Assembly (NCBI GenBank): GCA_000992695.1 | Contig: LBUS01000007.1 | Location: 1-60,346 of the forward strand | Length of the DNA stretch: 60,346 nt | Reading direction: 5' to 3' | From: Candidatus Peregrinibacteria bacterium GW2011_GWF2_38_29 | GTDB lineage: Bacteria > Patescibacteriota > Gracilibacteria > UBA1369 > UBA12463 | In this document: positions 1 to 60,346 of the stretch, one piece after another | How the letters are laid out: each line of letters opens with the position of its first letter | Numbering within the stretch: the first letter of the stretch is position 1 | Notes under the pieces: model-generated | The model's database searches: none | What the model saw: only the letters and a program-made list of their open reading frames with translations | What the model was told of the DNA's origin: nothing | Translations under genes and position numbers: made by a program

Positions 1-132
1 ATTTAGCCGCCCGCAAACGCAAGCGAGGGATGTTTGGATTTGTTGTGTATGGCATGTCCATATTCTACAAGGGTGATGCAAAGGTATTGAACCATTACAC
101 TCGACAATCATCAATTTTTATTTTGGTCTAGC

Positions 133-891
133 TTGGTATCATTTGTAGCTTTCTCAGGCGCAACGGTTGCCGTCAGACAGAGCAAAATATTCCTTACATA
201 TAAAATACGGGATTGGTTCAATGCGGTATTCCTTGGATTTCTAGGCACGTACCTTTACTATATTTTGCTCTACTTTGGTTATGCAAATGCGCAAGGGCTC
301 GAGGTTCTGGTGCTTCAATATAGTTGGCCTATTTTTATCGTGCTGCTTTCAATTTTTATACTTAAAGAAAAACTTACATTAAAGCGTGCATTAGCAGTAT
401 TCCTCGGTTTTTTAGGTGTCGTGCTTGTTTTGACGAAAGGTAATTTTGCCCAAATTCATCTCGATAATTATTTTGTAGACATATTGGTACTAATCGCAGC
501 ACTCACTTTCGGTTTATTTTCAGTGCTTAGCAAAAAAGTACACCTCGAGCCATATACCATGATTACTATTTATTTTTTGACGGCAACCGTCGCTTCATTT
601 GTATCAATGTTGTGGCTCTCTGATTTTTCACTACCCACAAAAGACGCTTTAGTCCCTATTCTCGTAAATGGACTTTTAGTTAATGGTTTTTCTTATATAT
701 TCTGGATAAAAGCATTAAAAAAAGCAGAAGCGTCTTTTGTCGCACCTTTTGTTTTTCTAACGCCAGTGCTGGCAGCACTGTATTTAATAATATTTTTCCG
801 AGAGCCACTTTTACCAGTTTATGGTCTCGGTTTGCTTGCAGTTATAGTTGGAGGTCTTTTGAATAGAGAAAAAAGCACCAATATTTCTTGA
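133..891 (+). CDS. EamA/DMT-family transporter, N-terminus apparently frameshifted
   Basis: The product is an almost wholly hydrophobic 252-residue protein with about nine membrane segments and the two-fold layout of EamA (drug/metabolite) exporters. The first repeat contains 'VLQYSWPIFIVLLSIF' followed by a basic loop and 'VFLGFLGVVLVLTKG'; the second ends in 'GLLAVIVGGLL'. EamA proteins usually have ten segments and 280-300 residues, so the first segment is missing. The only in-frame start is TTG at 133, and the frame stays open back to 91. A different frame is open from base 3 to about 90 and could supply an N-terminus from the ATG at 30, which suggests a one-base frameshift near 90 or a sequencing error. 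The substrate cannot be read from sequence. Confidence 0.75.
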   Translation: MVSFVAFSGATVAVRQSKIFLTYKIRDWFNAVFLGFLGTYLYYILLYFGYANAQGLEVLVLQYSWPIFIVLLSIFILKEKLTLKRALAVFLGFLGVVLVLTKGNFAQIHLDNYFVDILVLIAALTFGLFSVLSKKVHLEPYTMITIYFLTATVASFVSMLWLSDFSLPTKDALVPILVNGLLVNGFSYIFWIKALKKAEASFVAPFVFLTPVLAALYLIIFFREPLLPVYGLGLLAVIVGGLLNREKSTNIS

Positions 892-908
892 TAGTAGCCG
901 ACAAATAC

Positions 909-1076
909 ATCGGACAACAGCGCCTATGCAGCTCGCTCTTTTTTATGTCCGGCTAAAGCACGGACATAAAGAGCTCGCCCAAATTGCTTGTTCGCTTGTG
1001 CGGTCTACGCCTGCGGCGTAAAATTATACCGCACCGCGAACTACGCAACTTTGCATATGCGCGAACGTTAGCCGAT
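909..1076. repeat. attC-like folded recombination-site candidate
   Basis: The segment is an imperfect palindrome with outer arms ATCGGACAACA (909-919) and CGTTAGCCGAT (1066-1076). The next arms inward are GCGCCTATGCA (920-930) and TGCATATGCGC (1052-1062). Two long hairpins lie inside: TTTATGTCCG/CGGACATAAA (942-951/961-970), and GTTCGC plus GTGCGGT pairing with ACCGCAC plus GCGAAC (990-1004/1028-1041). A terminal GTTAG core, complementary AAC on the other side, unequal spacers and a position just behind a gene stop all resemble integron attC sites. The core is not a perfect consensus match and no integrase is visible here. Confidence 0.35.
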
Positions 1077-1090
1077 ATACAATCCGAAAA

Positions 1091-1119
1091 TTGTCCTTAT
1101 TTCTATAACTTGCTAAAAT
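1091..1119 (+). promoter_or_regulatory. Sigma70-type promoter of lipoprotein gene
   Basis: TTGTCC (1091-1096), a 17-bp spacer and TAAAAT (1114-1119) precede the lipoprotein start at 1153 by about 33 nt. Confidence 0.5.
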
Positions 1120-1152
1120 TGATTTAGTCTTTAATTTTTTTAATCAAAATCT

Positions 1153-1701
1153 ATGAAAAAACTCATCTTTTTGTGTGTATTTGCGGTACTGATGCTTGCC
1201 GGCTGTGCTCAAACAACTCCGGTATTAACGCAAAAACCGGAAACAGTGACTCCGGAAGTGCAAACGGATAAAATAGCAGAGCAAAATTTGGCAAAAATAA
1301 GCGAAAACGACACATTCGTTTATTATAAAGGGACGATAACGGTTAAAGGTGAATATTCCGAATACAAGCCTGACACGATTTTTGGCGGGATGCTTTGTTT
1401 TTATGCAAACAAAGAAACGGCGTATTTAATTCCAAGAGACCCGAATTTATACGGCAAAGATAATGGGGATACTCGAGCACCACGATTCTGCTTTGATAAT
1501 CAGCAAGAAGCCAAAAAGATGTTTGGAATAAACGATGCAAATATATTTAAAGGTGCAGTCGAATGCTTAAAAGGTACGGCTGAAATTGAAGTTTCAAATT
1601 ATACGGTTAATAAAAAAGAATCAGCGGTGCGAGACAGCGCGAAGCTGGAAAAAATTATAACCAAAGAGGCGTTTTCGACAGATTGCAAGCTAACGGACTA
1701 A
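1153..1701 (+). CDS. Putative lipoprotein, function unknown
   Basis: The 182-residue protein begins with a lipoprotein signal peptide: two lysines, a hydrophobic stretch and the lipobox 'LAGC' with the lipidated cysteine at about residue 18. A Thr/Pro/Glu-rich linker follows. The rest is a soluble domain of about 130 residues containing three further cysteines (in 'LCFYANKETAYLIP', 'RFCFDN' and 'VECLKG'). The closing part resembles OB-fold-like small secreted domains, but I do not recognise the family. It should be anchored to the outer face of the membrane. The gene stands alone behind its own promoter and converges with the orphan gene at 1721-2227. Confidence 0.75.
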   Translation: MKKLIFLCVFAVLMLAGCAQTTPVLTQKPETVTPEVQTDKIAEQNLAKISENDTFVYYKGTITVKGEYSEYKPDTIFGGMLCFYANKETAYLIPRDPNLYGKDNGDTRAPRFCFDNQQEAKKMFGINDANIFKGAVECLKGTAEIEVSNYTVNKKESAVRDSAKLEKIITKEAFSTDCKLTD

Positions 1702-1720
1702 TATGAGCAAGATCAGTAAA

Positions 1721-2227
1721 TCACTCGGCAGCAACGTCCATAGCGGTAGCTCCTTCGGCTGCGGCCGAAATCTCATCTGCTATTCGTTGAGGTGAGCCAA
1801 ACATTCCGTCAATTAATCTTTGCATTTCGGTATATACGGAAACGTAAAAAGCTATAGCATATTCATCCAAGTTTAAAGTATCGTTTTCAGATAATGTTCT
1901 GGCTAATGCGGCTTCATCCAAAGAGGTTCCGGTTGCGGATGGTGAGTTATCGACTAAAACTTCTATAATTTTTTTGAAACCGCGTATGCCTGCCAAATAT
2001 TTAGACAGAGATGCGTCGGCTAAAACGTCATTAATCGTACCGGAAACAATCGGTTTTCTCATGCTTTGACCTGCGTCAAATTTATGTTGGTATGCTACAT
2101 ATAAATTACCGGCAACCTGGACTCCTCTTAATTTTGCTCGCGCAAGAAGTTCTGTTTTTTTGAAATCCTCAGGTTGTTCGTAGAAGTCGTCGGTTGATCT
2201 TCGATTTCGATTTTGTACATCAGACAT
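1721..2227 (-). CDS. Orphan hypothetical protein
   Basis: A 168-residue soluble protein with no family that I recognise. The N-terminal 25 residues are charged and probably disordered. The middle is predicted helical, and the C-terminus ends in an Ala/Glu-rich tail. It belongs to a set of single orphan genes in this window that carry a near-consensus promoter and an AT-rich leader of about 27 nt without a Shine-Dalgarno site (promoter at 2254-2283). Confidence 0.7.
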   Translation of the reverse strand: MSDVQNRNRRSTDDFYEQPEDFKKTELLARAKLRGVQVAGNLYVAYQHKFDAGQSMRKPIVSGTINDVLADASLSKYLAGIRGFKKIIEVLVDNSPSATGTSLDEAALARTLSENDTLNLDEYAIAFYVSVYTEMQRLIDGMFGSPQRIADEISAAAEGATAMDVAAE

Positions 2228-2253
2228 TTTATTTGGATTAATGATAGGGGGTT

Positions 2254-2283
2254 ATTATAGATATACATTGGGAAAGCGGTCAA
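2254..2283 (-). promoter_or_regulatory. Promoter of orphan gene 1721-2227
   Basis: On the minus strand TTGACC, an 18-bp spacer and TATAAT are followed by about 26 nt of AT-rich leader and the ATG. No Shine-Dalgarno sequence is visible. Confidence 0.6.
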
Positions 2284-2351
2284 TAGATTTTGAAAACGCT
2301 TCGCAATTATCGCTTTTTTAAGCTACGATATAATCGGATAACAAAATTATT

Positions 2352-2675
2352 ATGAAACTGGGGATAATCATCAGCCAAACAAATTCCGAAACCGTATGGA
2401 ACGCCTTTCGTTTGGCGAATTTTTCCATAAAACAAGGAGATGAAGTTAAGATTTTTCTTGTTGGAGAAGGCGTGGAATATGAAAAAAGCGGCACCGAAAA
2501 ATTTGATATAAAAGAGCAAGCCGCAGAATTTTTAAAATCTGAAAACGCGGGAATTTTGGCATGTGGCACTTGTTTAAAGTTAAGAAATCAGGAAGCGACA
2601 AGCGTATGTCCAATGAGCAGTATGAAAGATTTGTATGAACTTATAAAAGAAAGTGATAAAATCTTAACCTTTTAA
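2352..2675 (+). CDS. DsrE/DsrF-like family protein
   Basis: The 107-residue protein has the compact alpha/beta fold signature of the DsrE/F/H superfamily. It starts with a beta strand 'KLGIIIS', continues with a segment like '[26 protein letters not shown]' and carries the characteristic Cys motif '[11 protein letters not shown]' near residue 75. DsrE-like proteins act in sulfur transfer, often as small oligomers. The pair Cys-Gly-Thr-Cys could bind sulfur, although dedicated function is unproven. It may be transcribed with the small genes downstream (2687-3794), as the gaps are 7-17 nt. Confidence 0.75.
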
Positions 2676-2686
2676 CAAACTATTTT

Positions 2687-2905
2687 ATGATGAATTATAA
2701 TTTTATACCATTCGGATGGGTCTTTATGGTCTTTTTTTGGGTTCTTGTGATAGCAGGGATTATTGCTTTGATAAAGTGGACTATCGATCAAGGCAAAACC
2801 GAGAGCAAAGGAAGCAAATCCGCCATGGAAATCCTTAAAGAGAGATACGCAAAAGGCGAGATAAATAAAAAGGAATTTGAAGAAAAGAAAAAAGATTTAC
2901 GTTAA
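2687..2905 (+). CDS. Small membrane protein with C-terminal SHOCT motif
   Basis: A 72-residue protein with one N-terminal transmembrane segment (about residues 8-29) and a charged C-terminus. The last 28 residues, '[19 protein letters not shown]', match the SHOCT (short C-terminal) domain, a helical motif that follows many membrane segments and is thought to mediate oligomerisation. It sits in a run of small co-directional genes with gaps of only a few bases, which suggests co-transcription with the DsrE-like gene. Confidence 0.75.
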
Positions 2906-2909
2906 AACT

Positions 2910-3227
2910 ATGAGCTTTTTATGTCCAAAATGTAAGACATATAGACTGGAGATAGTTGAATCGATTAAGGTGGAACCGGGTCCCAATGATGACGATAAGT
3001 TGATTCAAATCGTGCGTTGTTCATGCGGATTTGAAGGGATTGCAATTTACGAAGAATCTCGCCGTGGAGCGGATGACGCTGTTAATCACATGGGCTATTT
3101 TGTGCCGGAAAATAAAACGACCGAGCTTGAAAAGGCTATTAAAAATAAAGAGAATATAAACGTGAGAGATTTTACGATCAATCGCGAAACGGGCTATTCA
3201 TATGATCGATTTGAAATGGAGCTTTAG
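2910..3227 (+). CDS. Small zinc-ribbon protein
   Basis: The start was placed at ATG 2910, just after the SHOCT gene's stop, because the coding signature begins with 'MSFLCPKCKTY'. This gives 105 residues. A CxxC pair near the N-terminus and a second 'CSCGF' pair about 40 residues later form a zinc ribbon. The remainder is mixed charged sequence ending in 'FEMEL'. Zinc ribbons of this type bind nucleic acid or protein partners, but nothing here identifies the partner. Confidence 0.65.
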   Translation: MSFLCPKCKTYRLEIVESIKVEPGPNDDDKLIQIVRCSCGFEGIAIYEESRRGADDAVNHMGYFVPENKTTELEKAIKNKENINVRDFTINRETGYSYDRFEMEL

Positions 3228-3244
3228 CATAACAATGTTTAATT

Positions 3245-3496
3245 ATGGCGGAAATAAAGCGCAAATGGGATTTACTTACAAAAGAGAGAAGAGCGGGACT
3301 TATTCGCGAAATAATCACATATTTTAAAGAGGAAAGAGATGAGGAAATTGGCATGCTTGCATCTGAAGATATTTTGGATTTCTTTTTGGAAAACCTTGGC
3401 AAGGATATTTATAAAAGAGCGGTCGATGATTTAAAGGCTATTGTTAAACAGAATTTTGAAAATCTCGAAATTGATTTGGATCTTTTATTGAAATAA
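3245..3496 (+). CDS. DUF2164-family protein
   Basis: The 83-residue protein has the DUF2164 pattern: an N-terminal basic helix, 'YFKEERDEEIGMLASEDIL', then 'FFLENLGKDIYKRAVDD'. Members are short, helical and uncharacterised, and occur across many bacterial phyla. It lies 17 nt behind the zinc-ribbon gene and 7 nt before the next orphan, so it probably shares their transcript. Confidence 0.75.
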   Translation: MAEIKRKWDLLTKERRAGLIREIITYFKEERDEEIGMLASEDILDFFLENLGKDIYKRAVDDLKAIVKQNFENLEIDLDLLLK

Positions 3497-3503
3497 ATAA
3501 AAC

Positions 3504-3794
3504 ATGGATGCATTCGAGAAAAAATATGGTTTTAAAGAGGATAAAAAGGTGAAGGATTTTCATAAAAGTAGGAGGATGTTTTGCATATACGAAGGCAAGC
3601 TTTATATTGCAGAGTCGGGTTTGCCTTATTCACACGCCGTTTGGTTCACGAACATGGGTTGGATTTCCGAGAAAAATGATAAATTGATGGATGAAATAGT
3701 TCGCGGAATTATTGACGATAAAGGTGATGTTTATTTTTACATTGGATATGATTTTAAAGTCGATGAAAGGCTGGAAAAATATGGCCGCCGATGA
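3504..3794 (+). CDS. Hypothetical protein
   Basis: A 96-residue soluble protein rich in aromatic residues, with segments such as 'MFCIYEGKLYIAESGLPYSH' and 'DVYFYIGYDFKVDERL'. It has no recognised domain. The beta-rich profile suggests a small compact fold. It is the last gene of the tight run that starts with the DsrE-like gene. Confidence 0.6.
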   Translation: MDAFEKKYGFKEDKKVKDFHKSRRMFCIYEGKLYIAESGLPYSHAVWFTNMGWISEKNDKLMDEIVRGIIDDKGDVYFYIGYDFKVDERLEKYGRR

Positions 3795-3868
3795 AGAAGT
3801 GCGGAAAAATTAAGCAAAATTCGTAGAGAATTTTACTTGTTAAGTTAGCGTTTTTGTGCGAGGATTTT

Positions 3869-3897
3869 TTGACATTCTCCTCAAAATAAGGTATAAT
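3869..3897 (+). promoter_or_regulatory. Consensus promoter of duplicated-repeat protein
   Basis: TTGACA, a 17-bp spacer and TATAAT form a perfect sigma70 promoter. The ATG follows 25 nt after the -10 box in an AT-only leader with no Shine-Dalgarno site. Confidence 0.75.
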
Positions 3898-3922
3898 ATC
3901 ATATTAATATTAAAAATTTAAT

Positions 3923-4486
3923 ATGAATATATTTCCCATGCACGATGATGATCCGGAAATCGCAGCTAATAAACCAACTCCGATAGAAGAGCTACGAAAA
4001 CTCCAACAAGACGGCAGCCTTGATAAGGCGAGAAGTATGATTCAAAGTGGCGCTGACGTTTGGATGAGACGTAGCAACGGTCAATGGCAGCAATGCAAGG
4101 CGTTTCAATTGATTTTGGGTGGTCTTGAAGTTGGTTTAGCGTGGCAAGATCCAAAAGAGGGATCCCGGATGAAACATGTGCCGGTGAGTGATTTTCTTTA
4201 TTGGCAAACTTTGCGGCACGGCAATACTCCAAGTGCTTTCGCAGATGAAATAATGGATCTTGAACACGACGGTAGCATGGATAGAATAAGGGGAATGATC
4301 GATAATCGGACTGAGGCATGGGTTAGGCGTGATAATAATTCATGGCAAAAAGGTACGGTAACGCATTTATATGCAAGTGGGTCGCTGGTGGTAGTTAAGT
4401 GGTATGACAGAGACGAGAGAAAAGATATGGCAAAGATGATACCAGTCCGCGATTTTCTGCATTGGCAGGAGGAGCAGATTTTATAA
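3923..4486 (+). CDS. Orphan protein made of two tandem homologous repeats
   Basis: The 187-residue protein consists of two repeats of about 75 residues (roughly 20-95 and 110-183). Each opens with an acidic helix, continues through 'DGSLDKARSMI' or 'DGSMDRIRGMI', then 'VWMRRSNGQWQ' or 'AWVRRDNNSWQ', and closes with 'VPVSDFLYWQ' or 'IPVRDFLHWQ'. The Trp-rich beta part resembles SH3/Tudor-like small barrels, but I cannot assign a family. A consensus promoter drives it as a single gene. It is probably lineage-specific. Confidence 0.75.
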   Translation: MNIFPMHDDDPEIAANKPTPIEELRKLQQDGSLDKARSMIQSGADVWMRRSNGQWQQCKAFQLILGGLEVGLAWQDPKEGSRMKHVPVSDFLYWQTLRHGNTPSAFADEIMDLEHDGSMDRIRGMIDNRTEAWVRRDNNSWQKGTVTHLYASGSLVVVKWYDRDERKDMAKMIPVRDFLHWQEEQIL

Positions 4487-4497
4487 GCATTTCATGC

Positions 4498-4503
4498 TAT
4501 AAT
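4498..4503 (+). promoter_or_regulatory. -10 box of the cysteine-synthase operon leader
   Basis: A perfect TATAAT lies 9 nt before the leader-peptide ATG at 4513. No good -35 box is visible. The predicted start of transcription is near 4510. Confidence 0.5.
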
Positions 4504-4512
4504 GGCATCAGT

Positions 4513-4605
4513 ATGAAGCCATTAAACACTTACAATCAGGCAAATAATTGTTGTTGCAATCTTGGGATGATTCCGAGATTATATTGTTTGTGTTCGTGTC
4601 GATAG
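4513..4605 (+). CDS. Poly-cysteine leader peptide (attenuator peptide)
   Basis: A 30-codon ORF starts with ATG at 4513 and stops with TAG at 4603-4605. It contains six cysteine codons: three consecutive (TGT TGT TGC at 4549-4557, 'NNCCCNL') and three near the end ('YCLCSCR'). The triple-Cys run lies immediately before the 5' strand of a hairpin whose 3' strand can instead pair with the terminator. The next gene is a cysteine synthase. This is the layout of ribosome-mediated transcription attenuation, with cysteinyl-tRNA as the sensed signal. The ORF is nearly leaderless. The assignment rests on codon content and RNA pairing, not on homology. Confidence 0.75.
   Translation: MKPLNTYNQANNCCCNLGMIPRLYCLCSCR
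4558..4580 (+). promoter_or_regulatory. Attenuator hairpin 1, overlapping the anti-terminator
   Basis: AATCTTGG (4558-4565) pairs with CCGAGATT (4573-4580). The bases CCGAGA (4573-4578) can alternatively pair with TCTCGG (4634-4639), the 5' strand of the terminator. The two structures are mutually exclusive. A ribosome stalled at the three Cys codons would cover the 5' strand and favour anti-termination. Confidence 0.7.
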
Positions 4606-4631
4606 CGAATTTATAGAATTCAAACAACGCA

Positions 4632-4658
4632 ACTCTCGGAATAACCGGGAGTTTTTTT
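4632..4658 (+). terminator. Leader terminator of cysteine-synthase operon
   Basis: ACTCTCGG (4632-4639) pairs with CCGGGAGT (4645-4652) around a 5-nt loop and is followed by seven T. It lies 26 nt upstream of the cysteine synthase start, so it must be bypassed for expression. Confidence 0.85.
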
Positions 4659-4684
4659 ATTTATTCAATTTAACTTTTAAAACC

Positions 4685-5581
4685 ATGAAATACTCAAATT
4701 TATTACAAACAATCGGGAATACGCCAATGATAAAATTGGAAAAAATTCTTGATAATAAAAACGTAAACCTATTCGCAAAATTGGAAGGGCAAAATCCGGG
4801 CGGTTCAATAAAAGATAGAGCAGCTTTATACATGATTGAGCAAGCGGAAAAGAGTGGTGAACTTAAAAAGGGGAAAATAATTCTGGAGGCGACGAGCGGC
4901 AATATGGGTATTGCTCTTGCAATGATTGGCGCTCAAAAAGGCTATGAAGTCCAAATTGTTATGTCTGAAGGAATGAGCGAAGAACGCAAAACAATGCTTA
5001 AAGCACTTGGTGCAAAATTGATACTTACAGATAAAAGTCTTGGGACCGGAGGAGCTATAAATAAAGCAAAAGAGCTTGCTGAAAGTGCACCATTTTTATA
5101 TTGGTTTTCCAATCAATTTAATAATCAGAACAATGTTTTGGCTCATTACCATGGCGTTGCTGGAGAAATCTTGAACGAAGTTTCGCAGGTTGATTATTTG
5201 ATTGCAGGAATAGGGACTTCCGGGACAATCATTGGGATTGCGAGTAGGTTTAAAAAAGATTCTCCAAAAACCAAAATCATCGGAGTTTTTCCTCCGGGGG
5301 GTTACAAAATTCAGGGGCTGCAAAATCCGGAAGAAGACTTTAAGGGAGATATATATAAAAGCGAATTAATTGATGAGCAATTTCAAGTTTCAAAAGAGGA
5401 CGCATTTGAGATGGCAAGAAAAGTAGCTAAGAAAGAAGGTCTTTTCGTAGGGATGAGCTCCGGGGCGGCCCTTTTTGCGGCAAATGAAATAAGTAAATCA
5501 TTGGAGTCAGCAAATATAGTTGTTATAATACCAGACAGAGGAGAAAAATATCTGAGTACGGAGCTATTCGCAAAAATATAA
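4685..5581 (+). CDS. cysM: Cysteine synthase family (CysK/CysM), PLP enzyme
   Basis: The 298-residue protein is a fold-type II PLP enzyme that makes cysteine by replacing the acetyl (or phospho) group of an activated serine with sulfide. The Schiff-base lysine lies in 'NPGGSIKDRAAL' (about residue 44). The substrate loop is 'ATSGNMGIALAM', where most members have SGNTG. The phosphate-binding loop is 'GIGTSGTIIG'. The C-terminal 'PDRGEKYLSTELF' is typical. The length matches the CysM branch, although CysK, CysM and O-phosphoserine enzymes are hard to tell apart from sequence. Its leader carries a poly-Cys attenuator. The next two genes follow within 1 and 6 nt and probably share the transcript. 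Confidence 0.9.
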   Translation: MKYSNLLQTIGNTPMIKLEKILDNKNVNLFAKLEGQNPGGSIKDRAALYMIEQAEKSGELKKGKIILEATSGNMGIALAMIGAQKGYEVQIVMSEGMSEERKTMLKALGAKLILTDKSLGTGGAINKAKELAESAPFLYWFSNQFNNQNNVLAHYHGVAGEILNEVSQVDYLIAGIGTSGTIIGIASRFKKDSPKTKIIGVFPPGGYKIQGLQNPEEDFKGDIYKSELIDEQFQVSKEDAFEMARKVAKKEGLFVGMSSGAALFAANEISKSLESANIVVIIPDRGEKYLSTELFAKI

Positions 5582-5582
5582 A

Positions 5583-5945
5583 ATGAAAGATCCCGAAAAA
5601 TTCGGCGGCGCAGAGTCCAAAGTTGAAGGCCTGGACGATATGATGATATATGCCGGAGGCGACATTTCGAAGCTGAAACTTTTGCTTCAATTTTTCGAGG
5701 AAATGTATGAAATTGCAAAACCGTTCGCGGATAAAAAAACGGGTAAAATAAGCGCTCCAAATAAGAAATTGCCGATTAACAAACTCACGCCGGCATTGCG
5801 CCTTAGAATCAATAAAATCGATTTCGCATTTATTGATACAATGAGTTATACGGAATGGATTCAGATTTTCATCGATGGATATAAAGCTGTTAAGAAAAAG
5901 ATAAATCAGCAAAAAATATTTAACATGAAGAGCGGATTAAAATAA
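5583..5945 (+). CDS. Hypothetical protein in the cysteine-synthase operon
   Basis: A 120-residue mostly helical soluble protein that starts 1 nt after the cysteine synthase stop, so translation is probably coupled. It contains an acidic N-terminus, 'LLLQFFEEMYEIAKPFADK' and a basic C-terminus. There is no cysteine cluster or recognised motif. Its place behind the attenuator suggests expression when cysteine is limiting. Confidence 0.65.
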   Translation: MKDPEKFGGAESKVEGLDDMMIYAGGDISKLKLLLQFFEEMYEIAKPFADKKTGKISAPNKKLPINKLTPALRLRINKIDFAFIDTMSYTEWIQIFIDGYKAVKKKINQQKIFNMKSGLK

Positions 5946-5951
5946 AATCTT

Positions 5952-6719
5952 ATGAAAACATTTTGGCAAAACAAGAAATCAGATGTTTATATTGAGTTAT
6001 ATGATGACTTCGCGGCTTATCTTAAGACAAAGGACGAGGTGAATTTTTTTAAAAAATTCTTCACAAAAAATCAGAGAATTATTGAGTTTGGATGTGGGAC
6101 AGGCAGAACGCTAATTCCGCTACTGGAAGCCGGATATAAGGTGGAAGGGCTTGATATATCAAGTGGAATGCTCAAACATTTGAAGCAAAAATTAGATAAA
6201 AAAAGTTTAAAAACGAGAATTCATAATGAGGATTTGGTGAGGTCTTCATTGAAAGATAAATTTGATGGCGGAATTCTTTCGCAACGTACTTTGAATTTTA
6301 TAGCTGATCCGGATGATCAGAAAAAAGCGTTGATGAACATAAATAAATGTTTGAAAAAAGGAGCATTTTTAGTTATTAACTTGATGCCGGCAAGAAAAGA
6401 CGATTTTAAAAGTATCCAGAAAAGACTTAAGAAAAATGGCGAATTCAAAAACTCAAAAACCGGAAATAAAGTTGAATTTTGGGGGAGCTGGATTCCTGAT
6501 CCAATAAAGCAAACATGGGATTTTGTGGATGAATTTCGCGAGAAAAATAATAAAGCCAGTACAAAGATGAAAATGAGGGTGATCTTTGAAATGGAAATGG
6601 AAGGTTTACTTAAAAAATGCGGGTTTGAAACAGTTGATGTTTATGGCAGTTGGGGTAAAGACAAATACAGCGCAAAGTCGAAGGATTTGATATTTGTTGC
6701 GAAGAAAGAAAGGCATTGA
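5952..6719 (+). CDS. SAM-dependent class I methyltransferase
   Basis: The 255-residue protein has Rossmann methyltransferase motif I 'IIEFGCGTGRTLIPLL' (about residues 46-61) followed by the acidic end of strand 2, 'VEGLDISSGML'. Motif IV-like 'FDGGILSQRTLNFI' and post-motif 'LKKGAFLVINLM' follow in order. The substrate is unknown; a small molecule is likely, as no RNA-binding domain is attached. The gene is third in the cysteine-synthase operon, 6 nt behind the unknown gene, which would link methyl-transfer chemistry to sulfur amino-acid supply. Confidence 0.8.
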   Translation: MKTFWQNKKSDVYIELYDDFAAYLKTKDEVNFFKKFFTKNQRIIEFGCGTGRTLIPLLEAGYKVEGLDISSGMLKHLKQKLDKKSLKTRIHNEDLVRSSLKDKFDGGILSQRTLNFIADPDDQKKALMNINKCLKKGAFLVINLMPARKDDFKSIQKRLKKNGEFKNSKTGNKVEFWGSWIPDPIKQTWDFVDEFREKNNKASTKMKMRVIFEMEMEGLLKKCGFETVDVYGSWGKDKYSAKSKDLIFVAKKERH

Positions 6720-6735
6720 TTTATTCCAAAAAAGA

Positions 6736-6741
6736 TTTATA
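6736..6741 (+). promoter_or_regulatory. -10 box upstream of phosphotransacetylase-like gene
   Basis: TATAAT occurs 26 nt before the ATG at 6768, in AT-rich DNA without a Shine-Dalgarno site. The -35 element is weak. Confidence 0.35.
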
Positions 6742-6767
6742 ATCTTCTCCAATCTTAATTTTGAAGT

Positions 6768-7721
6768 ATGCAACCGGAAAAGCGAGATTCTCTGGCAGAT
6801 CCAATATGCAAAGCGGATTTAGCCGGGAAAACAATTTGTGTAGTAGAGCCGCAAGGACTTGATTTGTGGCATGCGTTGAGAGCAGCGGAGGAGAAGCATC
6901 ATGCGAAAGTTGTGGCTGTTATGGGAAAAAAAGATGGAATGTTTAGTCGCAGATTTGAAACCGTGAATGGAGATGCGGATAAGGCCATCGATATGGTTCT
7001 TACAGATCCGAGTCTTAATACGGCGTTGATGAAAGGCAGTGTAAAATCCAGCGATCTTTTAAGGGTTATTATAAGAAGATTGCGACATGAAAAAGATCTT
7101 ATACACGCAGTTGGAGTGCATCAATTGGATTATATGAAGCTAACATCGGTTGATCCGGCAGTTGTTAAAGAGCCGACTAGAGAGCAGTTAGCGGAAATGG
7201 TACGCGGAGCGGCGGACGTTGCTTTAAAGCTTGGAATGAATAGGGCGGATTTTTGGGCGGATAGAGCAATTAGAGCGTCTGTAATTGGGACAACGGAAGT
7301 TCATGGAAGTCAGCTTGTTAAATATTTAAGAAGAAAAATAGGTGGAACGGTGGGCGATACAAGAATAAAAATAGGAGGAATTTATAGCGAAGATGTGGCG
7401 TTAAATATTTGTGCGGCTGGAGCAAAAAAAATTCACGAAAAACGAGGAAATAGAGTTGCGGGACAAGCAGATATTTTGGTTTATACGGATATTGGCAAGG
7501 CAAATACTTGGTATAAAACTGTGGAATTAGTCACAGGGATTTTGCATGACCCCGGAGTAGTCCACGAAGATCGTGGCGGAGGAGGAGTTTCAAGGAATTT
7601 CCTTGTACTACGAGGAACAACGCATCCGGTTATTTTCACATCACGCGGAGATTCAGCAGAATCGCGATTAGATTCAATAATGGCAACATTCAGGTTATTT
7701 GAAATGGAGAAAGCGGCTTAA
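6768..7721 (+). CDS. Divergent phosphate acetyl/butyryltransferase-like protein
   Basis: The 317-residue protein ends with the signature of the PTA_PTB family. 'ADILVYTDIGKANTWYK' corresponds to the family's 'aDilvvPDleaGNilyK', and 'HPVIFTSRGDSAESRLDSI' to 'vPVvLTSRaDsaeaklaS'. These enzymes swap phosphate for CoA on acetyl or butyryl groups. The N-terminal half is more divergent but has the length and alternating strands expected. An insert with 'HEDRGGGGVSRNF' near residue 265 is unusual. It could therefore be a catalytically altered relative. It lies upstream of PEP carboxykinase, which suggests a role in central carbon flow. Confidence 0.7.
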   Translation: MQPEKRDSLADPICKADLAGKTICVVEPQGLDLWHALRAAEEKHHAKVVAVMGKKDGMFSRRFETVNGDADKAIDMVLTDPSLNTALMKGSVKSSDLLRVIIRRLRHEKDLIHAVGVHQLDYMKLTSVDPAVVKEPTREQLAEMVRGAADVALKLGMNRADFWADRAIRASVIGTTEVHGSQLVKYLRRKIGGTVGDTRIKIGGIYSEDVALNICAAGAKKIHEKRGNRVAGQADILVYTDIGKANTWYKTVELVTGILHDPGVVHEDRGGGGVSRNFLVLRGTTHPVIFTSRGDSAESRLDSIMATFRLFEMEKAA

Positions 7722-7942
7722 TCAAAGATTGGGTCGCCTTGATCGATTATAATATGACCTAGTGTACCCGAGGCGGATGAACGGGTCGTTCTGTTTTGAG
7801 CTTGTATGGCATCAGGATGGAACTCAGGTGCTAATTTACAATCAAGGCGTTCACCTCTTGATGCGGCAGCTTGTCTTGACAAGCAATTTACTAGACATAC
7901 AGAGGCTCCTGATCCAGGTATGTTATGACAACAATTTTCCAT
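7718..7942 (-). CDS. Small orphan protein
   Basis: A 74-residue ORF converging with the phosphotransacetylase-like gene (4-bp overlap of the two ends). It has no recognised domain; the N-terminal 'MENCCHNIPGSGASVC' is Cys-rich. The main support is its promoter, TTGACA with a 17-bp spacer and TTATAT (7970-7998), and a 27-nt AT-rich leader, the same layout as other orphan genes here. Confidence 0.5.
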   Translation of the reverse strand: MENCCHNIPGSGASVCLVNCLSRQAAASRGERLDCKLAPEFHPDAIQAQNRTTRSSASGTLGHIIIDQGDPIFD

Positions 7943-7969
7943 ATTTTAGGTGGGTTTAAATTTGTTTAA

Positions 7970-7998
7970 ATATAAATCTAAATAACATATTTTGTCAA
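7970..7998 (-). promoter_or_regulatory. Promoter of small orphan 7718-7942
   Basis: On the minus strand TTGACA, 17 bp and TTATAT precede the ATG by 27 nt. Confidence 0.5.
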
Positions 7999-8080
7999 AT
8001 CGATATTTAAAAGCCATTTATTTTGACATTGCCAAATTTTCTGAGAGAATGAATTTACATACTTCATAATTTTTCTATTT

Positions 8081-9880
8081 ATGCTAGAAAGCATTGCAAA
8101 CCAGCACCTGAAAGGGTGGTTGGACGGGGTGGTTGTACTTTTAAAGCCGGATTCAGTTCGTCTTTGCGATGGATCTGAAACGGAAAAGGAAGAGTTAACA
8201 GCGCAGGCGCTCAAGACGGGCGAGCTTGTTGAATTAAATCAGGAAAAATTACCCGGCTGTTATTATCATCGCACAGCTTCAAATGATGTTGCACGAACCG
8301 AGCATTTGACGTTTATTTGCACCACGGACCGGCAGAATGCCGGGCCAACTAATAATTGGATGAGCCCTGAAGACGCAAAGGCAAAAGTTGGTGCGCTTTT
8401 TGACGGCGCAATGAAAGGTCGCACGATGTATATTATGCCTTATGTGATGGGCCCGATTGGCTCTCCTTATGCAAAAATTGGAGTCGAAGTTACGGATTCG
8501 ATTTATGTTGTTTTGAATATGCGAATTATGACGAGGATGGGCGCAAAGGCTCTTGAAATGCTTGGCGATTCAAATAATTTTAATCGTGGGATGCATTCGA
8601 AGGGGGATCTTTCGGTTGATAGGCGATTTATTCTGCATTTTCCGGAAGAGAATACGATTTGGAGTATTGGTTCGGGTTATGGTGGAAACGTTTTGTTGAG
8701 CAAAAAATGCCTTTCTTTGAGGATCGCGAGCTTTCTTGGACGCAAAGAAGGGTGGCTTGCGGAGCATATGTTGATTGTTGGGATTGAGGATCCGAATGGA
8801 AAAGTTACATACGTCGCGGCGGCATTTCCAAGCGCATGTGGAAAGACAAATCTTGCGATGATGGTTCCGCCGGAATCCATGAAGGGTTATAAAATCTGGA
8901 CGGTTGGCGACGATATTGCTTGGATGAATATTGGCAAAGATGGGCGTCTTTATGCGATAAATCCTGAAAATGGATTTTTTGGAGTTGTGCCGGGAACAAA
9001 TATGAAAACGAATCCGAACGCAATGCTTACGATGCAAAAAAATACAATTTATACGAACGTAGTTTTGAATCCGGAAGATAAAACAATTTGGTGGGAAGGG
9101 CACGACGAAAGCGCGCCGGAAAAAGCACTCGATTGGCAAGGAAATGAGTGGATGCCGGAAACGCTCGACGCAGATGGGAAAAAAGTAAAAGGCGCGCATC
9201 CAAATTCAAGATTTACAGCTCCTGCAAGTCAATGTCCGTGCATTTCGCCAAACTGGGAGGCGCCGGAAGGCGTTCCAATTTCCGCAATTATTTTTGGAGG
9301 TCGTCGCGCAAAAACAGCACCACTTGTTTATCAATCACGCGATTGGCAACACGGTGTTTATGTTGGTGCGACAATGGCTTCGGAAAGAACTGCGGCGCAA
9401 TATGGAAAGCAGGGCGAGCTTCGCTATGACCCAATGGCAATGCTGCCTTTTTGTGGATATAACATGGCGGAATATTTTAAATATTGGTTGGAATTCGGCA
9501 AGCGCATGACAAATCCACCAAAAATTTTCCACGTGAACTGGTTCAGGCAGGGGGACGGAGGCAATTTTCTTTGGCCCGGTTTTGGAGAAAATTTACGTGC
9601 AATCGAATGGGTTGTTAATCGCTGTAATATGGCCGCGGATAGCACAAAAAGCGGCGATAACGCGGATGAAACCTCAATCGGATTTGTTCCAAAAGCTTCT
9701 GCGCTAAACACATCCGGTCTCGAAATTTCACAAGAAAATCTAGCGGAACTTTTGCGAGTTGATAAAGAAGAATGGTTGCAAGAAGTCGAAAATCGAAATG
9801 AATTCTTTAAACAATTTGGCGAAGATTTGCCAAAAGAAATTAAAGAGGAGCAGGAAAAGTTGAAGAAGAATTTAGGGTAA
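8081..9880 (+). CDS. pckG: Phosphoenolpyruvate carboxykinase (GTP)
   Basis: The 599-residue protein is a full-length GTP-type PEP carboxykinase, which interconverts oxaloacetate plus GTP and PEP, CO2 and GDP. The P-loop-like kinase motif 'AAFPSACGKTNLAMM' lies near residue 250. The nucleotide and metal site 'VGDDIAWM' and 'NPENGFFGVVPGTN' follow. 'FGGRRAKTAPLVYQSRDW' and 'FRQGDGGNFLWPGFGEN' are the conserved C-lobe segments. With the pyruvate phosphate dikinase at 48053-50815 it can close the PEP/pyruvate/oxaloacetate node. The codons for the 'QGDGGNF' segment coincide with a copy of a palindromic repeat found elsewhere in the window (9550-9568). Confidence 0.97.
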   Translation: MLESIANQHLKGWLDGVVVLLKPDSVRLCDGSETEKEELTAQALKTGELVELNQEKLPGCYYHRTASNDVARTEHLTFICTTDRQNAGPTNNWMSPEDAKAKVGALFDGAMKGRTMYIMPYVMGPIGSPYAKIGVEVTDSIYVVLNMRIMTRMGAKALEMLGDSNNFNRGMHSKGDLSVDRRFILHFPEENTIWSIGSGYGGNVLLSKKCLSLRIASFLGRKEGWLAEHMLIVGIEDPNGKVTYVAAAFPSACGKTNLAMMVPPESMKGYKIWTVGDDIAWMNIGKDGRLYAINPENGFFGVVPGTNMKTNPNAMLTMQKNTIYTNVVLNPEDKTIWWEGHDESAPEKALDWQGNEWMPETLDADGKKVKGAHPNSRFTAPASQCPCISPNWEAPEGVPISAIIFGGRRAKTAPLVYQSRDWQHGVYVGATMASERTAAQYGKQGELRYDPMAMLPFCGYNMAEYFKYWLEFGKRMTNPPKIFHVNWFRQGDGGNFLWPGFGENLRAIEWVVNRCNMAADSTKSGDNADETSIGFVPKASALNTSGLEISQENLAELLRVDKEEWLQEVENRNEFFKQFGEDLPKEIKEEQEKLKKNLG

Positions 9881-10247
9881 AACGCACGGAAGCCTTGTTG
9901 TAAAAGCTTCTTTGCCTTGTGCGTTGGTTGCTCTAACCCAAATAGCGCCATCTTTAGGATTATTTGAAATAGCGGACTGCGCAGGGTTATGCACATTAAC
10001 ATGAAGGTGATTGCCGTTTGCACGTAAAATTAATGTATCACCTTCTTCTACAAAGCCTTGTCTTTCTAGCGCACCCATTTGTGCTTTGACGTACGTCTTT
10101 ACAGCCGGTTGCGTCACTGGAGTCAACAGCTGTAATAGCATCGCGAACATGTGCGACCATTTCATCGACATGAGTGCTGCATTCTGCAACAAGAAGCGTA
10201 GCTGCGAGCGCGACCACAGGACCAAGGCGATTTAATGACATAGACAT
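9872..10247 (-). pseudogene. Frameshifted small secreted protein
   Basis: Two minus-strand frames join into one plausible protein of about 125 residues. The first starts at 10247 with a short basic N-terminus and a hydrophobic signal-like segment ending in 'VAEC', and runs to about residue 44. The second carries 'KTYVKAQMGALERQGFVEEG' and ends with 'RLPCVLP'. The best joining point is near 10115. The signal segment suggests export. It may be a genuine broken gene or a sequencing error, and the family is not recognised. The 3' end overlaps the last codons of pckG by 9 bp in convergent orientation. Confidence 0.5.
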
Positions 10248-10269
10248 ATTTGAGATTGTTTAGATTGAA

Positions 10270-10911
10270 TTATACAGCAATACTTAATATTTTTCTTAAT
10301 AAATGTTCGGCTTGTGCGATTGCATCTACATCATTCAACATTTCTTCAAGTCTATATTTTTCACGAGTAGAGCTACTAGAACCAGGATGGGGAGGCACGT
10401 TACTAAATTTTGACCATTCGGCTTCGAGTCCGTTCAATGCTACATCGCGGTTTCTGTTGATTATAAGAGACATCATTCTTTTAGATCCATCTTTTGAGGA
10501 TATTACAAAACCGATTTTACATGAACCATCAGATGTGGTACGAAAATACAAACCAACTATTGAATCTTCTTCAGTGATAGGTGTGTCTTTTTCGGTCTGA
10601 TAACTGCTTATATTTCTCGTTATGAAGTGATAAAGCATGGGGCAATCTCGTTTTACAGCCATAAGAGGACAGGGAGTTTGTAATGATACGTTAGTTGTAA
10701 AAGAATCGGTAGTCGCATTGAAATGCGGCTTTGTTTTAGGGGCGGGATAGGGGAATTTAGCCACCGAGTCCGGTCGATCATAAATGAGTTTTCCGCATGC
10801 ATACATATGGGGACTGATTTGCTCAATGATAGCGGTTTCCGCTTCATTTAAATTAGCATATCCTAAGTCTTCTAGCGTAACAGGAGCGGAAGCGGGAGCA
10901 GATGTAGGCAT
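10270..10911 (-). CDS. Orphan hypothetical protein
   Basis: A 213-residue soluble protein with a Ser/Ala/Pro-rich N-terminus, four cysteines and a beta-rich core containing 'SIVGLYFRTTSDGSCKIGF' followed by 'KDGSKRMMSLII'. It has no recognised family. It is the first gene of a possible pair with the frameshifted gene at 9872-10247, 22 nt downstream. It has a near-consensus promoter. Confidence 0.7.
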   Translation of the reverse strand: MPTSAPASAPVTLEDLGYANLNEAETAIIEQISPHMYACGKLIYDRPDSVAKFPYPAPKTKPHFNATTDSFTTNVSLQTPCPLMAVKRDCPMLYHFITRNISSYQTEKDTPITEEDSIVGLYFRTTSDGSCKIGFVISSKDGSKRMMSLIINRNRDVALNGLEAEWSKFSNVPPHPGSSSSTREKYRLEEMLNDVDAIAQAEHLLRKILSIAV

Positions 10912-10938
10912 TTTTATTAGATTAATAATAAGGAAGTC

Positions 10939-10968
10939 ATTATAACCAATAAACTTAAGCTACGTCAA
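10939..10968 (-). promoter_or_regulatory. Promoter of orphan gene 10270-10911
   Basis: On the minus strand TTGACG, 18 bp and TATAAT lie 27 nt before the ATG, again with an AT-rich leader and no Shine-Dalgarno site. Confidence 0.6.
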
Positions 10969-11067
10969 GTCCTTTAAAAATCTTTATTTTAAGCCAAAAT
11001 TGGCGCTATCAAAATCCGTCCCAGTACGGAAAATTAACAAAACCATCAATAATGTTACAATAAAAGC

Positions 11068-12414
11068 ATGCAAGAAAATTCATGCAAAAATTGTGGCGCA
11101 CATTTTACCGTTACTTCTGACGACCTCGAATTTTATAAAAAAATCTCGCCGAGTTTTGACGGAAAAATTTATGAAATTCCAACTCCGACTTTTTGTCCGG
11201 ATTGCCGTTTTCAAAGGAGGCTTGCCATGCGCAACGAGCATAAACTTTATAAACGCAAATGCGATTCGTGCGATAAAACGATAATTGCACTTTTTTCGGA
11301 AAAATCCGAGTATACGGTTTATTGCCAAGATTGTTGGTGGAGCGATAAACTGGATGCGCATTCATACGCTAAAGAGTTTGATTTTTCACGTACATTTTTT
11401 GAACAATTTAATGAGCTTTATAAAAAAGTTCCGGCAATGAATTTGATAAACGGACTTAACTCTTTGCAAAACAGTGAGTATGTAAATTTTATGACAGACG
11501 CGAAAAATTGTTATTTGGTATTTGCTGCAAACTGGCTTGAGGACTGCATGTTTTCGAGTTTTATATGGAAAAGCAAAGACACCCTTGATTCGGCTTTTTC
11601 GACGGATTTGGAGCTGTGTTATGAATGTGTTGATTGTGATCATTTGTATAATTGTGATTATTTGCGAAATAGCGAATCGTGCTCGGATTGTGTGCTTTCT
11701 TTTGATTTGAAAAACTGTTCGCATTGTTTCGGTTGCGTGAATTTGCGTAATAAAAAATATTGTTTTTTTAATGAACAGCTCGAGCAAGGAGAGTATGAAA
11801 ATCGCGTTGCGGCTATTAAAAAAGACAAGCAAGAATTTCAAGAAGCGCAAGAAAGATTTGAGCAATTTAGATATAGATTTCCGCATCTATATGCGCATCA
11901 AATCCATTGCGAGAATTCCACGGGTGATGCGATTAAAAACTGCAAAAATGTTTTTAATTCATTTGAAGGGTATGAAAGTGAGGACTGCAAAAATATGTTT
12001 AATTTTCCGGGGCAATGTAAGGATTGTATGGACGTTAGCGGTTGCGCCGAGATTCAACTTGTTTATGATTCGGCCTGCGTTTTTCCGGGATATAACATTT
12101 CATTCAGTAATATGGTTTTGAATGGCGGCAATAATATTTTATATAGTGCATTTTGCGTAAATAATTGTAAAAATCTTTTCGGATGCGTTGGCTTAAAAAA
12201 GGACGAATATTCGATTTTGAATAAGAAATATACGCCGGAAGAGTACGAAAAAATTATTCCAAAAATTATCGAGCACATGAGGCGTACCGGCGAATTTGGT
12301 GAATTCTTTACAGTTTCCATTTCACAATTTGGATATAATGAGTCTTCCGCACAGGATTATTTTCCGATGACAAAAGAACAGGCGATTAAAAAAGGATATA
12401 AATGGCGAGATTAA
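11068..12414 (+). CDS. Cys-rich multi-zinc-ribbon protein of the CPR-type family
   Basis: The 448-residue protein carries an N-terminal zinc ribbon ('CKNCGAHF' then 'TFCPDCRFQRRLAMRNEH'), a second pair 'CDSCDK' and 'YCQDCWW', then a long middle region with regularly spaced cysteines such as 'CYECVDCDHLYNCDYL' and 'NCSHCFGCVNLRNKKYC'. The spacing of Cys pairs with Asn, Leu and aromatic residues suggests a repeat solenoid or multi-metal scaffold. The C-terminus ends with 'YFPMTKEQAIKKGYKW', a short zinc-ribbon-associated motif. I know this family as widespread in Patescibacteria genomes and unassigned. The gene is monocistronic. Cytoplasmic location is inferred from the lack of a signal peptide. 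Confidence 0.85.
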   Translation: MQENSCKNCGAHFTVTSDDLEFYKKISPSFDGKIYEIPTPTFCPDCRFQRRLAMRNEHKLYKRKCDSCDKTIIALFSEKSEYTVYCQDCWWSDKLDAHSYAKEFDFSRTFFEQFNELYKKVPAMNLINGLNSLQNSEYVNFMTDAKNCYLVFAANWLEDCMFSSFIWKSKDTLDSAFSTDLELCYECVDCDHLYNCDYLRNSESCSDCVLSFDLKNCSHCFGCVNLRNKKYCFFNEQLEQGEYENRVAAIKKDKQEFQEAQERFEQFRYRFPHLYAHQIHCENSTGDAIKNCKNVFNSFEGYESEDCKNMFNFPGQCKDCMDVSGCAEIQLVYDSACVFPGYNISFSNMVLNGGNNILYSAFCVNNCKNLFGCVGLKKDEYSILNKKYTPEEYEKIIPKIIEHMRRTGEFGEFFTVSISQFGYNESSAQDYFPMTKEQAIKKGYKWRD

Positions 12415-12422
12415 AAGTGAAA

Positions 12423-12773
12423 TTAAAAATGGCTTTCTTCTTGCCGTTTTTTAGCGCTATATGCAAATCCAACGCCGGCAATCGCTCCGAAAGCGGCAAA
12501 TAGGGTTCCGGTTGATAAAGAATTTATAACTTCAGCAACAGCAATATCAACGGTGCGCGCCGAAGCAGCTAGCGAGTTTACAGCATCTATAAGCGATCTG
12601 AAATTATCTGAAATATTTAAAATATCGCATAAGCATTCAAATGCGCGGCTTTCTTTATCGGCAAGGCGAAATCCAAGTCCCGAAACAAATCCAAACGCAG
12701 CGCCGCTAGCCACGAGTTTTTTAGTTATTATGGCGCCATCGGTAGGCATAAGATTTTCAGGTTCTATATGCAT
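12423..12773 (-). CDS. Small hydrophobic orphan protein
   Basis: A 116-residue protein with two or three moderately hydrophobic Gly/Ala-rich segments: 'LVASGAAFGFVSGLGF' and 'FAAFGAIAGVGFAYSAKK'. It probably associates with the membrane. No family was recognised. It lies between the convergent Cys-rich gene and uppP, 68 nt downstream of the uppP stop on the same strand, and could be read on the same transcript. Confidence 0.6.
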   Translation of the reverse strand: MHIEPENLMPTDGAIITKKLVASGAAFGFVSGLGFRLADKESRAFECLCDILNISDNFRSLIDAVNSLAASARTVDIAVAEVINSLSTGTLFAAFGAIAGVGFAYSAKKRQEESHF

Positions 12774-12841
12774 AAATATATTTTTAGGAAAATATTATAC
12801 GTCTAAAAATACGTTTTGCAAATGCGTTGCCCCGCCCCCAC

Positions 12842-13606
12842 TTAAAAGAGCAGCCAAAACCCAATTGCTGCAATTATTATTCGATACACTCCAAACCACG
12901 TGAATGAATGTTTTTGAATAAATTTAAGGAAAAATTTAATTGCAAGAATTGCGACGAGGAATGAAACTGTGAATCCTATGGCCAAAAACCCGATTTGACT
13001 AGTCGAAAATGCGGTCGCATTTTTGTATAAATCCATGGATGACGCGGCAAGCATCGTCGGAACGGCAAGTAGGAAAGAGAACTCAACGATGGCTTTGCGG
13101 CTGAGCCCAAGCGAAAGTCCGCCAATGATTGTTGCGGCTGAACGTGAAACGCCTGGAATCATTGCGATTGATTGGAACACGCCGATTAAAGCAGCTTTTT
13201 TATATGAAATTTTTGCGATTTCGCTCGTACCTCCGTCCCCCTTATTAATCAATTCGAATGCGATAATTACGGCACCACCAATCGCAAGCGCCCAAAGAAC
13301 AGTTGTCATGCTCGACATCAAATATGTTTTTACGATTTTATAAAAAATAAGTCCCAGAATTCCGGTTGGAATAAAAGCAACAATTACGCGTTTCAAAACC
13401 GCAAAATCAACCAAAAAACTTCGCCAATAAAGAACGACAACAGACAAAATCGCGCCAAGCTGAATCACAATTTCAAACGTTTTCAAGAACTCGGTTTGCC
13501 CGCCAAGAACCTGAGCGGTAAGCATCAAATGCCCGGTTGAAGATATCGGCAAAAACTCGGTTAAGCCTTCAATAATCCCAAAAATTATAGCGTCAATATA
13601 TTGCAT
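12842..13606 (-). CDS. uppP: Undecaprenyl-diphosphatase
   Basis: The 254-residue integral membrane enzyme removes a phosphate from undecaprenyl diphosphate, recycling the lipid carrier used for cell-wall and surface polymers. The two active-site motifs are present: 'GLTEFLPISSTGHLML' near residue 14 and 'IPGVSRSAATIIGGL' near residue 155. About seven to eight membrane segments match the BacA/UppP family. The -10-like TATATT lies 6 nt before the ATG, so the transcript may be leaderless. The codons for 'NKGDGGT' coincide with a copy of the palindromic repeat discussed in the findings. Confidence 0.95.
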   Translation of the reverse strand: MQYIDAIIFGIIEGLTEFLPISSTGHLMLTAQVLGGQTEFLKTFEIVIQLGAILSVVVLYWRSFLVDFAVLKRVIVAFIPTGILGLIFYKIVKTYLMSSMTTVLWALAIGGAVIIAFELINKGDGGTSEIAKISYKKAALIGVFQSIAMIPGVSRSAATIIGGLSLGLSRKAIVEFSFLLAVPTMLAASSMDLYKNATAFSTSQIGFLAIGFTVSFLVAILAIKFFLKFIQKHSFTWFGVYRIIIAAIGFWLLF

Positions 13607-13698
13607 GAATGAAATATATCACATGTCAGGAAGAATTTAATATAAGTTTAGAATTATTTAATGACAATGTGCTTAAATAAGGTTGTCGATAAAACATC

Positions 13699-13727
13699 TT
13701 GCACTAACATTGTTAGTGCGCTATAAT
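13699..13727 (+). promoter_or_regulatory. Promoter and palindromic operator of toxin-antitoxin pair
   Basis: TTGCAC, a 17-bp spacer and TATAAT form a strong promoter with the ATG 6 nt after the -10 box. A perfect palindrome, GCACTAACA-T-TGTTAGTGC (13701-13719), overlaps the -35 box and spacer. This is the expected place for autorepression by the antitoxin. Confidence 0.75.
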
Positions 13728-13733
13728 AATCAC

Positions 13734-13952
13734 ATGACAACTCTAACGATCAGAATCGACGAAACCCTGAAGGGCAAAGCGTTTAAGCAAGCCGAAAAAC
13801 TCGGTATACCGCTAACCTTAATTGTGAAAAATGCTTTAAGAAATTTTGTTGCATCCGGAAAAGTTGTTATTGGTGAACCTGAGACGATCAAAGTTACGCC
13901 AAGTATTCAAAAAAAGATGGATAAAATCGGCGATTTACTCAGTAAAAAGTAG
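13734..13952 (+). CDS. RelB/DinJ-like antitoxin
   Basis: The start was moved to the ATG at 13734, giving 72 residues, because it follows the promoter and begins the family motif 'TLTIRIDETLKGKAFKQAE'. This is a ribbon-helix-helix N-terminus like that of RelB/DinJ antitoxins, with 'LGIPLTLIVKNALRNFV' as the second helix. The C-terminal half should wrap the toxin. The RHH dimer would bind the palindrome in its own promoter. The partner gene starts 7 nt downstream. Confidence 0.75.
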   Translation: MTTLTIRIDETLKGKAFKQAEKLGIPLTLIVKNALRNFVASGKVVIGEPETIKVTPSIQKKMDKIGDLLSKK

Positions 13953-13959
13953 CCGAGAG

Positions 13960-14358
13960 ATGAAGTTGATAATTACCGATTCAATAGAAAAGCATGAACT
14001 TTCCGCGTTAGAAAGGGTTTTTTCTTTAAGCGTGATTAAGGTTGCAGCAATTAAATCCTTAAAAGGACCGGGCGAAAATATAAAAAATTCGATAAGTATC
14101 CCAAAAACAATTCTTAGGAAAATTTATATTACATCCTCAAGCGGCGCGGGAAGGGCTATGTTTTTACTCCAAATAGAAGCCGAAAAAGCGATTTTAGTGA
14201 TTATAAGGCAGAAGAAGGATAAACAAATTGGCGCAAATATGGCAGTAGAAAATCCTAAATTTAAAAAGGTGCTGGAGAGGAATTTGGATTTGATAATCCG
14301 GGATTTAGAAGTTGGCAAATATAAAGAATACGATTTAGAAAGCCAGATTGCCATTTAA
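13960..14358 (+). CDS. Putative toxin of the RelB-like pair
   Basis: The ATG at 13960 (132 residues) lies 7 nt after the antitoxin stop; the longer upstream reading frame overlaps the antitoxin and is unlikely. The product has a beta strand 'MKLIITDSIEKHELSALERV' and a C-terminal basic stretch with 'FLLQIEAEKAILVIIRQKKD' and 'LERNLDLIIRDLEVGKYKEY'. This pattern occurs in toxin partners of RelB-like genes in Patescibacteria, and resembles a RelE/ParE-type fold. RNase or gyrase activity is not demonstrable from sequence. Confidence 0.6.
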   Translation: MKLIITDSIEKHELSALERVFSLSVIKVAAIKSLKGPGENIKNSISIPKTILRKIYITSSSGAGRAMFLLQIEAEKAILVIIRQKKDKQIGANMAVENPKFKKVLERNLDLIIRDLEVGKYKEYDLESQIAI

Positions 14359-14396
14359 CATTCATTTGTCATTTGAAACAATTTGGATTTTGACAT

Positions 14397-15599
14397 TTAT
14401 TTTATGATCCCCTTCAAGTATTTCACCGCCTCATTCAACTGCGGATCTCTCTTATTTTTGTAATCATCCTCGGTCATTTTTATTTCAATGTCCGGTTTGA
14501 TGCCTGTTTCATCAATGTTCTTTTGGTCAGGCGTGAGCCATTTTGCGATTGTGACGCGAAGACTTGAGCCGTCTGCGAATTGTTGATATTCCTGAACGCT
14601 TCCTTTCCCAAAAGATTTTTCACCGATAAGAATGCCACGTTTTAAATCTTGAATTGCACCGGCAACGATTTCCGAAGCTGATGCGGACCCGCCATTCATC
14701 AGAACAACAAGCGGAATTTCAGGAAGTCTCGCGGAATCATCTGTTTGAATTGGATCGGATTTATTATCACGTTTTTTAATATAAACAACGGATTTTTTGC
14801 CTTTTATAAATTCGGATAAAATTTCAACCGCGATATCAAGATAACCGCCACCGTTTGAACGAACATCCAAAATAAGACCTTTTGGATCTTTCATTAAAAT
14901 CTGATTTATGGCTTCATTAAGCTCATCCGTGGTTCTATCCGAAAAGTGATTTATCGAAATATGAAAAATTCCATTGCCTTTATCTTTATAAGAAATGCTA
15001 TCAATTTCTATGTTTGCGCGAGTGATTGTCATGATGATTGGCTCGGGTGCATTTTTGCGTAGAATAACAAGATTTACAACCGTTCCCGCTTTTCCACGAA
15101 TGCGTTTTATGGCATCAAAAAGCGTCATTTCAGAACTTATTTTATTATCGATTTTATAGATGATATCACTCGATCTGAGGCTCGCATTTTCCGCAGGAGA
15201 ATTTTTTAAAACCGTTACAACGGTTAAAGTTTGATCATGAATTGTCAGTTCTGCACCGATTCCTTCAAGATCGCCATTTAAGTTTAAATTAAAATCTTTT
15301 GTTTCATCAGGCGTTAAAAATACTGTGTATGGATCTTCAAGAGAAGACGTTAATCCTTTGATCGCGCCATAAACCATATTTTTATTCACAACCATTTTTT
15401 CATCTATAAATTTTTCGGAAACCAAATCCCATATATCCCAAAAAAGGCTTAAATCAGCGGTATGTTTGGATATGGTCGCGCTTGAATCTTGAGCAGCCGG
15501 CGCCATTTGTTTATTCGTTAAAGCGGAAGCTTCCCATCCAACAAGAAATGAGAAGATGATGATAATCGGCAAAATAAAAAATAATGTTTTTTGTTTCAT
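14397..15599 (-). CDS. ctpA: C-terminal processing (S41) peptidase
   Basis: The start was set at 15599 ('MKQKTLFFILPIIIIFSF'), which gives a signal anchor, in preference to the upstream ATG. The 400-residue protein has an N-terminal helical part, a PDZ domain ('GIGAELTIHDQTLTVVTVLK' onward) and the S41 catalytic core. 'NGGSASASEIVAGAIQD' supplies the Ser nucleophile region and 'LIGEKSFGKGSVQ' the catalytic lysine. The family cleaves C-terminal tails of exported proteins outside the membrane. The gene is divergent from the orphan pair at 15628-16331. Confidence 0.92.
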   Translation of the reverse strand: MKQKTLFFILPIIIIFSFLVGWEASALTNKQMAPAAQDSSATISKHTADLSLFWDIWDLVSEKFIDEKMVVNKNMVYGAIKGLTSSLEDPYTVFLTPDETKDFNLNLNGDLEGIGAELTIHDQTLTVVTVLKNSPAENASLRSSDIIYKIDNKISSEMTLFDAIKRIRGKAGTVVNLVILRKNAPEPIIMTITRANIEIDSISYKDKGNGIFHISINHFSDRTTDELNEAINQILMKDPKGLILDVRSNGGGYLDIAVEILSEFIKGKKSVVYIKKRDNKSDPIQTDDSARLPEIPLVVLMNGGSASASEIVAGAIQDLKRGILIGEKSFGKGSVQEYQQFADGSSLRVTIAKWLTPDQKNIDETGIKPDIEIKMTEDDYKNKRDPQLNEAVKYLKGIIK

Positions 15600-15627
15600 G
15601 CGGTAATTGTACAATGCATCGATTAAT

Positions 15628-15870
15628 ATGCGAATTGACATATGGGGCGATAAAAGTATAATTGAGTTAATTAATCAAAATAATATGGGATTAGATGCAG
15701 AACGTGCGGTCACTCATGCAGCTTTAACGGATAAAGCGACTGAAACGCTTTTATTAGCAGCTGAGGTTGCGTCTGGCGGAACAACGTGGGAACAACTGGA
15801 GTTTATGAGGAGGCCATATGGCGTAGAAAAAACTCTTCGTGATATTTTAGGCGAATCAGACGAGAAATAA
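15628..15870 (+). CDS. Small orphan protein
   Basis: The ATG at 15628 was preferred to 15607 because a TACAAT box sits at 15610-15615. The product is about 80 residues, helical and charged, with 'MGLDAERAVTHAALTDKATE' in the middle. It has no recognised family. It lies 20 nt upstream of the next orphan and probably shares its transcript. Confidence 0.55.
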   Translation: MRIDIWGDKSIIELINQNNMGLDAERAVTHAALTDKATETLLLAAEVASGGTTWEQLEFMRRPYGVEKTLRDILGESDEK

Positions 15871-15890
15871 TTTTTTGATAAAAATAAAAA

Positions 15891-16331
15891 ATGGGACAAT
15901 TATATAAAAATGCTGTTAATCCAAGGCCGACCGACGAAACGCCATTTGATGTTTTGACTGACCCTCACAGGGATTCGGTTATTTTTGTTAAACCATCTTT
16001 GGAGGCGGAAAACGATATTGAGACATATGGAATTGCATGGAATATGCGTAGAGAGGGAGAGGCTAATAGCACAATTGAGCATAGAATGGATGAATATTAT
16101 TATAAAGTGCAAGGAGCGATACGATTAGTCGCAAGGAGTGGATGGAAAGGGAAAATAGGGTTAAGAAAACCGGCTAGAGAGATCAGGTATGAGTTGCATT
16201 CAGGGCGTGCTTTCTCGGGTGCGATTGGGATTGATAGACTATCGAAAGAGGAAACATATTTATATATCGGGCAGATTGGAGACTTATCGGACGAAGTTAG
16301 AAGGCGTATTGATGAGGTTAACGCAGCATAG
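15891..16331 (+). CDS. Orphan hypothetical protein
   Basis: A 146-residue soluble alpha/beta protein with a basic middle ('LVARSGWKGKIGLRKPAREI') and an acidic C-terminus. No recognised domain. It is the second gene of a likely two-gene unit with 15628-15870. Confidence 0.6.
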   Translation: MGQLYKNAVNPRPTDETPFDVLTDPHRDSVIFVKPSLEAENDIETYGIAWNMRREGEANSTIEHRMDEYYYKVQGAIRLVARSGWKGKIGLRKPAREIRYELHSGRAFSGAIGIDRLSKEETYLYIGQIGDLSDEVRRRIDEVNAA

Positions 16332-16360
16332 TAAAAATTTCATAAAAAATTTAAGATTTG

Positions 16361-16389
16361 TTTAGAGAAATTTAACGCACTTGTGATAT
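16361..16389 (+). promoter_or_regulatory. Promoter of acidic lipoprotein and M23 genes
   Basis: TTTAGA, 17 bp and TGATAT. The first 15 bases (TTTAGAGAAATTTAA) are identical to the promoter in front of the tRNA-like RNA at 27783, with the same spacing. Confidence 0.5.
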
Positions 16390-16463
16390 GGTGCGAGGGC
16401 TTTTTAGGGTTCCTTGAAAAAAGGCTTTGATGTGCGAAAACAAAAAGGGCTTTGGAGGAAGAG

Positions 16464-18011
16464 ATGAAGCGGAACGTGGTTGCGGTTTTTTGCTTGGTGC
16501 TGGTTGCGGTTTTTTGCGGGTGCACGTTCGAAACCAATATCAACATGCCGAACAACAAGGAGGATGTGAAGGTTGCGGAAAGGGACATCGGTTCGAGCAA
16601 GTTGGACGTCGAGTCGAACAGCGTGACGGATGTCGAATCGGGTGAATCGGATGCGCGAGAAGTCGAGAAGGTGAAGGAGGTTGTTGAGAAGGCGGAAGAC
16701 GCTGTCGAGAAAAAGGTGGAGATTGTTGAGGAAATCGAAGAAGTAACGCCGGAAAAAATCGAGGATACAAAAGAAATTCCGGAAGACTCAAAAACGGAAT
16801 TTGTCGCGGAAGAAATCGCAATTGCAGAAACGGTGGCAACGGAAACTACGATGGAAGTTGCGGCTGTGGAAGAGGTGGCGGTTACGGAAGAAGTTGCAAT
16901 AATTGAAATTGTGACGGTCGAAGAAGTGGCGGCACTCATTGACGTTCTTGAATGCGCGACAGAAATCGCAGAAGCGCGTGAAGAAGATAAGTTCACGCAG
17001 GAAGACGTCAAAGAGTGTGAAGAAACGGGTTTGGCAGACATAATTAACGAAGAAGGCTCGGGCGCAACGGTTGATGTCGGGCCGATGGAAGTTGGAACAA
17101 ACGTTGAAACAGTTGAAGTGGTTGCGGATATTGGCTTTGACGTGGCGATCGAAGATGCGGCAATGATTGACGTTGCTGTTGACGTTGCCGTTGAAGATAT
17201 ATCGGCGGTCGATATTGCTTTTGCTGATACAACGATCGCGGATACGTACGATTCTTATGATGTGTACGAAACGTGTAACGCGGGCGATACATACGACGCG
17301 AATGAAGCGTACGATACGTATGATGTAAGTGCGCAGGATTTTTATGTGCCGGATGTTTGCAATTTTGATTTTGCGGCAGTTGAAGAAATGGCCGAAGAAG
17401 CGGAAGGAGAAATCGAGGCGATCGAAGAAGTCGCGGCGGAAATCGTACCCGAAGAAACGGCGCAAGATGACGCATGGGAAATTGACGATACTCAAATTGT
17501 GGATTTGCAAGAAATCACAGAAAGTCAGGAAGAAATCTTCGACGCAAATGCGCAGGAAGAGATTTTAGACAGCCAAGATGAAACAGAAGACAGCGAGTGG
17601 ATTCTCTATGAAAATCCGGAAAAAGGATTCAAGTTTTATTATCCGAAAACCTGGACGCTGATTTTTGATGACGGCATGAAAGTGACGTTTGATAGTAATC
17701 CGGATTCCGTCGATGATCAGGAAAACAGGATTTATGCGGAAGTCGCGATTTTGTTAAATGAAAGCGGCGGATCGGATATCGAGTTCATCGATAATCTGAA
17801 GGCGCGGCTCGTTGATAAATTGGATGTTGACGGAACGCAGGTGAAAATTGGAATCAATGGCACGGGCGAGCATCTTGCTCTCTTTGCCGTGATTCCGCTT
17901 AATCACGCTGTCGTTGCAATCAATGTTTGGCATATGTATCCGGAGTGGGAAAGTATTTCGGATACAAAAAATACGTTCGCAAAACTCGTGCTCAGTTTCG
18001 ACAACATGTAG
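16464..18011 (+). CDS. Very acidic lipoprotein with PsbP-like C-terminal domain
   Basis: The ATG at 16464 is chosen because a strong GGAGGA site sits 4-5 nt before it. The 515-residue product has a signal peptide ending 'AVFCGC' (lipobox-like). A long Glu/Val/Ala-rich stretch (about residues 60-300) follows, then an Asp/Tyr-rich segment with 'DTYDSYDVYETCNAGDTYD'. The last 130 residues form a folded domain opening with 'WILYENPEKGFKFYYPKTW', typical of PsbP-like or bacterial surface domains. It should be an anchored surface protein with an extreme negative charge. It lies 9 nt upstream of the M23 gene, likely the same operon. Codon choice and the Shine-Dalgarno site differ from the surroundings, which suggests transfer. 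Confidence 0.75.
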   Translation: MKRNVVAVFCLVLVAVFCGCTFETNINMPNNKEDVKVAERDIGSSKLDVESNSVTDVESGESDAREVEKVKEVVEKAEDAVEKKVEIVEEIEEVTPEKIEDTKEIPEDSKTEFVAEEIAIAETVATETTMEVAAVEEVAVTEEVAIIEIVTVEEVAALIDVLECATEIAEAREEDKFTQEDVKECEETGLADIINEEGSGATVDVGPMEVGTNVETVEVVADIGFDVAIEDAAMIDVAVDVAVEDISAVDIAFADTTIADTYDSYDVYETCNAGDTYDANEAYDTYDVSAQDFYVPDVCNFDFAAVEEMAEEAEGEIEAIEEVAAEIVPEETAQDDAWEIDDTQIVDLQEITESQEEIFDANAQEEILDSQDETEDSEWILYENPEKGFKFYYPKTWTLIFDDGMKVTFDSNPDSVDDQENRIYAEVAILLNESGGSDIEFIDNLKARLVDKLDVDGTQVKIGINGTGEHLALFAVIPLNHAVVAINVWHMYPEWESISDTKNTFAKLVLSFDNM

Positions 18012-18020
18012 GAGGAGAAG

Positions 18021-20486
18021 ATGAGAAACGCGGAAAAAGTGCGAAAGCTGTTCGGGTTGCTGGTCGCGATTCTGACGCTCATGCTCGGACAAAATATGAC
18101 GCAAGCGCAAACCACTCAGCAAGCGCCGATGTTCTCGGATGTCGCGTTCGACAACTACAAATACGGTTGGGGCACGACCGCGATCTTTGATCTGGATCCG
18201 GACATCGGGACGATCAAGGATGTCTGCGGTGAAGCTTCGGCGTGGTATTCGGGAAGAGCGTACGATAACCATCATGGCTGGGATCGAGATATTCCGAATG
18301 ATGGTGAGCAGTACGTGGTTTTTTCACCGGCACCGGGAATTGTGCAAACTGTAAGAAAAGGTTGTGTTGACGGTTATCAGTCGTGCAATGATTCGGCCGG
18401 AAATTACGTCGTGATCAATCACGGAAGCGGTTATACAAGCCATCATTTTCATGCGAGGCCTGATTCAATTCAGGTCGCGGAAGGTGACTGGATTGATCGG
18501 TACACGCCACTTTTTTTGGCAAACAATACCGGTCATTCAACGGGCGATCATTCGCATTTTGAGATTCGATTGAACGGAGTCGCAGTCGATCCGCTCGGAG
18601 ACAATATCGAGTGGGTTGTGCGTCCGATAATCAATCTTGCGAAATGTGTTTATACGCCAAACAATCAGACGCAGTTCGATCTCGTGAATCCGTATACTTT
18701 GAAAGAGTACGCGGATGACATGATAAATCGCACTGCGGCGAATTATACTTCATCCGAAATTGGCCAGGTTTCGAAAGAGACATATTGGCTTTTCGGTTCA
18801 AACGGCTACGAAAAAAAAGATGTCGTAGCGCGTGAATATTCGGGCGGAAGCGAATTCCCATATGGCGCAATCATCATTTTTGATTTAACGGAAAATGCGT
18901 CATCGGCGTTCGCAATTCCTTTGCCGTATAAAGATTTGCCGCTCGGCAAGCCGATTACAAGCATGTACATTTCTGACGCGGGAGTTTTTGAAACGGATTT
19001 CCGCGATGGATATGAAACATATATTGCTAGTGAAGGTCTGCTTCGATTTACATATAAAGGCGGATTTGCTACGGGCGCGTTTGAAGACGGATGGCGCGCG
19101 GGCAAGTCGTATGCCTTTTCAGAATGCTTCGGCAGAAACGGTGCGCGACCAAAAGTTGGCGAACCCTTCACAAGCAATTCCGGCGAAAAAACAGCGGTTC
19201 ACGATTGGGCCGGATATATGATTCAGGGATTCAATGGCGGCGAACTCGGTGAATGCGCAATCGTCATGCACGATCATGGCGCATACACGTTTGACGCGCA
19301 TTTGCTTTCCGGAAACATTTGGACAACGTATAAAAATAACGGTGGCCCCGAACACTTCGGCAGTCCAATCACGGACGAATACGAAGATTCAACAATCGGC
19401 ATGCGAAAACAGGACTTTGAAAAAGGCATGTCGATTTTGGAAAACGGTTCGGAAATCACTCCAAATTATTGCACCGTGGGAGAGATCGGAGGTGAAGCGA
19501 TCCCGGGCGAACCATGCGTTTGCTTGGGCGAAAAAACCTTATTCTTCTGCGGTGCATGCGGACATATGCATCTCGTTTGCGACAACTACATCTGGAATAA
19601 TGAATCCGGATGCGAAGACGAAAAAGTAAACGGATGTGTTCCGGAAGCTCACGAAAAAACGCAGGTTTCATGTTCGGACGGTCTCACAAAAGAACGTTTC
19701 TGCGACATGGATTGCGTTTGGGGTTCTTGGAGCGAATGCAAGCTCATGCCATCAAAAGAGGTTTGCGATAATAGGGATAATGACCTCGATGGCGAAACGG
19801 ATGAAGGGCTCAGTCAAGCATGTGCATCCGACTGCGGGATCGGCGAAAAGAAATGTGTTTCCGGACAGTGGTCGGAATGCGACGCGCCGATTCAAAACGC
19901 TTGTAAAGGTTGCACGACGCTGAACGGAAAAGTCGGCGATGCATGCGGAAATTGTGGACACCTTGATTGTGACGGAACTGACGGAATCAAATGCGCGAAC
20001 GAAGGTGTCTGCAAAAACAACGAAACACAAACCGAATCTTGCGGAATCAGTGGACCATATTGCGGCTCCGGCACACGCACAAAAACATGTGAAAATTGTG
20101 CATGGGGCGAATTTGGTACTTGTTCCGCTTCGCAAAAATACGGATTCGATAATCAAGTTCATTGCGATTCCGTGATCTGCGTTCAAATCACTTCGGTTTC
20201 AGAAACGTCTGCAGCCTTCAAAATCACAAAAGTCGGAGGACAGGTTTTTACGACCAATCCGGTTCAGTGGTATTTGATGGACAGGACTCTCAACAAAGTT
20301 CTCAAAAGTTCGCCGGGATGGGGTTGCGATTCATATTATGGTGGCCAAACGGAAATCGTTTCCACCTTTAATCCGTCCGAATATAACATTTCGCTGGACG
20401 ATGTTCAGGTGGAAGTTTATAGCGGCGGACTCACATGCGCGACCCAATACAATTCCGGTTACACACACATCCAAAAGTGCAAGTGA
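18021..20486 (+). CDS. Secreted M23/LytM-domain protein with Cys-rich modules
   Basis: The ATG at 18021 has a strong GGAGGAG site. The 821-residue protein has a signal peptide. It then carries an M23 metallopeptidase domain with the zinc ligands in 'NHHGWDRDI' (HxxxD-like) and 'TGDHSHFEIRL' (HxH), and 'SHHFHARPD' between. Such domains cut peptidoglycan cross-links or act as scaffolds. A middle region of about 300 residues is followed by Cys-rich C-terminal modules. One includes 'CDNRDNDLDGETDEGL', a MopE-like metal-binding motif seen in large secreted proteins of Myxococcota-like bacteria. It is probably co-transcribed with the acidic lipoprotein and may act with it at the surface. Confidence 0.85.
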   Translation: MRNAEKVRKLFGLLVAILTLMLGQNMTQAQTTQQAPMFSDVAFDNYKYGWGTTAIFDLDPDIGTIKDVCGEASAWYSGRAYDNHHGWDRDIPNDGEQYVVFSPAPGIVQTVRKGCVDGYQSCNDSAGNYVVINHGSGYTSHHFHARPDSIQVAEGDWIDRYTPLFLANNTGHSTGDHSHFEIRLNGVAVDPLGDNIEWVVRPIINLAKCVYTPNNQTQFDLVNPYTLKEYADDMINRTAANYTSSEIGQVSKETYWLFGSNGYEKKDVVAREYSGGSEFPYGAIIIFDLTENASSAFAIPLPYKDLPLGKPITSMYISDAGVFETDFRDGYETYIASEGLLRFTYKGGFATGAFEDGWRAGKSYAFSECFGRNGARPKVGEPFTSNSGEKTAVHDWAGYMIQGFNGGELGECAIVMHDHGAYTFDAHLLSGNIWTTYKNNGGPEHFGSPITDEYEDSTIGMRKQDFEKGMSILENGSEITPNYCTVGEIGGEAIPGEPCVCLGEKTLFFCGACGHMHLVCDNYIWNNESGCEDEKVNGCVPEAHEKTQVSCSDGLTKERFCDMDCVWGSWSECKLMPSKEVCDNRDNDLDGETDEGLSQACASDCGIGEKKCVSGQWSECDAPIQNACKGCTTLNGKVGDACGNCGHLDCDGTDGIKCANEGVCKNNETQTESCGISGPYCGSGTRTKTCENCAWGEFGTCSASQKYGFDNQVHCDSVICVQITSVSETSAAFKITKVGGQVFTTNPVQWYLMDRTLNKVLKSSPGWGCDSYYGGQTEIVSTFNPSEYNISLDDVQVEVYSGGLTCATQYNSGYTHIQKCK

Positions 20487-20651
20487 TTGCGCGTCAAAAA
20501 CGTGCGCAACTCGTCACAGCGCTTTCAAAATATGCGCAAAAAGCCAAGCGCAAAGGTCTCTAAAAAGCGGTCTGAAATTCGCGTCAGACTTAAAGCGAAC
20601 GCGAAACGAGGGAATGAAAGATTTTGAAGTTCACGCGATTTTAAATGTCAA

Positions 20652-21296
20652 TCAACGCCTCTCTTTTAAGCCGTCATCCGATTCAGGTTGGCGGCTTTTT
20701 CCATGCCTTTCATCTATTTGTACGGCTATTTCTCCTGTTGCATGGTCGGTTACTTGATGAAAAACAACATAACCAGGTCGATCTTCGGCATATTGGCGAA
20801 CGTGAGTCGACATTCCTCCTTTTGACGAAGATGAAGGACAAACTGCAGTGGTTGTATCAACGTTGCCATTTGGGTAAAAAGTGGATGAACTTTTTTCAAG
20901 CATGCTACCATCAGGCGTCTTTTTAACGTAATGTGTGACTAATCCTCTTTCATTAAATAATCTTACTTCAAATGAAGTTGTGGCCCATCTTGGCCCCCTG
21001 TGAAAATCTTGATTCTCATTAACAATAAGAACCGAAGTTGAATGCGGGTTGCTATACTCGTCCGGGTTTGGCGCATAATAATAGGTTGTGCGAGACGATC
21101 CTTCTTCTACTGTAAGCTTTTTCAAGACTCCGTACGCAGCAAGATTATCAGCATACATTCTGGCTTCATAAAGGCTAATAGTTGGCTGCAATCCGTTTGA
21201 AGCCGCAACTAATCGTTTGAGCATATCAGTTTGAGTATATGGCTGAACATGTTCTTCATCACGGTCTGCGTCTGATTGTGGTACTCCAATAGACAT
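20652..21296 (-). CDS. Orphan protein inserted in a terminator
   Basis: The ATG at 21296 follows the promoter at 21321-21349, giving 214 residues. The protein is soluble, with an acidic start, 'TDMLKRLVAASNGLQPT' and a beta-rich second half. No family recognised. Its last codons (about 20652-20702) are encoded by the reverse of the terminator that follows the M23 gene. A near-copy of that terminator sequence lies beyond its promoter at 21366-21389. The gene therefore appears to sit between direct repeats, as if it had been inserted at the terminator. Confidence 0.65.
   Translation of the reverse strand: MSIGVPQSDADRDEEHVQPYTQTDMLKRLVAASNGLQPTISLYEARMYADNLAAYGVLKKLTVEEGSSRTTYYYAPNPDEYSNPHSTSVLIVNENQDFHRGPRWATTSFEVRLFNERGLVTHYVKKTPDGSMLEKSSSTFYPNGNVDTTTAVCPSSSSKGGMSTHVRQYAEDRPGYVVFHQVTDHATGEIAVQIDERHGKSRQPESDDGLKERR
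20668..20702 (+). terminator. Terminator of the M23 gene
   Basis: AAGCCGTCA (20668-20676) pairs with TGGCGGCTT (20689-20697), followed by TTTTT. The 24-nt stretch 20679-20702 recurs with one change at 21366-21389. Confidence 0.7.
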
Positions 21297-21320
21297 AAAA
21301 TATTTATTTATACTAAATAA

Positions 21321-21349
21321 ATTATACCACAAAATAGGGCTAATATCAA
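21321..21349 (-). promoter_or_regulatory. Promoter of orphan gene 20652-21296
   Basis: On the minus strand TTGATA, 17 bp and TATAAT lie 24 nt before the ATG; the leader is AT-only. Confidence 0.65.
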
Positions 21350-21365
21350 ACATAAGTCGGTTTTA

Positions 21366-21389
21366 CGATTCAGGTCGGCGGCTTTTTCC
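21366..21389. repeat. Second copy of the 24-nt terminator repeat
   Basis: The bases CGATTCAGGTCGGCGGCTTT and the following TTCC match 20679-20702 at 23 of 24 positions. AAGTCG (21354-21359) can still pair with CGGCTT (21379-21384). No plus-strand gene precedes it, so it is better read as a duplicated end than as a working terminator. Confidence 0.6.
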
Positions 21390-21395
21390 TATATT

Positions 21396-22475
21396 TTAAT
21401 AATTCTTCCAAGTTCCTTTATCCGGTTCATCCGCCGAATAATTATATTCTTTTTTCAATTCAATAACGTTCGTTTTGAAATTATATTCAAAATACATATC
21501 AGTTCCAAATCCGGCGTCTCCGCTTTTGCCAATCATCTCAATGACATCGCCAACGCGTTTACCGAATTCATCCGGAGAAGCGAGCCAATTTCTCATCTTA
21601 TTGCTATATGTGGCTTTTTCCAAATTATAAGGTGAGACAGTGTCGAATCGATAAATTGTTGGACCTTGCGCGTATTCTCCGGGAATAAGCATAACAAGCA
21701 AATCTCCATTTTCAGAAAAACAAGCATCATTTACATCTTTTAAAGTTGCTTTTTCGATAGGATAATTCGCGACACCGCGCACAGGCTCTTTCACGAAATT
21801 GCCATTTTGGGCCCTCTTTTCAAGCTCCGCATACCAACTTTTCGTTTTATATTGATCAAGCTTTCCGCATCCATCGAATGAAATTTGATAAGGAGGTTCT
21901 TTTTTATCTTCGGTGAATTTTAAACTTGCGATAATATCACGCAGTTCTTGATTATCTTTCGCCGTGAAATAAACGCGAAAACCGACGACGGTGCCATTTT
22001 GTTTTGTATAGTAATTCGTAACATCATACATGTCCGAAACTGTAATTTTTACAAAATTATTTTCACCGATTTTAATATTTTCATAAGGAATTTTCGTTTG
22101 CTTGCTCATTTCCTCAAGTGTTTTCCCGGGAAGACTATTATCGGAAAGGACTTGCTGTTCTGCGGTGTTTCCTGTCGTTACGGATTTTATTTCAACTTCA
22201 GGGAGAGGCTTAACGTCTCCCCATTTTGAAGGGTCGTTATATCTCGCAAATTCTTCCGGAGTCCAAAGTCCGCGCACATTCGAAGCGTATTTTGCAGGAT
22301 AAGAAAAAGTAAATCCGGCGCCTTCAAATGTTTTATTTGCTTGCTCAATTTGTTGAGATTGTGGTTGCGGCGCAACTTGTGAATTTTGCACATTTTTCTG
22401 CCAAAAATAAACGCCACCACCAACAATGACTGCCGTAACCAAGACAGCAATAAAAATTTTCCATGTTTGATTCAT
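21396..22475 (-). CDS. Membrane-anchored protein with PsbP-like domain
   Basis: The 359-residue protein has an N-terminal anchor ('IFIAVLVTAVIVGGGVYFW'), a Gln/Pro-rich linker and an extracytoplasmic domain opening with 'FEGAGFTFSYPAKY', the phrase that begins many PsbP-like or surface domains. Two Cys in the second half ('FDGCGKL' and 'VNDACFSENGDLLVM') may pair. Its role is unknown. The topology places the bulk outside the membrane. Confidence 0.75.
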   Translation of the reverse strand: MNQTWKIFIAVLVTAVIVGGGVYFWQKNVQNSQVAPQPQSQQIEQANKTFEGAGFTFSYPAKYASNVRGLWTPEEFARYNDPSKWGDVKPLPEVEIKSVTTGNTAEQQVLSDNSLPGKTLEEMSKQTKIPYENIKIGENNFVKITVSDMYDVTNYYTKQNGTVVGFRVYFTAKDNQELRDIIASLKFTEDKKEPPYQISFDGCGKLDQYKTKSWYAELEKRAQNGNFVKEPVRGVANYPIEKATLKDVNDACFSENGDLLVMLIPGEYAQGPTIYRFDTVSPYNLEKATYSNKMRNWLASPDEFGKRVGDVIEMIGKSGDAGFGTDMYFEYNFKTNVIELKKEYNYSADEPDKGTWKNY

Positions 22476-22501
22476 AGGTTTTTTATTAAGATTTGGCTGA
22501 A

Positions 22502-23035
22502 TTATACACTAAACAGATCCGTTTTATCATTAATTAATTCGGCATCTATTCCCCAAAGATCCATCCATGCAAGTATTTGAGCATCCGTTTTTCCATTTAT
22601 ATTGGTCGCAAAACAAGAGGCAATGCCGGAAGAAGTTCCGGGAGTTTTAAAAGATAGCCTTTTGCCAACGACGCGTTCGCCGGCTTGTTCACGCAACATT
22701 TGAATTACAGCCTGTTGCTTTGGAGTAGGTTGGCGATCTTCAAGTGCTTCATTCGTTCGATTCCGCGCTTGTTCCGCAAGGGCGACTAATTCTGCTTCAA
22801 GATCAGGATCTACAACTTCAGCGCTCCTTAAGTAAGCTGAAAAACCTTTCACCGCTTCGAGTTCGCCATAACCGCCTTGTGCTAAAACGTCTCTAACTAA
22901 GGTTGCTACATTGCCTTTCTTCTCCACTAAAACCCTAGCAATTATTTTGCAAAATTCGTCTCTATCAGTGTTGCGCTCTATTTGCGTTCCAAGGAGAGCC
23001 TTCCCGTATCCGACATCATCATTAGTCGTTAACAT
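22502..23035 (-). CDS. Orphan hypothetical protein
   Basis: A 177-residue helical acidic protein. The segment 'PTPKQQAVIQMLREQAGER' could be a coil-like helix. No recognised family. It is divergent from 23092-23601 with 56 nt between starts, and its stop lies 26 nt before the anchored protein's start. Confidence 0.6.
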   Translation of the reverse strand: MLTTNDDVGYGKALLGTQIERNTDRDEFCKIIARVLVEKKGNVATLVRDVLAQGGYGELEAVKGFSAYLRSAEVVDPDLEAELVALAEQARNRTNEALEDRQPTPKQQAVIQMLREQAGERVVGKRLSFKTPGTSSGIASCFATNINGKTDAQILAWMDLWGIDAELINDKTDLFSV

Positions 23036-23057
23036 AATTATTCATTGCCGATATCTA

Positions 23058-23085
23058 TTGACAAAACCTTAAATTATCATATAAT
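23058..23085 (+). promoter_or_regulatory. Leaderless promoter of 23092-23601
   Basis: TTGACA, 16 bp and TATAAT are followed by 6 nt and the ATG, so transcription should begin at or next to the start codon. Confidence 0.75.
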
Positions 23086-23091
23086 AAACAT

Positions 23092-23601
23092 ATGATAACG
23101 AAACTAATTTTAGAGCCGGAAGACATGATCGAATTAGTTCCGCATTGGCCGGAATTAGATGCTGATAAATTAGCACGTATTGCACGACGTGGATTAAATC
23201 ATGTGAAAATACACAACAGATTTACGGGCGGTCATATCTCAGCAGATGTATTGAACGTACCTCCAATTACAGTGTGCGACTCTAATTTGCATCCAGGAAG
23301 GGGCTATATAATTAATGGGAAAAATCGCGCAACGATTGCATTATTGATAAGAGCGCCACTAGTTGCTATAAACGTAGAAACTCGTAACGATATAGAGCAC
23401 TGTTTGCCACGCGAATGTTTTGGGGATATCACAACGCAGGGTACGCTTGAGTCTTTTGAAAACAGGCTTGTATATGAAAGAAGATGTCAAGCAGAAGGCG
23501 TGTCAACAATGTCCGATCTTCTAATCGCAAATGTTGGTACAATATTAAAAGTATTATCTGCGGATTTTATAAACAGGGGAAGGGTAATGCGTAGGGTCTA
23601 A
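23092..23601 (+). CDS. ParB/sulfiredoxin-fold-like orphan protein
   Basis: The 169-residue protein contains 'PPITVCDSNLHPGRGYIING' followed by 'KNRATIALLIRAPLVAINVE'. This resembles the ParB-like or sulfiredoxin-like core in which a short strand precedes 'dG.hR..Aa'. The resemblance is partial. The usual Glu/Arg catalytic set of ParB CTPases is not clear, so it may be only a structural relative. It converges on pcrA with a 4-bp overlap. Confidence 0.5.
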   Translation: MITKLILEPEDMIELVPHWPELDADKLARIARRGLNHVKIHNRFTGGHISADVLNVPPITVCDSNLHPGRGYIINGKNRATIALLIRAPLVAINVETRNDIEHCLPRECFGDITTQGTLESFENRLVYERRCQAEGVSTMSDLLIANVGTILKVLSADFINRGRVMRRV

Positions 23602-25889
23602 ATCTTTCTCATTGGCGCAACCGATATAGCAAGTTTTTTCACGCCGATTCTCGGATCTTCAAAAGCAACAGTCGCGACGCCGCCGATAACATTTAAAACG
23701 ATTCCTTTGCCAAAAGTGGCATGATTGATTTTATCGCCATCTTTAAATTCGGAACCTTCTTCAACGCGTTCAACCGGCACCGGTTTAAATGCTTTTCTAT
23801 CCATGCTAAATCCTGCGGAAAATTCATCGGAAGTGGAACCAAAATATTGTTCTGCGATCCCTTCCGATTCTCGTTCTCGCGAGAACATGCTGTTTTCCGG
23901 AATGTAATTTTTCTCAACAAGCACTTCATCAAGATATTCCAAAAATTGCGAAGGAGCATTTGATTTATAATCACCATATAAAAGTCTTTCTTGCGCAAAT
24001 AATAAATACAAAACTTCTTTTGCGCGTGTGCAAGCCACATACATAAGTCGTCTTTCTTCTTCAAGTTCGCCGGCTTCAATCAAACTGCGAACATGTGGGA
24101 AAATTCCATCTTCCATTCCGGCAATAAAAACATATGGAAATTCAAGTCCTTTTGCGCCATGAACGGTCATCATTGTCACCGAATTTTCTCTTTCATCAAG
24201 ATTATCAGCTTCGGCAATAAGTGAAATTTCCTCAAGAAATACGCGTAAACTCATGCCTGACTCAAGGCTGTCATATTTTTTCGCGACAGAAATAAGTTCG
24301 CGCACGTTTTCAAGCGCCGCCTCGCCTTCCGCCGTATTATCATCAATGAATTTTTTATATCCGCTATCTTCGATAACATGTTTGATAACGCCCGCCGCGC
24401 TATTTTCCGAATTTATTTTTTGTAACCTTTCTATGCCTTTTATAAAGTTTTTCAAAGATTCTTTTTTTGCGGTTGGGATATCAATGCCGCCGTTCACGCC
24501 CATGCTGGAGCCACTTTCTTCACCTGAATTTGCAACCATTTTGATCGCTTCAAAAGCTGTAACATCATTTTGCACGGAAAAATTTTGCAAAGCTTCAATT
24601 GTTTTTGCGCCGATATTTCTTGGTGGAACATTAATAATTCTCATCAAACTAACGGTGTCGCTTGGGTTTGTAATAACACGTAAATAAGCCACAATATCCT
24701 TAATTTCTTTTCTGCTATAGAACTTTATTCCACCGATAATTTTATATGGAATTCCAAATTTCAAAAGCACTTCTTCAATCACACGGGATTGTGCATGTGT
24801 GCGATATAAAACAACAAAATCGTTATATCGCGGATCTTCATAAGCTTGCAATCTCGAAAGAATTTCTTCCGCAATAAGTTCCGCTTCATGCATGCCGTTT
24901 AATGCTCTCCAAATCCTGATTTTTTCGCCATCAGCTCTTTCGGTCCAAAGCTTTTTTTCTTTGCGTTTTTTATTTTTTGAAATCACGGAATGCGCCGTAT
25001 CAAGAATTTGTTTTGTTGAGCGATAATTTTGTTCCAATTTCACAATTTTGGCATCAGGATAATCTTTTTCAAAGTCCAAAATATTTTGAACAGTTGCCCC
25101 GCGCCATGAATAAATGCTCTGATCGTCATCTCCAATCACAGCAATATTTTTATATTTATTCGCGAGCAAATTCAGCAAAACATATTGCGCCTTATTCGTA
25201 TCCTGATACTCATCCGCGGAAATATATTTCCATTTTTCTTGATAATAATTTAATAAATCCGGTTGTTTTTGAAAAAGTTCCACGGTTTTCATAATCAAAT
25301 CATCAAAATCCATTGCCTGATTTTTATGCAACGCGCTTTGATATGAAGGATAAAGATCAGCTACAGCTTCAGAAAAAGTCGAATCAACAAAATCATGATA
25401 TGCATCCGGTCCAAGGAGCTGATTTTTCGCATTTGAAATTTCAGAAAGAACACTTCTTGGAATTATTTTATGCTCATCAACGCCTTTTTCACGCATTATA
25501 TTCTTCATCAAAATTTGCTGATCGGATTCATCATAAACAACAAACGAATCTTCAAACTCAATCATGTGCGCATGCTGTCTTAAAATTCTTAAACAGATCG
25601 AGTGAAAAGTCCCGACAGTCGGCATATCCGCGGATTCATGCCTTGAATAAGTGGCTTTGCCAAGCAGTTTAGCAAGCCTTTTTTTCATTTCCTCAGCGGC
25701 CTTATTTGTGAAAGTAACGGCTAAAATGCTGTTTGGAGAGATCTTTCCGGCTCCAATCATATATGCAATTCGATGCGTTAACACGCGTGTTTTCCCGCTA
25801 CCGGCACCTGCAAGAACACACATCGGTCCGTCAATATGCATAACCGCTTCCTTTTGCTCTTTGTTTAGATTTTCAAGAATATTATCCAT
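23598..25889 (-). CDS. pcrA: ATP-dependent DNA helicase PcrA/UvrD
   Basis: The 763-residue superfamily 1 helicase has Walker A 'GAGSGKTRVLTHRIA', motif Ia, Walker B 'ADEYQDTNKAQY', motif III 'IGDDDQSIYSWRGA', motif IV 'EQNYRST', motif V 'TVHGAKGLEFPYVF' and motif VI 'MYVACTRAKE'. The length and C-terminal 'FKDGDKINHATFGKGIV' (the RNA polymerase-binding Tudor-like tail) fit PcrA. It unwinds DNA 3' to 5' in repair and rolling-circle replication. The 76 nt upstream is AT-rich; a large inverted-repeat element begins beyond it. Confidence 0.95.
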   Translation of the reverse strand: MDNILENLNKEQKEAVMHIDGPMCVLAGAGSGKTRVLTHRIAYMIGAGKISPNSILAVTFTNKAAEEMKKRLAKLLGKATYSRHESADMPTVGTFHSICLRILRQHAHMIEFEDSFVVYDESDQQILMKNIMREKGVDEHKIIPRSVLSEISNAKNQLLGPDAYHDFVDSTFSEAVADLYPSYQSALHKNQAMDFDDLIMKTVELFQKQPDLLNYYQEKWKYISADEYQDTNKAQYVLLNLLANKYKNIAVIGDDDQSIYSWRGATVQNILDFEKDYPDAKIVKLEQNYRSTKQILDTAHSVISKNKKRKEKKLWTERADGEKIRIWRALNGMHEAELIAEEILSRLQAYEDPRYNDFVVLYRTHAQSRVIEEVLLKFGIPYKIIGGIKFYSRKEIKDIVAYLRVITNPSDTVSLMRIINVPPRNIGAKTIEALQNFSVQNDVTAFEAIKMVANSGEESGSSMGVNGGIDIPTAKKESLKNFIKGIERLQKINSENSAAGVIKHVIEDSGYKKFIDDNTAEGEAALENVRELISVAKKYDSLESGMSLRVFLEEISLIAEADNLDERENSVTMMTVHGAKGLEFPYVFIAGMEDGIFPHVRSLIEAGELEEERRLMYVACTRAKEVLYLLFAQERLLYGDYKSNAPSQFLEYLDEVLVEKNYIPENSMFSRERESEGIAEQYFGSTSDEFSAGFSMDRKAFKPVPVERVEEGSEFKDGDKINHATFGKGIVLNVIGGVATVAFEDPRIGVKKLAISVAPMRKI

Positions 25890-25964
25890 AGTGCATCTAT
25901 TTTAGATGACAAAACTCAAAAACCAAAGGTCAAATATCTAACAAATTTTTAAACTTTTTATGAA

Positions 25965-26116
25965 TAGGATTTTGATTTTCGCTCTCAAAAAGACGCTATA
26001 AATTTCCCCTGCGTGGAAATTTTAGCTTGGCACTCGACCTCACTCGTTTGCTGATACAAACACCTTGCCCGTTCGGTCTCCGTGACGCTTTTTGATCTCG
26101 AAAAATCAAAATCCTA
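25965..26116. repeat. 152-bp inverted-repeat element with internal hairpins
   Basis: Arms of about 33 nt start with TAGGATTTTGATTTT on one side and end with AAAATCAAAATCCTA on the other, continuing with a near-match that includes AAAAAG/CTTTTT. Inside are AAATTTCC/GGAAATTT (26000-26022) and GTTTG/CAAAC (26046-26061). No ORF lies within. It occupies the pcrA upstream region and looks like a MITE-like element or a long structured RNA. Confidence 0.7.
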
Positions 26117-26159
26117 CACTAAATTGTTTTGATATTTTTTGTAATGAACGTCGAATTGA

Positions 26160-26256
26160 GCAGAAACAAAATTGAGATGAAGTTTAGTAAAAATTGTCCC
26201 CTGAAAGGGGTTGGGGGGTAAATTTTTACGTAAAAACTGAATCCAATTTTGTCTGC
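26160..26256. repeat. 97-bp composite hairpin element
   Basis: Nearly every base can be paired: GCAG/CTGC, ACAAAATTG/CAATTTTGT, GAT/ATC, a tandem GA/GA, AGTTT/AAACT, GTAAAAATT/AATTTTTAC and CCCCT/AGGGG at the tip. The internal GA/GA step would form sheared pairs in RNA. It lies between the L,D-transpeptidase and pcrA, 43 bp from the 25965-26116 element. Confidence 0.65.
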
Positions 26257-26293
26257 GAGATGAGCGTGAATGAAAGAAATAGCAAAAACGATT

Positions 26294-27532
26294 CTAGTAA
26301 TGAATCGCAATCGGAGTTCCAACATCCGTGAAGTCAAAAACGAACGCCGCATCATCAGGCAAAAGCCTCACGCATCCATGGCTGACAGGTCTGCCAATAT
26401 GATCAACGGCTTCTGTCCAAAGTGAGTCATCTTGAAACCATTCCGTTGGAGCCTCTTCATCAGGTTCAAGCTGCAAAATTCTATGGCGAAGTTTTGCGTT
26501 TCCAAGGCTTGGAAGAGCATGTATTCCCGCGCCTTTATAGAAAGCTTGCCATTTTGGCATAATATAAGGAGTGCCGCCACCGGCAATTCTAACTTGTTGT
26601 TTGAATTCAATGTCATAGTTTCCGGTTGGAGTTGGCGTATCGGCTTTTCCAGTTGAAGTTCGAAAAACTCTTATCAATTTATCTCCAATTCTTACATACA
26701 TTTTTTGTTCCGATAAATCGACTTCAAGTGATTTTGGAGCGCTTAAATCGAGTTCGGAAAATTTCATGGAAATAGGAATAAGCTCAGCTTTTTTAGCCAC
26801 ATCTTCTTCTGATTCGACTGTATTTCCAACGTGAAAATCAACCATGATTTCCGAATCCTTCATCCAAGTTCTATTTTCAATAACGAGCGCAAAAAATTCA
26901 CGATAAATATCCGCGGCTTCCGGCGCTGTCACTTCAAATTCAAATGCAGCGATTTGTCCCGGATCAATTTTTTCGTCTTTGATCATCACTCTATTGCCGT
27001 TCAAAAATGCACTTTGCCTATCAAGCGAGCGAGTTGTTCCAAGGCTTACGATCGGCACATTTTGGCAATTTGTATTTCCGGAAAACCAAGGAATATTTCC
27101 TGTATTTTCAAAAAATAAAGCCATGCGAAATTTTTGATTTGGCATAACTTTTAAACCAAGAGTATTTTTTATCGGTCTTGCGGAAAACACGCCTTGCGCA
27201 GGCATATCAAATGAGCATTCAGGGCTTCCGGTGAGTTCTAATACTGGGGCTGCTTCAGGCGCAACGGCTTTTTGCGCCGGCACAGTTTCTTTATTTTCAG
27301 GCGCAACAGTCGGTGCAACTGCTGGTTCAGCTTCCAAAGTCGGCGCAGCAGGCTTCTTTGCAGTATCCTCATTCAAATCAACTTCAAGAACTGCAGGTTC
27401 AGAAGTTATATCGGAATCCAAAAAACTTGCCTTAGAATAATTCTCAGATGGTTTGGAAATAAATCCAATCAATCCGCCAACCATAAATAGGATCACAACG
27501 ACAACTACTATTTTAAATATCTTTGGTTTCAA
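26294..27532 (-). CDS. L,D-transpeptidase (YkuD) with Ig-like domain
   Basis: The start is TTG at 27532. The 412-residue protein has an N-terminal membrane anchor ('IFKIVVVVVILFMVGGLIGF'), an Ala/Pro/Glu-rich linker and an Ig-like domain of the NBR1 type ('RMALFFENTGNIPWFSG'). The YkuD catalytic domain follows, with the nucleophile in 'GRPVSHGCVRLLPDDAA'. Such enzymes make 3-3 cross-links in peptidoglycan or attach proteins to it, outside the membrane. The promoter is consensus with a palindrome at the predicted start site. Confidence 0.92.
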   Translation of the reverse strand: MKPKIFKIVVVVVILFMVGGLIGFISKPSENYSKASFLDSDITSEPAVLEVDLNEDTAKKPAAPTLEAEPAVAPTVAPENKETVPAQKAVAPEAAPVLELTGSPECSFDMPAQGVFSARPIKNTLGLKVMPNQKFRMALFFENTGNIPWFSGNTNCQNVPIVSLGTTRSLDRQSAFLNGNRVMIKDEKIDPGQIAAFEFEVTAPEAADIYREFFALVIENRTWMKDSEIMVDFHVGNTVESEEDVAKKAELIPISMKFSELDLSAPKSLEVDLSEQKMYVRIGDKLIRVFRTSTGKADTPTPTGNYDIEFKQQVRIAGGGTPYIMPKWQAFYKGAGIHALPSLGNAKLRHRILQLEPDEEAPTEWFQDDSLWTEAVDHIGRPVSHGCVRLLPDDAAFVFDFTDVGTPIAIHY

Positions 27533-27551
27533 TTTTTGTTTTTATTTTATT

Positions 27552-27593
27552 TTTAGTATACTAAATTATAATACAAAAAAATCAAATTGTCAA
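27552..27593 (-). promoter_or_regulatory. Promoter with start-site palindrome of L,D-transpeptidase
   Basis: On the minus strand TTGACA, 17 bp and TATAAT (27565-27593). The perfect palindrome TTTAGTATACTAAA (27552-27565) abuts the -10 box and spans the predicted start, a position suited to a repressor. Confidence 0.65.
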
Positions 27594-27678
27594 ACATAAA
27601 TTAGCGCAAAATATAGAAATTTCACCTTAATTAAAAAATAATCCCAAAATCCCGTAAGATACGGGGACGGAGGCAATT

Positions 27679-27711
27679 AAAAAAAATCCCCGCCAAGACT
27701 GACGGGGATTT
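27679..27711 (-). terminator. Terminator, minus strand, downstream of nrdR
   Basis: AAATCCCCGTCA pairs with TGGCGGGGATTT, followed on the minus strand by eight T. It lies 219 nt past the nrdR stop, and the tRNA-like gene is encoded on the opposite strand between them. Confidence 0.7.
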
Positions 27712-27712
27712 A

Positions 27713-27732
27713 GTCACCAGAGTTGAGAACTG
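27713..27732. repeat. 20-nt copy of the tRNA-like gene's central arm
   Basis: The 20 nt GTCACCAGAGTTGAGAACTG are identical to 27856-27875, the 5' strand and loop of the central arm of the tRNA-like RNA. Such duplications of an anticodon-type arm are typical ends of integrated elements, but here only about 120 bp separates the copies. Confidence 0.7.
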
Positions 27733-27782
27733 TGTCCATTATATCACAAGGTGTAAAAAGTTTAGTAATTTGTTAAGAACGG

Positions 27783-27811
27783 TTTAGAGAAATTTAATGT
27801 CTTTATGATTT
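27783..27811 (+). promoter_or_regulatory. Promoter of tRNA-like RNA
   Basis: TTTAGA, 17 bp and TGATTT, sharing 15 identical bases with the promoter at 16361. Confidence 0.45.
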
Positions 27812-27836
27812 AATATGCGCAAGTCGGTGGATTTAT

Positions 27837-27908
27837 GGGGCATGCGTTGGTACGCGTCACCAGAGTTGAGAACTGGTGACAGGAGTTCGATTCTCCTATG
27901 TTCCACCA
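27837..27908 (+). ncRNA. tRNA-like RNA with alanine identity elements
   Basis: The 72-nt sequence folds as GGGGCAT/ATGTTCC acceptor, T arm AGGAG-TTCGATT-CTCCT, discriminator A905 and encoded CCA. The acceptor carries G1-C72 and the G3-U70 pair that specifies alanine in tRNA. The D arm is minimal (GCG/CGC around TTGGTA, with no residues 8-9). The central arm has an 8-bp stem, GTCACCAG/CTGGTGAC, and a 9-nt loop, AGTTGAGAA, so no normal anticodon register exists, and there is no variable loop. It is unlikely to decode codons, and could be charged with alanine for another purpose. An 11-bp outer stem (27821-27831/27911-27921) flanks it. Confidence 0.6.
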
Positions 27909-27929
27909 GGTCTACCGACTTTTAGAAAT

Positions 27930-28376
27930 TTACTTTATCAGCTTCTGCACCTCTTTCTGAAAACTTTCCAAATCCTTAAAATGCCTATATACGGAAGCAA
28001 ATCGAATATATGCAACTTCATCAATTTTTTTCAATTTTTCCATGACGCCTTCGCCGACAATTTTGCTCGGCACCTCTTTTCCGATTCCAGCCCATTCTTC
28101 TTCCAAGTCATTTAATAAGCTCTGAATTTGCTCATGTGTGACAGGTCGTTTTTCACATGCACGCCAAATTCCGCGTTCCAATTTTTCTCTATTATAAGGC
28201 TCGCGCGAGTTATCCTTTTTTATAATGATAAAACTCGTCGCTTCGATTTTTTCAAAAGTCGTAAATCTATATTTGCATTTTTCGCATTCACGTCTGCGTC
28301 GTATCGATTTTCCTTCCTGCGTCTCGCGCGAATCAATAACGCTTGTATCGTGAAATTTACATTTTGGGCATTTCAT
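27930..28376 (-). CDS. nrdR: Transcriptional repressor NrdR
   Basis: The 148-residue protein has the N-terminal zinc ribbon 'MKCPKCKFHDTSVIDSRE' then 'RRRECEKCKYRFTTFE', and the ATP-cone domain containing 'REPYNREKLERGIWRACEK'. NrdR senses dATP/ATP and represses ribonucleotide reductase genes; none is in this window. It overlaps dgt by 4 bp (ATGA), linking two dNTP-related functions in one operon. Confidence 0.95.
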   Translation of the reverse strand: MKCPKCKFHDTSVIDSRETQEGKSIRRRRECEKCKYRFTTFEKIEATSFIIIKKDNSREPYNREKLERGIWRACEKRPVTHEQIQSLLNDLEEEWAGIGKEVPSKIVGEGVMEKLKKIDEVAYIRFASVYRHFKDLESFQKEVQKLIK

Positions 28377-29524
28377 GGCTGTATTTTAGCATATATTCTG
28401 TTATATTCACGTCCCGCAAACGAATCAGTCATCCCTGCAATATAATCTTTAATCACAACCGCACGCTTTTCACCTTTATCGATCCATTTTTGCACGTGTG
28501 GCGGGAGAGTTTGAGGATCGCTGAAATAAGCCTCAAAAAGACCTTCAATTATTTTCATTCCGCGTTCCATTTTTTCACGAATTCGCGGAGACATATAAAA
28601 TTCTTTCATCAAAAACGCACGCAATGTTTCCATTTCTTTCTCCATTTTTTTGCTAAAACTCACGATTTCACCTTTGAATTTTCGCACATCAGTAAGACTC
28701 TTAATCCCATGTTTTTTGATATTCTTTTCCGTCTGATTTATCAAGTCATCAATCATCAAGCTTATCAATTTTGATATAACCCGTGCGCGCAAAACATTTC
28801 CTTCGAGTCCTTTTTTATACGACTTTTTGGCTAATTTAAGCGCACCATTCCACAGTGCCAATTTTTCCAATTTTTCGATTGTGAATAATCCCGCACGGAT
28901 TCCATCATCAATATCGTGATTCATATATGCGATTCCGTCCGCCAAATTCACAACTTGCGCTTCAAGATGCGGATAAGATTCAAATTCAATTCCACGTTGA
29001 TCATATGCAGTTTGGTGTTTAATCAAGCCATCAATCACTTCACGGCTCAAATTCAATCCCGGAAAATTCGGATAAAGTTTTTCCATAAATTCAACAGTTC
29101 TGCGACTCTGCGCGTTATGTTCATAATTCATTCCAAATTTTTGCATTATTTTATTCAAAGCCTCTTCTCCGCTATGTCCAAAAGGCGTGTGACCGAGGTC
29201 GTGTGCCAACGCAATCGATTCCGCCAAGTCTTCATTAAGTCCAAGAGTTCTTGCAATATCGCGGCTTATTTGAGCCACTTCCATGGTGTGCGTTAAACGG
29301 TTTCGAAAATGATCACCTTCATAAGCCAAAAAAACCTGCGTCTTTTCTTGCAGTCTGCGAAAAGATTTCGAGTGAATTATTCGATCACGGTCTCTTTGAA
29401 AACACGTGCGATTTTCATCATCTTTTTCTTTATAAATTCTGCCCAAAGATTTTGCGCTTTTGCACGCATATGGCGCAAGCGTTTTTTCCTCATTCTTCTC
29501 GAGATTTATGCGCTTAAGAATCAT
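28373..29524 (-). CDS. dgt: Deoxyguanosinetriphosphate triphosphohydrolase-like protein
   Basis: The 383-residue protein is an HD-domain dNTP triphosphohydrolase. Motifs are 'RDRDRIIHSKSFRRLQEKTQ', 'FRNRLTHTMEVAQISRDIA', the HD pair in 'LAHDLGHTPFGHSGEEAL' and 'EAQVVNLADGIAYMNHDIDD' carrying the second metal ligand. It removes the triphosphate from dNTPs. The operon with nrdR fits dNTP balance. A TAAAAT box lies exactly 6 nt before the ATG. Confidence 0.92.
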   Translation of the reverse strand: MILKRINLEKNEEKTLAPYACKSAKSLGRIYKEKDDENRTCFQRDRDRIIHSKSFRRLQEKTQVFLAYEGDHFRNRLTHTMEVAQISRDIARTLGLNEDLAESIALAHDLGHTPFGHSGEEALNKIMQKFGMNYEHNAQSRRTVEFMEKLYPNFPGLNLSREVIDGLIKHQTAYDQRGIEFESYPHLEAQVVNLADGIAYMNHDIDDGIRAGLFTIEKLEKLALWNGALKLAKKSYKKGLEGNVLRARVISKLISLMIDDLINQTEKNIKKHGIKSLTDVRKFKGEIVSFSKKMEKEMETLRAFLMKEFYMSPRIREKMERGMKIIEGLFEAYFSDPQTLPPHVQKWIDKGEKRAVVIKDYIAGMTDSFAGREYNRIYAKIQP

Positions 29525-29559
29525 GCCTTAATTTTAACCGCCTCCTCTCCCCTTTGCAC

Positions 29560-29588
29560 TTGACAATCAAGCTCGATTATATTAAAAT
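29560..29588 (+). promoter_or_regulatory. Promoter of calpain-FHA gene
   Basis: TTGACA, 17 bp and TAAAAT; the ATG follows 21 nt later. It is back-to-back with the dgt start. Confidence 0.65.
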
Positions 29589-29609
29589 AACACCCTATAA
29601 TTTTAAATC

Positions 29610-31352
29610 ATGATCGTAGACCCGGAAAGAGCCGTGGAAGTCGGACACGTTGCTGTAATAGATCAAAATGAAGCGGACGAAAGAAGCGGGGTTTTGAGAT
29701 TTCTTAAAAGCATAATGAACGCAGTCGGTTTTAGGGCGAACGTGGCATCAAAAGTTCAAGAGGAAGAAATTGACGCTCAAACAAGCGCAATTATCGTGAC
29801 TTTATCAGAGAAAGAAAAGAAAATTTTAGAAAGGCTTTTCCCAAAAGGTTTAAAAGGTCGCACAAAGCAACAAAACGTCGGAAACTGTTATTTTTTGGCA
29901 GTTTGGAATAGCGTCAAAAAGCATATGCTTGGTGAAAAGACGGTTTCAAATTTATTTAATAGAAAAGGGAATGAGGGATGGGTGATAAATTTTCCGGGAG
30001 ATGACAAGGAAATATTTATTGGCGATAAAGAAGATTTAACAAGTCAAGATGTTGGAGGGAAAAATCCAAGGAGAAGAATAAGAAGATCCATGCAAGGGCA
30101 AAAAGGGGACGTTGTTATGGAAAGAGCTTTTGGACGTTTGAGAAAGGCAAATAAAAGCAGGGATGACGGAGACGGTCCAATGAAAACAATGGCGATATTG
30201 GACAGCGGATGGTGCGAAGAGGTATTTAGAGCCATTCTTGGGGATGTGGCGGCTGAAGTGATTGGCATCGGATATGGGTATAGGCCATTTGCAGGAAACG
30301 GTTATGCGACAAAAATATTAGAGGTTTTTAAAAAACAAAACGCTCATCCTTCAAAATTTATACTAACGGCGGCAACGCCAAATATGCAAACGGAACATTA
30401 CGACGAATATCCGGATAGGGAATTCGACGAAAAGCGTATTTATTACATGGATTCCGAAAAACATTTTCCATGCCGTCACGCATATTCGATCGAGTCAATT
30501 GATGTGCGCACTCAAACGCTTGTTATCGTTAATCCTTGGGATACGGAAGGTTTAAAATATAGAATTACATTCGAAAAATTTCTTCACTGTTTTGGAACGC
30601 TTGAAGGTATTGAGCTTGATGAAAAAAGGGTAACAAATAAATTTTCAGGTGTTATTTTTCATGGTGATTCGGTTGACCTTGACGAGGAGCGGAATTTAAA
30701 GCCGGGAATTAGATATGTGATTCGAGGACTTGAAAAAGCGAAAATGATAGTTGGAAGCGAACAAAATGTTGAGCTTATTGTTAATGAGGACGGGGATCTT
30801 GAAATACATATTCCTGGCATTGCAACACAAACGCTTAAAAAAGGAGAAAAATTCGATATTACGAAGAAAAGTATGGGAGGGAATGAATATATTTCAGGCA
30901 ATCACGGGGCTATAAAATATATTGGGAATAATGAAGTGGAAATTAAAGATAATTATTCAACAAATGGAACCGCGGTTGTTGAATTGAAGCGCGTTGCAGG
31001 TTATATTCCTCAAAAACGCTTATTGCCGGGCCAGGAAGAAATTTGCGAAATGCATAATAAAGATATTGAGATTATTTTAGCTGATACTGTGACTCTTTTA
31101 TGTGTGCGAAGAGAGGGGAAGATATTGGTATTTCAAAAAGGTAGGGTCTCGCCAATAGTGGAAATGATTCCCGGCGATATGAAAATTCTTGGATGCAAAG
31201 AGGTGCTTGATTTGAAAAAAAGAGTTTCAAGAGTACACCTTGAGGTTCGAAATTTAAATGGGCATTTGTCGGTTCGCGACGTGATGTCAAAAGGCGGAAC
31301 GGTTATTCGAAAGGTGAACTTAAAGGGGGACGGAGGCAATTTTGTTTTTTGA
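29610..31352 (+). CDS. Calpain-like cysteine protease fused to two FHA-like domains
   Basis: The 580-residue protein has the C2 (calpain) catalytic pattern. The oxyanion Gln and nucleophile lie in 'QQNVGNCYFLAVWNS' (Q87, C93), the histidine in 'FPCRHAYSIESID' (H290) and the asparagine in 'VIVNPWDTEGL' (N308). The C-terminal half holds two FHA-like modules: one with 'SGNHGAIKYIGN' and 'NYSTNGTAV' (about 370-455), the other with 'KRVSRVHLEVRNLNGHLSV' and 'DVMSKGGTV' (about 500-565). FHA domains bind phosphothreonine peptides. This suggests a protease directed to phosphorylated targets. No signal peptide is present. The final residues, 'KGDGGNFVF', are encoded by an inserted palindromic repeat. 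Confidence 0.8.
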   Translation: MIVDPERAVEVGHVAVIDQNEADERSGVLRFLKSIMNAVGFRANVASKVQEEEIDAQTSAIIVTLSEKEKKILERLFPKGLKGRTKQQNVGNCYFLAVWNSVKKHMLGEKTVSNLFNRKGNEGWVINFPGDDKEIFIGDKEDLTSQDVGGKNPRRRIRRSMQGQKGDVVMERAFGRLRKANKSRDDGDGPMKTMAILDSGWCEEVFRAILGDVAAEVIGIGYGYRPFAGNGYATKILEVFKKQNAHPSKFILTAATPNMQTEHYDEYPDREFDEKRIYYMDSEKHFPCRHAYSIESIDVRTQTLVIVNPWDTEGLKYRITFEKFLHCFGTLEGIELDEKRVTNKFSGVIFHGDSVDLDEERNLKPGIRYVIRGLEKAKMIVGSEQNVELIVNEDGDLEIHIPGIATQTLKKGEKFDITKKSMGGNEYISGNHGAIKYIGNNEVEIKDNYSTNGTAVVELKRVAGYIPQKRLLPGQEEICEMHNKDIEIILADTVTLLCVRREGKILVFQKGRVSPIVEMIPGDMKILGCKEVLDLKKRVSRVHLEVRNLNGHLSVRDVMSKGGTVIRKVNLKGDGGNFVF

Positions 31353-31401
31353 GCTCAAAGAAAAAATCCTAAGCTCAGATTTTTCAACTGCCTCCGTCCC
31401 C
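31325..31401. repeat. REP-like inverted pair, GGGGACGGAGGCA ... TGCCTCCGTCCCC
   Basis: GGGGGACGGAGGCAATTTT (31325-31343) faces TGCCTCCGTCCCC (31389-31401). The first arm encodes the end of the calpain-FHA protein. Related copies lie at 9550, 13229, 27662, 45577, 55309, 55340 and 55389. Confidence 0.75.
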
Positions 31402-31425
31402 ATTCAACGCGCCTCCGGCGCGTGC

Positions 31426-31431
31426 TATAAT
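31426..31431 (+). promoter_or_regulatory. Leaderless -10 box of Xer gene
   Basis: TATAAT ends 6 nt before the chosen ATG at 31438. The -35 element is weak. Confidence 0.55.
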
Positions 31432-31437
31432 CACTCC

Positions 31438-32349
31438 ATGAAGCTTTCCGAACTCATTCAAAAATTTCTCGAAAATTGCGAAGTTGAGAAAAATCAATCT
31501 CCAAAAACAATTCGTAATTATTCGCATTATTTGGGAAGATTTTTGGAATTTGCCGGGGATATTGAGCCAAAAAAAATCACACTTGATAAGGTTCACGATT
31601 TTAGACTTTTTTTGAATCGCATAAGAGATAAAGCGGACGGGCAACTTGGCATAAAAACGCAGACATATCACATAATCGCATTGCGTGCATTTTTGAAATA
31701 TTTGATAAAAAACGATATTGAAACTCTTGCGCCGGAGAAAATTGAACTGCCAAAAATTCCGCAAAGAACAGTTGAGTTTTTGGATCACGATGAAATTGAT
31801 CGTATTTTTAAAGAAGTCGACACTTCAAATATTTCCGGTTTGCGTGATATTGCGATTTTGGAAACACTTTATTCAACAGGATTGCGCGTTAGCGAACTTG
31901 CAAAGCTTGATCGCAAAAACATTGATTTCAAAACAAAAGAATTTATGATTCGCGGAAAAGGCAGAAAGCCGCGACTTGTCTTTTTATCCGATCGCTCCGC
32001 GGAAAAAATTCGCACATATCTTGAAAAACGTGAAGATAATTTTGAACCGCTTTTTATAAATTTCAAGCGTGGAAGCACGGCCGAAGACATTACTCTTGGC
32101 GAAAAACGTCGCTTAACAACGGTTAGCATTGAGAATATTGTTCGCAAATATGCAAGAAAAGCGGGCATAGTAAAACAGGTTTCGCCGCATACGCTTAGGC
32201 ATTCTTATGCCACAACTCTCCTTCGAAACGGCGCAGACATAAGATCTGTTCAAGAAATGCTCGGCCACGCTTCAATCACAACCACTCAGATCTATACTCA
32301 CGTAACAAACGAGCGTTTAAAAGAGGTGCACAGAAAGTTTCACGGGTGA
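31438..32349 (+). CDS. xerD: Tyrosine recombinase XerC/XerD family
   Basis: The ATG at 31438 was chosen over 31342 because the family begins at 'MKLSELIQKFLENCEVE' and a TATAAT box lies 6 nt before it. This gives 303 residues. The SAM-like N-terminal domain is followed by the catalytic domain with the conserved Arg in 'YSTGLRVSELAKL', 'SPHTLRHSYATTLL' (His/Arg) and the Tyr in 'GHASITTTQIYTHV'. It resolves chromosome dimers. It could also recombine the attC-like or repeat-flanked elements here, but nothing shows this. Confidence 0.9.
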   Translation: MKLSELIQKFLENCEVEKNQSPKTIRNYSHYLGRFLEFAGDIEPKKITLDKVHDFRLFLNRIRDKADGQLGIKTQTYHIIALRAFLKYLIKNDIETLAPEKIELPKIPQRTVEFLDHDEIDRIFKEVDTSNISGLRDIAILETLYSTGLRVSELAKLDRKNIDFKTKEFMIRGKGRKPRLVFLSDRSAEKIRTYLEKREDNFEPLFINFKRGSTAEDITLGEKRRLTTVSIENIVRKYARKAGIVKQVSPHTLRHSYATTLLRNGADIRSVQEMLGHASITTTQIYTHVTNERLKEVHRKFHG

Positions 32350-32363
32350 CTTAGCTAATTTGT

Positions 32364-32975
32364 CTATCCATCAATTTCATCACCAATTTCATCATCAGTC
32401 ATGCCATTGTCAGCAGCCTTTAGAAATCCAAAAGCATTAACATCAACAGGGCAAGCGGTTCTATTGTTAGGATGTAATGCGTCGTCTTCTGAAACGGGAT
32501 CTAAAAGGAAAAGCTTTAAAGCTCGGGCAGATCTATCGGACATGCCTTTAAGTACATCTGGAACAAGGTCGCTTGAAACAGTATCAGGAGTAACGTTAAA
32601 AGCATCGAAATCGTTGTCGTCTGCGTCAGTGCTAAATCCTGATTCAGCTTCTTCAGCCGCGATTTCGTCAAGTTCTTCTTTGCAAGGCTCAGACGGATCT
32701 ATGTCGGATTCATCGTCTTGGGCAGGTTCAATTTTAATAAATTTAGCAATTGTGTGATCACCTGAGGCGCGAATTACGTCATCAATACCAAGATGAATAG
32801 TTCTTCTTACATCGCCATCAGCATCACCGCATATAACTTTGGCAAAAGATTCAGGTTTAGCTCCTGTGGCGCGAACAAGATGTAGTTCTCCTGATTCTGG
32901 GCGAGCAAACGCTAAAGCGGAATGTCTGCAATCATTTGGACCTAGATTTCCTGGTTCCATTTCAATTAATGCCAT
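32364..32975 (-). CDS. Acidic orphan protein
   Basis: The 203-residue protein is strongly acidic, with a Glu/Asp-rich middle (residues about 85-130). The N-terminal third is a beta-rich segment with 'SALAFARPESGELHLVRATG'. No recognised domain. It lies 34 nt downstream of the 55-residue gene at 33010-33177 and probably shares its promoter. Confidence 0.65.
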   Translation of the reverse strand: MALIEMEPGNLGPNDCRHSALAFARPESGELHLVRATGAKPESFAKVICGDADGDVRRTIHLGIDDVIRASGDHTIAKFIKIEPAQDDESDIDPSEPCKEELDEIAAEEAESGFSTDADDNDFDAFNVTPDTVSSDLVPDVLKGMSDRSARALKLFLLDPVSEDDALHPNNRTACPVDVNAFGFLKAADNGMTDDEIGDEIDG

Positions 32976-33009
32976 ATTATTTTTAGTTAAATTATTTAAT
33001 TAAAATTGT

Positions 33010-33177
33010 TTATCTTTCTTCTTCAAGATTTACGATAACATCAGCATCAGGGTCGTTAACCGCTGCGGCAATTCCACTTTTAACATTAGGGAAGGTGAAA
33101 GCTGGTACAACAGGATATTCATGATCAACTGCTTCTATTGGTTCCAAATCTTCGCGAGGTCCTTTTGGGTTTGCCAT
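33010..33177 (-). CDS. Small orphan protein, 55 residues
   Basis: This short ORF begins with 'MANPKGPREDLEPIEAV' and ends with 'VNLEEER'. It is acidic and without a membrane segment. Support comes from a TTGACA/TAGAAT promoter (33211-33238) with a 33-nt AT-rich leader and tight linkage to the acidic orphan gene downstream. It has no recognised family. Confidence 0.55.
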   Translation of the reverse strand: MANPKGPREDLEPIEAVDHEYPVVPAFTFPNVKSGIAAAVNDPDADVIVNLEEER

Positions 33178-33210
33178 ACTTATTTTGATTAAAGGTTAAT
33201 TCGAGGGTCA

Positions 33211-33238
33211 ATTCTAGCACCTATTGTATCACTGTCAA
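33211..33238 (-). promoter_or_regulatory. Promoter of orphan pair 33177-32364
   Basis: On the minus strand TTGACA, 16 bp and TAGAAT lie 33 nt before the ATG. Confidence 0.6.
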
Positions 33239-33330
33239 GCATTTTTGGACACAAGATTTTTTTGGGAATTAGAGGCGACAACAATTCATTAGATTTAAAG
33301 TCGAAAATCAGATAAAATTCAAAAGCAGAC

Positions 33331-33405
33331 CTGAAGTGCGAAGCGCGTAAGGTCTATATAAAAAATGTCGCGTTCTGCCGCAAGCAGCAGTGGAGCAAAG
33401 CGACA
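33331..33405. repeat. Two hairpins in the ftsE leader
   Basis: AGACCT/AGGTCT and TGTCGC/GCGACA (the second with an inner CTGC/GCAG step) occupy most of the 90 nt before the FtsE-like gene. Neither is followed by a T-run, so they are not simple terminators. No other function can be read from them. Confidence 0.4.
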
Positions 33406-33423
33406 ACAATTTTAAAAACATTT

Positions 33424-34101
33424 ATGATTAAATTTCAAAACATCTCAAAGCAAATCGGAAAAGCCAAAATTTTGTCAGATATAAATCTCGAAATTGATCC
33501 ACAAGAATTTTTATGTTTGGTTGGACCGTCCGGCGCAGGCAAATCAACATTGCTTCACTTGCTTTTGGGCGCAATCAAGCCAACAGAAGGCTCTATCATT
33601 GTTGATGAATACATCGTGAGTAAAATGAAGGAATCGAGCTTGAGTGATTTCAGAAAAAAAGTTGGAATGGTTTTTCAGGATTATAAATTGCTTCCGCATA
33701 AAACTGTTTATGAAAACGTTGCTTTTGTTTTGGAAGTTTGCGGAATTCCGGACGAATATATCCGTCATCGAGTTCCGGAAGTTTTGAAACTCGTAAATAT
33801 GCAAAATCATGCGGACAAATTTCCAAAAGAACTTTCCGGTGGCGAAGCTCAAAAAACGGCTCTTGCTCGCGCTCTTGCGCACATGCCGAAATTGCTTATC
33901 GCGGATGAACCAACAGCGGATCTTGATCCTGAAGCCGCGGCCGAGCTCATCGATTTATTGCTTAAAATAAACAACAGTGGCACAACCGTTATTCTTGCGA
34001 CGCACAATAAAGCGATTGTTGATAAGCTGAAACAGCGCGTTGTTGTGCTTAAAGAAGGGAAAATTGTGAGCGATAAAAAATCCGCGGGGTACGATGATTA
34101 A
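33424..34101 (+). CDS. ftsE: FtsE-like ABC transporter ATPase
   Basis: The 225-residue ATPase has Walker A 'VGPSGAGKSTLLHLLLG', Q-loop 'MVFQDYKLLPHKTVYENV' (the FtsE 'vFQdf.LLp..tv.eNV' form), signature 'ELSGGEAQKTALARAL' and Walker B 'LLIADEPTADLDPE'. FtsE works with FtsX to activate cell-wall hydrolases at division. No ftsX follows; the next gene is purM. An alternative is a LolD-type ATPase, but the Q-loop favours FtsE. Confidence 0.85.
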   Translation: MIKFQNISKQIGKAKILSDINLEIDPQEFLCLVGPSGAGKSTLLHLLLGAIKPTEGSIIVDEYIVSKMKESSLSDFRKKVGMVFQDYKLLPHKTVYENVAFVLEVCGIPDEYIRHRVPEVLKLVNMQNHADKFPKELSGGEAQKTALARALAHMPKLLIADEPTADLDPEAAAELIDLLLKINNSGTTVILATHNKAIVDKLKQRVVVLKEGKIVSDKKSAGYDD

Positions 34102-34103
34102 AC

Positions 34104-34150
34104 TCAAAAGTCACAACTCAAAAGTCAAAACCACAACTCAAAACCTAAAA
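34104..34150. repeat. TCAAAAC/TCAAAAG heptad tract
   Basis: Short direct repeats of the type ACTCAAAAGTCA and AACTCAAAAC between ftsE and purM. Similar tracts lie at 38872-38912, 50674-50735 and 60209-60251. Confidence 0.6.
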
Positions 34151-34178
34151 CTAAATAACTTAAAATTCAAAATAAAAC

Positions 34179-35264
34179 ATGGCGACATATAAAGAATCAG
34201 GAGTTGATATTTCACTCGGCGACAAATCGTCGGAAATCGCGTATGCAGAGGCAAAAAAGACATTCAAAAATCGCAAAGGAATGATCGGTTGCCCGCTCAC
34301 AATGGACGGTGGATTCACGGGCGCGCTTGATTTCGGTGATTTTTATCTTGTGCAAAACGATGATGGAATAGGTTCAAAATTCAAGATAGCGGACGATATC
34401 GGAAAATATGACACAGCCGGTTATGACCTTGCCGCAATGGTTATTGACGATGCGATCTGTGTTGGCGCGGAATGTATTACGGTTTCAAACACGATTGATA
34501 CGGAAAAAGTTGATCCTCAAAAAATCGGAAAAATGATGAAAGGTCTTTCCAAGGCTTGTGCAGAGCAAAAAGTCGTTATTCCGGGCGGTGAAATTGCGGA
34601 AATTCCAAGCATGATAAAAGGTACGGTTTGGAATTCAACCGCTGTCGGAATTGTTGAAAAAAAGAAATTTATTGATTGTAGTAAAGTTCGCGCGGGCGAC
34701 GCGTTGATTGGACTTTACAGCAAAGGATTCAGGTCAAACGGGTTTTCGCTCGTGCGATATGTTTTAAAAAATGCATTCGGTGAAAATTGGTATGGCAAGA
34801 AATTCGATGCAAAAAAAACTTGGGCGGAAGCGGTTCTTGAGCCAACGCAAATTTATCATTCTGCGGTTTTGGAATTAACAGGTCGCTATAAAAAACCTCG
34901 AAAAATTGACGTGAAAGGAATCGCGCACGTTACAGGCGGCGGTGTTCCGGGAAATACATGCAGAATTTTCAAAAAAACGCATACAGGAGCCATTTTGGAT
35001 AATCTTTTCGAGCCTCCAAAAATGATGCTTGAACTTCAAAAACTCGGCAAAGTTTCTGACGAAGAGGCTTATACGGTTTGGAATATGGGCACGGGAATGA
35101 TTCTATGCGTCGCTCAAAAAGACGTCAAAAAATCACTCGAACTTTTGAAAAAAGGTGGTGTCAAAGCGCAGGTTATTGGTCGAGTTACAAACAAGCCGAC
35201 AATTGAAATTACGAGCCGCGGACATAACAGTAAAGGCAAAAAATTGACTTTCAAAATCAGCTAA
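34179..35264 (+). CDS. purM: Phosphoribosylformylglycinamidine cyclo-ligase-like protein
   Basis: The 361-residue protein is a PurM-family ATP-binding enzyme. It has 'GFTGALDFGDFYLVQNDDGI' for the first glycine-rich strand, 'MVIDDAICVGAEC' for the metal site and 'YSKGFRSNGFSLVRYVL' for the nucleotide loop. 'HVTGGGVPGNTCRIF' is the conserved PurM signature. PurM closes the imidazole ring in purine synthesis. It stands alone among non-purine genes, so either the pathway is dispersed or the protein has a different role. The 77 nt before it holds TCAAAAG-type short repeats. Confidence 0.85.
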   Translation: MATYKESGVDISLGDKSSEIAYAEAKKTFKNRKGMIGCPLTMDGGFTGALDFGDFYLVQNDDGIGSKFKIADDIGKYDTAGYDLAAMVIDDAICVGAECITVSNTIDTEKVDPQKIGKMMKGLSKACAEQKVVIPGGEIAEIPSMIKGTVWNSTAVGIVEKKKFIDCSKVRAGDALIGLYSKGFRSNGFSLVRYVLKNAFGENWYGKKFDAKKTWAEAVLEPTQIYHSAVLELTGRYKKPRKIDVKGIAHVTGGGVPGNTCRIFKKTHTGAILDNLFEPPKMMLELQKLGKVSDEEAYTVWNMGTGMILCVAQKDVKKSLELLKKGGVKAQVIGRVTNKPTIEITSRGHNSKGKKLTFKIS

Positions 35265-35291
35265 AAGGCACAAAACCCGCCTCAAGAGCGT

Positions 35292-35320
35292 TTGACAAAT
35301 CTATAAAACTATAGTATAAT
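35292..35320 (+). promoter_or_regulatory. Consensus promoter of orphan gene 35357-36055
   Basis: TTGACA, 17 bp and TATAAT, followed by a 36-nt AT-rich leader without a Shine-Dalgarno site. Confidence 0.75.
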
Positions 35321-35356
35321 TTTAATATATAAAAATAAAAACTAACAAAAATAATT

Positions 35357-36055
35357 ATGAATCCAGGAAATAATCATGCGATAAACTTACATGATCTTGA
35401 TGCCAATATCGTTTTAGGCGGAGCAAAAGCCGAAGTTATACGGGGGAAGCTTGATAAAGGCTTAGCTCATGCACAAGCAAAGGACAATGGTGATGTTTTA
35501 ATGCCCGATTCAATAGAAGGTGTTACAGCCGACGCTTTGGAAAAAGGCGATGTGGACAGGGTTCTTGCAGGTATGACGAGTTTAGTTGGCGCAAGATTAA
35601 TGGACTCAGTAGCTGACGCGGGGAGTATGAGGTTAGATGCATTGAGGGCAATAAAAGCGTGGAGAGCGGAGCATCAGGCTGAAATCGATGCATTAAGGCT
35701 CGAGTCACCGGCATATTCAAAAAGCGTTAAAGGTATGAGTGAAAAGCTTGATGCGCTGAATGGTAAGAATTTTAAAAGCATGGACGAAGTCACGGCAGTA
35801 TGGCTTAAGTTGAGACTTGATTTAGATAAGCATAATACGAGGTTTGTTAGCGAGAATGACGGCCATAGGTCTATAAATGAAACGCCGATTCGGGAAGTAA
35901 GAATGTCTTTAAACGACAGACCTTTTGTGATTCAACTATTTAAGGTTGGAGCAAAAAAAGAACTGGGGGTTGGAATTAAAAATGTTGAAGGTGTTGGCCT
36001 TACAAGAGATCAAATGTTAGATGTTCGATATGGAAAAGTGGAAAAGGCCGCATAG
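35357..36055 (+). CDS. Orphan hypothetical protein
   Basis: A 232-residue soluble, mostly helical protein with 'LRAIKAWRAEHQAEIDALRL' (a likely coiled helix) and a C-terminal mixed alpha/beta part. No recognised family. It starts 'MNPGNNHAINLHDLD', a style shared by several orphans here. The consensus promoter supports the start. Confidence 0.7.
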   Translation: MNPGNNHAINLHDLDANIVLGGAKAEVIRGKLDKGLAHAQAKDNGDVLMPDSIEGVTADALEKGDVDRVLAGMTSLVGARLMDSVADAGSMRLDALRAIKAWRAEHQAEIDALRLESPAYSKSVKGMSEKLDALNGKNFKSMDEVTAVWLKLRLDLDKHNTRFVSENDGHRSINETPIREVRMSLNDRPFVIQLFKVGAKKELGVGIKNVEGVGLTRDQMLDVRYGKVEKAA

Positions 36056-36116
36056 AGTTCACAAATTTGTTAATTTTTTGTTAGGAATTTTTTATACGCC
36101 GTTCATGTGGGTGCGA

Positions 36117-36122
36117 TAAAAT
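36117..36122 (+). promoter_or_regulatory. Leaderless -10 box of dprA
   Basis: TAAAAT lies exactly 6 nt before the dprA ATG. The -35 element is weak. Confidence 0.5.
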
Positions 36123-36128
36123 CTTCGC

Positions 36129-37019
36129 ATGGAAAAATTTAAATGCATCTATCCAAGCGAATTTCCGGCGGCACTTCGGCATATTTCAGATCCTCCAAAA
36201 AAGCTTTATATAAAAGGAAATCCGGAGGTTTTGAATAACATTTCCGTTGCGGTTGTTGGTACGCGCAGGCCGTCTTTATATGGTCGTATGCAGGCCGAAA
36301 TTATTTCCGATTTTTTATCAAAAAATAATGTGACGATTGTCAGCGGACTTGCAAAAGGAATTGATATTTTAGCGCATTTGCAAGCCATAAAAAATAACAC
36401 GCCAACAATCGCGGTTCTTGGTTCCGGCCTTAAAAATATTTATCCGCAAACGCACAAAAGATACATTGAAGAAATCGCAAAAAATGGCGCAGTAATTACG
36501 GAATACGAGCCCCTTGAACCGCCAATTAATTTTCATTTTCCGGAAAGAAACAGGATAATTGCGGCGCTTTCCGAGGCCACTGTTGTGATTGAAGCACCTG
36601 AACAATCTGGCGCAATAATTACCGCGCATCTTGCTGTAAAAATGGGCAAAGAAGTTTTTGCAGTGCCATCGGATATTGATCGACACACCGGCAAGGGCTC
36701 AAATAAGCTACTTCGCGATGGCGAGGCACATCCGCTTCTTTCTCCGCATGAAATTTTGGAAAGTTTAAATATTCAAATCCAAATGCCGTTCGGGGACGGA
36801 AGTGCGCAACTTTTTGACTCCGAAAAGCAGCAACTTTTGCCACATCTAACCGACAAAGAAACCCGCATTTATCGCGCCCTTTCAAGGAAATCCGCCAAAA
36901 CAATTGATGAAATTTCCGCTTCAACAAACATGCCCGCGCAAGAAATAATGATTTCAATTTCGTTTATGGAAATGCAAAGTCTGGTAGAGAGATACGGCGC
37001 GGGGTTTATCAAAAAATAA
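36129..37019 (+). CDS. dprA: DNA-processing protein DprA
   Basis: The 296-residue protein has the DprA Rossmann-type core with 'VAVVGTRRPSLYGRMQAEII', 'VSGLAKGIDILAHLQAI', 'VLGSGLKNIYPQTHKRYIEE' and 'NRIIAALSEATVVIEAPEQSGAIITA'. The C-terminal 70 residues form a winged-helix-like tail ('SRKSAKTIDEISASTNM'). DprA loads RecA onto incoming single-stranded DNA in transformation. It ends tail to tail with pilB, 1 nt apart. Together with PilB and RecA it hints at DNA uptake ability. Confidence 0.93.
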   Translation: MEKFKCIYPSEFPAALRHISDPPKKLYIKGNPEVLNNISVAVVGTRRPSLYGRMQAEIISDFLSKNNVTIVSGLAKGIDILAHLQAIKNNTPTIAVLGSGLKNIYPQTHKRYIEEIAKNGAVITEYEPLEPPINFHFPERNRIIAALSEATVVIEAPEQSGAIITAHLAVKMGKEVFAVPSDIDRHTGKGSNKLLRDGEAHPLLSPHEILESLNIQIQMPFGDGSAQLFDSEKQQLLPHLTDKETRIYRALSRKSAKTIDEISASTNMPAQEIMISISFMEMQSLVERYGAGFIKK

Positions 37020-37020
37020 C

Positions 37021-38826
37021 TTACGAATTCGTAACTCTAAATACTTCCGCCATCGTAGTCGCGCCTTCAATAACCTTTAAAATTCCATCTTCTTGCATTG
37101 TCGTCATGCCTTTTTTGCGAGCGATTTCAAGGATTTTAAACGCAGGCATTTTATTCAAAATTGCTTCTTTAATTTCATTATCAATTTCAATCATTTCGCA
37201 GACAACAACGCGTCCCAAATAACCCGTTTTGCTACATTTTTCGCATCCAACGGCCTCAACAAGTTCAGTTGGCATAGCCACATTCAAGTCCGGTCTTGCG
37301 ATTTTTATAGATTCAATATTTTTTGAAATTATTGCGCGATCAGAATCGCTAATAGGTTTTTTCTGAACACAATTTGGGCACACGCGTCTTGCAAGTCTTT
37401 GCGCGATAACAGTATGCAAACTTGGCGCAATCATGAATTCTTGGAGTCCCATATTCACCAAACGTGGAATGGCTTCAATCGCCGTATTTGTATGCAAAGT
37501 GCTGAGCAAAACATGACCCGTCAAACTTGCTTGTGCAGCCGCATTTGCCGTATCAAGATCACGTATTTCACCGATCATTACAACGTCAGGATCTTGTCTT
37601 AAAAGCGTCTTCAATCCTCCCGCAAAATCATAGCCACGTTTAACATCAATCTGGCTTTGAACAATTCCTTCAAGTCGATATTCAATCGGATCTTCAAGCG
37701 TAATTATTTTTGTTTCCGAGTCATTAAATTTCGTTAAAAGAGAATACAAAGTTGTCGTTTTACCTGATCCTGTAGGTCCCGTAACAAGCACCATTCCATA
37801 AGACAAATTTGCCAAATTATTCATTTTTTCAAGATATTTTCCTTCATATCCAAGCTCTTCAAAAGTCGTAAAATGCTTTCCGCTATCAAGCAATCTACAT
37901 ACAAAACTTTCACCAAATTCAGTTGGAATGGAACTGACACGAACATCAATTTTGCGCTCATTAATCGCAAAAGCATATCTTCCATCTTGGGGAATATTTG
38001 TGATATTTAATTTCATTTTGCATCTATATTTCAGCTGGTTTGTCATGTTTGCATAAGCCGCATTTGAAACGTGAAAAATCGTATGTAAAACACCATCAAT
38101 TCGGAATCTAATACGCGTATCTTTTGCTCCGGGTTCATAATGCATATCCGAAGCATTTGTTTTTATGGCGCCAACTTCAATAATATTAAGCGCTTCCTCG
38201 GAAGTCATCTTCTCGACTTTTTCTTTTAAATCAGCCAAAACTTCAAGTTCTTTATCATAAGCTTGGCGTGTTTCGGAAACTGTTGTTTCAATTTTTTTCT
38301 CTGTAAATTTTTTATGATATTCATACATCTTAAGCCCGTCCGCAAAGCTGTCATCAGAAGTAAGTGCAAGATGAAGAATAAATCCCTTTGCTTTCAATTC
38401 GTCCATCAAAGCCTTTGTTTCGGCTTTTTCAGGGTCAACGATGGCAAGGCGTAAATCATATCCAACTTTCAAAAACGGGATTGCAAAAGCATTTTTCGCA
38501 ATGTCATAATCAATAATTTTGAGCAAATCCGGATTTATCGGAGTTTTTCCAATTTCAACGTATTCAATTTTAAGTTCCTTTGCACGTTCTTTAATTTGTT
38601 TTTCCTTGAAGTCGCGGTTTATCGAAGTCAAGACCTTATTTACGTCTTTATCGTGCCCTTCTCCATGTTCGTGTTCAGAGGCAATGCCAACAGGCGCAGC
38701 CGCCGTTTGCGCGCTCGCAGGCGTAGCCACTGCCGCTGCTTGTGCAGTTTGCGTCGAATTATCGCCGGATGTGGTCGAATTCCCGCTTACCGCGGTATTT
38801 GTCGCTGATATCTGATCATCAGGCAT
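37021..38826 (-). CDS. pilB: Type IV pilus assembly ATPase PilB/GspE family
   Basis: The 601-residue protein has an N-terminal Ala/Ser/Thr-rich extension, an MshEN-like N-domain and the secretion ATPase core. Walker A is 'VTGPTGSGKTTTLYSLL' and the Asp box is 'IITLEDPIEYRLEGI'. 'GEIRDLDTANAAAQASLTGH' supplies Walker B and the His box. A four-Cys zinc site follows ('RRVCPNCVQKK', 'GCEKCSKTGYLGR'). It powers pilus extension at the inner membrane. The other pilus genes are elsewhere. Confidence 0.95.
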   Translation of the reverse strand: MPDDQISATNTAVSGNSTTSGDNSTQTAQAAAVATPASAQTAAAPVGIASEHEHGEGHDKDVNKVLTSINRDFKEKQIKERAKELKIEYVEIGKTPINPDLLKIIDYDIAKNAFAIPFLKVGYDLRLAIVDPEKAETKALMDELKAKGFILHLALTSDDSFADGLKMYEYHKKFTEKKIETTVSETRQAYDKELEVLADLKEKVEKMTSEEALNIIEVGAIKTNASDMHYEPGAKDTRIRFRIDGVLHTIFHVSNAAYANMTNQLKYRCKMKLNITNIPQDGRYAFAINERKIDVRVSSIPTEFGESFVCRLLDSGKHFTTFEELGYEGKYLEKMNNLANLSYGMVLVTGPTGSGKTTTLYSLLTKFNDSETKIITLEDPIEYRLEGIVQSQIDVKRGYDFAGGLKTLLRQDPDVVMIGEIRDLDTANAAAQASLTGHVLLSTLHTNTAIEAIPRLVNMGLQEFMIAPSLHTVIAQRLARRVCPNCVQKKPISDSDRAIISKNIESIKIARPDLNVAMPTELVEAVGCEKCSKTGYLGRVVVCEMIEIDNEIKEAILNKMPAFKILEIARKKGMTTMQEDGILKVIEGATTMAEVFRVTNS

Positions 38827-38871
38827 TTTTATGTATTTTAGTTTTGATTTTTAAGTCGCAGTTTTAAGCTT

Positions 38872-38912
38872 TAAGCTATGGTTTTGACTTTTGAGCTTTG
38901 ACTTTTGACTTA
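38872..38912. repeat. TTTTGAC/TTTGAGC heptad tract
   Basis: TTTTAAGCTTTAAGC and TTTTGACTTTTGAGC-type repeats upstream of pilB, the reverse-complement style of the 34104-34150 tract. Confidence 0.6.
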
Positions 38913-38975
38913 ATTAAAATATTATATCACAAAAACCCCGCTTATACAAGGCCTAAGGGTCGATTAAAGTTTAAT

Positions 38976-39215
38976 CTAAAATTCGAGCCCATTACGCATA
39001 TTGCGTCTTTCTTCAGCCTTAGGATCGAATTCTTCAAAGCCCATTGGCTCGACTCCAACGCAAATCTTTGCAATATGCGCAAAACGAGCCGCAATTTCAG
39101 CTATAAATTCGCCAGCTTCCAAGACGTCAACACCAAGCTTGCCGGTCTTCATAACATGATTGATAGCTCTGCAAGCATCAGGAAAAAACGATGTTTTTAA
39201 ATGTTCAGGTCTCAT
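38976..39215 (-). CDS. Orphan operon protein D
   Basis: The ATG at 39215 (79 residues) lies 1 nt after the stop of protein C and is preferred to the upstream ATG at 39263, which would overlap C by 47 nt. The middle has an amphipathic helix, 'VDVLEAGEFIAEIAARF', and the C-terminus is charged. The pattern of the helix is like that of protein A in the same operon. No family recognised. It is the last of four tightly spaced genes (40300 to 38976). Confidence 0.65.
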   Translation of the reverse strand: MRPEHLKTSFFPDACRAINHVMKTGKLGVDVLEAGEFIAEIAARFAHIAKICVGVEPMGFEEFDPKAEERRNMRNGLEF

Positions 39216-39216
39216 A

Positions 39217-39837
39217 TTAAGAATTTCTTTTAAGCGCTTTTCGAGCCATTGAGACGATTCCAAGCGGGATTAAGGCAGTCCCAACGATTTCATCTGCTCT
39301 ATTGAGTTTATCAGGCTCAGGTATCGTAACGGGTTCATATACGATTTCGGACAAGCCTCTGGTTTTACGACCAGTCAAGGCTCTTGAGATATTTAAAACA
39401 TGATCAATGAGCGATTCTGTACCAAGAACAAGAGCTTCAACGCCTTCAATTGCGGCATTATTAAGCAAAACCGCCGCATTTTCCTTAACCTTCTCGCCAA
39501 GCGTTCTATGAGGCAAATTTCTCCAGTTAGAGCTCCCGGCTTCATCGTCATATTCTTGTATGAAACGCGAAGCCTCATTCGGACGATCATTAGACATAAT
39601 GTCGATATGCATATTTCGAGCCAATTTTTCAATCAGCGCCCAATATTTTAACTGTAATTTGGCATCGTTAAGAAGGCCGACACAAGCCAAAGCACGCTCA
39701 ATAAAAGCTTTTTTATCGGTTTGGCTATCGCTTTTTACGGCTTCATGCAAAAGCGCTTTAACTTCAGCCATTTTATTCACATCTTCAGGCGAAAGTTTTG
39801 ATTCCGGAAAGCTGAATGTTTTATCTCTATACTCCAT
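39217..39837 (-). CDS. Orphan operon protein C
   Basis: The 206-residue protein has an acidic helical N-terminal half ('MAEVKALLHEAVKSDSQTD', 'ALACVGLLNDAKLQLKYWAL'). Its C-terminal half resembles protein B: 'NAAIEGVEALVLGTESLID' and, near the end, 'TALIPLGIVSMARKALK'. The closing segment is amphipathic and may lie on the membrane. No known family. It starts 10 nt after B and ends 1 nt before D. Confidence 0.65.
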   Translation of the reverse strand: MEYRDKTFSFPESKLSPEDVNKMAEVKALLHEAVKSDSQTDKKAFIERALACVGLLNDAKLQLKYWALIEKLARNMHIDIMSNDRPNEASRFIQEYDDEAGSSNWRNLPHRTLGEKVKENAAVLLNNAAIEGVEALVLGTESLIDHVLNISRALTGRKTRGLSEIVYEPVTIPEPDKLNRADEIVGTALIPLGIVSMARKALKRNS

Positions 39838-39847
39838 TTTTGAGTAA

Positions 39848-40132
39848 TTATCTTTTTAAAGACTCATTGCTGTAAAGGGCTTCGTAAGCAGCTCCAAGCC
39901 CAACGCTTAAAGCTCCAAGCGGGAGCATGGCGACTTCTAAAGCTCTTCTGACATTTCCGCCTCTATCCGCAATTTCAGGCTCGTTATTAAAAGCAGATAA
40001 AACGATTCTGACAGGCGCAAAATTAAGAGGATCCACGATCAAATTAGCGACAACGCCGGCTCCGGCCAGAATAGCTCTTTCCGGAAATTCCGGGCCCCTT
40101 TGAAGCGCGATATCGATTAAGCTTTTTTCCAT
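39848..40132 (-). CDS. Orphan operon protein B
   Basis: A 94-residue protein with two hydrophobic stretches, 'AILAGAGVVANLIVDPLNF' and 'ALEVAMLPLGALSVGLGAAY'. The second shares 'LPLG..S' and the following helix with protein C, so B and C are probably paralogous. No family recognised. It starts 12 nt after protein A. Confidence 0.65.
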   Translation of the reverse strand: MEKSLIDIALQRGPEFPERAILAGAGVVANLIVDPLNFAPVRIVLSAFNNEPEIADRGGNVRRALEVAMLPLGALSVGLGAAYEALYSNESLKR

Positions 40133-40144
40133 ATTTTTATAAGT

Positions 40145-40300
40145 TTAGTTATTTTTCTCTGCAGAGAACAACGTTGAAGCAACAGCCTTAGCAATATCAA
40201 AAGCTTTACTGGCAAGGTGATGAATAACATCGACTGCAACATAGCCTAAGCCTTCATGTTCTACTACATGTCTGAGGTCATTTATTGGGGAGTTGTTCAT
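40145..40300 (-). CDS. Orphan operon protein A, 51 residues
   Basis: This short ORF starts 31 nt after a TAAATT -10 box. The protein has a charged N-terminus and a long amphipathic helix, 'GLGYVAVDVIHHLASKAFDI' followed by 'AKAVASTLF'. The promoter and the 12-nt distance to gene B make it the first gene of the operon. No recognised family. Confidence 0.6.
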   Translation of the reverse strand: MNNSPINDLRHVVEHEGLGYVAVDVIHHLASKAFDIAKAVASTLFSAEKNN

Positions 40301-40331
40301 ATTTTTATTGTATTAATTTTTACGGACCATT

Positions 40332-40360
40332 AATTTAACACAACAAAAACTATATGTCAA
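40332..40360 (-). promoter_or_regulatory. Promoter of the four-gene orphan operon
   Basis: On the minus strand TTGACA, 17 bp and TAAATT, 31 nt before the ATG of protein A. Confidence 0.65.
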
Positions 40361-40380
40361 TGCTAAATTAAAAGAGCAAG

Positions 40381-40611
40381 CTAGGCGTCGATAGATTCAG
40401 CATCAGGAGCTGGTTTAGCGCCAAGCCTTACTCTGATTCCATTGGATAAATGAAAAACCTCTTTGCGAACAAGTCTCAGGCCTTCTCTGCCTAAAGCATA
40501 TGTATTTGCCGCAGTCATTGCCACAGCAAAAAGCGCATGATCAATCATATCCGGTTCGCGATCTTCACCTTCTGATGGATGCGAATTTCCATTACGTCTG
40601 TGGTTTGTCAT
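40381..40611 (-). CDS. Orphan protein downstream of nusA
   Basis: A 76-residue protein with a basic/acidic disordered start and an amphipathic helix, 'MIDHALFAVAMTAANTYALG'. The phrase 'MIDHALFAVA' recalls 'LIDHVLNISRAL' of protein C, so it may belong to the same orphan set. It begins 6 nt after the nusA stop and is probably read through from nusA. Confidence 0.55.
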   Translation of the reverse strand: MTNHRRNGNSHPSEGEDREPDMIDHALFAVAMTAANTYALGREGLRLVRKEVFHLSNGIRVRLGAKPAPDAESIDA

Positions 40612-40617
40612 TTAGGT

Positions 40618-41862
40618 TTATTTTACGTTTTTCAACGCTTCAATAATTTGCTTTGCATCAACTTCACTGATTTCAGGAACGCCCATCAAGTCTTTTTCGC
40701 CGAGACCTTTAATCTGTTCTGTAAGCGAAAGATTTGCAGCCGCAAGTTTCGCAACGATTGCAGGATCAAGGCCAATTTCAGCGATATTTGGCAATTCTTT
40801 CTTTTCATCAACTTCAACTTTTGGTGTAATTTCAGCAACATCTTTGATATCAATTTCAATGCCAACTAATTCCGAAGCAAGTTTAACATTTTGTCCTTGT
40901 TTGCCAATTGCGAGAGGCCTTTGATCAGTCGCAACATAAACAGTTGCGCGTCCATTTGCATCGTCAATATTGATTTGGCTGATTTTTGCAGGAGAAAGCG
41001 CCGCTTTGATATATGATTCCATATCTGCAGACCATAAAATAATATCTAATCTTTCGCCATGTAAATCATACATAACGCTTTTTACGCGCACGCCTTTTTG
41101 GCCAACGCATGATCCAATCGGATCAATTTTTGGGTCATTTGAAGCAACTGAAATTTTGCATCTTATGCCCGGATCTCTGGAAATTCCTTTTATTTCAACG
41201 AGTCCGGATTTAATTTCTGGGACTTCAAGTTCCATCAGCTTTCGAACCAAGTTTGGATGTGTGCGTGAAATCAAAAGTTGCGGTCCTTTTGAAGTTTTTA
41301 TAACTTTATCCAAATACAATTTGATTCTCTGGCCGTTTGTATATTTTTCACCCGGAATTTGCTGATCATAAGGCAAGCCGGTTGTGAGTTTTCCATCCAA
41401 GCTGATATAAACGTTTGTACCATCAACTCTATGAACAACCGCATTAATAAGCTCATTTTCGCGATCTTTGAAAAGCTTATACATAAGTTCGCGTTCAGCT
41501 TCCTGCACTCTTTGCAAAATAACTTGTTTTGCGGATTGTGCCGCGATTCTTCCATATCCAACAGGCGTGACATCAATTCTGATTTCATCATCAATTTTTG
41601 GTTCTTTCTTGTATTTTTTCGCTTCTGCAACGGTCATTTCGAGTTCCGGATCTTCGACTTTTTTAACGACTTTTTTCACAACAAAAACGATTGCGCTACC
41701 GGACTCATTGTCCAAATCAACGTCAATGTTTTGCTCTTTATTGCCGTAATCCTTGCGATAAGCCGCGCGTATCGCAGCTTTAATCATGTCGATTACTTCG
41801 TTTTTATCAATATTTTTTTCATCGCAGAGCTGGTTAACCGCCGCGGAAAATGCTGTTTGCAT
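40618..41862 (-). CDS. nusA: Transcription termination/antitermination factor NusA
   Basis: The 414-residue protein has the NusA N-domain ('AFSAAVNQLCDEKNIDKNEV'), an S1 domain ('NAVVHRVDGTNVYISLDGKL') and two KH domains ('PIGSCVGQKGVRVKSVM', 'LAIGKQGQNVKLASELVG'). A short C-terminal helical domain follows. It modulates RNA polymerase pausing and termination. Its leader carries a promoter followed by a strong terminator, suggesting autoregulation by attenuation. Confidence 0.95.
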   Translation of the reverse strand: MQTAFSAAVNQLCDEKNIDKNEVIDMIKAAIRAAYRKDYGNKEQNIDVDLDNESGSAIVFVVKKVVKKVEDPELEMTVAEAKKYKKEPKIDDEIRIDVTPVGYGRIAAQSAKQVILQRVQEAERELMYKLFKDRENELINAVVHRVDGTNVYISLDGKLTTGLPYDQQIPGEKYTNGQRIKLYLDKVIKTSKGPQLLISRTHPNLVRKLMELEVPEIKSGLVEIKGISRDPGIRCKISVASNDPKIDPIGSCVGQKGVRVKSVMYDLHGERLDIILWSADMESYIKAALSPAKISQINIDDANGRATVYVATDQRPLAIGKQGQNVKLASELVGIEIDIKDVAEITPKVEVDEKKELPNIAEIGLDPAIVAKLAAANLSLTEQIKGLGEKDLMGVPEISEVDAKQIIEALKNVK

Positions 41863-41882
41863 AGTATTTTTTGTTAATTGGT

Positions 41883-41937
41883 GTCGCTTCGCGACATTTT
41901 GTTTATATGCGCCTGTGTTCGCCTGCGGCGAACGGCG
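41883..41937 (-). other. Stable hairpins in the nusA leader
   Basis: GTCGC-TTC-GCGAC and TTCGCC-TGC-GGCGAA lie between the leader terminator and the nusA start. They lack T-runs and may shape the leader RNA. Confidence 0.45.
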
Positions 41938-41943
41938 TGTTAT

Positions 41944-41973
41944 AAAAAACGCAAGATTATAACTTAATCTTGC
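41944..41973 (-). terminator. Leader terminator of nusA
   Basis: On the minus strand GCAAGATTA pairs with TAATCTTGC around a 5-nt loop, followed by GTTTTTT. It lies between the nusA promoter and the gene, about 85 nt upstream of the ATG. Confidence 0.8.
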
Positions 41974-41983
41974 TTATAGCAAT

Positions 41984-42012
41984 AGTTTAGGCCCATTTTC
42001 GCCAAACGTCAA
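41984..42012 (-). promoter_or_regulatory. nusA promoter
   Basis: On the minus strand TTGACG, 17 bp and TAAACT. The terminator follows almost directly. Confidence 0.6.
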
Positions 42013-42041
42013 GCGCAAAGCCAAAAACTACATTTGCGACT

Positions 42042-42671
42042 TTAAAACCTTATCTCTTTAACAAAGCTCAAGCATGCTCCTCCAACATCCGGTGGATCAA
42101 CAAAAATCATTTTCACATTGATTGGATTTGTTTCAGTTGCAGCTTTCAATTTTAAGTATTCATCGCCCATAATTTCTTTCATCCAAGGGCTTTTTATTTG
42201 CGTGCCGGCATCGCAACCAATTCCAAGCATATGGTATCCATCAATTAAATTTATCGAATTTCCGCTTTTAACTTTAGAGTCGATCCAGTCCGTCAAAACC
42301 GGCGAAGTTTTTCCGGAAAGCGCAAAAAATGCACTGCTCGTCATCTCGCCAAATAATTCCTGTTTTTTTACAACCAAATATCCAATCGCATCAACTTCAC
42401 CTTCAAGATGATCGCCAACAACTTTAAGCGTATCAATTATTGCACCATTTTCATTTGTTTGTGGCGGCACAACATTATTTGCCGCATTCTCTTCACCTTT
42501 TTTCGTAAAAAACATTCCCACGGCAATTATTCCGATCAAAATAATTACGACAATTATCGAAGCAATTTTATTCGATTTGCCACCGCAGCAGCCTTCAGGC
42601 TTGTTCTCTTTGCTGCATCCACAGCCCTCGCATCCGCATCCCTGATCATTTTTAAAATTTTCATTATTCAT
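42042..42671 (-). CDS. Membrane-anchored protein with Cys-rich cytoplasmic tail
   Basis: The ATG at 42671 (209 residues) avoids a long overlap with recX. The first 30 residues hold several CxC/CC pairs ('GCGCEGCGCSKE', 'GCCGGKS') that could bind metal, then a transmembrane segment ('IASIIVVIILIGIIAVGMFF') and an external domain of about 140 residues with 'HMLGIGCDAGTQIKSPW'. No family assigned. It follows recX with an 8-bp overlap and may be part of the recA transcript. Confidence 0.7.
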   Translation of the reverse strand: MNNENFKNDQGCGCEGCGCSKENKPEGCCGGKSNKIASIIVVIILIGIIAVGMFFTKKGEENAANNVVPPQTNENGAIIDTLKVVGDHLEGEVDAIGYLVVKKQELFGEMTSSAFFALSGKTSPVLTDWIDSKVKSGNSINLIDGYHMLGIGCDAGTQIKSPWMKEIMGDEYLKLKAATETNPINVKMIFVDPPDVGGACLSFVKEIRF

Positions 42672-43317
42672 ATTTTTTTTGGTTAATTTTTTCAATTGTG
42701 TCATACACAGTTTGCCCCTTAAACCCTCTCGAAGTCAAAAACATTATTAATCGGGATTTTTGTTTTTCTTTTGGAACACGCGCTAAGCTTTTCATTTTCC
42801 TTTCAGCAAGCTCAAGCGCAATTCCGCTTTCATCGATTTCGTTTTCGGAAAAATATTTATCAATATCTTCATTTTTTATACCTTTTTTCATGAGTTCAAA
42901 TTTTATTCCACGCACGCCCTTTGGCTTTAATTTAAGCCGATTTTCAACAAAGTCGCTTAAATATTCGGTATCATTTATGTATTTCAGCTCCTTTAATCGT
43001 TCAATGACTTTTTCTATTGCCTCTTCATTTGCCGCTGCAGTTTTTTCCGCCAAAGCTTCCGCGTTCTCACAGTCTTCGTTTTCCGCCCCGCCTCCATATT
43101 TCTTTAGTCGCTTTCTTAAGCGCAAAACCATCTCCTGACTAGTAAGTCGCCTTATGCCAAGTAAAAAAAGCGCATAACTCATCAATCTTTCATATTGGCC
43201 TTGACCAGAATTAGAAAAGTTCGGGGACCCCTCACTCATAGTCCCCGAACAATGCTTAGCCTTTTTACCAAATCTCTTATAGGAGTTCAACATGAAAATC
43301 TTTTTTAATGTTGACAC
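42664..43317 (-). CDS. recX: Regulatory protein RecX
   Basis: The protein (217 residues from 43317) has the RecX three-helix repeats: 'YERLMSYALFLLGIRRLTSQ', 'RLKELKYINDTEYLSDFVEN', and 'GVRGIKFELMKKGI'. RecX inhibits RecA filaments. The N-terminus is uncertain: homology starts around residue 42, and a terminator hairpin lies within the first 35 codons. An ATG at 43182 would give a shorter protein that begins after the hairpin. It follows recA by 46 nt, as in many bacteria. Confidence 0.85.
   Translation of the reverse strand: MSTLKKIFMLNSYKRFGKKAKHCSGTMSEGSPNFSNSGQGQYERLMSYALFLLGIRRLTSQEMVLRLRKRLKKYGGGAENEDCENAEALAEKTAAANEEAIEKVIERLKELKYINDTEYLSDFVENRLKLKPKGVRGIKFELMKKGIKNEDIDKYFSENEIDESGIALELAERKMKSLARVPKEKQKSRLIMFLTSRGFKGQTVYDTIEKINQKKYE
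43213..43250 (-). terminator. Terminator-like hairpin between recA and recX
   Basis: On the minus strand GTTCGGGGAC pairs perfectly with GTCCCCGAAC and is followed by TTTTCT. It lies 114 nt past the recA stop, so it probably ends most recA transcripts and limits recX. Confidence 0.8.
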
Positions 43318-43363
43318 TAGACGTTTTCGGTTTTGCCGCCAATCTTCATAGAATCAGCCATTT

Positions 43364-44377
43364 TCACTTGGAAAGTTTGGCGTTCCCGGCAAGTGCCGCG
43401 ATTGAATTGTCTCTTCCAAGTCCGATTTTCTGATCTTTATAGCTATAAATAGCGCCTGCACGTCTTGTGATTTCATATTTTGTCGCAAGATCAAGCATGT
43501 CTCCAAAATAGTTAATACCTTTGTTATACATAATGTCGAATTCAGCCATTCTAAAAGGTGGCGCGACCTTATTTTTAACGATTTTCACGCGTACTTTTAT
43601 ACCCAAAATTTCTTTTGCATCACCTGTCCCTGCGTCAATTTTGCCGATATTTCGGATGTCCATTCTCACGGACGAATAGAATTTCAAAGCATTCCCACCC
43701 GGAGTTGTTTCAGGATTTCCAAACAGAATTCCAAGTTTCATTCTGATCTGATTGATGAAGATAACCGAAGTTTTTGATTTTGAGATCGCCGCTGTAAGTT
43801 TGCGTAAAGCTTGGCTCATAAGTCTTGCTTGAAGACCCATGTGCGCATCACCCATATCACCTTCAATTTCAGCTTTTGGCACCAATGCTGCAACAGAGTC
43901 CACCACGATTACGTCAACCGCATTTGAGCGCACCAACGTTTCTGTGATCTCAAGCGCTTGTTCGCCGCTATCCGGTTGAGAAACGAGCAAGTCCTTAACT
44001 TTAACTCCGATTCTCTCCGCATAAACAGGATCAAGCGCATGTTCAGCGTCAATAAAGGCCGCTGTCCCGCCATGTTTTTGTGCTTCCGCGATTACGTGTA
44101 AAGATAATGTTGTTTTACCTGAGCTTTCAGGTCCAAAAATTTCAATAACGCGTCCGCGTGGTATTCCACCACCAAGTGCAATATCAAGAGACATTGAACC
44201 GGTGCTGATAGTTTCAATTGCTATTCTTTTTCCTTCGCCCATGCGCATGATTGCGCCTTTGCCAAAGTTTTTCTCGATCTGGCTGAGGGCGAGTTCAATT
44301 GCTTTTTGTTTCCCGCCGGACATTTCTGCTGCCGCATCATCTGCGGCGCTTTGTGAATGTTGTTTTGGTTCCGCCAT
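43364..44377 (-). CDS. recA: Recombinase RecA
   Basis: The 337-residue protein is full length. It has '[19 protein letters not shown]' (Walker A), '[20 protein letters not shown]' (Walker B and L1), and '[22 protein letters not shown]' (L2). The C-terminal domain ends in 'LAGNAKLSK', shorter and less acidic than in E. coli. It drives homologous recombination. A promoter with a palindromic operator precedes it. Confidence 0.97.
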
Positions 44378-44424
44378 AATAAATTTGTTTAGAGGATAAA
44401 ATTATATATTTATTTTGTAGACCA

Positions 44425-44454
44425 AGTATAGGTGAGCGTATACTCACCTGTCAA
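44425..44454 (-). promoter_or_regulatory. recA promoter with palindromic operator
   Basis: On the minus strand TTGACA, an 18-bp spacer and TATACT. The spacer is the imperfect palindrome GGTGAGTATACGCTCACC. It occupies the whole interval between the boxes, as expected for a LexA-like repressor. The sequence differs from the E. coli and Bacillus SOS boxes. Confidence 0.75.
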
Positions 44455-44580
44455 TAGAATTTTCAAAGAACGTGCTTATGCGCATAAACAAGACAAAGAA
44501 AACTAACGCGCACTAATTCTAGCACGCGCTTATTAAATTTTTCTAAACAGATCTTAACATTATTCTAAACTGCAATTTAT

Positions 44581-44850
44581 CTATTTTGCATCATTTTCAA
44601 CCGGCACCGGCTTTGCATCAGTATTTGGATTTTGAGCTTTAGATTTTATCATTTCTACAGGCGCTTCCTCAGATTCTATATGAAAATATGTGGCAATGCT
44701 TTTTTCCGTTCCAAAAGCCACGTTTTTAGTTTTGCAAATTCGGCATTTATAAACATATTTTTTTCCAAACGCGCGGTCTGCTTGCACGATTTTTTCGCAA
44801 TCTTTACAGTAAAATACTATTCCACCCCAGTTGTCTTCCTCTCTCGCCAT
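44581..44850 (-). CDS. Small zinc-ribbon protein
   Basis: An 89-residue protein with one zinc ribbon ('YCKDCEKIVQ' and 'YKCRICKTKNVAFG') followed by a Pro/Lys/Asp-rich tail. No recognised family. It is followed upstream by a separate membrane protein gene at 44885. Confidence 0.7.
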   Translation of the reverse strand: MAREEDNWGGIVFYCKDCEKIVQADRAFGKKYVYKCRICKTKNVAFGTEKSIATYFHIESEEAPVEMIKSKAQNPNTDAKPVPVENDAK

Positions 44851-44884
44851 GCTAAAGTTTGATTATTGATAATTGATTATTTCC

Positions 44885-45520
44885 TCAAAGGTTTGGATAA
44901 CGCGAATCTTGATCAACGTTTTCCGATTGTTTTGTCGCAGTTTCAAGATCAACAAGCTTTTCTTCTTCAACAACATTTTCAGCAGCATTCATGTTCAAGC
45001 TTGTGTGTTGTCTTGTTTCCGCAATATCAATCAACGGCTTTGATTCGGCTTTTGTATCCCATTTAATGCCGCCTTTTCTTCTTTCAAATATTCCACCGAT
45101 TAACATAAATCCAACGCCAATAAACGCCGCAACCATTCCAAATCTAAATTCTTTCAGCATAATATTTACGCCAAATTTTGCATGAAAATAAACAGAATTT
45201 GTCATTACAAGTAAGAATAAATCGAACGCAGCAACAATAATATGTGCCATTGGTAATTCAATCCCAAGTCTTGCAACTTTGTCTTTCCATTTTTGCGAAA
45301 TCATTGTCAAAACAGTTCCGGTTCCAAGCAAAAGCATGATAACCCCAATCAAATAAAGGGGTCCTGTAATTCCAAGAAATCTGTCACCGGTTTTAAAAGC
45401 ATCAATATCTTGATACCACGGTAAAAACACACTTAAGGCTGTAATAAGCCCTCCAAGAGCAATGAGTTTATTCTCAAAAGGCATCTCGGATATGATTTGA
45501 GATAATCTTTTTGTAGGCAT
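44885..45520 (-). CDS. Multi-spanning membrane protein
   Basis: The ATG at 45520 ('MPTKRLSQIISEMPFENK') gives 211 residues. Four to five membrane segments are clear, for example 'LIALGGLITALSVFLPWYQD', 'GPLYLIGVIMLLLGTGTVL' and 'VAAFIGVGFMLIGGIFERR'. A hydrophilic tail of about 60 residues follows. No family or activity was recognised. Confidence 0.75.
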   Translation of the reverse strand: MPTKRLSQIISEMPFENKLIALGGLITALSVFLPWYQDIDAFKTGDRFLGITGPLYLIGVIMLLLGTGTVLTMISQKWKDKVARLGIELPMAHIIVAAFDLFLLVMTNSVYFHAKFGVNIMLKEFRFGMVAAFIGVGFMLIGGIFERRKGGIKWDTKAESKPLIDIAETRQHTSLNMNAAENVVEEEKLVDLETATKQSENVDQDSRYPNL

Positions 45521-45576
45521 AGTGATTTTGATTAAATCCAAATAAATAATACCGCAAATTGAGTTAAAGTCAAAAG

Positions 45577-45590
45577 GGGGACGGAGGCAG
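45577..45590. repeat. REP-like copy GGGGGACGGAGGCA
   Basis: A single arm of the family seen at 31325, directly upstream of the glycosyltransferase -10 box. Confidence 0.6.
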
Positions 45591-45601
45591 TCTCATTCTG
45601 T

Positions 45602-45607
45602 TATAAT
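45602..45607 (+). promoter_or_regulatory. Leaderless -10 box of glycosyltransferase
   Basis: TATAAT lies exactly 6 nt before the ATG at 45614. The -35 region is occupied by the repeat copy and is not recognisable. Confidence 0.55.
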
Positions 45608-45613
45608 TATATT

Positions 45614-46693
45614 ATGAAAATAGGAGTCGACTTTCGCGAAGCTTCCAAAGAAGATAAAACCGGCAAAGGTTGGTTTGCTTATAATTTGATGAAAAGCGTT
45701 TTTGAGCAGGACGAACAAAATCAATATATTTTATATACAGATTCAATTCCGGCCGATTTTCAAAATCATAAAAACGTCGAATTCCGTTTAATTAAAAGCA
45801 AATCTGTATTTTGGCATTTAAAAGTTTTGCGCGATTTAAAACTTGAAAAGCCGGACTTATTTTTAGCCTTAACGAGTTTTATAATTCCCGCACTTGCGCC
45901 AAAAAAAATAAAAACAGTAATAGTTGTTCACGATTTGGTCGCATTTTTATTTCCAATAAAACATAATAGGAAAGCCGTCTTAATTGAAAAATTAACTCTT
46001 AAAAAAGCGCTAAAAAAATCTTTAAAAATCATTACAATTTCAAAAAGCACAGAATCGGATTTGATAAAACTTTTTGAAAAAAAGATCGCAAATTTATCGA
46101 AAAAAATCACAATTATTCCATGTGCCGCTTCTGAAAATTTTAAAAAGCTTTCATCGTCCGAACAAAAAAATCCTGAAAATTTTAAATATATTCTTGGAGT
46201 CGGAACTCTCGAGCCACGCAAGAATTTTGAAAAACTCATCGAGGCGTTTAACCTCATAAGTAAAACGTTTGATAGCCTTCGACTAGTCATAATTGGAGGC
46301 AAAGGTTGGAGTTTTAAAAAGCACGAATCCGATCGAATTATTTTCAAAGGATATGTCGCAGAAAAAGATCTAATTCATTATTACAATTCCGCAGAAGCAT
46401 TTGTTTTTCCATCTTTATACGAAGGCTTTGGAATCCCGCCACTTGAGGCAATACAATGTGGTTGCCCGGTTATTGCGTCGAACGTTTCTTCGATGCCGGA
46501 AGTAATAGGCTCCGCCGGTTTGCTTGTGAATCCAAACGACGCACAAGCTCTTGCCGAAGCCATAAAATCAGTTTTGACTAATCAAGATTTAAGAAGTAGA
46601 CTAGTCGCGCAAGGACTAGTCCAATCGCAAAAATTTTCATACGAATCGTCCGCACAAAAATTAATCAAACTTTTTAAAGAATCGCATGAGTAG
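45614..46693 (+). CDS. GT4-family glycosyltransferase
   Basis: The 359-residue protein is a GT-B fold glycosyltransferase of family 4. The acceptor-side domain has 'VIVVHDLVAFLFP'. The donor-side domain has 'ILGVGTLEPRKNFEKLIEAF' and the signature 'FVFPSLYEGFGIPPLEAIQC' with the ExFGxxxxE-type glutamates. The sugar and acceptor are unknown; cell-surface polysaccharide is likely. It overlaps the NAD kinase start by 8 bp. Confidence 0.9.
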   Translation: MKIGVDFREASKEDKTGKGWFAYNLMKSVFEQDEQNQYILYTDSIPADFQNHKNVEFRLIKSKSVFWHLKVLRDLKLEKPDLFLALTSFIIPALAPKKIKTVIVVHDLVAFLFPIKHNRKAVLIEKLTLKKALKKSLKIITISKSTESDLIKLFEKKIANLSKKITIIPCAASENFKKLSSSEQKNPENFKYILGVGTLEPRKNFEKLIEAFNLISKTFDSLRLVIIGGKGWSFKKHESDRIIFKGYVAEKDLIHYYNSAEAFVFPSLYEGFGIPPLEAIQCGCPVIASNVSSMPEVIGSAGLLVNPNDAQALAEAIKSVLTNQDLRSRLVAQGLVQSQKFSYESSAQKLIKLFKESHE

Positions 46694-47537
46694 ACAAATC
46701 AAAAACATCGGAATTATCGGTAAAAAAGAATTCATAGATCGCGCCGATTTTATAAAAAATCTGCAAAAAATGCTTGAATCATGCAAGTGCAAACTTGTTT
46801 ATACAAGCGAAGTTGCAGATAAGAAATTTCTAGAAAAATGCGATTTGATTTTAACCCTTGGTGGAGATGGAACCGTCTTAAAAGTTGCGCGCACGATTGC
46901 CGGATTAAAAAGAAAGCCATATATGCTTGGAGTTCACATGGGCAACGTCGGTTTTTTGGCTGAAACAACGCCCGAAGGTGTAGAGCAAGATCTTAAAAAT
47001 TTTATAAAAGGGGACTGCAAAAGAGATAGAAGAAGGCTTCTTAAGGTTGAAATTTTTCGCGGTACTCGCAGTGTTTTTAAATCTTACGCGCTTAATGATG
47101 CGGTAATTAATCAAGGTCCGTTTGCAAGACTTTTAAATTTGAATATTCAAGTTGGCGATAAATTAATGTCAGAATTTCGCGGTGATGGAGTAATCGTCGG
47201 CACAACAACCGGTTCAACAGGCCACAGTCTTTCCGCCGGTGGCTCAATTATTCACCCACGCCTCAGAGCTTTCGTTATCACTCCAATGATGTCTTCATCA
47301 CTTTCAATGCGCCCAATCATAATTCCCGATACGCGCACTATTAAAATTGAACTTGCAGGCAGAAAGCCACTTCAAACAGAAGTTCGCTTAACCGTCGACG
47401 GTCAAGATTCATTTCAAATTCAATTCGGCGACAGAATTGTCGTAAAGCGCACAACCGAATCAATCACGTTTCTTCGCAGAAGAGATACGAATTTCTATTC
47501 CACTCTAAGGCATAAGCTCGGTTGGGGCTTGCAATAA
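46686..47537 (+). CDS. nadK: NAD kinase
   Basis: The 283-residue protein carries the GGDG motif in 'LILTLGGDGTVLKVART' and the second signature 'GVIVGTTTGSTGHSLSAGGS', where most members have TPTGSTAY. It phosphorylates NAD to NADP. The A-to-T change in that loop is unusual but keeps the helix pattern. It is translationally linked to the glycosyltransferase. Confidence 0.93.
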   Translation: MSRQIKNIGIIGKKEFIDRADFIKNLQKMLESCKCKLVYTSEVADKKFLEKCDLILTLGGDGTVLKVARTIAGLKRKPYMLGVHMGNVGFLAETTPEGVEQDLKNFIKGDCKRDRRRLLKVEIFRGTRSVFKSYALNDAVINQGPFARLLNLNIQVGDKLMSEFRGDGVIVGTTTGSTGHSLSAGGSIIHPRLRAFVITPMMSSSLSMRPIIIPDTRTIKIELAGRKPLQTEVRLTVDGQDSFQIQFGDRIVVKRTTESITFLRRRDTNFYSTLRHKLGWGLQ

Positions 47538-47556
47538 AATAAATATATGCTATGAT
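47529..47556 (+). promoter_or_regulatory. Promoter of orphan gene 47589-48041
   Basis: TTGCAA, 16 bp and TATGAT, 32 nt before the ATG. The -35 box overlaps the end of nadK. Confidence 0.5.
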
Positions 47557-47588
47557 TGCACAGCAGTATTTTTTAATAGCATATAAAT

Positions 47589-48041
47589 ATGACAAAGAGA
47601 CACGAAAAAGAAAGAACTGGCGAAAGAAGTAGGGTCCCGGAAAGGATAGGTAGAGAAATTAGCGAATGGGGAAAGGACATAGGAGAGGGCCTATTGGCAA
47701 AACGCACTATGTCAAATTTAAGATTTAGCGTCGCATTGATAATATCATTACTTTTAGGCGTTGGTCTTAAGGCGTGTTCAGAACAAGACTTGGGAGGAGC
47801 GATGGATGCAATAAAAAGTCTTAAAAATGAACATTACACAATGGTGCATAGAATAAGCGATCAGGAGAAAATATCATTGGCACAATCATTGTTGAATGGC
47901 TTTGTTAAAGAAGTTAACATTGATGGAGTTTTTTATACCAAAGCGGTACCATTTGCTGACGGAAAAGCCATTGAATTGACTTCTGCCAACGGACAAAAAA
48001 GCACATTTATTATCGTTATTGACGACCGACAAGATAGATAA
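47589..48041 (+). CDS. Orphan single-span membrane protein
   Basis: A 150-residue protein with a highly charged N-terminal 40 residues, one membrane segment ('FSVALIISLLLGVGLKAC') and a soluble domain ending in 'STFIIVIDDRQDR'. The Arg/Glu-rich start suggests an inside N-terminus. No family recognised. It has its own promoter. Confidence 0.7.
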   Translation: MTKRHEKERTGERSRVPERIGREISEWGKDIGEGLLAKRTMSNLRFSVALIISLLLGVGLKACSEQDLGGAMDAIKSLKNEHYTMVHRISDQEKISLAQSLLNGFVKEVNIDGVFYTKAVPFADGKAIELTSANGQKSTFIIVIDDRQDR

Positions 48042-48052
48042 GCTATCATTTT

Positions 48053-50815
48053 TTACGTCGCGCTCGACGCTTTCACTCCCTTATCCTTTATACTTGCCTG
48101 TCCTGCGGAAAGTCTTGCGATTGGCACTCTATAAGGTGAGCAGCTGACATAATTCAATCCAATTTCATGGCAGAATTTTACCGAATCCGGATCTCCGCCG
48201 TGTTCGCCGCATATTCCGATATCAATATCAGGCTTAACGCTTCGTGCTTTATTTACAGCCATTTTCATGAGTTCGCCAACACCTTCTTTATCAATAGATT
48301 CCGAAGGATCGCGTTCAAAAATGCCTTTATCAATGTATGCGCCCATAAATTTTCCAACGTCATCGCGTGAGATTCCATAAGTTGTTTGCGTAAGATCGTT
48401 TGTTCCGAATGAAAAGAAATCCGCAATCTCAGCCAATTTGTCCGCAATCAAACATGCGCGTGGCAATTCAAGCATTGTGCCGATTTTATAATCAAACGTT
48501 ATTGCGTCTTTATATTTTGCGATTACATTAAGTACAAGGTCTTTCATGGCTTTAAATTCATTCAAATTCGCGACCAAAGGAATTTCAATTTCAATTTTTA
48601 CAACCGCACCTTTTCTGCTCGCTTCAATTCCGGCTTCAATAATTGCTTGCGCCTGCATTTCATAAATCTCCGGATATGTGATTCCCAGGCGACATCCTCT
48701 ATGTCCAAGCATTGGATTGATTTCATGTAAGCTGGAAATAACAGACATCAAATCATCAAAACTAACATTCATTCTTTCAGAAAGTTCTCGAATTTTCGCT
48801 TCTTTTTCAGGCAAAAATTCATGAAGAGGTGGGTCAAGAAGGCGTACAGTAACAGGCAATCCGGTCATCACTTCAAATATTCCAACAAAGTCTTCGCGTT
48901 GATAAGGAAGTAGTTTTGCGAGTGCTTTCCTTCGTCCTTCTTCGCTTTTTGACATAATCATTTCGCGAACATTATCAATTCTTCCTTCTTGAAAAAACAT
49001 GTGTTCTGTGCGGCAAAGTCCAACTCCCTCAGCTCCAAAATCCATGGCAACTTTTGCATCAAAAGGAGTGTCAACATTTGTTCTGACGCGTAATTTTCTT
49101 TCTCGATCCGCAAATCCCATAATAATTCCAAAGTCTCCGCTGACGCCGGCTTTAACCATTGCAACTTCTCCAAGAATCACGCTTCCGGTTGCGCCATCAA
49201 GACTAATAATTTCGCCTTCATTCACAACAACATCGCCGATCTTTATAGTCTTTGTATTTTTATCAACGGCAATCGCGCTGCAACCTGCAACGCATGGCTT
49301 TCCCATGCCTCGGCAAACGAGCGCCGCGTGCGATGTCATTCCACCCATCGATGTCAAAATTCCTTCCGCGACATTCATTCCGTGAATATCTTCAGGTGTT
49401 GTTTCTTTGCGCACCAAAATAACTTTTTCTTTTTTATTAGTCCAGATAACGGCATCATCTGCGGAAAAAACGACTTTTCCAGTACATGCACCGGGACTTG
49501 CAGGCAAGCCTTTTGCAATAACATTTTTCTTTGCTTTTGGATCTATTGTTGGATGGAGCAAGCTATCCAATATATAAGGATCAATTCTCATAACCGCTTC
49601 ATCTTCGCTTATAACGCCTTCTTTAATCATTTCAGATGCAATTCGGATTGCGGCTTGAGCCGTTCTTTTTCCGTTTCTGGTTTGCAAAATAAAGAGCCTA
49701 CCTTCTTCAATTGTGAATTCCATATCCTGCATATCACGATAATGTTTTTCAAGTTTCGCTTGAATCTCAAGAAGTTGTTCATAGCTTTTTGGCATAACTT
49801 CAGCCAATTGATCGATCGATTGTGGCGTCCTGATGCCCGCAACAACGTCTTCACCTTGCGCATTCATCAAGAATTCTCCATAAAATTTCTTTTCACCTGT
49901 CGCGGGATTTCTTGTGAAGCAAACGCCTGTGCCACTTGTGTCACCCATGTTTCCAAAAACCATGGCTTGAATATTAACAGCCGTACCTTTTATATTTGTG
50001 ACTCTATTTATTCTTCTATAATGAATCGCGCGCGAATTATTCCAAGACTTAAAAACCGCTTCAATTGCGAGTTTCATTTGCTTTAAAGGGTCCTGTGGGA
50101 AGTCGGTTCCGATATGCGCTTTTACAACTTTTTTATATTCAATGATCAAATTTTTCAAATCCATAGCATCAAGTTCCGTGTCCAATTTAACTCCTTTTGC
50201 GCGTTTAATCTTATCAATTTCTTCTTCAAAATGTTCATGATCAACTCCAAGGACAACATCAGAAAACATTTGTATAAATCTTCGATATGAATCATAAGAA
50301 AAGCGTGGATTTTGTGTTTTTAAAGCCAATCCTTCGACTGCTTCATCATTTAATCCAAGATTCAAAATCGTATCCATCATGCCAGGCATAGAGATCGCCG
50401 CACCGCTTCTAACGCTAACTAATAAAGGATTTTTGATATCTCCAAATTTTTTGCCCAATTTCATCTCCAGTTCCGCAATTCTTTCATTTAACATCGCGTC
50501 AAACGTTTCAGGCAAGGAATTATTTTCAAGATAATAGTTGCACATGTCAGTTGTGATTGTGAACCCGGGAGGCACAGGCAAGCCAAGATTTGTCATTTCA
50601 GCCAAATTTGCACCCTTTCCACCAAGCAGAGTTTTCATTTCTTTATTGCCTTCTTCGAATGCGTAGATCAGTTTTGGATTTTGAGTTTTGAGCTGTGGTT
50701 TTGAGTTTTGAGTTGTGAGTTTTGAGTTTGTCATGGGGTATTCGTGTTTAGTTAAATTTTTAGTAGACGAAACGCTCGCAGCCTTCAATGAGGTTGTGTC
50801 TTGTGTGTTTGTCAT
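48053..50815 (-). CDS. ppdK: Pyruvate phosphate dikinase
   Basis: The 920-residue protein has the ATP-grasp N-domain ('EEGNKEMKTLLGGKGANLAE'), the phosphohistidine domain with 'GMTSHAALVCRGMGKPCVAG' and the PEP/pyruvate TIM barrel ending with 'GICGEHGGDPDSVKFCHEIG'. It interconverts pyruvate, ATP and Pi with PEP, AMP and PPi. The canonical start is near residue 48. The extra N-terminus, in part 'LTTQNSKPQLKTQNPK', is encoded by the TCAAAAC-type repeat tract, so translation may start lower, at ATG 50734 or a later codon. It pairs functionally with pckG. Confidence 0.95.
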   Translation of the reverse strand: MTNTQDTTSLKAASVSSTKNLTKHEYPMTNSKLTTQNSKPQLKTQNPKLIYAFEEGNKEMKTLLGGKGANLAEMTNLGLPVPPGFTITTDMCNYYLENNSLPETFDAMLNERIAELEMKLGKKFGDIKNPLLVSVRSGAAISMPGMMDTILNLGLNDEAVEGLALKTQNPRFSYDSYRRFIQMFSDVVLGVDHEHFEEEIDKIKRAKGVKLDTELDAMDLKNLIIEYKKVVKAHIGTDFPQDPLKQMKLAIEAVFKSWNNSRAIHYRRINRVTNIKGTAVNIQAMVFGNMGDTSGTGVCFTRNPATGEKKFYGEFLMNAQGEDVVAGIRTPQSIDQLAEVMPKSYEQLLEIQAKLEKHYRDMQDMEFTIEEGRLFILQTRNGKRTAQAAIRIASEMIKEGVISEDEAVMRIDPYILDSLLHPTIDPKAKKNVIAKGLPASPGACTGKVVFSADDAVIWTNKKEKVILVRKETTPEDIHGMNVAEGILTSMGGMTSHAALVCRGMGKPCVAGCSAIAVDKNTKTIKIGDVVVNEGEIISLDGATGSVILGEVAMVKAGVSGDFGIIMGFADRERKLRVRTNVDTPFDAKVAMDFGAEGVGLCRTEHMFFQEGRIDNVREMIMSKSEEGRRKALAKLLPYQREDFVGIFEVMTGLPVTVRLLDPPLHEFLPEKEAKIRELSERMNVSFDDLMSVISSLHEINPMLGHRGCRLGITYPEIYEMQAQAIIEAGIEASRKGAVVKIEIEIPLVANLNEFKAMKDLVLNVIAKYKDAITFDYKIGTMLELPRACLIADKLAEIADFFSFGTNDLTQTTYGISRDDVGKFMGAYIDKGIFERDPSESIDKEGVGELMKMAVNKARSVKPDIDIGICGEHGGDPDSVKFCHEIGLNYVSCSPYRVPIARLSAGQASIKDKGVKASSAT
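50674..50735. repeat. TTTTGAG heptad tract inside the ppdK N-terminus
   Basis: Runs of TTTTGAGTTTTGAG and related repeats on the plus strand, read on the minus strand as TCAAAAC repeats within the coding extension. Confidence 0.6.
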
Positions 50816-50841
50816 ATTTTATATTATTAAAAAATACAAAT

Positions 50842-51399
50842 TTATTTCCAAACTTGAAACCATTTTTTCTTAGGAGCTTGAAGTTGCATTATTTGATGCT
50901 CAAGAAACATAACTTTATCTTGAAGTTCTTTCATAAATCTTCCGGAATGTTCTCTTTCTCGTTGATGTTGTTCGACTATGCCCGTTAAAAGTTTTTGAAA
51001 TTCCATCATAGCTGTATAGTCGACGGAAAGTTCAGTATTGCTCTTTTCTATAACCTCCGTGTTCTTTTGACTAGTCGATTTTTTTTCTGATTTTTGACTG
51101 GTCGTCTTGTTTTTTCGACTATTCGAATTGATATTTTCTTGACTATCCGCCTGACTAGTCTCGCGACTGGTCGTTTGACTAGCCGAAACAGTTTTTTTCT
51201 CTTTTATAAAGCTTTTTTCGCAGTTATACAATTTAGTAACATCCGCCTTATCAACCAGATATACAAAACCTTGTGGAGTTTTTTGTCTCTTCACGCCGAT
51301 CTTTTTAGCCTTAATTGCACGTCTGATCGTTTGTTCAGCCTTTTTGCTTAAAGAAGCGGCTTCCTGCAGTGAAATAAAATTCTGTATTTCATTTTTCAT
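50842..51399 (-). CDS. HTH/coiled-coil protein with GACTAGTC-rich gene
   Basis: The 185-residue protein has an N-terminal helix-turn-helix of the excisionase/MerR type ('ISLQEAASLSKKAEQTIRRA' then 'GVKRQKTPQGFVYLVDKADV'), a Ser/Thr/Gln-rich linker (about 75-120) and a C-terminal coiled coil ('MKELQDKVMFLEHQIMQLQ'). The linker codons and the start-proximal DNA contain repeated GACTAGTC-like palindromes. It may bind DNA, perhaps its own gene, but the target is not proven. Confidence 0.75.
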   Translation of the reverse strand: MKNEIQNFISLQEAASLSKKAEQTIRRAIKAKKIGVKRQKTPQGFVYLVDKADVTKLYNCEKSFIKEKKTVSASQTTSRETSQADSQENINSNSRKNKTTSQKSEKKSTSQKNTEVIEKSNTELSVDYTAMMEFQKLLTGIVEQHQREREHSGRFMKELQDKVMFLEHQIMQLQAPKKKWFQVWK

Positions 51400-51514
51400 G
51401 AGTTCATTTTAGCGACTAGTCATTTGCCTAGTCAAACCCAAACTAATAAATTGGCTTGCCAAGTTGGACTTAAGCAAATAAAATAGGGTACGCACGAGAA
51501 AGGAAAGTTTATTT

Positions 51515-51590
51515 GGGTCATTAGCTCAGTTGGTAGAGCGGCTCCCTTTTAAGGAGACGGTCGCAAGTTCGATTCTTGCATGGCCCACCA
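51515..51590 (+). tRNA. tRNA-Lys (anticodon TTT)
   Basis: GGGTCAT/ATGGCCC acceptor with one G-T pair, a normal D arm, anticodon loop CTTTTAA and T arm GCAAG/CTTGC with TTCGATT. CCA is encoded. The 27-43 pair is mismatched, otherwise canonical. Confidence 0.95.
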
Positions 51591-51593
51591 CAA

Positions 51594-52388
51594 TTATTTT
51601 CTTCCCAGTCTTTTATCATATTCATCAGCCTTTTCCCATCCCAATTCAAACAGACTTTTCAGAGTTCGTGCAATATTTTTGTTGTATAGCTTCATACCCG
51701 TTGGTTCTTCGCCATGTGAAGAGAAAATCGCAATCATATCACCGATAATATTTAGCTCACATTCCGCTGGAAATTTCTTGTTTGGTATTAGTTTGGTGAC
51801 TCTTAGTTCGTCTGTATCCCGTTTTTTATACTCCTTCGCAGGCTTGATGTCGGGTTGGAGGCTGCGAACATTCATTCCAATTGAAGCCCTTTTCTTTGTA
51901 TACGCTTTCCAATCGTCCCAAAGATGTTCTGTATGGTATTTATTTAACCCAAAGCAGAGTTGTTCTTTCGATCCTTCTTCTAAAGTCTCGTTAATTAATT
52001 TCTTTACAGCGTCTAACCCTTGATAGTACTTGATCTTACCTTTTATCTCGAAAATGGGTTTAATCTGTTTATTTTCAAGCTTTTTCAGTTCAGTCATGGC
52101 TATTTCAGCTTGTCTTTTTAATTCGCGGTCTTTTTCTACTTGTCTGCTACAAATATTTACAATTTCGTCCGGAGAAACGGCTTCAAAATAAGAAACATCG
52201 TTTTTTTGAAATGAATTTAATAGGTTCTTTTTTGTTAGAGTTTCCAATGTCGCATAAACAGTGACTCTTTTAATTCCTAGTCTTTTGGCGATCATGCTGG
52301 CGATGGAATTTCCTTTTTCGAGCAAATATAAATAAATATCTTGCTCATTTTTCGTTAATCCAAATTTCGTAAAAAATGTATTAATCAT
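51594..52388 (-). CDS. TrmB-family transcriptional regulator
   Basis: The ATG at 52388 ('MINTFFTKFGLTKNEQDIYL') gives 264 residues. The winged-helix domain is 'LLEKGNSIASMIAKRLGIKR' and 'VTVYATLETLTKKNLL'. The C-terminal effector domain of about 150 residues resembles the PLD-like TrmB sensor. TrmB regulators respond to sugars in Archaea and occur in Patescibacteria. A 10-bp inverted repeat lies upstream. Confidence 0.88.
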   Translation of the reverse strand: MINTFFTKFGLTKNEQDIYLYLLEKGNSIASMIAKRLGIKRVTVYATLETLTKKNLLNSFQKNDVSYFEAVSPDEIVNICSRQVEKDRELKRQAEIAMTELKKLENKQIKPIFEIKGKIKYYQGLDAVKKLINETLEEGSKEQLCFGLNKYHTEHLWDDWKAYTKKRASIGMNVRSLQPDIKPAKEYKKRDTDELRVTKLIPNKKFPAECELNIIGDMIAIFSSHGEEPTGMKLYNKNIARTLKSLFELGWEKADEYDKRLGRK

Positions 52389-52400
52389 AGTTTTGATGTC

Positions 52401-52440
52401 AGAGATATAACAACAGATAAATGATAGCACGTTTATCTCT
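52401..52440. promoter_or_regulatory. Inverted repeat upstream of TrmB gene
   Basis: AGAGATA(T)AAC (52401-52411) pairs with GTTTATCTCT (52431-52440). It sits just before the trmB start at 52388 and could be an autoregulatory operator. Confidence 0.4.
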
Positions 52441-52489
52441 TAAATCAAAGCAAAATCATACTTTTTAATATTTTAGTGTCATTGACTTT

Positions 52490-52517
52490 TTGACAGATTT
52501 GTTTATAGTAATATTCT
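52490..52517 (+). promoter_or_regulatory. Promoter of tRNA-Asn and the tRNA-like gene
   Basis: TTGACA, 16 bp and TATTCT, 14 nt before the tRNA-Asn 5' end. Confidence 0.65.
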
Positions 52518-52531
52518 GTTCTTTTAAACAT

Positions 52532-52606
52532 TCCTGGGTTGTTTAATGGTAAAACGCCGTGCTGTTAACACGGACGATGTAGGTTCGAGTCCTACCCCAG
52601 GAGCCA
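52532..52606 (+). tRNA. tRNA-Asn (anticodon GTT)
   Basis: TCCTGGG/CCCAGGA acceptor, anticodon arm CCGTG/CACGG with loop CTGTTAA, T arm GTAGG/CCTAC with TTCGAGT. Discriminator G and encoded CCA are present. All stems are perfect. Confidence 0.95.
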
Positions 52607-52612
52607 AAATAC

Positions 52613-52714
52613 GCAGGCGTAGCTCGTTGGTATGAGCGACTGGCAGTTAACCGGAGGGTTGTGACTATGGGTTTAAGTACTTGTCTATAGTTTGGTTCAA
52701 TTCCCACCGCCTGC
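52613..52714 (+). tRNA. Asn-like tRNA with a 30-nt hairpin inserted in the T stem
   Basis: Acceptor GCAGGCG/CGCCTGC, D arm GCTC/GAGC and anticodon arm CTGG/CCGG with loop CAGTTAA are good, although position 33 is A and the 27-43 pair is A-A. The 5' T-stem strand is GTG at 52661-52663 and GG at 52694-52695. Between them lie 30 nt (52664-52693) that form a hairpin, ACTATGGGT/GTCTATAGT. If removed, the T arm is a perfect GTGGG-TTCAATT-CCCAC. CCA is not encoded, unlike the two tRNAs upstream. It could be a processed tRNA, a non-coding RNA or a degraded gene. Confidence 0.6.
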
Positions 52715-52848
52715 TTCCAAATTTAAGTTCGTATACGTTTTATATCATTTATATATAAGATTTACATAAGAAGTATGTGAGATTGATATAATTCCCATAC
52801 GGATTAAAAGCTATAAATCCACTTACGCGAGCCTCCGAAAAGGTGTTA

Positions 52849-52877
52849 TTGACAGGATATGAATTATGTGCTTTAAT
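52849..52877 (+). promoter_or_regulatory. Promoter of orphan gene 52907-53287
   Basis: TTGACA, 17 bp and TTTAAT, 29 nt before the ATG, with an AT-rich leader. Confidence 0.65.
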
Positions 52878-52906
52878 GTTTACCACATTATTAATTTTTA
52901 ATAAAA

Positions 52907-53287
52907 ATGGAAGCGAGAAATAGTAGCGACAGACTGACCGGAGAAGATGTAATATGCTGTCTTGGGGAGCATGGACTTTTACAAATGACAAAATGCGTTT
53001 CTTCTGATAAAGAAACGTGTTGCTACGTAGGGATAACAAGAAAAGGATCAAGATTTGTTTTAACGCACGCTTGTAATAAATCTACAATACTGACAATAGC
53101 TCAAGATGATCAGGACTTATTAAGAGCACTTTCGGAAATCGTTGGCTATATGCCGTTTTGTCGCTATGTATATGTAACTAGTGGGCTTACATATGAATGG
53201 GATAGCGTAGATCCAGAAAAAAGATTTAATGAAATACGGCGAGATACGATGGCCGTTGGATTGGAGAGGATAAATATGCCTAATTAA
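52907..53287 (+). CDS. Orphan hypothetical protein
   Basis: A 126-residue soluble alpha/beta protein with six cysteines ('VICCLGEHGLLQMTKCV', 'DKETCCYVGITRKG' among them). No recognised family. It converges with the membrane protein at 53292 and has a near-consensus promoter. Confidence 0.65.
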   Translation: MEARNSSDRLTGEDVICCLGEHGLLQMTKCVSSDKETCCYVGITRKGSRFVLTHACNKSTILTIAQDDQDLLRALSEIVGYMPFCRYVYVTSGLTYEWDSVDPEKRFNEIRRDTMAVGLERINMPN

Positions 53288-53291
53288 TGCC

Positions 53292-53870
53292 TTAATCTCC
53301 TTCTCTTCCAGCAAGTATTCCTCCAAAAATCAAAGCCAGTGCAGGCAACAAGAACCAGTAATTATAAAAATTTATCAAAGTTTGAACAAGCGGGGATTGG
53401 CCTGTGAATGAGGTAATTGAGATTTTGTCCGCGCTCGCCGCTCCAGCGATAAAGCTTAATCCGGAAACATACATAAGAACAGTGCCAATAATTAATCCCG
53501 CACTTAGGAATCCAAAAAATCCGGTCATCACCAATCGCGACGTTGTTGACTTTCCAATGTCAGAATTAACAGTAAATCCGCCTCGAACCGACATGACAAT
53601 GACGACGATAACGAACAAAAGTAATTTCACCATTGCGGCGGAACTATCCGGTCCGCTCCCAGGTGATGCCGTATGTAATAATTTTATAAATGCTGCAGAG
53701 TGGCTGAAGTAAGCAGCAAAAAGATTGCCTGCCGCATCAGCGGAAAGTGCAGCAACATAAGTTCCAAGAATAATTTTTACAGTATTATTTTTTCCAATAA
53801 TAAAACTATACGCAATGATTATCGCAAAGAACGCGACAATAAATAAATCCCATGACAAGGCTATATTCAT
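53292..53870 (-). CDS. Multi-spanning membrane protein
   Basis: A 192-residue protein with five membrane segments, for example 'LFIVAFFAIIIAYSFIIG', 'LLLFVIVVIVMSV' and 'FFGFLSAGLIIGTVLMYV'. The loop 'AASPGSGPD'-like Ser/Gly-rich stretch lies outside. No family recognised. It follows dnaJ on the same strand. Confidence 0.75.
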   Translation of the reverse strand: MNIALSWDLFIVAFFAIIIAYSFIIGKNNTVKIILGTYVAALSADAAGNLFAAYFSHSAAFIKLLHTASPGSGPDSSAAMVKLLLFVIVVIVMSVRGGFTVNSDIGKSTTSRLVMTGFFGFLSAGLIIGTVLMYVSGLSFIAGAASADKISITSFTGQSPLVQTLINFYNYWFLLPALALIFGGILAGREGD

Positions 53871-53941
53871 AATGAGGAGGGTAAATCTTTATCAATGGTA
53901 CTGCAATTGCGTGAACTTTGCAAATGTTCGCGCGTCAGGAA

Positions 53942-55105
53942 TTAGAACCATCCTTTATCGCCAACCTTTACGCCGGTTTCTTTTGCAAGCTCGTTATAAA
54001 GCTCACGTTCGCGCTTTGAAAGCTTATTTGGAACATCAACAATAACGGTGACAAAATGATCGCCACGTTCATTGTCATTTAATTTTTTAACTCCATATTC
54101 TTTTAGTCTGAAAACTTTTCCGCTTTGAGTTCCTGCTGGAATTTTCAGCTTAATCAAGCCGTAAAGCGTTTCAATATCAACTTCGCTTCCAAGAACTGCC
54201 TGCGCGATACCAATTTTTTTTTCAGTATTAATATCAAAACCTTCGCGTGCGAATTTCTTGCTTTGCGAAACGCGCATCGTTACATATAAATCTCCAAAGT
54301 TTCCGCCTTTAACACCGGCTTCACCTTTTTCAGAAAGTTTTATTGTTGTGCCATTATCGACACCTGCCGGAATTCTGATTTTGACGTGCTCAACGACGCG
54401 CATTCGTCCGGCTCCATTGCATTTCTTGCATGGCGACTTTGGCGTCTTGCCTTCCCCTTGGCATTTATCGCATGCTTTTGACGTTGCGATTTGTCCAAGA
54501 ATTGTATTCCGAACAGTTCGAACTTCTCCTGCGCCGTTACATTCATCACAAGTAATTATTGGGGTTCCAGGTTCCGCTCCATTTCCATTACAAACGTCAC
54601 ATTTCCCAATTTTGGTTATTTCAAGCTCTTTTTCCGTTCCAAAAGCGGCCTCTTCAAAAGTAATGCTAATTGTTGCTTCTATGTCGCTACCGCGTCTTGG
54701 GCCTTTTCTGGATCTGCCTCGTCTGCTTCCGCCTCCAAAAAATGTTTCAAATATGTCAGAAAATCCTTCTCCGGAAAATCCCGAGAAATCAAATCCTCCA
54801 CCTCCAAACCCGCCTTGCGAGAACCCATCGGCTCCGCCAAATCCCGCTCCACCCATTCCGCCGGTTGAATTTGGGTTATATCCGGGCATACTGCCATATT
54901 GGTCATAAGTTTGGCGTTTTTTCGGATCAGAAACGACCTCATAAGCCTGATTTATCTCTTTAAACTTTTCCTCAGCGCCTTTATCGCCCTTGTGCTTATC
55001 AGGATGCCATTTCATGGCCATCTTGCGGTACGCGCGTTTAATCTCCTGCTCTGTAGCGGATTTTTGGACTCCAAGTGTTTCGTAAAAGTCTTTATTATTA
55101 CCCAT
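53942..55105 (-). CDS. dnaJ: Chaperone protein DnaJ
   Basis: The 387-residue protein has the J domain ('[20 protein letters not shown]' with the HPD motif in 'KWHPDKHKG'), a Gly/Phe-rich region (75-130) and the zinc region with four CxxCxGxG repeats ('CDVCNGNG', 'CDECNGAG', 'CDKCQGEG', 'CKKCNGAG'). It stimulates DnaK ATPase and binds unfolded proteins. dnaK and grpE are not in the window. Confidence 0.97.
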
Positions 55106-55183
55106 TTATTACTGTTTCTTATTTCTTTTTTCGAATTTCTGATTTGTTTCGTTTTTCGTGTTTCTAATTTCGAAATTCGAAAC

Positions 55184-55258
55184 TGGTACCGCGTACGGGA
55201 ATCGAACCCATGTACTCACCTTGAGAAGGTGATGTCCTAACCGCTAGACGAACGCGGC
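55184..55258 (-). tRNA. tRNA-Glu (anticodon CTC)
   Basis: On the minus strand GCCGCGT/ACGCGGT acceptor, anticodon arm TCACC/GGTGA with loop TTCTCAA and T arm ATGGG/CCCGT. CCA is encoded. Confidence 0.95.
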
Positions 55259-55308
55259 GTATTTTTAAATGCAAAACGCATTATAGCGGAGCCCGGGTGG
55301 TTGGACAA

Positions 55309-55401
55309 GGGGGACGGAGGTAATGAGCTCAAATCGGGTGGGGACGGAGGCGATTATTCGAACATTGAACTCAGGATTTTATCGAGCTGCCTCCGTCCCC
55401 C
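55309..55401. repeat. Cluster of three REP-like arms
   Basis: GGGGGACGGAGG (55309-55320), GGGGACGGAGGC (55340-55351) and the inverse GCCTCCGTCCCCC (55389-55401) lie together downstream of the tRNA-Glu 5' end. The facing arms form a long hairpin. No gene can be read here; a short ORF across them is repeat-derived. Confidence 0.65.
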
Positions 55402-55404
55402 TTC

Positions 55405-55852
55405 TTTATCCACAACACATTTCTTCAGCCTGTCATCTCATTTAGTGAAACATTTTGATACATTTGCAGTTTCTAGATGTGAAGCCGAAATTCATCAGAA
55501 GTCATTTCCAAATTAGGTAAAACGAGATCAGATCCAGATCACTTGTTATTGACTTACAGATGAGCTTTGGCTAAAATATTTGCGAACTGTTGAAGTACCA
55601 TAGAAAAAACGAAAATTAGGCTTACAAATCACAAAAAATCCCTTTCCTGTTTTATATATAGGAAGGGCTACTATAATGAAGTACCTTGAAAACTAGGCAA
55701 AACAAATGATTCGTAGTACAAGTTACGATTGACAAAAACTATAACTATGGTTTTATCGGACACGTCGAAAAGCTCAAAAGCTTCAGATAGTCCGGCAAAA
55801 CTTTTTATATATAAGTTCTTACTTTATTTATTATTTTTTAACCTTATTCTAC
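55405..55852 (+). promoter_or_regulatory. S-layer gene upstream region with promoters and leader hairpin
   Basis: This 450-base stretch contains no gene. A TTGACT-N17-TAAAAT promoter lies at about 55545-55573, and a TATAAT box at 55672-55677 behind the palindrome CCCTTTCCT ... AGGAAGGG (55641-55668). A TTGACA at 55729 may add a third start. The RNA would carry a hairpin CGGAC/GTCCG (about 55758-55795) with an inner AAGCT/AGCTT. The long leader and layered promoters fit high, regulated expression. Confidence 0.5.
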
Positions 55853-58800
55853 ATGGATATCCCTGTTGGTTTGCGCATGCTTCGCAAGGCCGTTGCCGGT
55901 CTTAGCGTAGTTGCAATCCTTCTGAGCTTCGTGGTGGTGTCCACAGCAAGTGCAGCATTCACAGATGTGAATAGCGGCGATTGGTTCTACACATATGTGA
56001 ACCAGCTTGTTGAGGATGGCATCGTAGACGGTTCAAAAGGCACATTCGGCCCAACTGTAGCGGTCAGCCGCGCAGAAATGGCAAAATACATTGTCTTGGC
56101 AGCTGGTTTCACAGACAAAGATCTCGTGAATCCTGCAACAGCATCTTTCAAAGATGTTCCAACGACACATGCATTCTATAAATATATTGAAACAGCCAAA
56201 GCTCACGGCTTCGTCAATGGAGATGGCGGCACAGGCCTCTATCGCCCAGAAGGCACATTAAACCGTGCTGAAGCTTCCAAAGTTTTGGTTGGTGCATTAG
56301 AGCTCAAGCAAGTAACAACCGGTGGACCTCATTTCACAGATGTTAAATCTGGAGATTGGTTCTACGCAGTTGTTGAAACATGCTACAACTGGTCAGTTGT
56401 AGATGGTGTATCAGCAGGTGTTTTCAAACCAGCTGACTTGCTCCAGAGAGCACAGGTCGCAAAGATGATTGTCTTAGCACAATCACCAGTTGCAAGAGGA
56501 GGAGTAGTTCCTCCAGATTCAGGAGTTGGTTCATTGACAGTAGCTTTATCAGCTGCTTCACCGGCCCCAACAAATCTTCCAGACGGATCAGCATACAATA
56601 ATGTTGCTGCATTCGACTTCACAGCACCAGCTGGAACAGATGTCGTTATCAAAGGTCTTTTGCTTACAAAAGGCGGATATGTTGCAAATAGCAACGTCTC
56701 AGGCATCAGCGTCTGGGATTCAGCCGGAAAAAGACATGGTAACGTTATCTCAACTTTATCAGCAGAAGGTCAAGCAAACTTAACGTTTGCCGCAGACCCA
56801 ATCACTGTTAAAGGTGGTACAACAGAAACAGTCACAGTAAAAATCAATCTTAGCTCAACAGCAGGAGCAACAGCCACAACTGTTTCCTTCGGCTTAGTCG
56901 CAGCTACAGATGTTACATCAACAGCAGCAACAGTTGACGCAGTATTCCCATTATCAGGTGCCACATTTGGTATCGTTGATGGTTCGAACTCATTGGGTGC
57001 AGTTACACTCGATGAAGAAGCTTTAAATGCTTCAGGTGTCACATTGAATGTTAATGATGCTGACGAGCAAGAAATTGCAAAATTCAGCCTTCAAGAAACA
57101 TCAAGCAAAGAAGATGTAAAGCTTGCAAGCCTTACACTTTACAACTACGGCAATGCTTCAGCTACTGATTACGCAGACGTTCAATTGGTTGGACAAGACG
57201 GAACAGTTCTTTCAACTGTAAACGCCAACGGCCAATATGTCACATTTGATTTATCAGCAGCTCCTTATGTTCTTGCAAAAGGACAAAAGAAGACCTTCAC
57301 GGTCAGAGCAAAAATCGTAAATGGTGCTACAAAAACAATCCAGTTCGTTGTTTATAACGATTATGATGTAACTGTCACAGGTGCATCAACAAAAGCAAGC
57401 TTGCTTGCAGTTGCTGGATCAAACGACACAGCATTCCCAATTGGTAACTCAACAACTGTATATAACAAGGTAACGATTGGTTCAGGTTCATTGACATTTG
57501 GAAGAGATGTTACATCTCCTTCAACAGCTGTCACACCTGGTACAACAAACGTTGTTCTTGCTAAGTACTATATGAAACCAAATGGAGAAGACATGGAGCT
57601 TCGCCAGATCAGCTTTGGCTTGGATCAAAATACAAGCTCAGTTGATTTAACTGGTACAGTTTATGTTAAAGTCGATGGTGCAACAGTCTTCAGTGCCCCT
57701 GCGTCTGATTATGTAGACGATGGTACAGTACAGACAGAAACACTTTCAACTTATCCTACAATCAAAGCCGGAAAAACAGCATATTTGACATTTGAAGTCT
57801 CAGTATCATCAAGCGCAACAAGCAGCGATGCTTATTTCGTAAATGATGCAGACGTCATTCTCGTCAAGAGAGTGATCACAAATGATCTTACAGATCCTAC
57901 AGTTGCTGTTTCAGATGGTTACACGGTTGCTGTAAAATCAGGACACCTTGATGTCACGACTCTTTCAACACCAGTCGCAGCATCAGCAGTTCCAGGTTCA
58001 AACAACTTTGTATTCGCAAAATTTGAATTGAACGCACAAAACTCAGGTGAAGATGTCAAGGTTTCATCTTTGACAGTCACAGACACATTGGGTTCAGGTA
58101 CGGATTATTCAGGCGTTACAAACTTGCAGATGTACGATGCAGCAGGAAATGCTCTTCCAACATCTTCAAGCACTTCAACAAATGCAGCAACAGTTGCATT
58201 CAACTTCACACAATCACTTCTTGTCACAAAAACAACACCAGTTGTTTTGACATTGAAGGGTGATATCGTTTCTTCAACAGGAACGTCACACACGTTCAAC
58301 GTTGCGGCAACAGATAGCCACATTACAGCAGTTGGTGCAACAACAGGTAACTCAATCACAGGTTCAAACCTTGATGAGGCTGGTTCAGGTCAGGCAATGG
58401 CAGTTACAACAAACGGTGCGCTTACAATGTCGCTCGTTTCTGGTACAAACGCCACACCTGCACAGGATCAGTTAGTTACACTTGGCACAACAAATGGTAC
58501 ATATTTGGCATTCAGACTCACGGCTCAATATGAAGCAATCAAGATTACGTCATTCAAAATCACAGCGACAGGTACAGCTTTGAATCAGAATGATGTTAGA
58601 AACATTGCTCTCTATAGAGGCACAGATACAACACCATTTGCTACAGCAGCACAATTTGCTTCATGTTCAGCAAACGTATGTACATATACATGGACAGTTT
58701 CAGAGAACTTGCTTCCGGCACCGGTTGATCCATCAAGCCCTGTTACAGTCTATGTAAAAGCAGACATCGGTGGAGAAGGCATTGCAAACCTTGGTGATGA

Positions 58801-59449
58801 TTTCTACTTCAGCGTCTACGACGTTGATACAGATTTCACAGCAAAGGGCGCAGCCACAAATACAACGCTTGGCAACGGAGACAAATCAGGTACAGCATCA
58901 CCAGCAACTGTTCAAACATACATTGCTCCATTCACAGTCGTAGCATCAGCAGACACTCCATCATCAGGTTCAACTGTTGAACAAACAGTTGCAGCCGGGA
59001 CAGCTATTGGCCGCTTCAAAGTAACAAACAATGGATCCGCAGCGATCTCATTGACAGACGTTACGTTCACAAACAACGGATCGGATACAGGCACTGTTGA
59101 GACATACGATTTGTATGCTTCAAACGAGAATTCAAACAATTATACAGGCACGATCTTAGCGAACGAAACAGTCAACTCAGTTGCATTTGGATCAGGCGCA
59201 ACAGATATAGCAATCAACGGTGGAGCATATAGATACCTCACGGTATATATTGGCTCAGTTGTTACAGGTCTTGCATCAGGTGATAGCTGGAATCTTTCCA
59301 TCGCATCACTTGGAGATCTCAAATATAGCGTTGCAGAATCAGGACTTGGCTATTCAGGAAACCCAGCCAGCGACAATGATCTCGGCGACACGGTATTGGT
59401 TCTCGCAGTTGACGGCAAACCAGTTCTTGGCACAATCACAAAGAAATAA
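55853..59449 (+). CDS. S-layer protein with three SLH domains
   Basis: The 1198-residue protein has a signal peptide (cleavage after 'VVVSTASA'). Three S-layer homology domains span about residues 35-210. They begin with 'FTDVNSGDWFYTYVNQLVED', 'FKDVPTTHAFYKYIETAKAH' and 'FTDVKSGDWFYAVVETCYNW'. The remaining 950 residues are Thr/Ser/Ala/Val-rich beta domains with about five homologous repeats, each including a phrase like 'EDVKLASLTLYNYGNAS'. SLH domains bind secondary wall polymer, so the protein should coat the cell. Codons favour high expression. A terminator follows. Confidence 0.95.
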   Translation: MDIPVGLRMLRKAVAGLSVVAILLSFVVVSTASAAFTDVNSGDWFYTYVNQLVEDGIVDGSKGTFGPTVAVSRAEMAKYIVLAAGFTDKDLVNPATASFKDVPTTHAFYKYIETAKAHGFVNGDGGTGLYRPEGTLNRAEASKVLVGALELKQVTTGGPHFTDVKSGDWFYAVVETCYNWSVVDGVSAGVFKPADLLQRAQVAKMIVLAQSPVARGGVVPPDSGVGSLTVALSAASPAPTNLPDGSAYNNVAAFDFTAPAGTDVVIKGLLLTKGGYVANSNVSGISVWDSAGKRHGNVISTLSAEGQANLTFAADPITVKGGTTETVTVKINLSSTAGATATTVSFGLVAATDVTSTAATVDAVFPLSGATFGIVDGSNSLGAVTLDEEALNASGVTLNVNDADEQEIAKFSLQETSSKEDVKLASLTLYNYGNASATDYADVQLVGQDGTVLSTVNANGQYVTFDLSAAPYVLAKGQKKTFTVRAKIVNGATKTIQFVVYNDYDVTVTGASTKASLLAVAGSNDTAFPIGNSTTVYNKVTIGSGSLTFGRDVTSPSTAVTPGTTNVVLAKYYMKPNGEDMELRQISFGLDQNTSSVDLTGTVYVKVDGATVFSAPASDYVDDGTVQTETLSTYPTIKAGKTAYLTFEVSVSSSATSSDAYFVNDADVILVKRVITNDLTDPTVAVSDGYTVAVKSGHLDVTTLSTPVAASAVPGSNNFVFAKFELNAQNSGEDVKVSSLTVTDTLGSGTDYSGVTNLQMYDAAGNALPTSSSTSTNAATVAFNFTQSLLVTKTTPVVLTLKGDIVSSTGTSHTFNVAATDSHITAVGATTGNSITGSNLDEAGSGQAMAVTTNGALTMSLVSGTNATPAQDQLVTLGTTNGTYLAFRLTAQYEAIKITSFKITATGTALNQNDVRNIALYRGTDTTPFATAAQFASCSANVCTYTWTVSENLLPAPVDPSSPVTVYVKADIGGEGIANLGDDFYFSVYDVDTDFTAKGAATNTTLGNGDKSGTASPATVQTYIAPFTVVASADTPSSGSTVEQTVAAGTAIGRFKVTNNGSAAISLTDVTFTNNGSDTGTVETYDLYASNENSNNYTGTILANETVNSVAFGSGATDIAINGGAYRYLTVYIGSVVTGLASGDSWNLSIASLGDLKYSVAESGLGYSGNPASDNDLGDTVLVLAVDGKPVLGTITKK

Positions 59450-59483
59450 TTGGTTAGCTCGATACTCTGATTAAGAGAAATTA

Positions 59484-59516
59484 GCAAAAAGCCCCGCGGA
59501 AACGCGGGGCTTTTTT
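59484..59516 (+). terminator. Terminator of the S-layer gene
   Basis: GCCCCGCG pairs with CGCGGGGC around GAAA, followed by six T. It lies about 35 nt past the stop. Confidence 0.9.
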
Positions 59517-59540
59517 ATGTAAATGTGATAAAATTCAGGC

Positions 59541-60029
59541 ATGAATATGTTTGTCAAAATATTTAAAGTCTTCAATGACGCCAAGGTCAAATATCTAGTT
59601 ATTGGCGGTGTCGCGGTAAATTTACATGGATATCCAAGATTTACAGGAGATCTTGATGTTTTGCTTTTTCTTAACAAGGAGAATTTGAGTAGAGTTGATG
59701 TCGTTATGAAAAAGCTTGGATATAGCGAGAGATTGCCTGTATCTATAATGAATTTGAGCGATGGTGAGCAGGTTAAAAAATGGGTTAAAGAGAAAAATTT
59801 TAAAGCTTTTACCTTTAATCCTCCCGAGCATGAGCTTTTGCAAATAGACATTGTTATAGAGGAATCATTAAAGTTCGAACAATTTTATGGAAAAAAGTTA
59901 ATGAAGGAATTTTCGGGCGTTAAAATACCGGTTGTTTCTCTTGGGGACTTGATTCAAATGAAAAAGAAAACCGGTAGATCGAAAGATGAAGATGATTTGC
60001 AGGTACTTAAACATCTAAGTCAATTATGA
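59541..60029 (+). CDS. MNT-type nucleotidyltransferase (AbiEii-like/DUF6036)
   Basis: The 162-residue protein has the minimal nucleotidyltransferase motif 'VIGGVAVNLHGYPRFTGDLD' with the two Asp near residue 36-40, and a C-terminal 'DLIQMKKKTGRSKDEDDL'. These proteins belong to toxin-antitoxin or phage-defence type modules and to housekeeping modifiers. The stop overlaps the next gene's start (ATGA), so the two are translationally coupled. Target unknown. Confidence 0.8.
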   Translation: MNMFVKIFKVFNDAKVKYLVIGGVAVNLHGYPRFTGDLDVLLFLNKENLSRVDVVMKKLGYSERLPVSIMNLSDGEQVKKWVKEKNFKAFTFNPPEHELLQIDIVIEESLKFEQFYGKKLMKEFSGVKIPVVSLGDLIQMKKKTGRSKDEDDLQVLKHLSQL

Positions 60030-60172
60030 AAAAATGTTTAAAAATTAGGGATAAGTCGGATATTGACATTGAAACCTTAAAAATTTGGAAGAAAGCGAGC
60101 ACAAGGGCAAGGCTTGATTGGCTGGAGTCAGCCTTTAAATTCGGTAAACATTTTGGACTTAAAAAGCGTTGA
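60026..60172 (+). CDS. Small partner of the nucleotidyltransferase
   Basis: A 48-residue ORF that overlaps the upstream gene by 4 bp (ATGA). The product is basic, with 'ASTRARLDWLESAFKFG', the 'RL.WLE.A..F' pattern I associate with small proteins next to AbiEii-like nucleotidyltransferases. It may be the cognate antitoxin or adaptor. No other support. Confidence 0.5.
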   Translation: MKKCLKIRDKSDIDIETLKIWKKASTRARLDWLESAFKFGKHFGLKKR

Positions 60173-60208
60173 TGGTGTTGTGGTTCGGAACAAATTATAA
60201 GATTAAAG

Positions 60209-60251
60209 TTAAGCTTTGAGCTTTGAATTGTGGTTTTGACTTTTGAGCTTT
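60209..60251. repeat. TTTTGAG/TTTGAGC heptad tract
   Basis: Short tandem repeats such as TTTGAGCTTTGA and TTTTGACTTTTGAGC near the window end, matching the other tracts. Confidence 0.6.
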
Positions 60252-60346
60252 GATAAGATTGCAGCAATTGCGATCACATTTTTAGGTTGCATGGGCTAGA
60301 ATGGATTCCATTCTTTAGCCAAACAAAATATGTATCCAAGTTATGA

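Follow-up and report, generated by a model that had tools for sequence, protein, structure and literature searches.

The leader in front of a cysteine synthase gene of Patescibacteria is very probably a ribosome-mediated, trp-type transcription attenuator, predicted to sense charged tRNA-Cys. It lies in a window of 60,346 nucleotides, the whole stretch of DNA analysed here, from a 1.23 Mb genome of Peregrinibacteria type (G000). A leader ORF rich in codons for the pathway product, an intrinsic terminator, an antiterminator strand that excludes this terminator and a gene of the pathway downstream are all found at this locus. We found no description of a cysteine attenuator, or of any ribosome-mediated amino-acid attenuation, in Patescibacteria in the open-licence literature, in agreement with an initial annotation of this DNA, which knew of none in such organisms. 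The kind of device is already known. Its occurrence in this lineage and before this gene is new, as are the probably leaderless starts of many of the ORFs, one tandem case and a scattered recurrence.

Architecture of the cysteine synthase leader

The anatomy of the leader can be read directly (Table 1), and the cysteine-rich ORF, its triple Cys run and the adjoining hairpin that the initial annotation had described were recovered at the same positions on checking the sequence. Hairpin 1:2 (4558-4580) reads AATCTTGGGATGATTCCGAGATT and joins strand 1 to strand 2 in a 10 bp stem, the first pair of which is A-T in the window and G-C in the related genome G022. The alternative pairing of CCGAGA (4573-4578) with TCTCGG (4634-4639), also pointed out at the outset, proved to be the core of a predicted antiterminator of 8 bp in which 4571-4578 pairs with 4634-4641. 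This strand 2/strand 3 duplex has a predicted energy of -11.9 kcal/mol and begins, in the window leader, 12-13 nt past the last Cys codon of the run. The terminator noted just before the cysteine synthase was likewise verified as a stem with a T-tract, at a distance of 31 nt from the gene. A scan of the window against Rfam matched three tRNAs only, with no T-box or other known leader family. On the 5' side of the leader, the product of the gene at 3923-4486 is 187 aa long and contains a ~70-aa unit twice in tandem (MIQSGADVWMRRSNGQWQ... and MIDNRTEAWVRRDNNSWQ...); no Pfam family matched this protein above cut-off.

Table 1. Elements of the cysteine synthase leader, in window coordinates.
Feature	Position	Strand	Remarks
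Extended -10 promoter element, TGcTATAAT	4495..4503	+	Read from sequence; ends 9 nt 5' of leader ATG
Leader peptide ORF, MKPLNTYNQANNCCCNLGMIPRLYCLCSCR and stop	4513..4605	+	Read from sequence; 30 codons, six Cys
Cys codons 13-15, TGT TGT TGC	4549..4557	+	Proposed stall (sensor) site
Strand 1	4558..4567	+	5' strand of hairpin 1:2
Strand 2	4571..4580	+	3' strand of hairpin 1:2; alternative partner, strand 3
Second Cys cluster, Cys25, Cys27, Cys29	4585..4599	+	
Intrinsic terminator hairpin 3:4	4631..4653	+	9 bp, -11.8 kcal/mol; T-tract 4652-4658
Cysteine synthase	4685..5581	+	Gene predicted to be regulated

Because the extended -10 element ends so close to the ATG, the transcript in the window should start at about 4510-4513, almost at the leader start codon, and no Shine-Dalgarno sequence stands ahead of that codon. 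A -10-like hexamer ending 5-9 nt before the start codon was found for 10 of 20 leaders and for 17 of the 88 ORFs of the window (Fisher p=0.008), and this position of the element suggests that many leader transcripts are leaderless or nearly so. Within the window, a Shine-Dalgarno-like motif precedes the start in only 2 of 88 ORFs of at least 100 aa (some of them surely spurious), and initiation by Shine-Dalgarno sequences may matter little in this genome.

In the proposed mechanism, transcription would begin at the leader ATG or a short way ahead of it and a ribosome would engage immediately. With Cys-tRNA scarce, we infer that this ribosome would stall at codons 13-15 and cover strand 1, leaving strand 2 to pair with strand 3 as an antiterminator, so that no terminator would form and cysteine synthase would be transcribed. 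With Cys-tRNA plentiful, or with the leader untranslated, hairpin 1:2 and/or a ribosome at the stop codon would hold strand 2 off strand 3; the free strand 3 would then enter terminator 3:4, and transcription would stop short of the gene. This simple attenuator model leaves the second Cys cluster, which comes after strand 2, unexplained, as slow translation at that point should place the ribosome over strand 2 and promote termination, opposite to the effect of the first cluster. The C-L-C of the second cluster is conserved in the leaders of G022 and G446, and a second cluster 3' of strand 2 also occurs at loci L003, L034, L050, L056, L066 and L070; in several leaders it may sharpen the response.

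The enzyme itself belongs to the PLP-dependent CysK/CysM family, scoring 347 bits against NCBIfam TIGR01136 (cut-off 344) and also matching Pfam PALP, and the solved structures closest to it are of cysteine synthase B. Its nearest counterpart in a named genome, at 83% identity, is that of Candidatus Peregrinibacteria RIFOXYB2_FULL_33_20 (MFXK01000008.1, our G022), which is of the same order. A search of G000 for serine acetyltransferase (cysE) gave no match, the same search being positive in 14 of 14 control genomes, and the acceptor for the cysteine synthase may be imported O-acetylserine or O-phosphoserine.

Recurrence, strand complementarity and folding

Mini-ORFs with a Cys-Cys pair, ending between -125 and -50 from cysK, precede 20 of 39 Patescibacteria cysteine synthase loci; 0.52 would be expected by dinucleotide shuffling, and the reverse strand contains none. 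The leader ORFs of G022 (L003) and G446 (L056) are homologous to that of the window, and those at 17 more Patescibacteria loci are analogous. Nearly all of the relatives' leaders contain Cys-Cys or Cys-Cys-Cys, usually three Cys codons, as in MKSTNIYNQINNCCCGLGIVPRSACLCS (G022), MNNKSDQKNCCCKACTKEVVFLYP (G067), MKHILFNLLVCCCPPGA (G019), MIYSQLISNCCCLSKEAPLES (G030), MLLISNCACCCCISCGGGCCK (G232), MMNSALRNTICCCTSLS (G328) and, from Moranbacteria, MKENLNKKIQKSCCCLETNISRTFCC (L066). A hairpin with a T-tract, the mark of an intrinsic terminator, lies 3' of nearly all of them. At many of the loci that have no such mini-ORF, cysK stands directly behind another gene. The initial annotation had named relatives without Cys codons or paired strands as the observation that would count against it, and both were found to recur in diverged Patescibacteria leaders.

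Several cysteines per peptide, and two clusters in some leaders, would also suit a functional, metal- or thiol-binding product with a terminator that merely ends its own transcript. Against such a role, the peptides of distant relatives range from 16 to 30 residues and share no sequence beyond the Cys run, yet the positions of the RNA strands relative to that run are kept among these dissimilar leaders, and we regard a peptide function as extremely unlikely. Because the strand positions are fixed in this way, the attenuation model is directly testable by a simple reporter.

Only three leaders can be aligned (those of the window, G022 and G446), and tests of position and complementarity on unalignable leaders were therefore used in place of covariation statistics. 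For 18 leaders, mostly without recognisable similarity to one another, we scored how well the stretch separating the Cys run from the terminator complements the terminator 5' arm, with shuffles as the control; the arms were taken from a basic hairpin scan, some of them chosen by hand among its hits without regard to complementarity. Most of the 18 gave p<0.05 singly, and the Fisher combined p is about 1e-17, with p=0.037 for the duplex of the window leader. The position of the pairing strand is a direct observation as well: its median starting point lies 13 nt beyond the Cys run, approximately at the edge expected for a stalled ribosome.

Partition-function folding, in which the ribosome masked everything as far as 12 nt from the A-site codon's first base, pointed in the same direction in silico. 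With L042, L044 and L051 left out (for a terminator that is weak or badly positioned, or a recoded genome), the mean terminator probability was 0.22 when the ribosome was stalled at the final Cys of the run against 0.85 +/- 0.05 (standard deviation) in the shuffled-spacer control, a departure of 13 standard deviations. For a ribosome at the stop codon the mean was 0.95, which is largely a consequence of masking, the stalled value being the informative one. The window leader is among the weaker cases thermodynamically, with a stalled terminator probability of 0.50 versus 0.95 when shuffled (p=0.005), and two leaders show little effect, L005 (0.81) and the second leader of L058 (0.87, with a weak antiterminator). 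In L044 the terminator lies directly behind the leader stop with no space for an antiterminator, and in L042 it is weak. The four-strand design with hairpin 1:2 is seen in the window, G022, G446 and L066; in another design strand 2 and the leader stop codon overlap (e.g. L005, L035, L040 and L072), where a ribosome finishing the leader would cover strand 2.

One lone case could be accidental, a random Cys-codon ORF that happens to lie beside the ordinary terminator of the upstream gene. The excess of mini-ORFs over the shuffled expectation, the combined p value of the pairing and the distance of the stalled-state folding from its control all speak against this, leaving coincidence with a negligible probability, and the comparative counts refute it as the origin of the leaders. 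The trp-type attenuation logic put forward by the initial annotation, a prediction from sequence, is well supported by the same three bodies of evidence, namely recurrence, strand complementarity and stalled-state folding.

Several individual loci deserve separate mention. L058 (G609) carries two poly-Cys leader ORFs in series, at -275..-221 and -144..-75 before cysK, each with its own terminator behind it, in the manner of a tandem cysteine attenuator. At L059 (G358), a tRNA-like sequence, of leucine type as judged by eye, lies at about -220..-135 and ~14 nt ahead of the leader ORF, and this leader may be a product of tRNA-transcript processing. No further cysK was found around G446, G609 and G358. 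L051 (G126) has a Cys-rich leader-like ORF and a terminator at -200..-107 before cysK, in a lineage with in-frame TGA codons within cysK (a recoded genome). Cys-Cys-Cys mini-ORFs without a terminator also precede cysK in MAGs of Nanoarchaeota (L065), Thermoplasmata (L103) and Desulfobacteraceae (L108), which may reflect chance, misbinning or a translational version.

Relation to known attenuators

As in trp-, his- and leu-type attenuators, the Patescibacteria leaders combine a short ORF containing consecutive codons for the end product with mutually exclusive antiterminator and terminator hairpins, an intrinsic terminator and a biosynthetic gene downstream. They differ from these in that the predicted signal is cysteine, that the leader start is apparently leaderless, and that several are three-stranded, with the stop codon over strand 2 and no separate hairpin 1:2. 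The initial annotation had placed poly-Cys leaders in actinobacteria; this precedent holds, but predicted cysteine-directed attenuation is not confined to that group, since the uORFC-8-2 motif before cysS in Rhodobacterales carries an intrinsic terminator and has been predicted to act as a Cys attenuator (Brewer et al. 2021, PMC8632094). The uORFC-8-2 motif resembles the present leaders as a predicted attenuator with tandem Cys codons (two in uORFC-8-2) and an intrinsic terminator, whereas it precedes an aminoacyl-tRNA synthetase gene of Alphaproteobacteria and the leaders described here, of different sequence and usually with three Cys, precede cysteine synthase in Patescibacteria.

The mycobacterial poly-Cys sORFs, leaderless ORFs whose Cys cluster is C-terminal (PMC4633059), are similar in being mini-ORFs at or near the 5' end of the transcript (a predicted position here), upstream of sulfur or cysteine genes. 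Their example raises the possibility that the Cys-rich ORF governs translation, with stalling exposing a downstream start or coupling translation, rather than transcription: actinobacterial poly-Cys leaders work without a conserved terminator hairpin (PMC1262725), PMC13236596, citing Canestrari et al. 2020, describes the mycobacterial ORFs as acting by translation attenuation, and a leaderless start may be common to both groups. In mycobacteria, however, the Cys run lies near the stop codon with no conserved terminator, whereas in Patescibacteria strand 2 and a terminator come after it. With its intrinsic terminator, the window leader does not fit the terminator-free regulation that marks the mycobacterial type. 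A hairpin and T-tract accompany nearly all the leaders, the competing strand is directed at the terminator 5' arm, and no Shine-Dalgarno sequence precedes cysK that could be sequestered, all of which make control of translation very unlikely as an account of these leaders.

Distribution and significance of the proposed cysteine attenuation

Cysteine synthase is patchy in these bacteria: in the order, 8 of the 89 genomes have it, as do 37 of 353 in the class (E<=1e-30) and 10 of 380 in an even draw of the phylum (E<=1e-40). Pattern searches for a Cys run followed by a T-tract, covering limited spacings and codon spellings, found in-frame Cys-run mini-ORFs with a terminator only before cysK in the examined genomes. 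On the cysteine synthase tree the leader is scattered, requiring 12 changes, of which at least 8 are forced by well-supported branches. A single origin is unsupported by a tree that needs so many changes, and this scatter indicates that the leader was gained or lost repeatedly, gains being indistinguishable from losses. We suggest tentatively, and with slightly less than even confidence, that Patescibacteria have repeatedly placed leaderless, cysteine-gated terminators before cysteine synthase genes that are patchy and were possibly acquired horizontally. Such a convergent and phylum-wide switch would let cells that are reduced and host-dependent turn the gene on only when supply fails and would need no regulatory protein.

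If cysteine attenuation is correct, the short list of known cysteine attenuators gains a case in which a biosynthetic gene is preceded by an intrinsic terminator. Ultra-small and largely uncultivated Patescibacteria would then sense an amino acid through classical ribosome-mediated attenuation, and the response to cysteine that we infer for the leader would predict when host-dependent Patescibacteria cells make their own cysteine.
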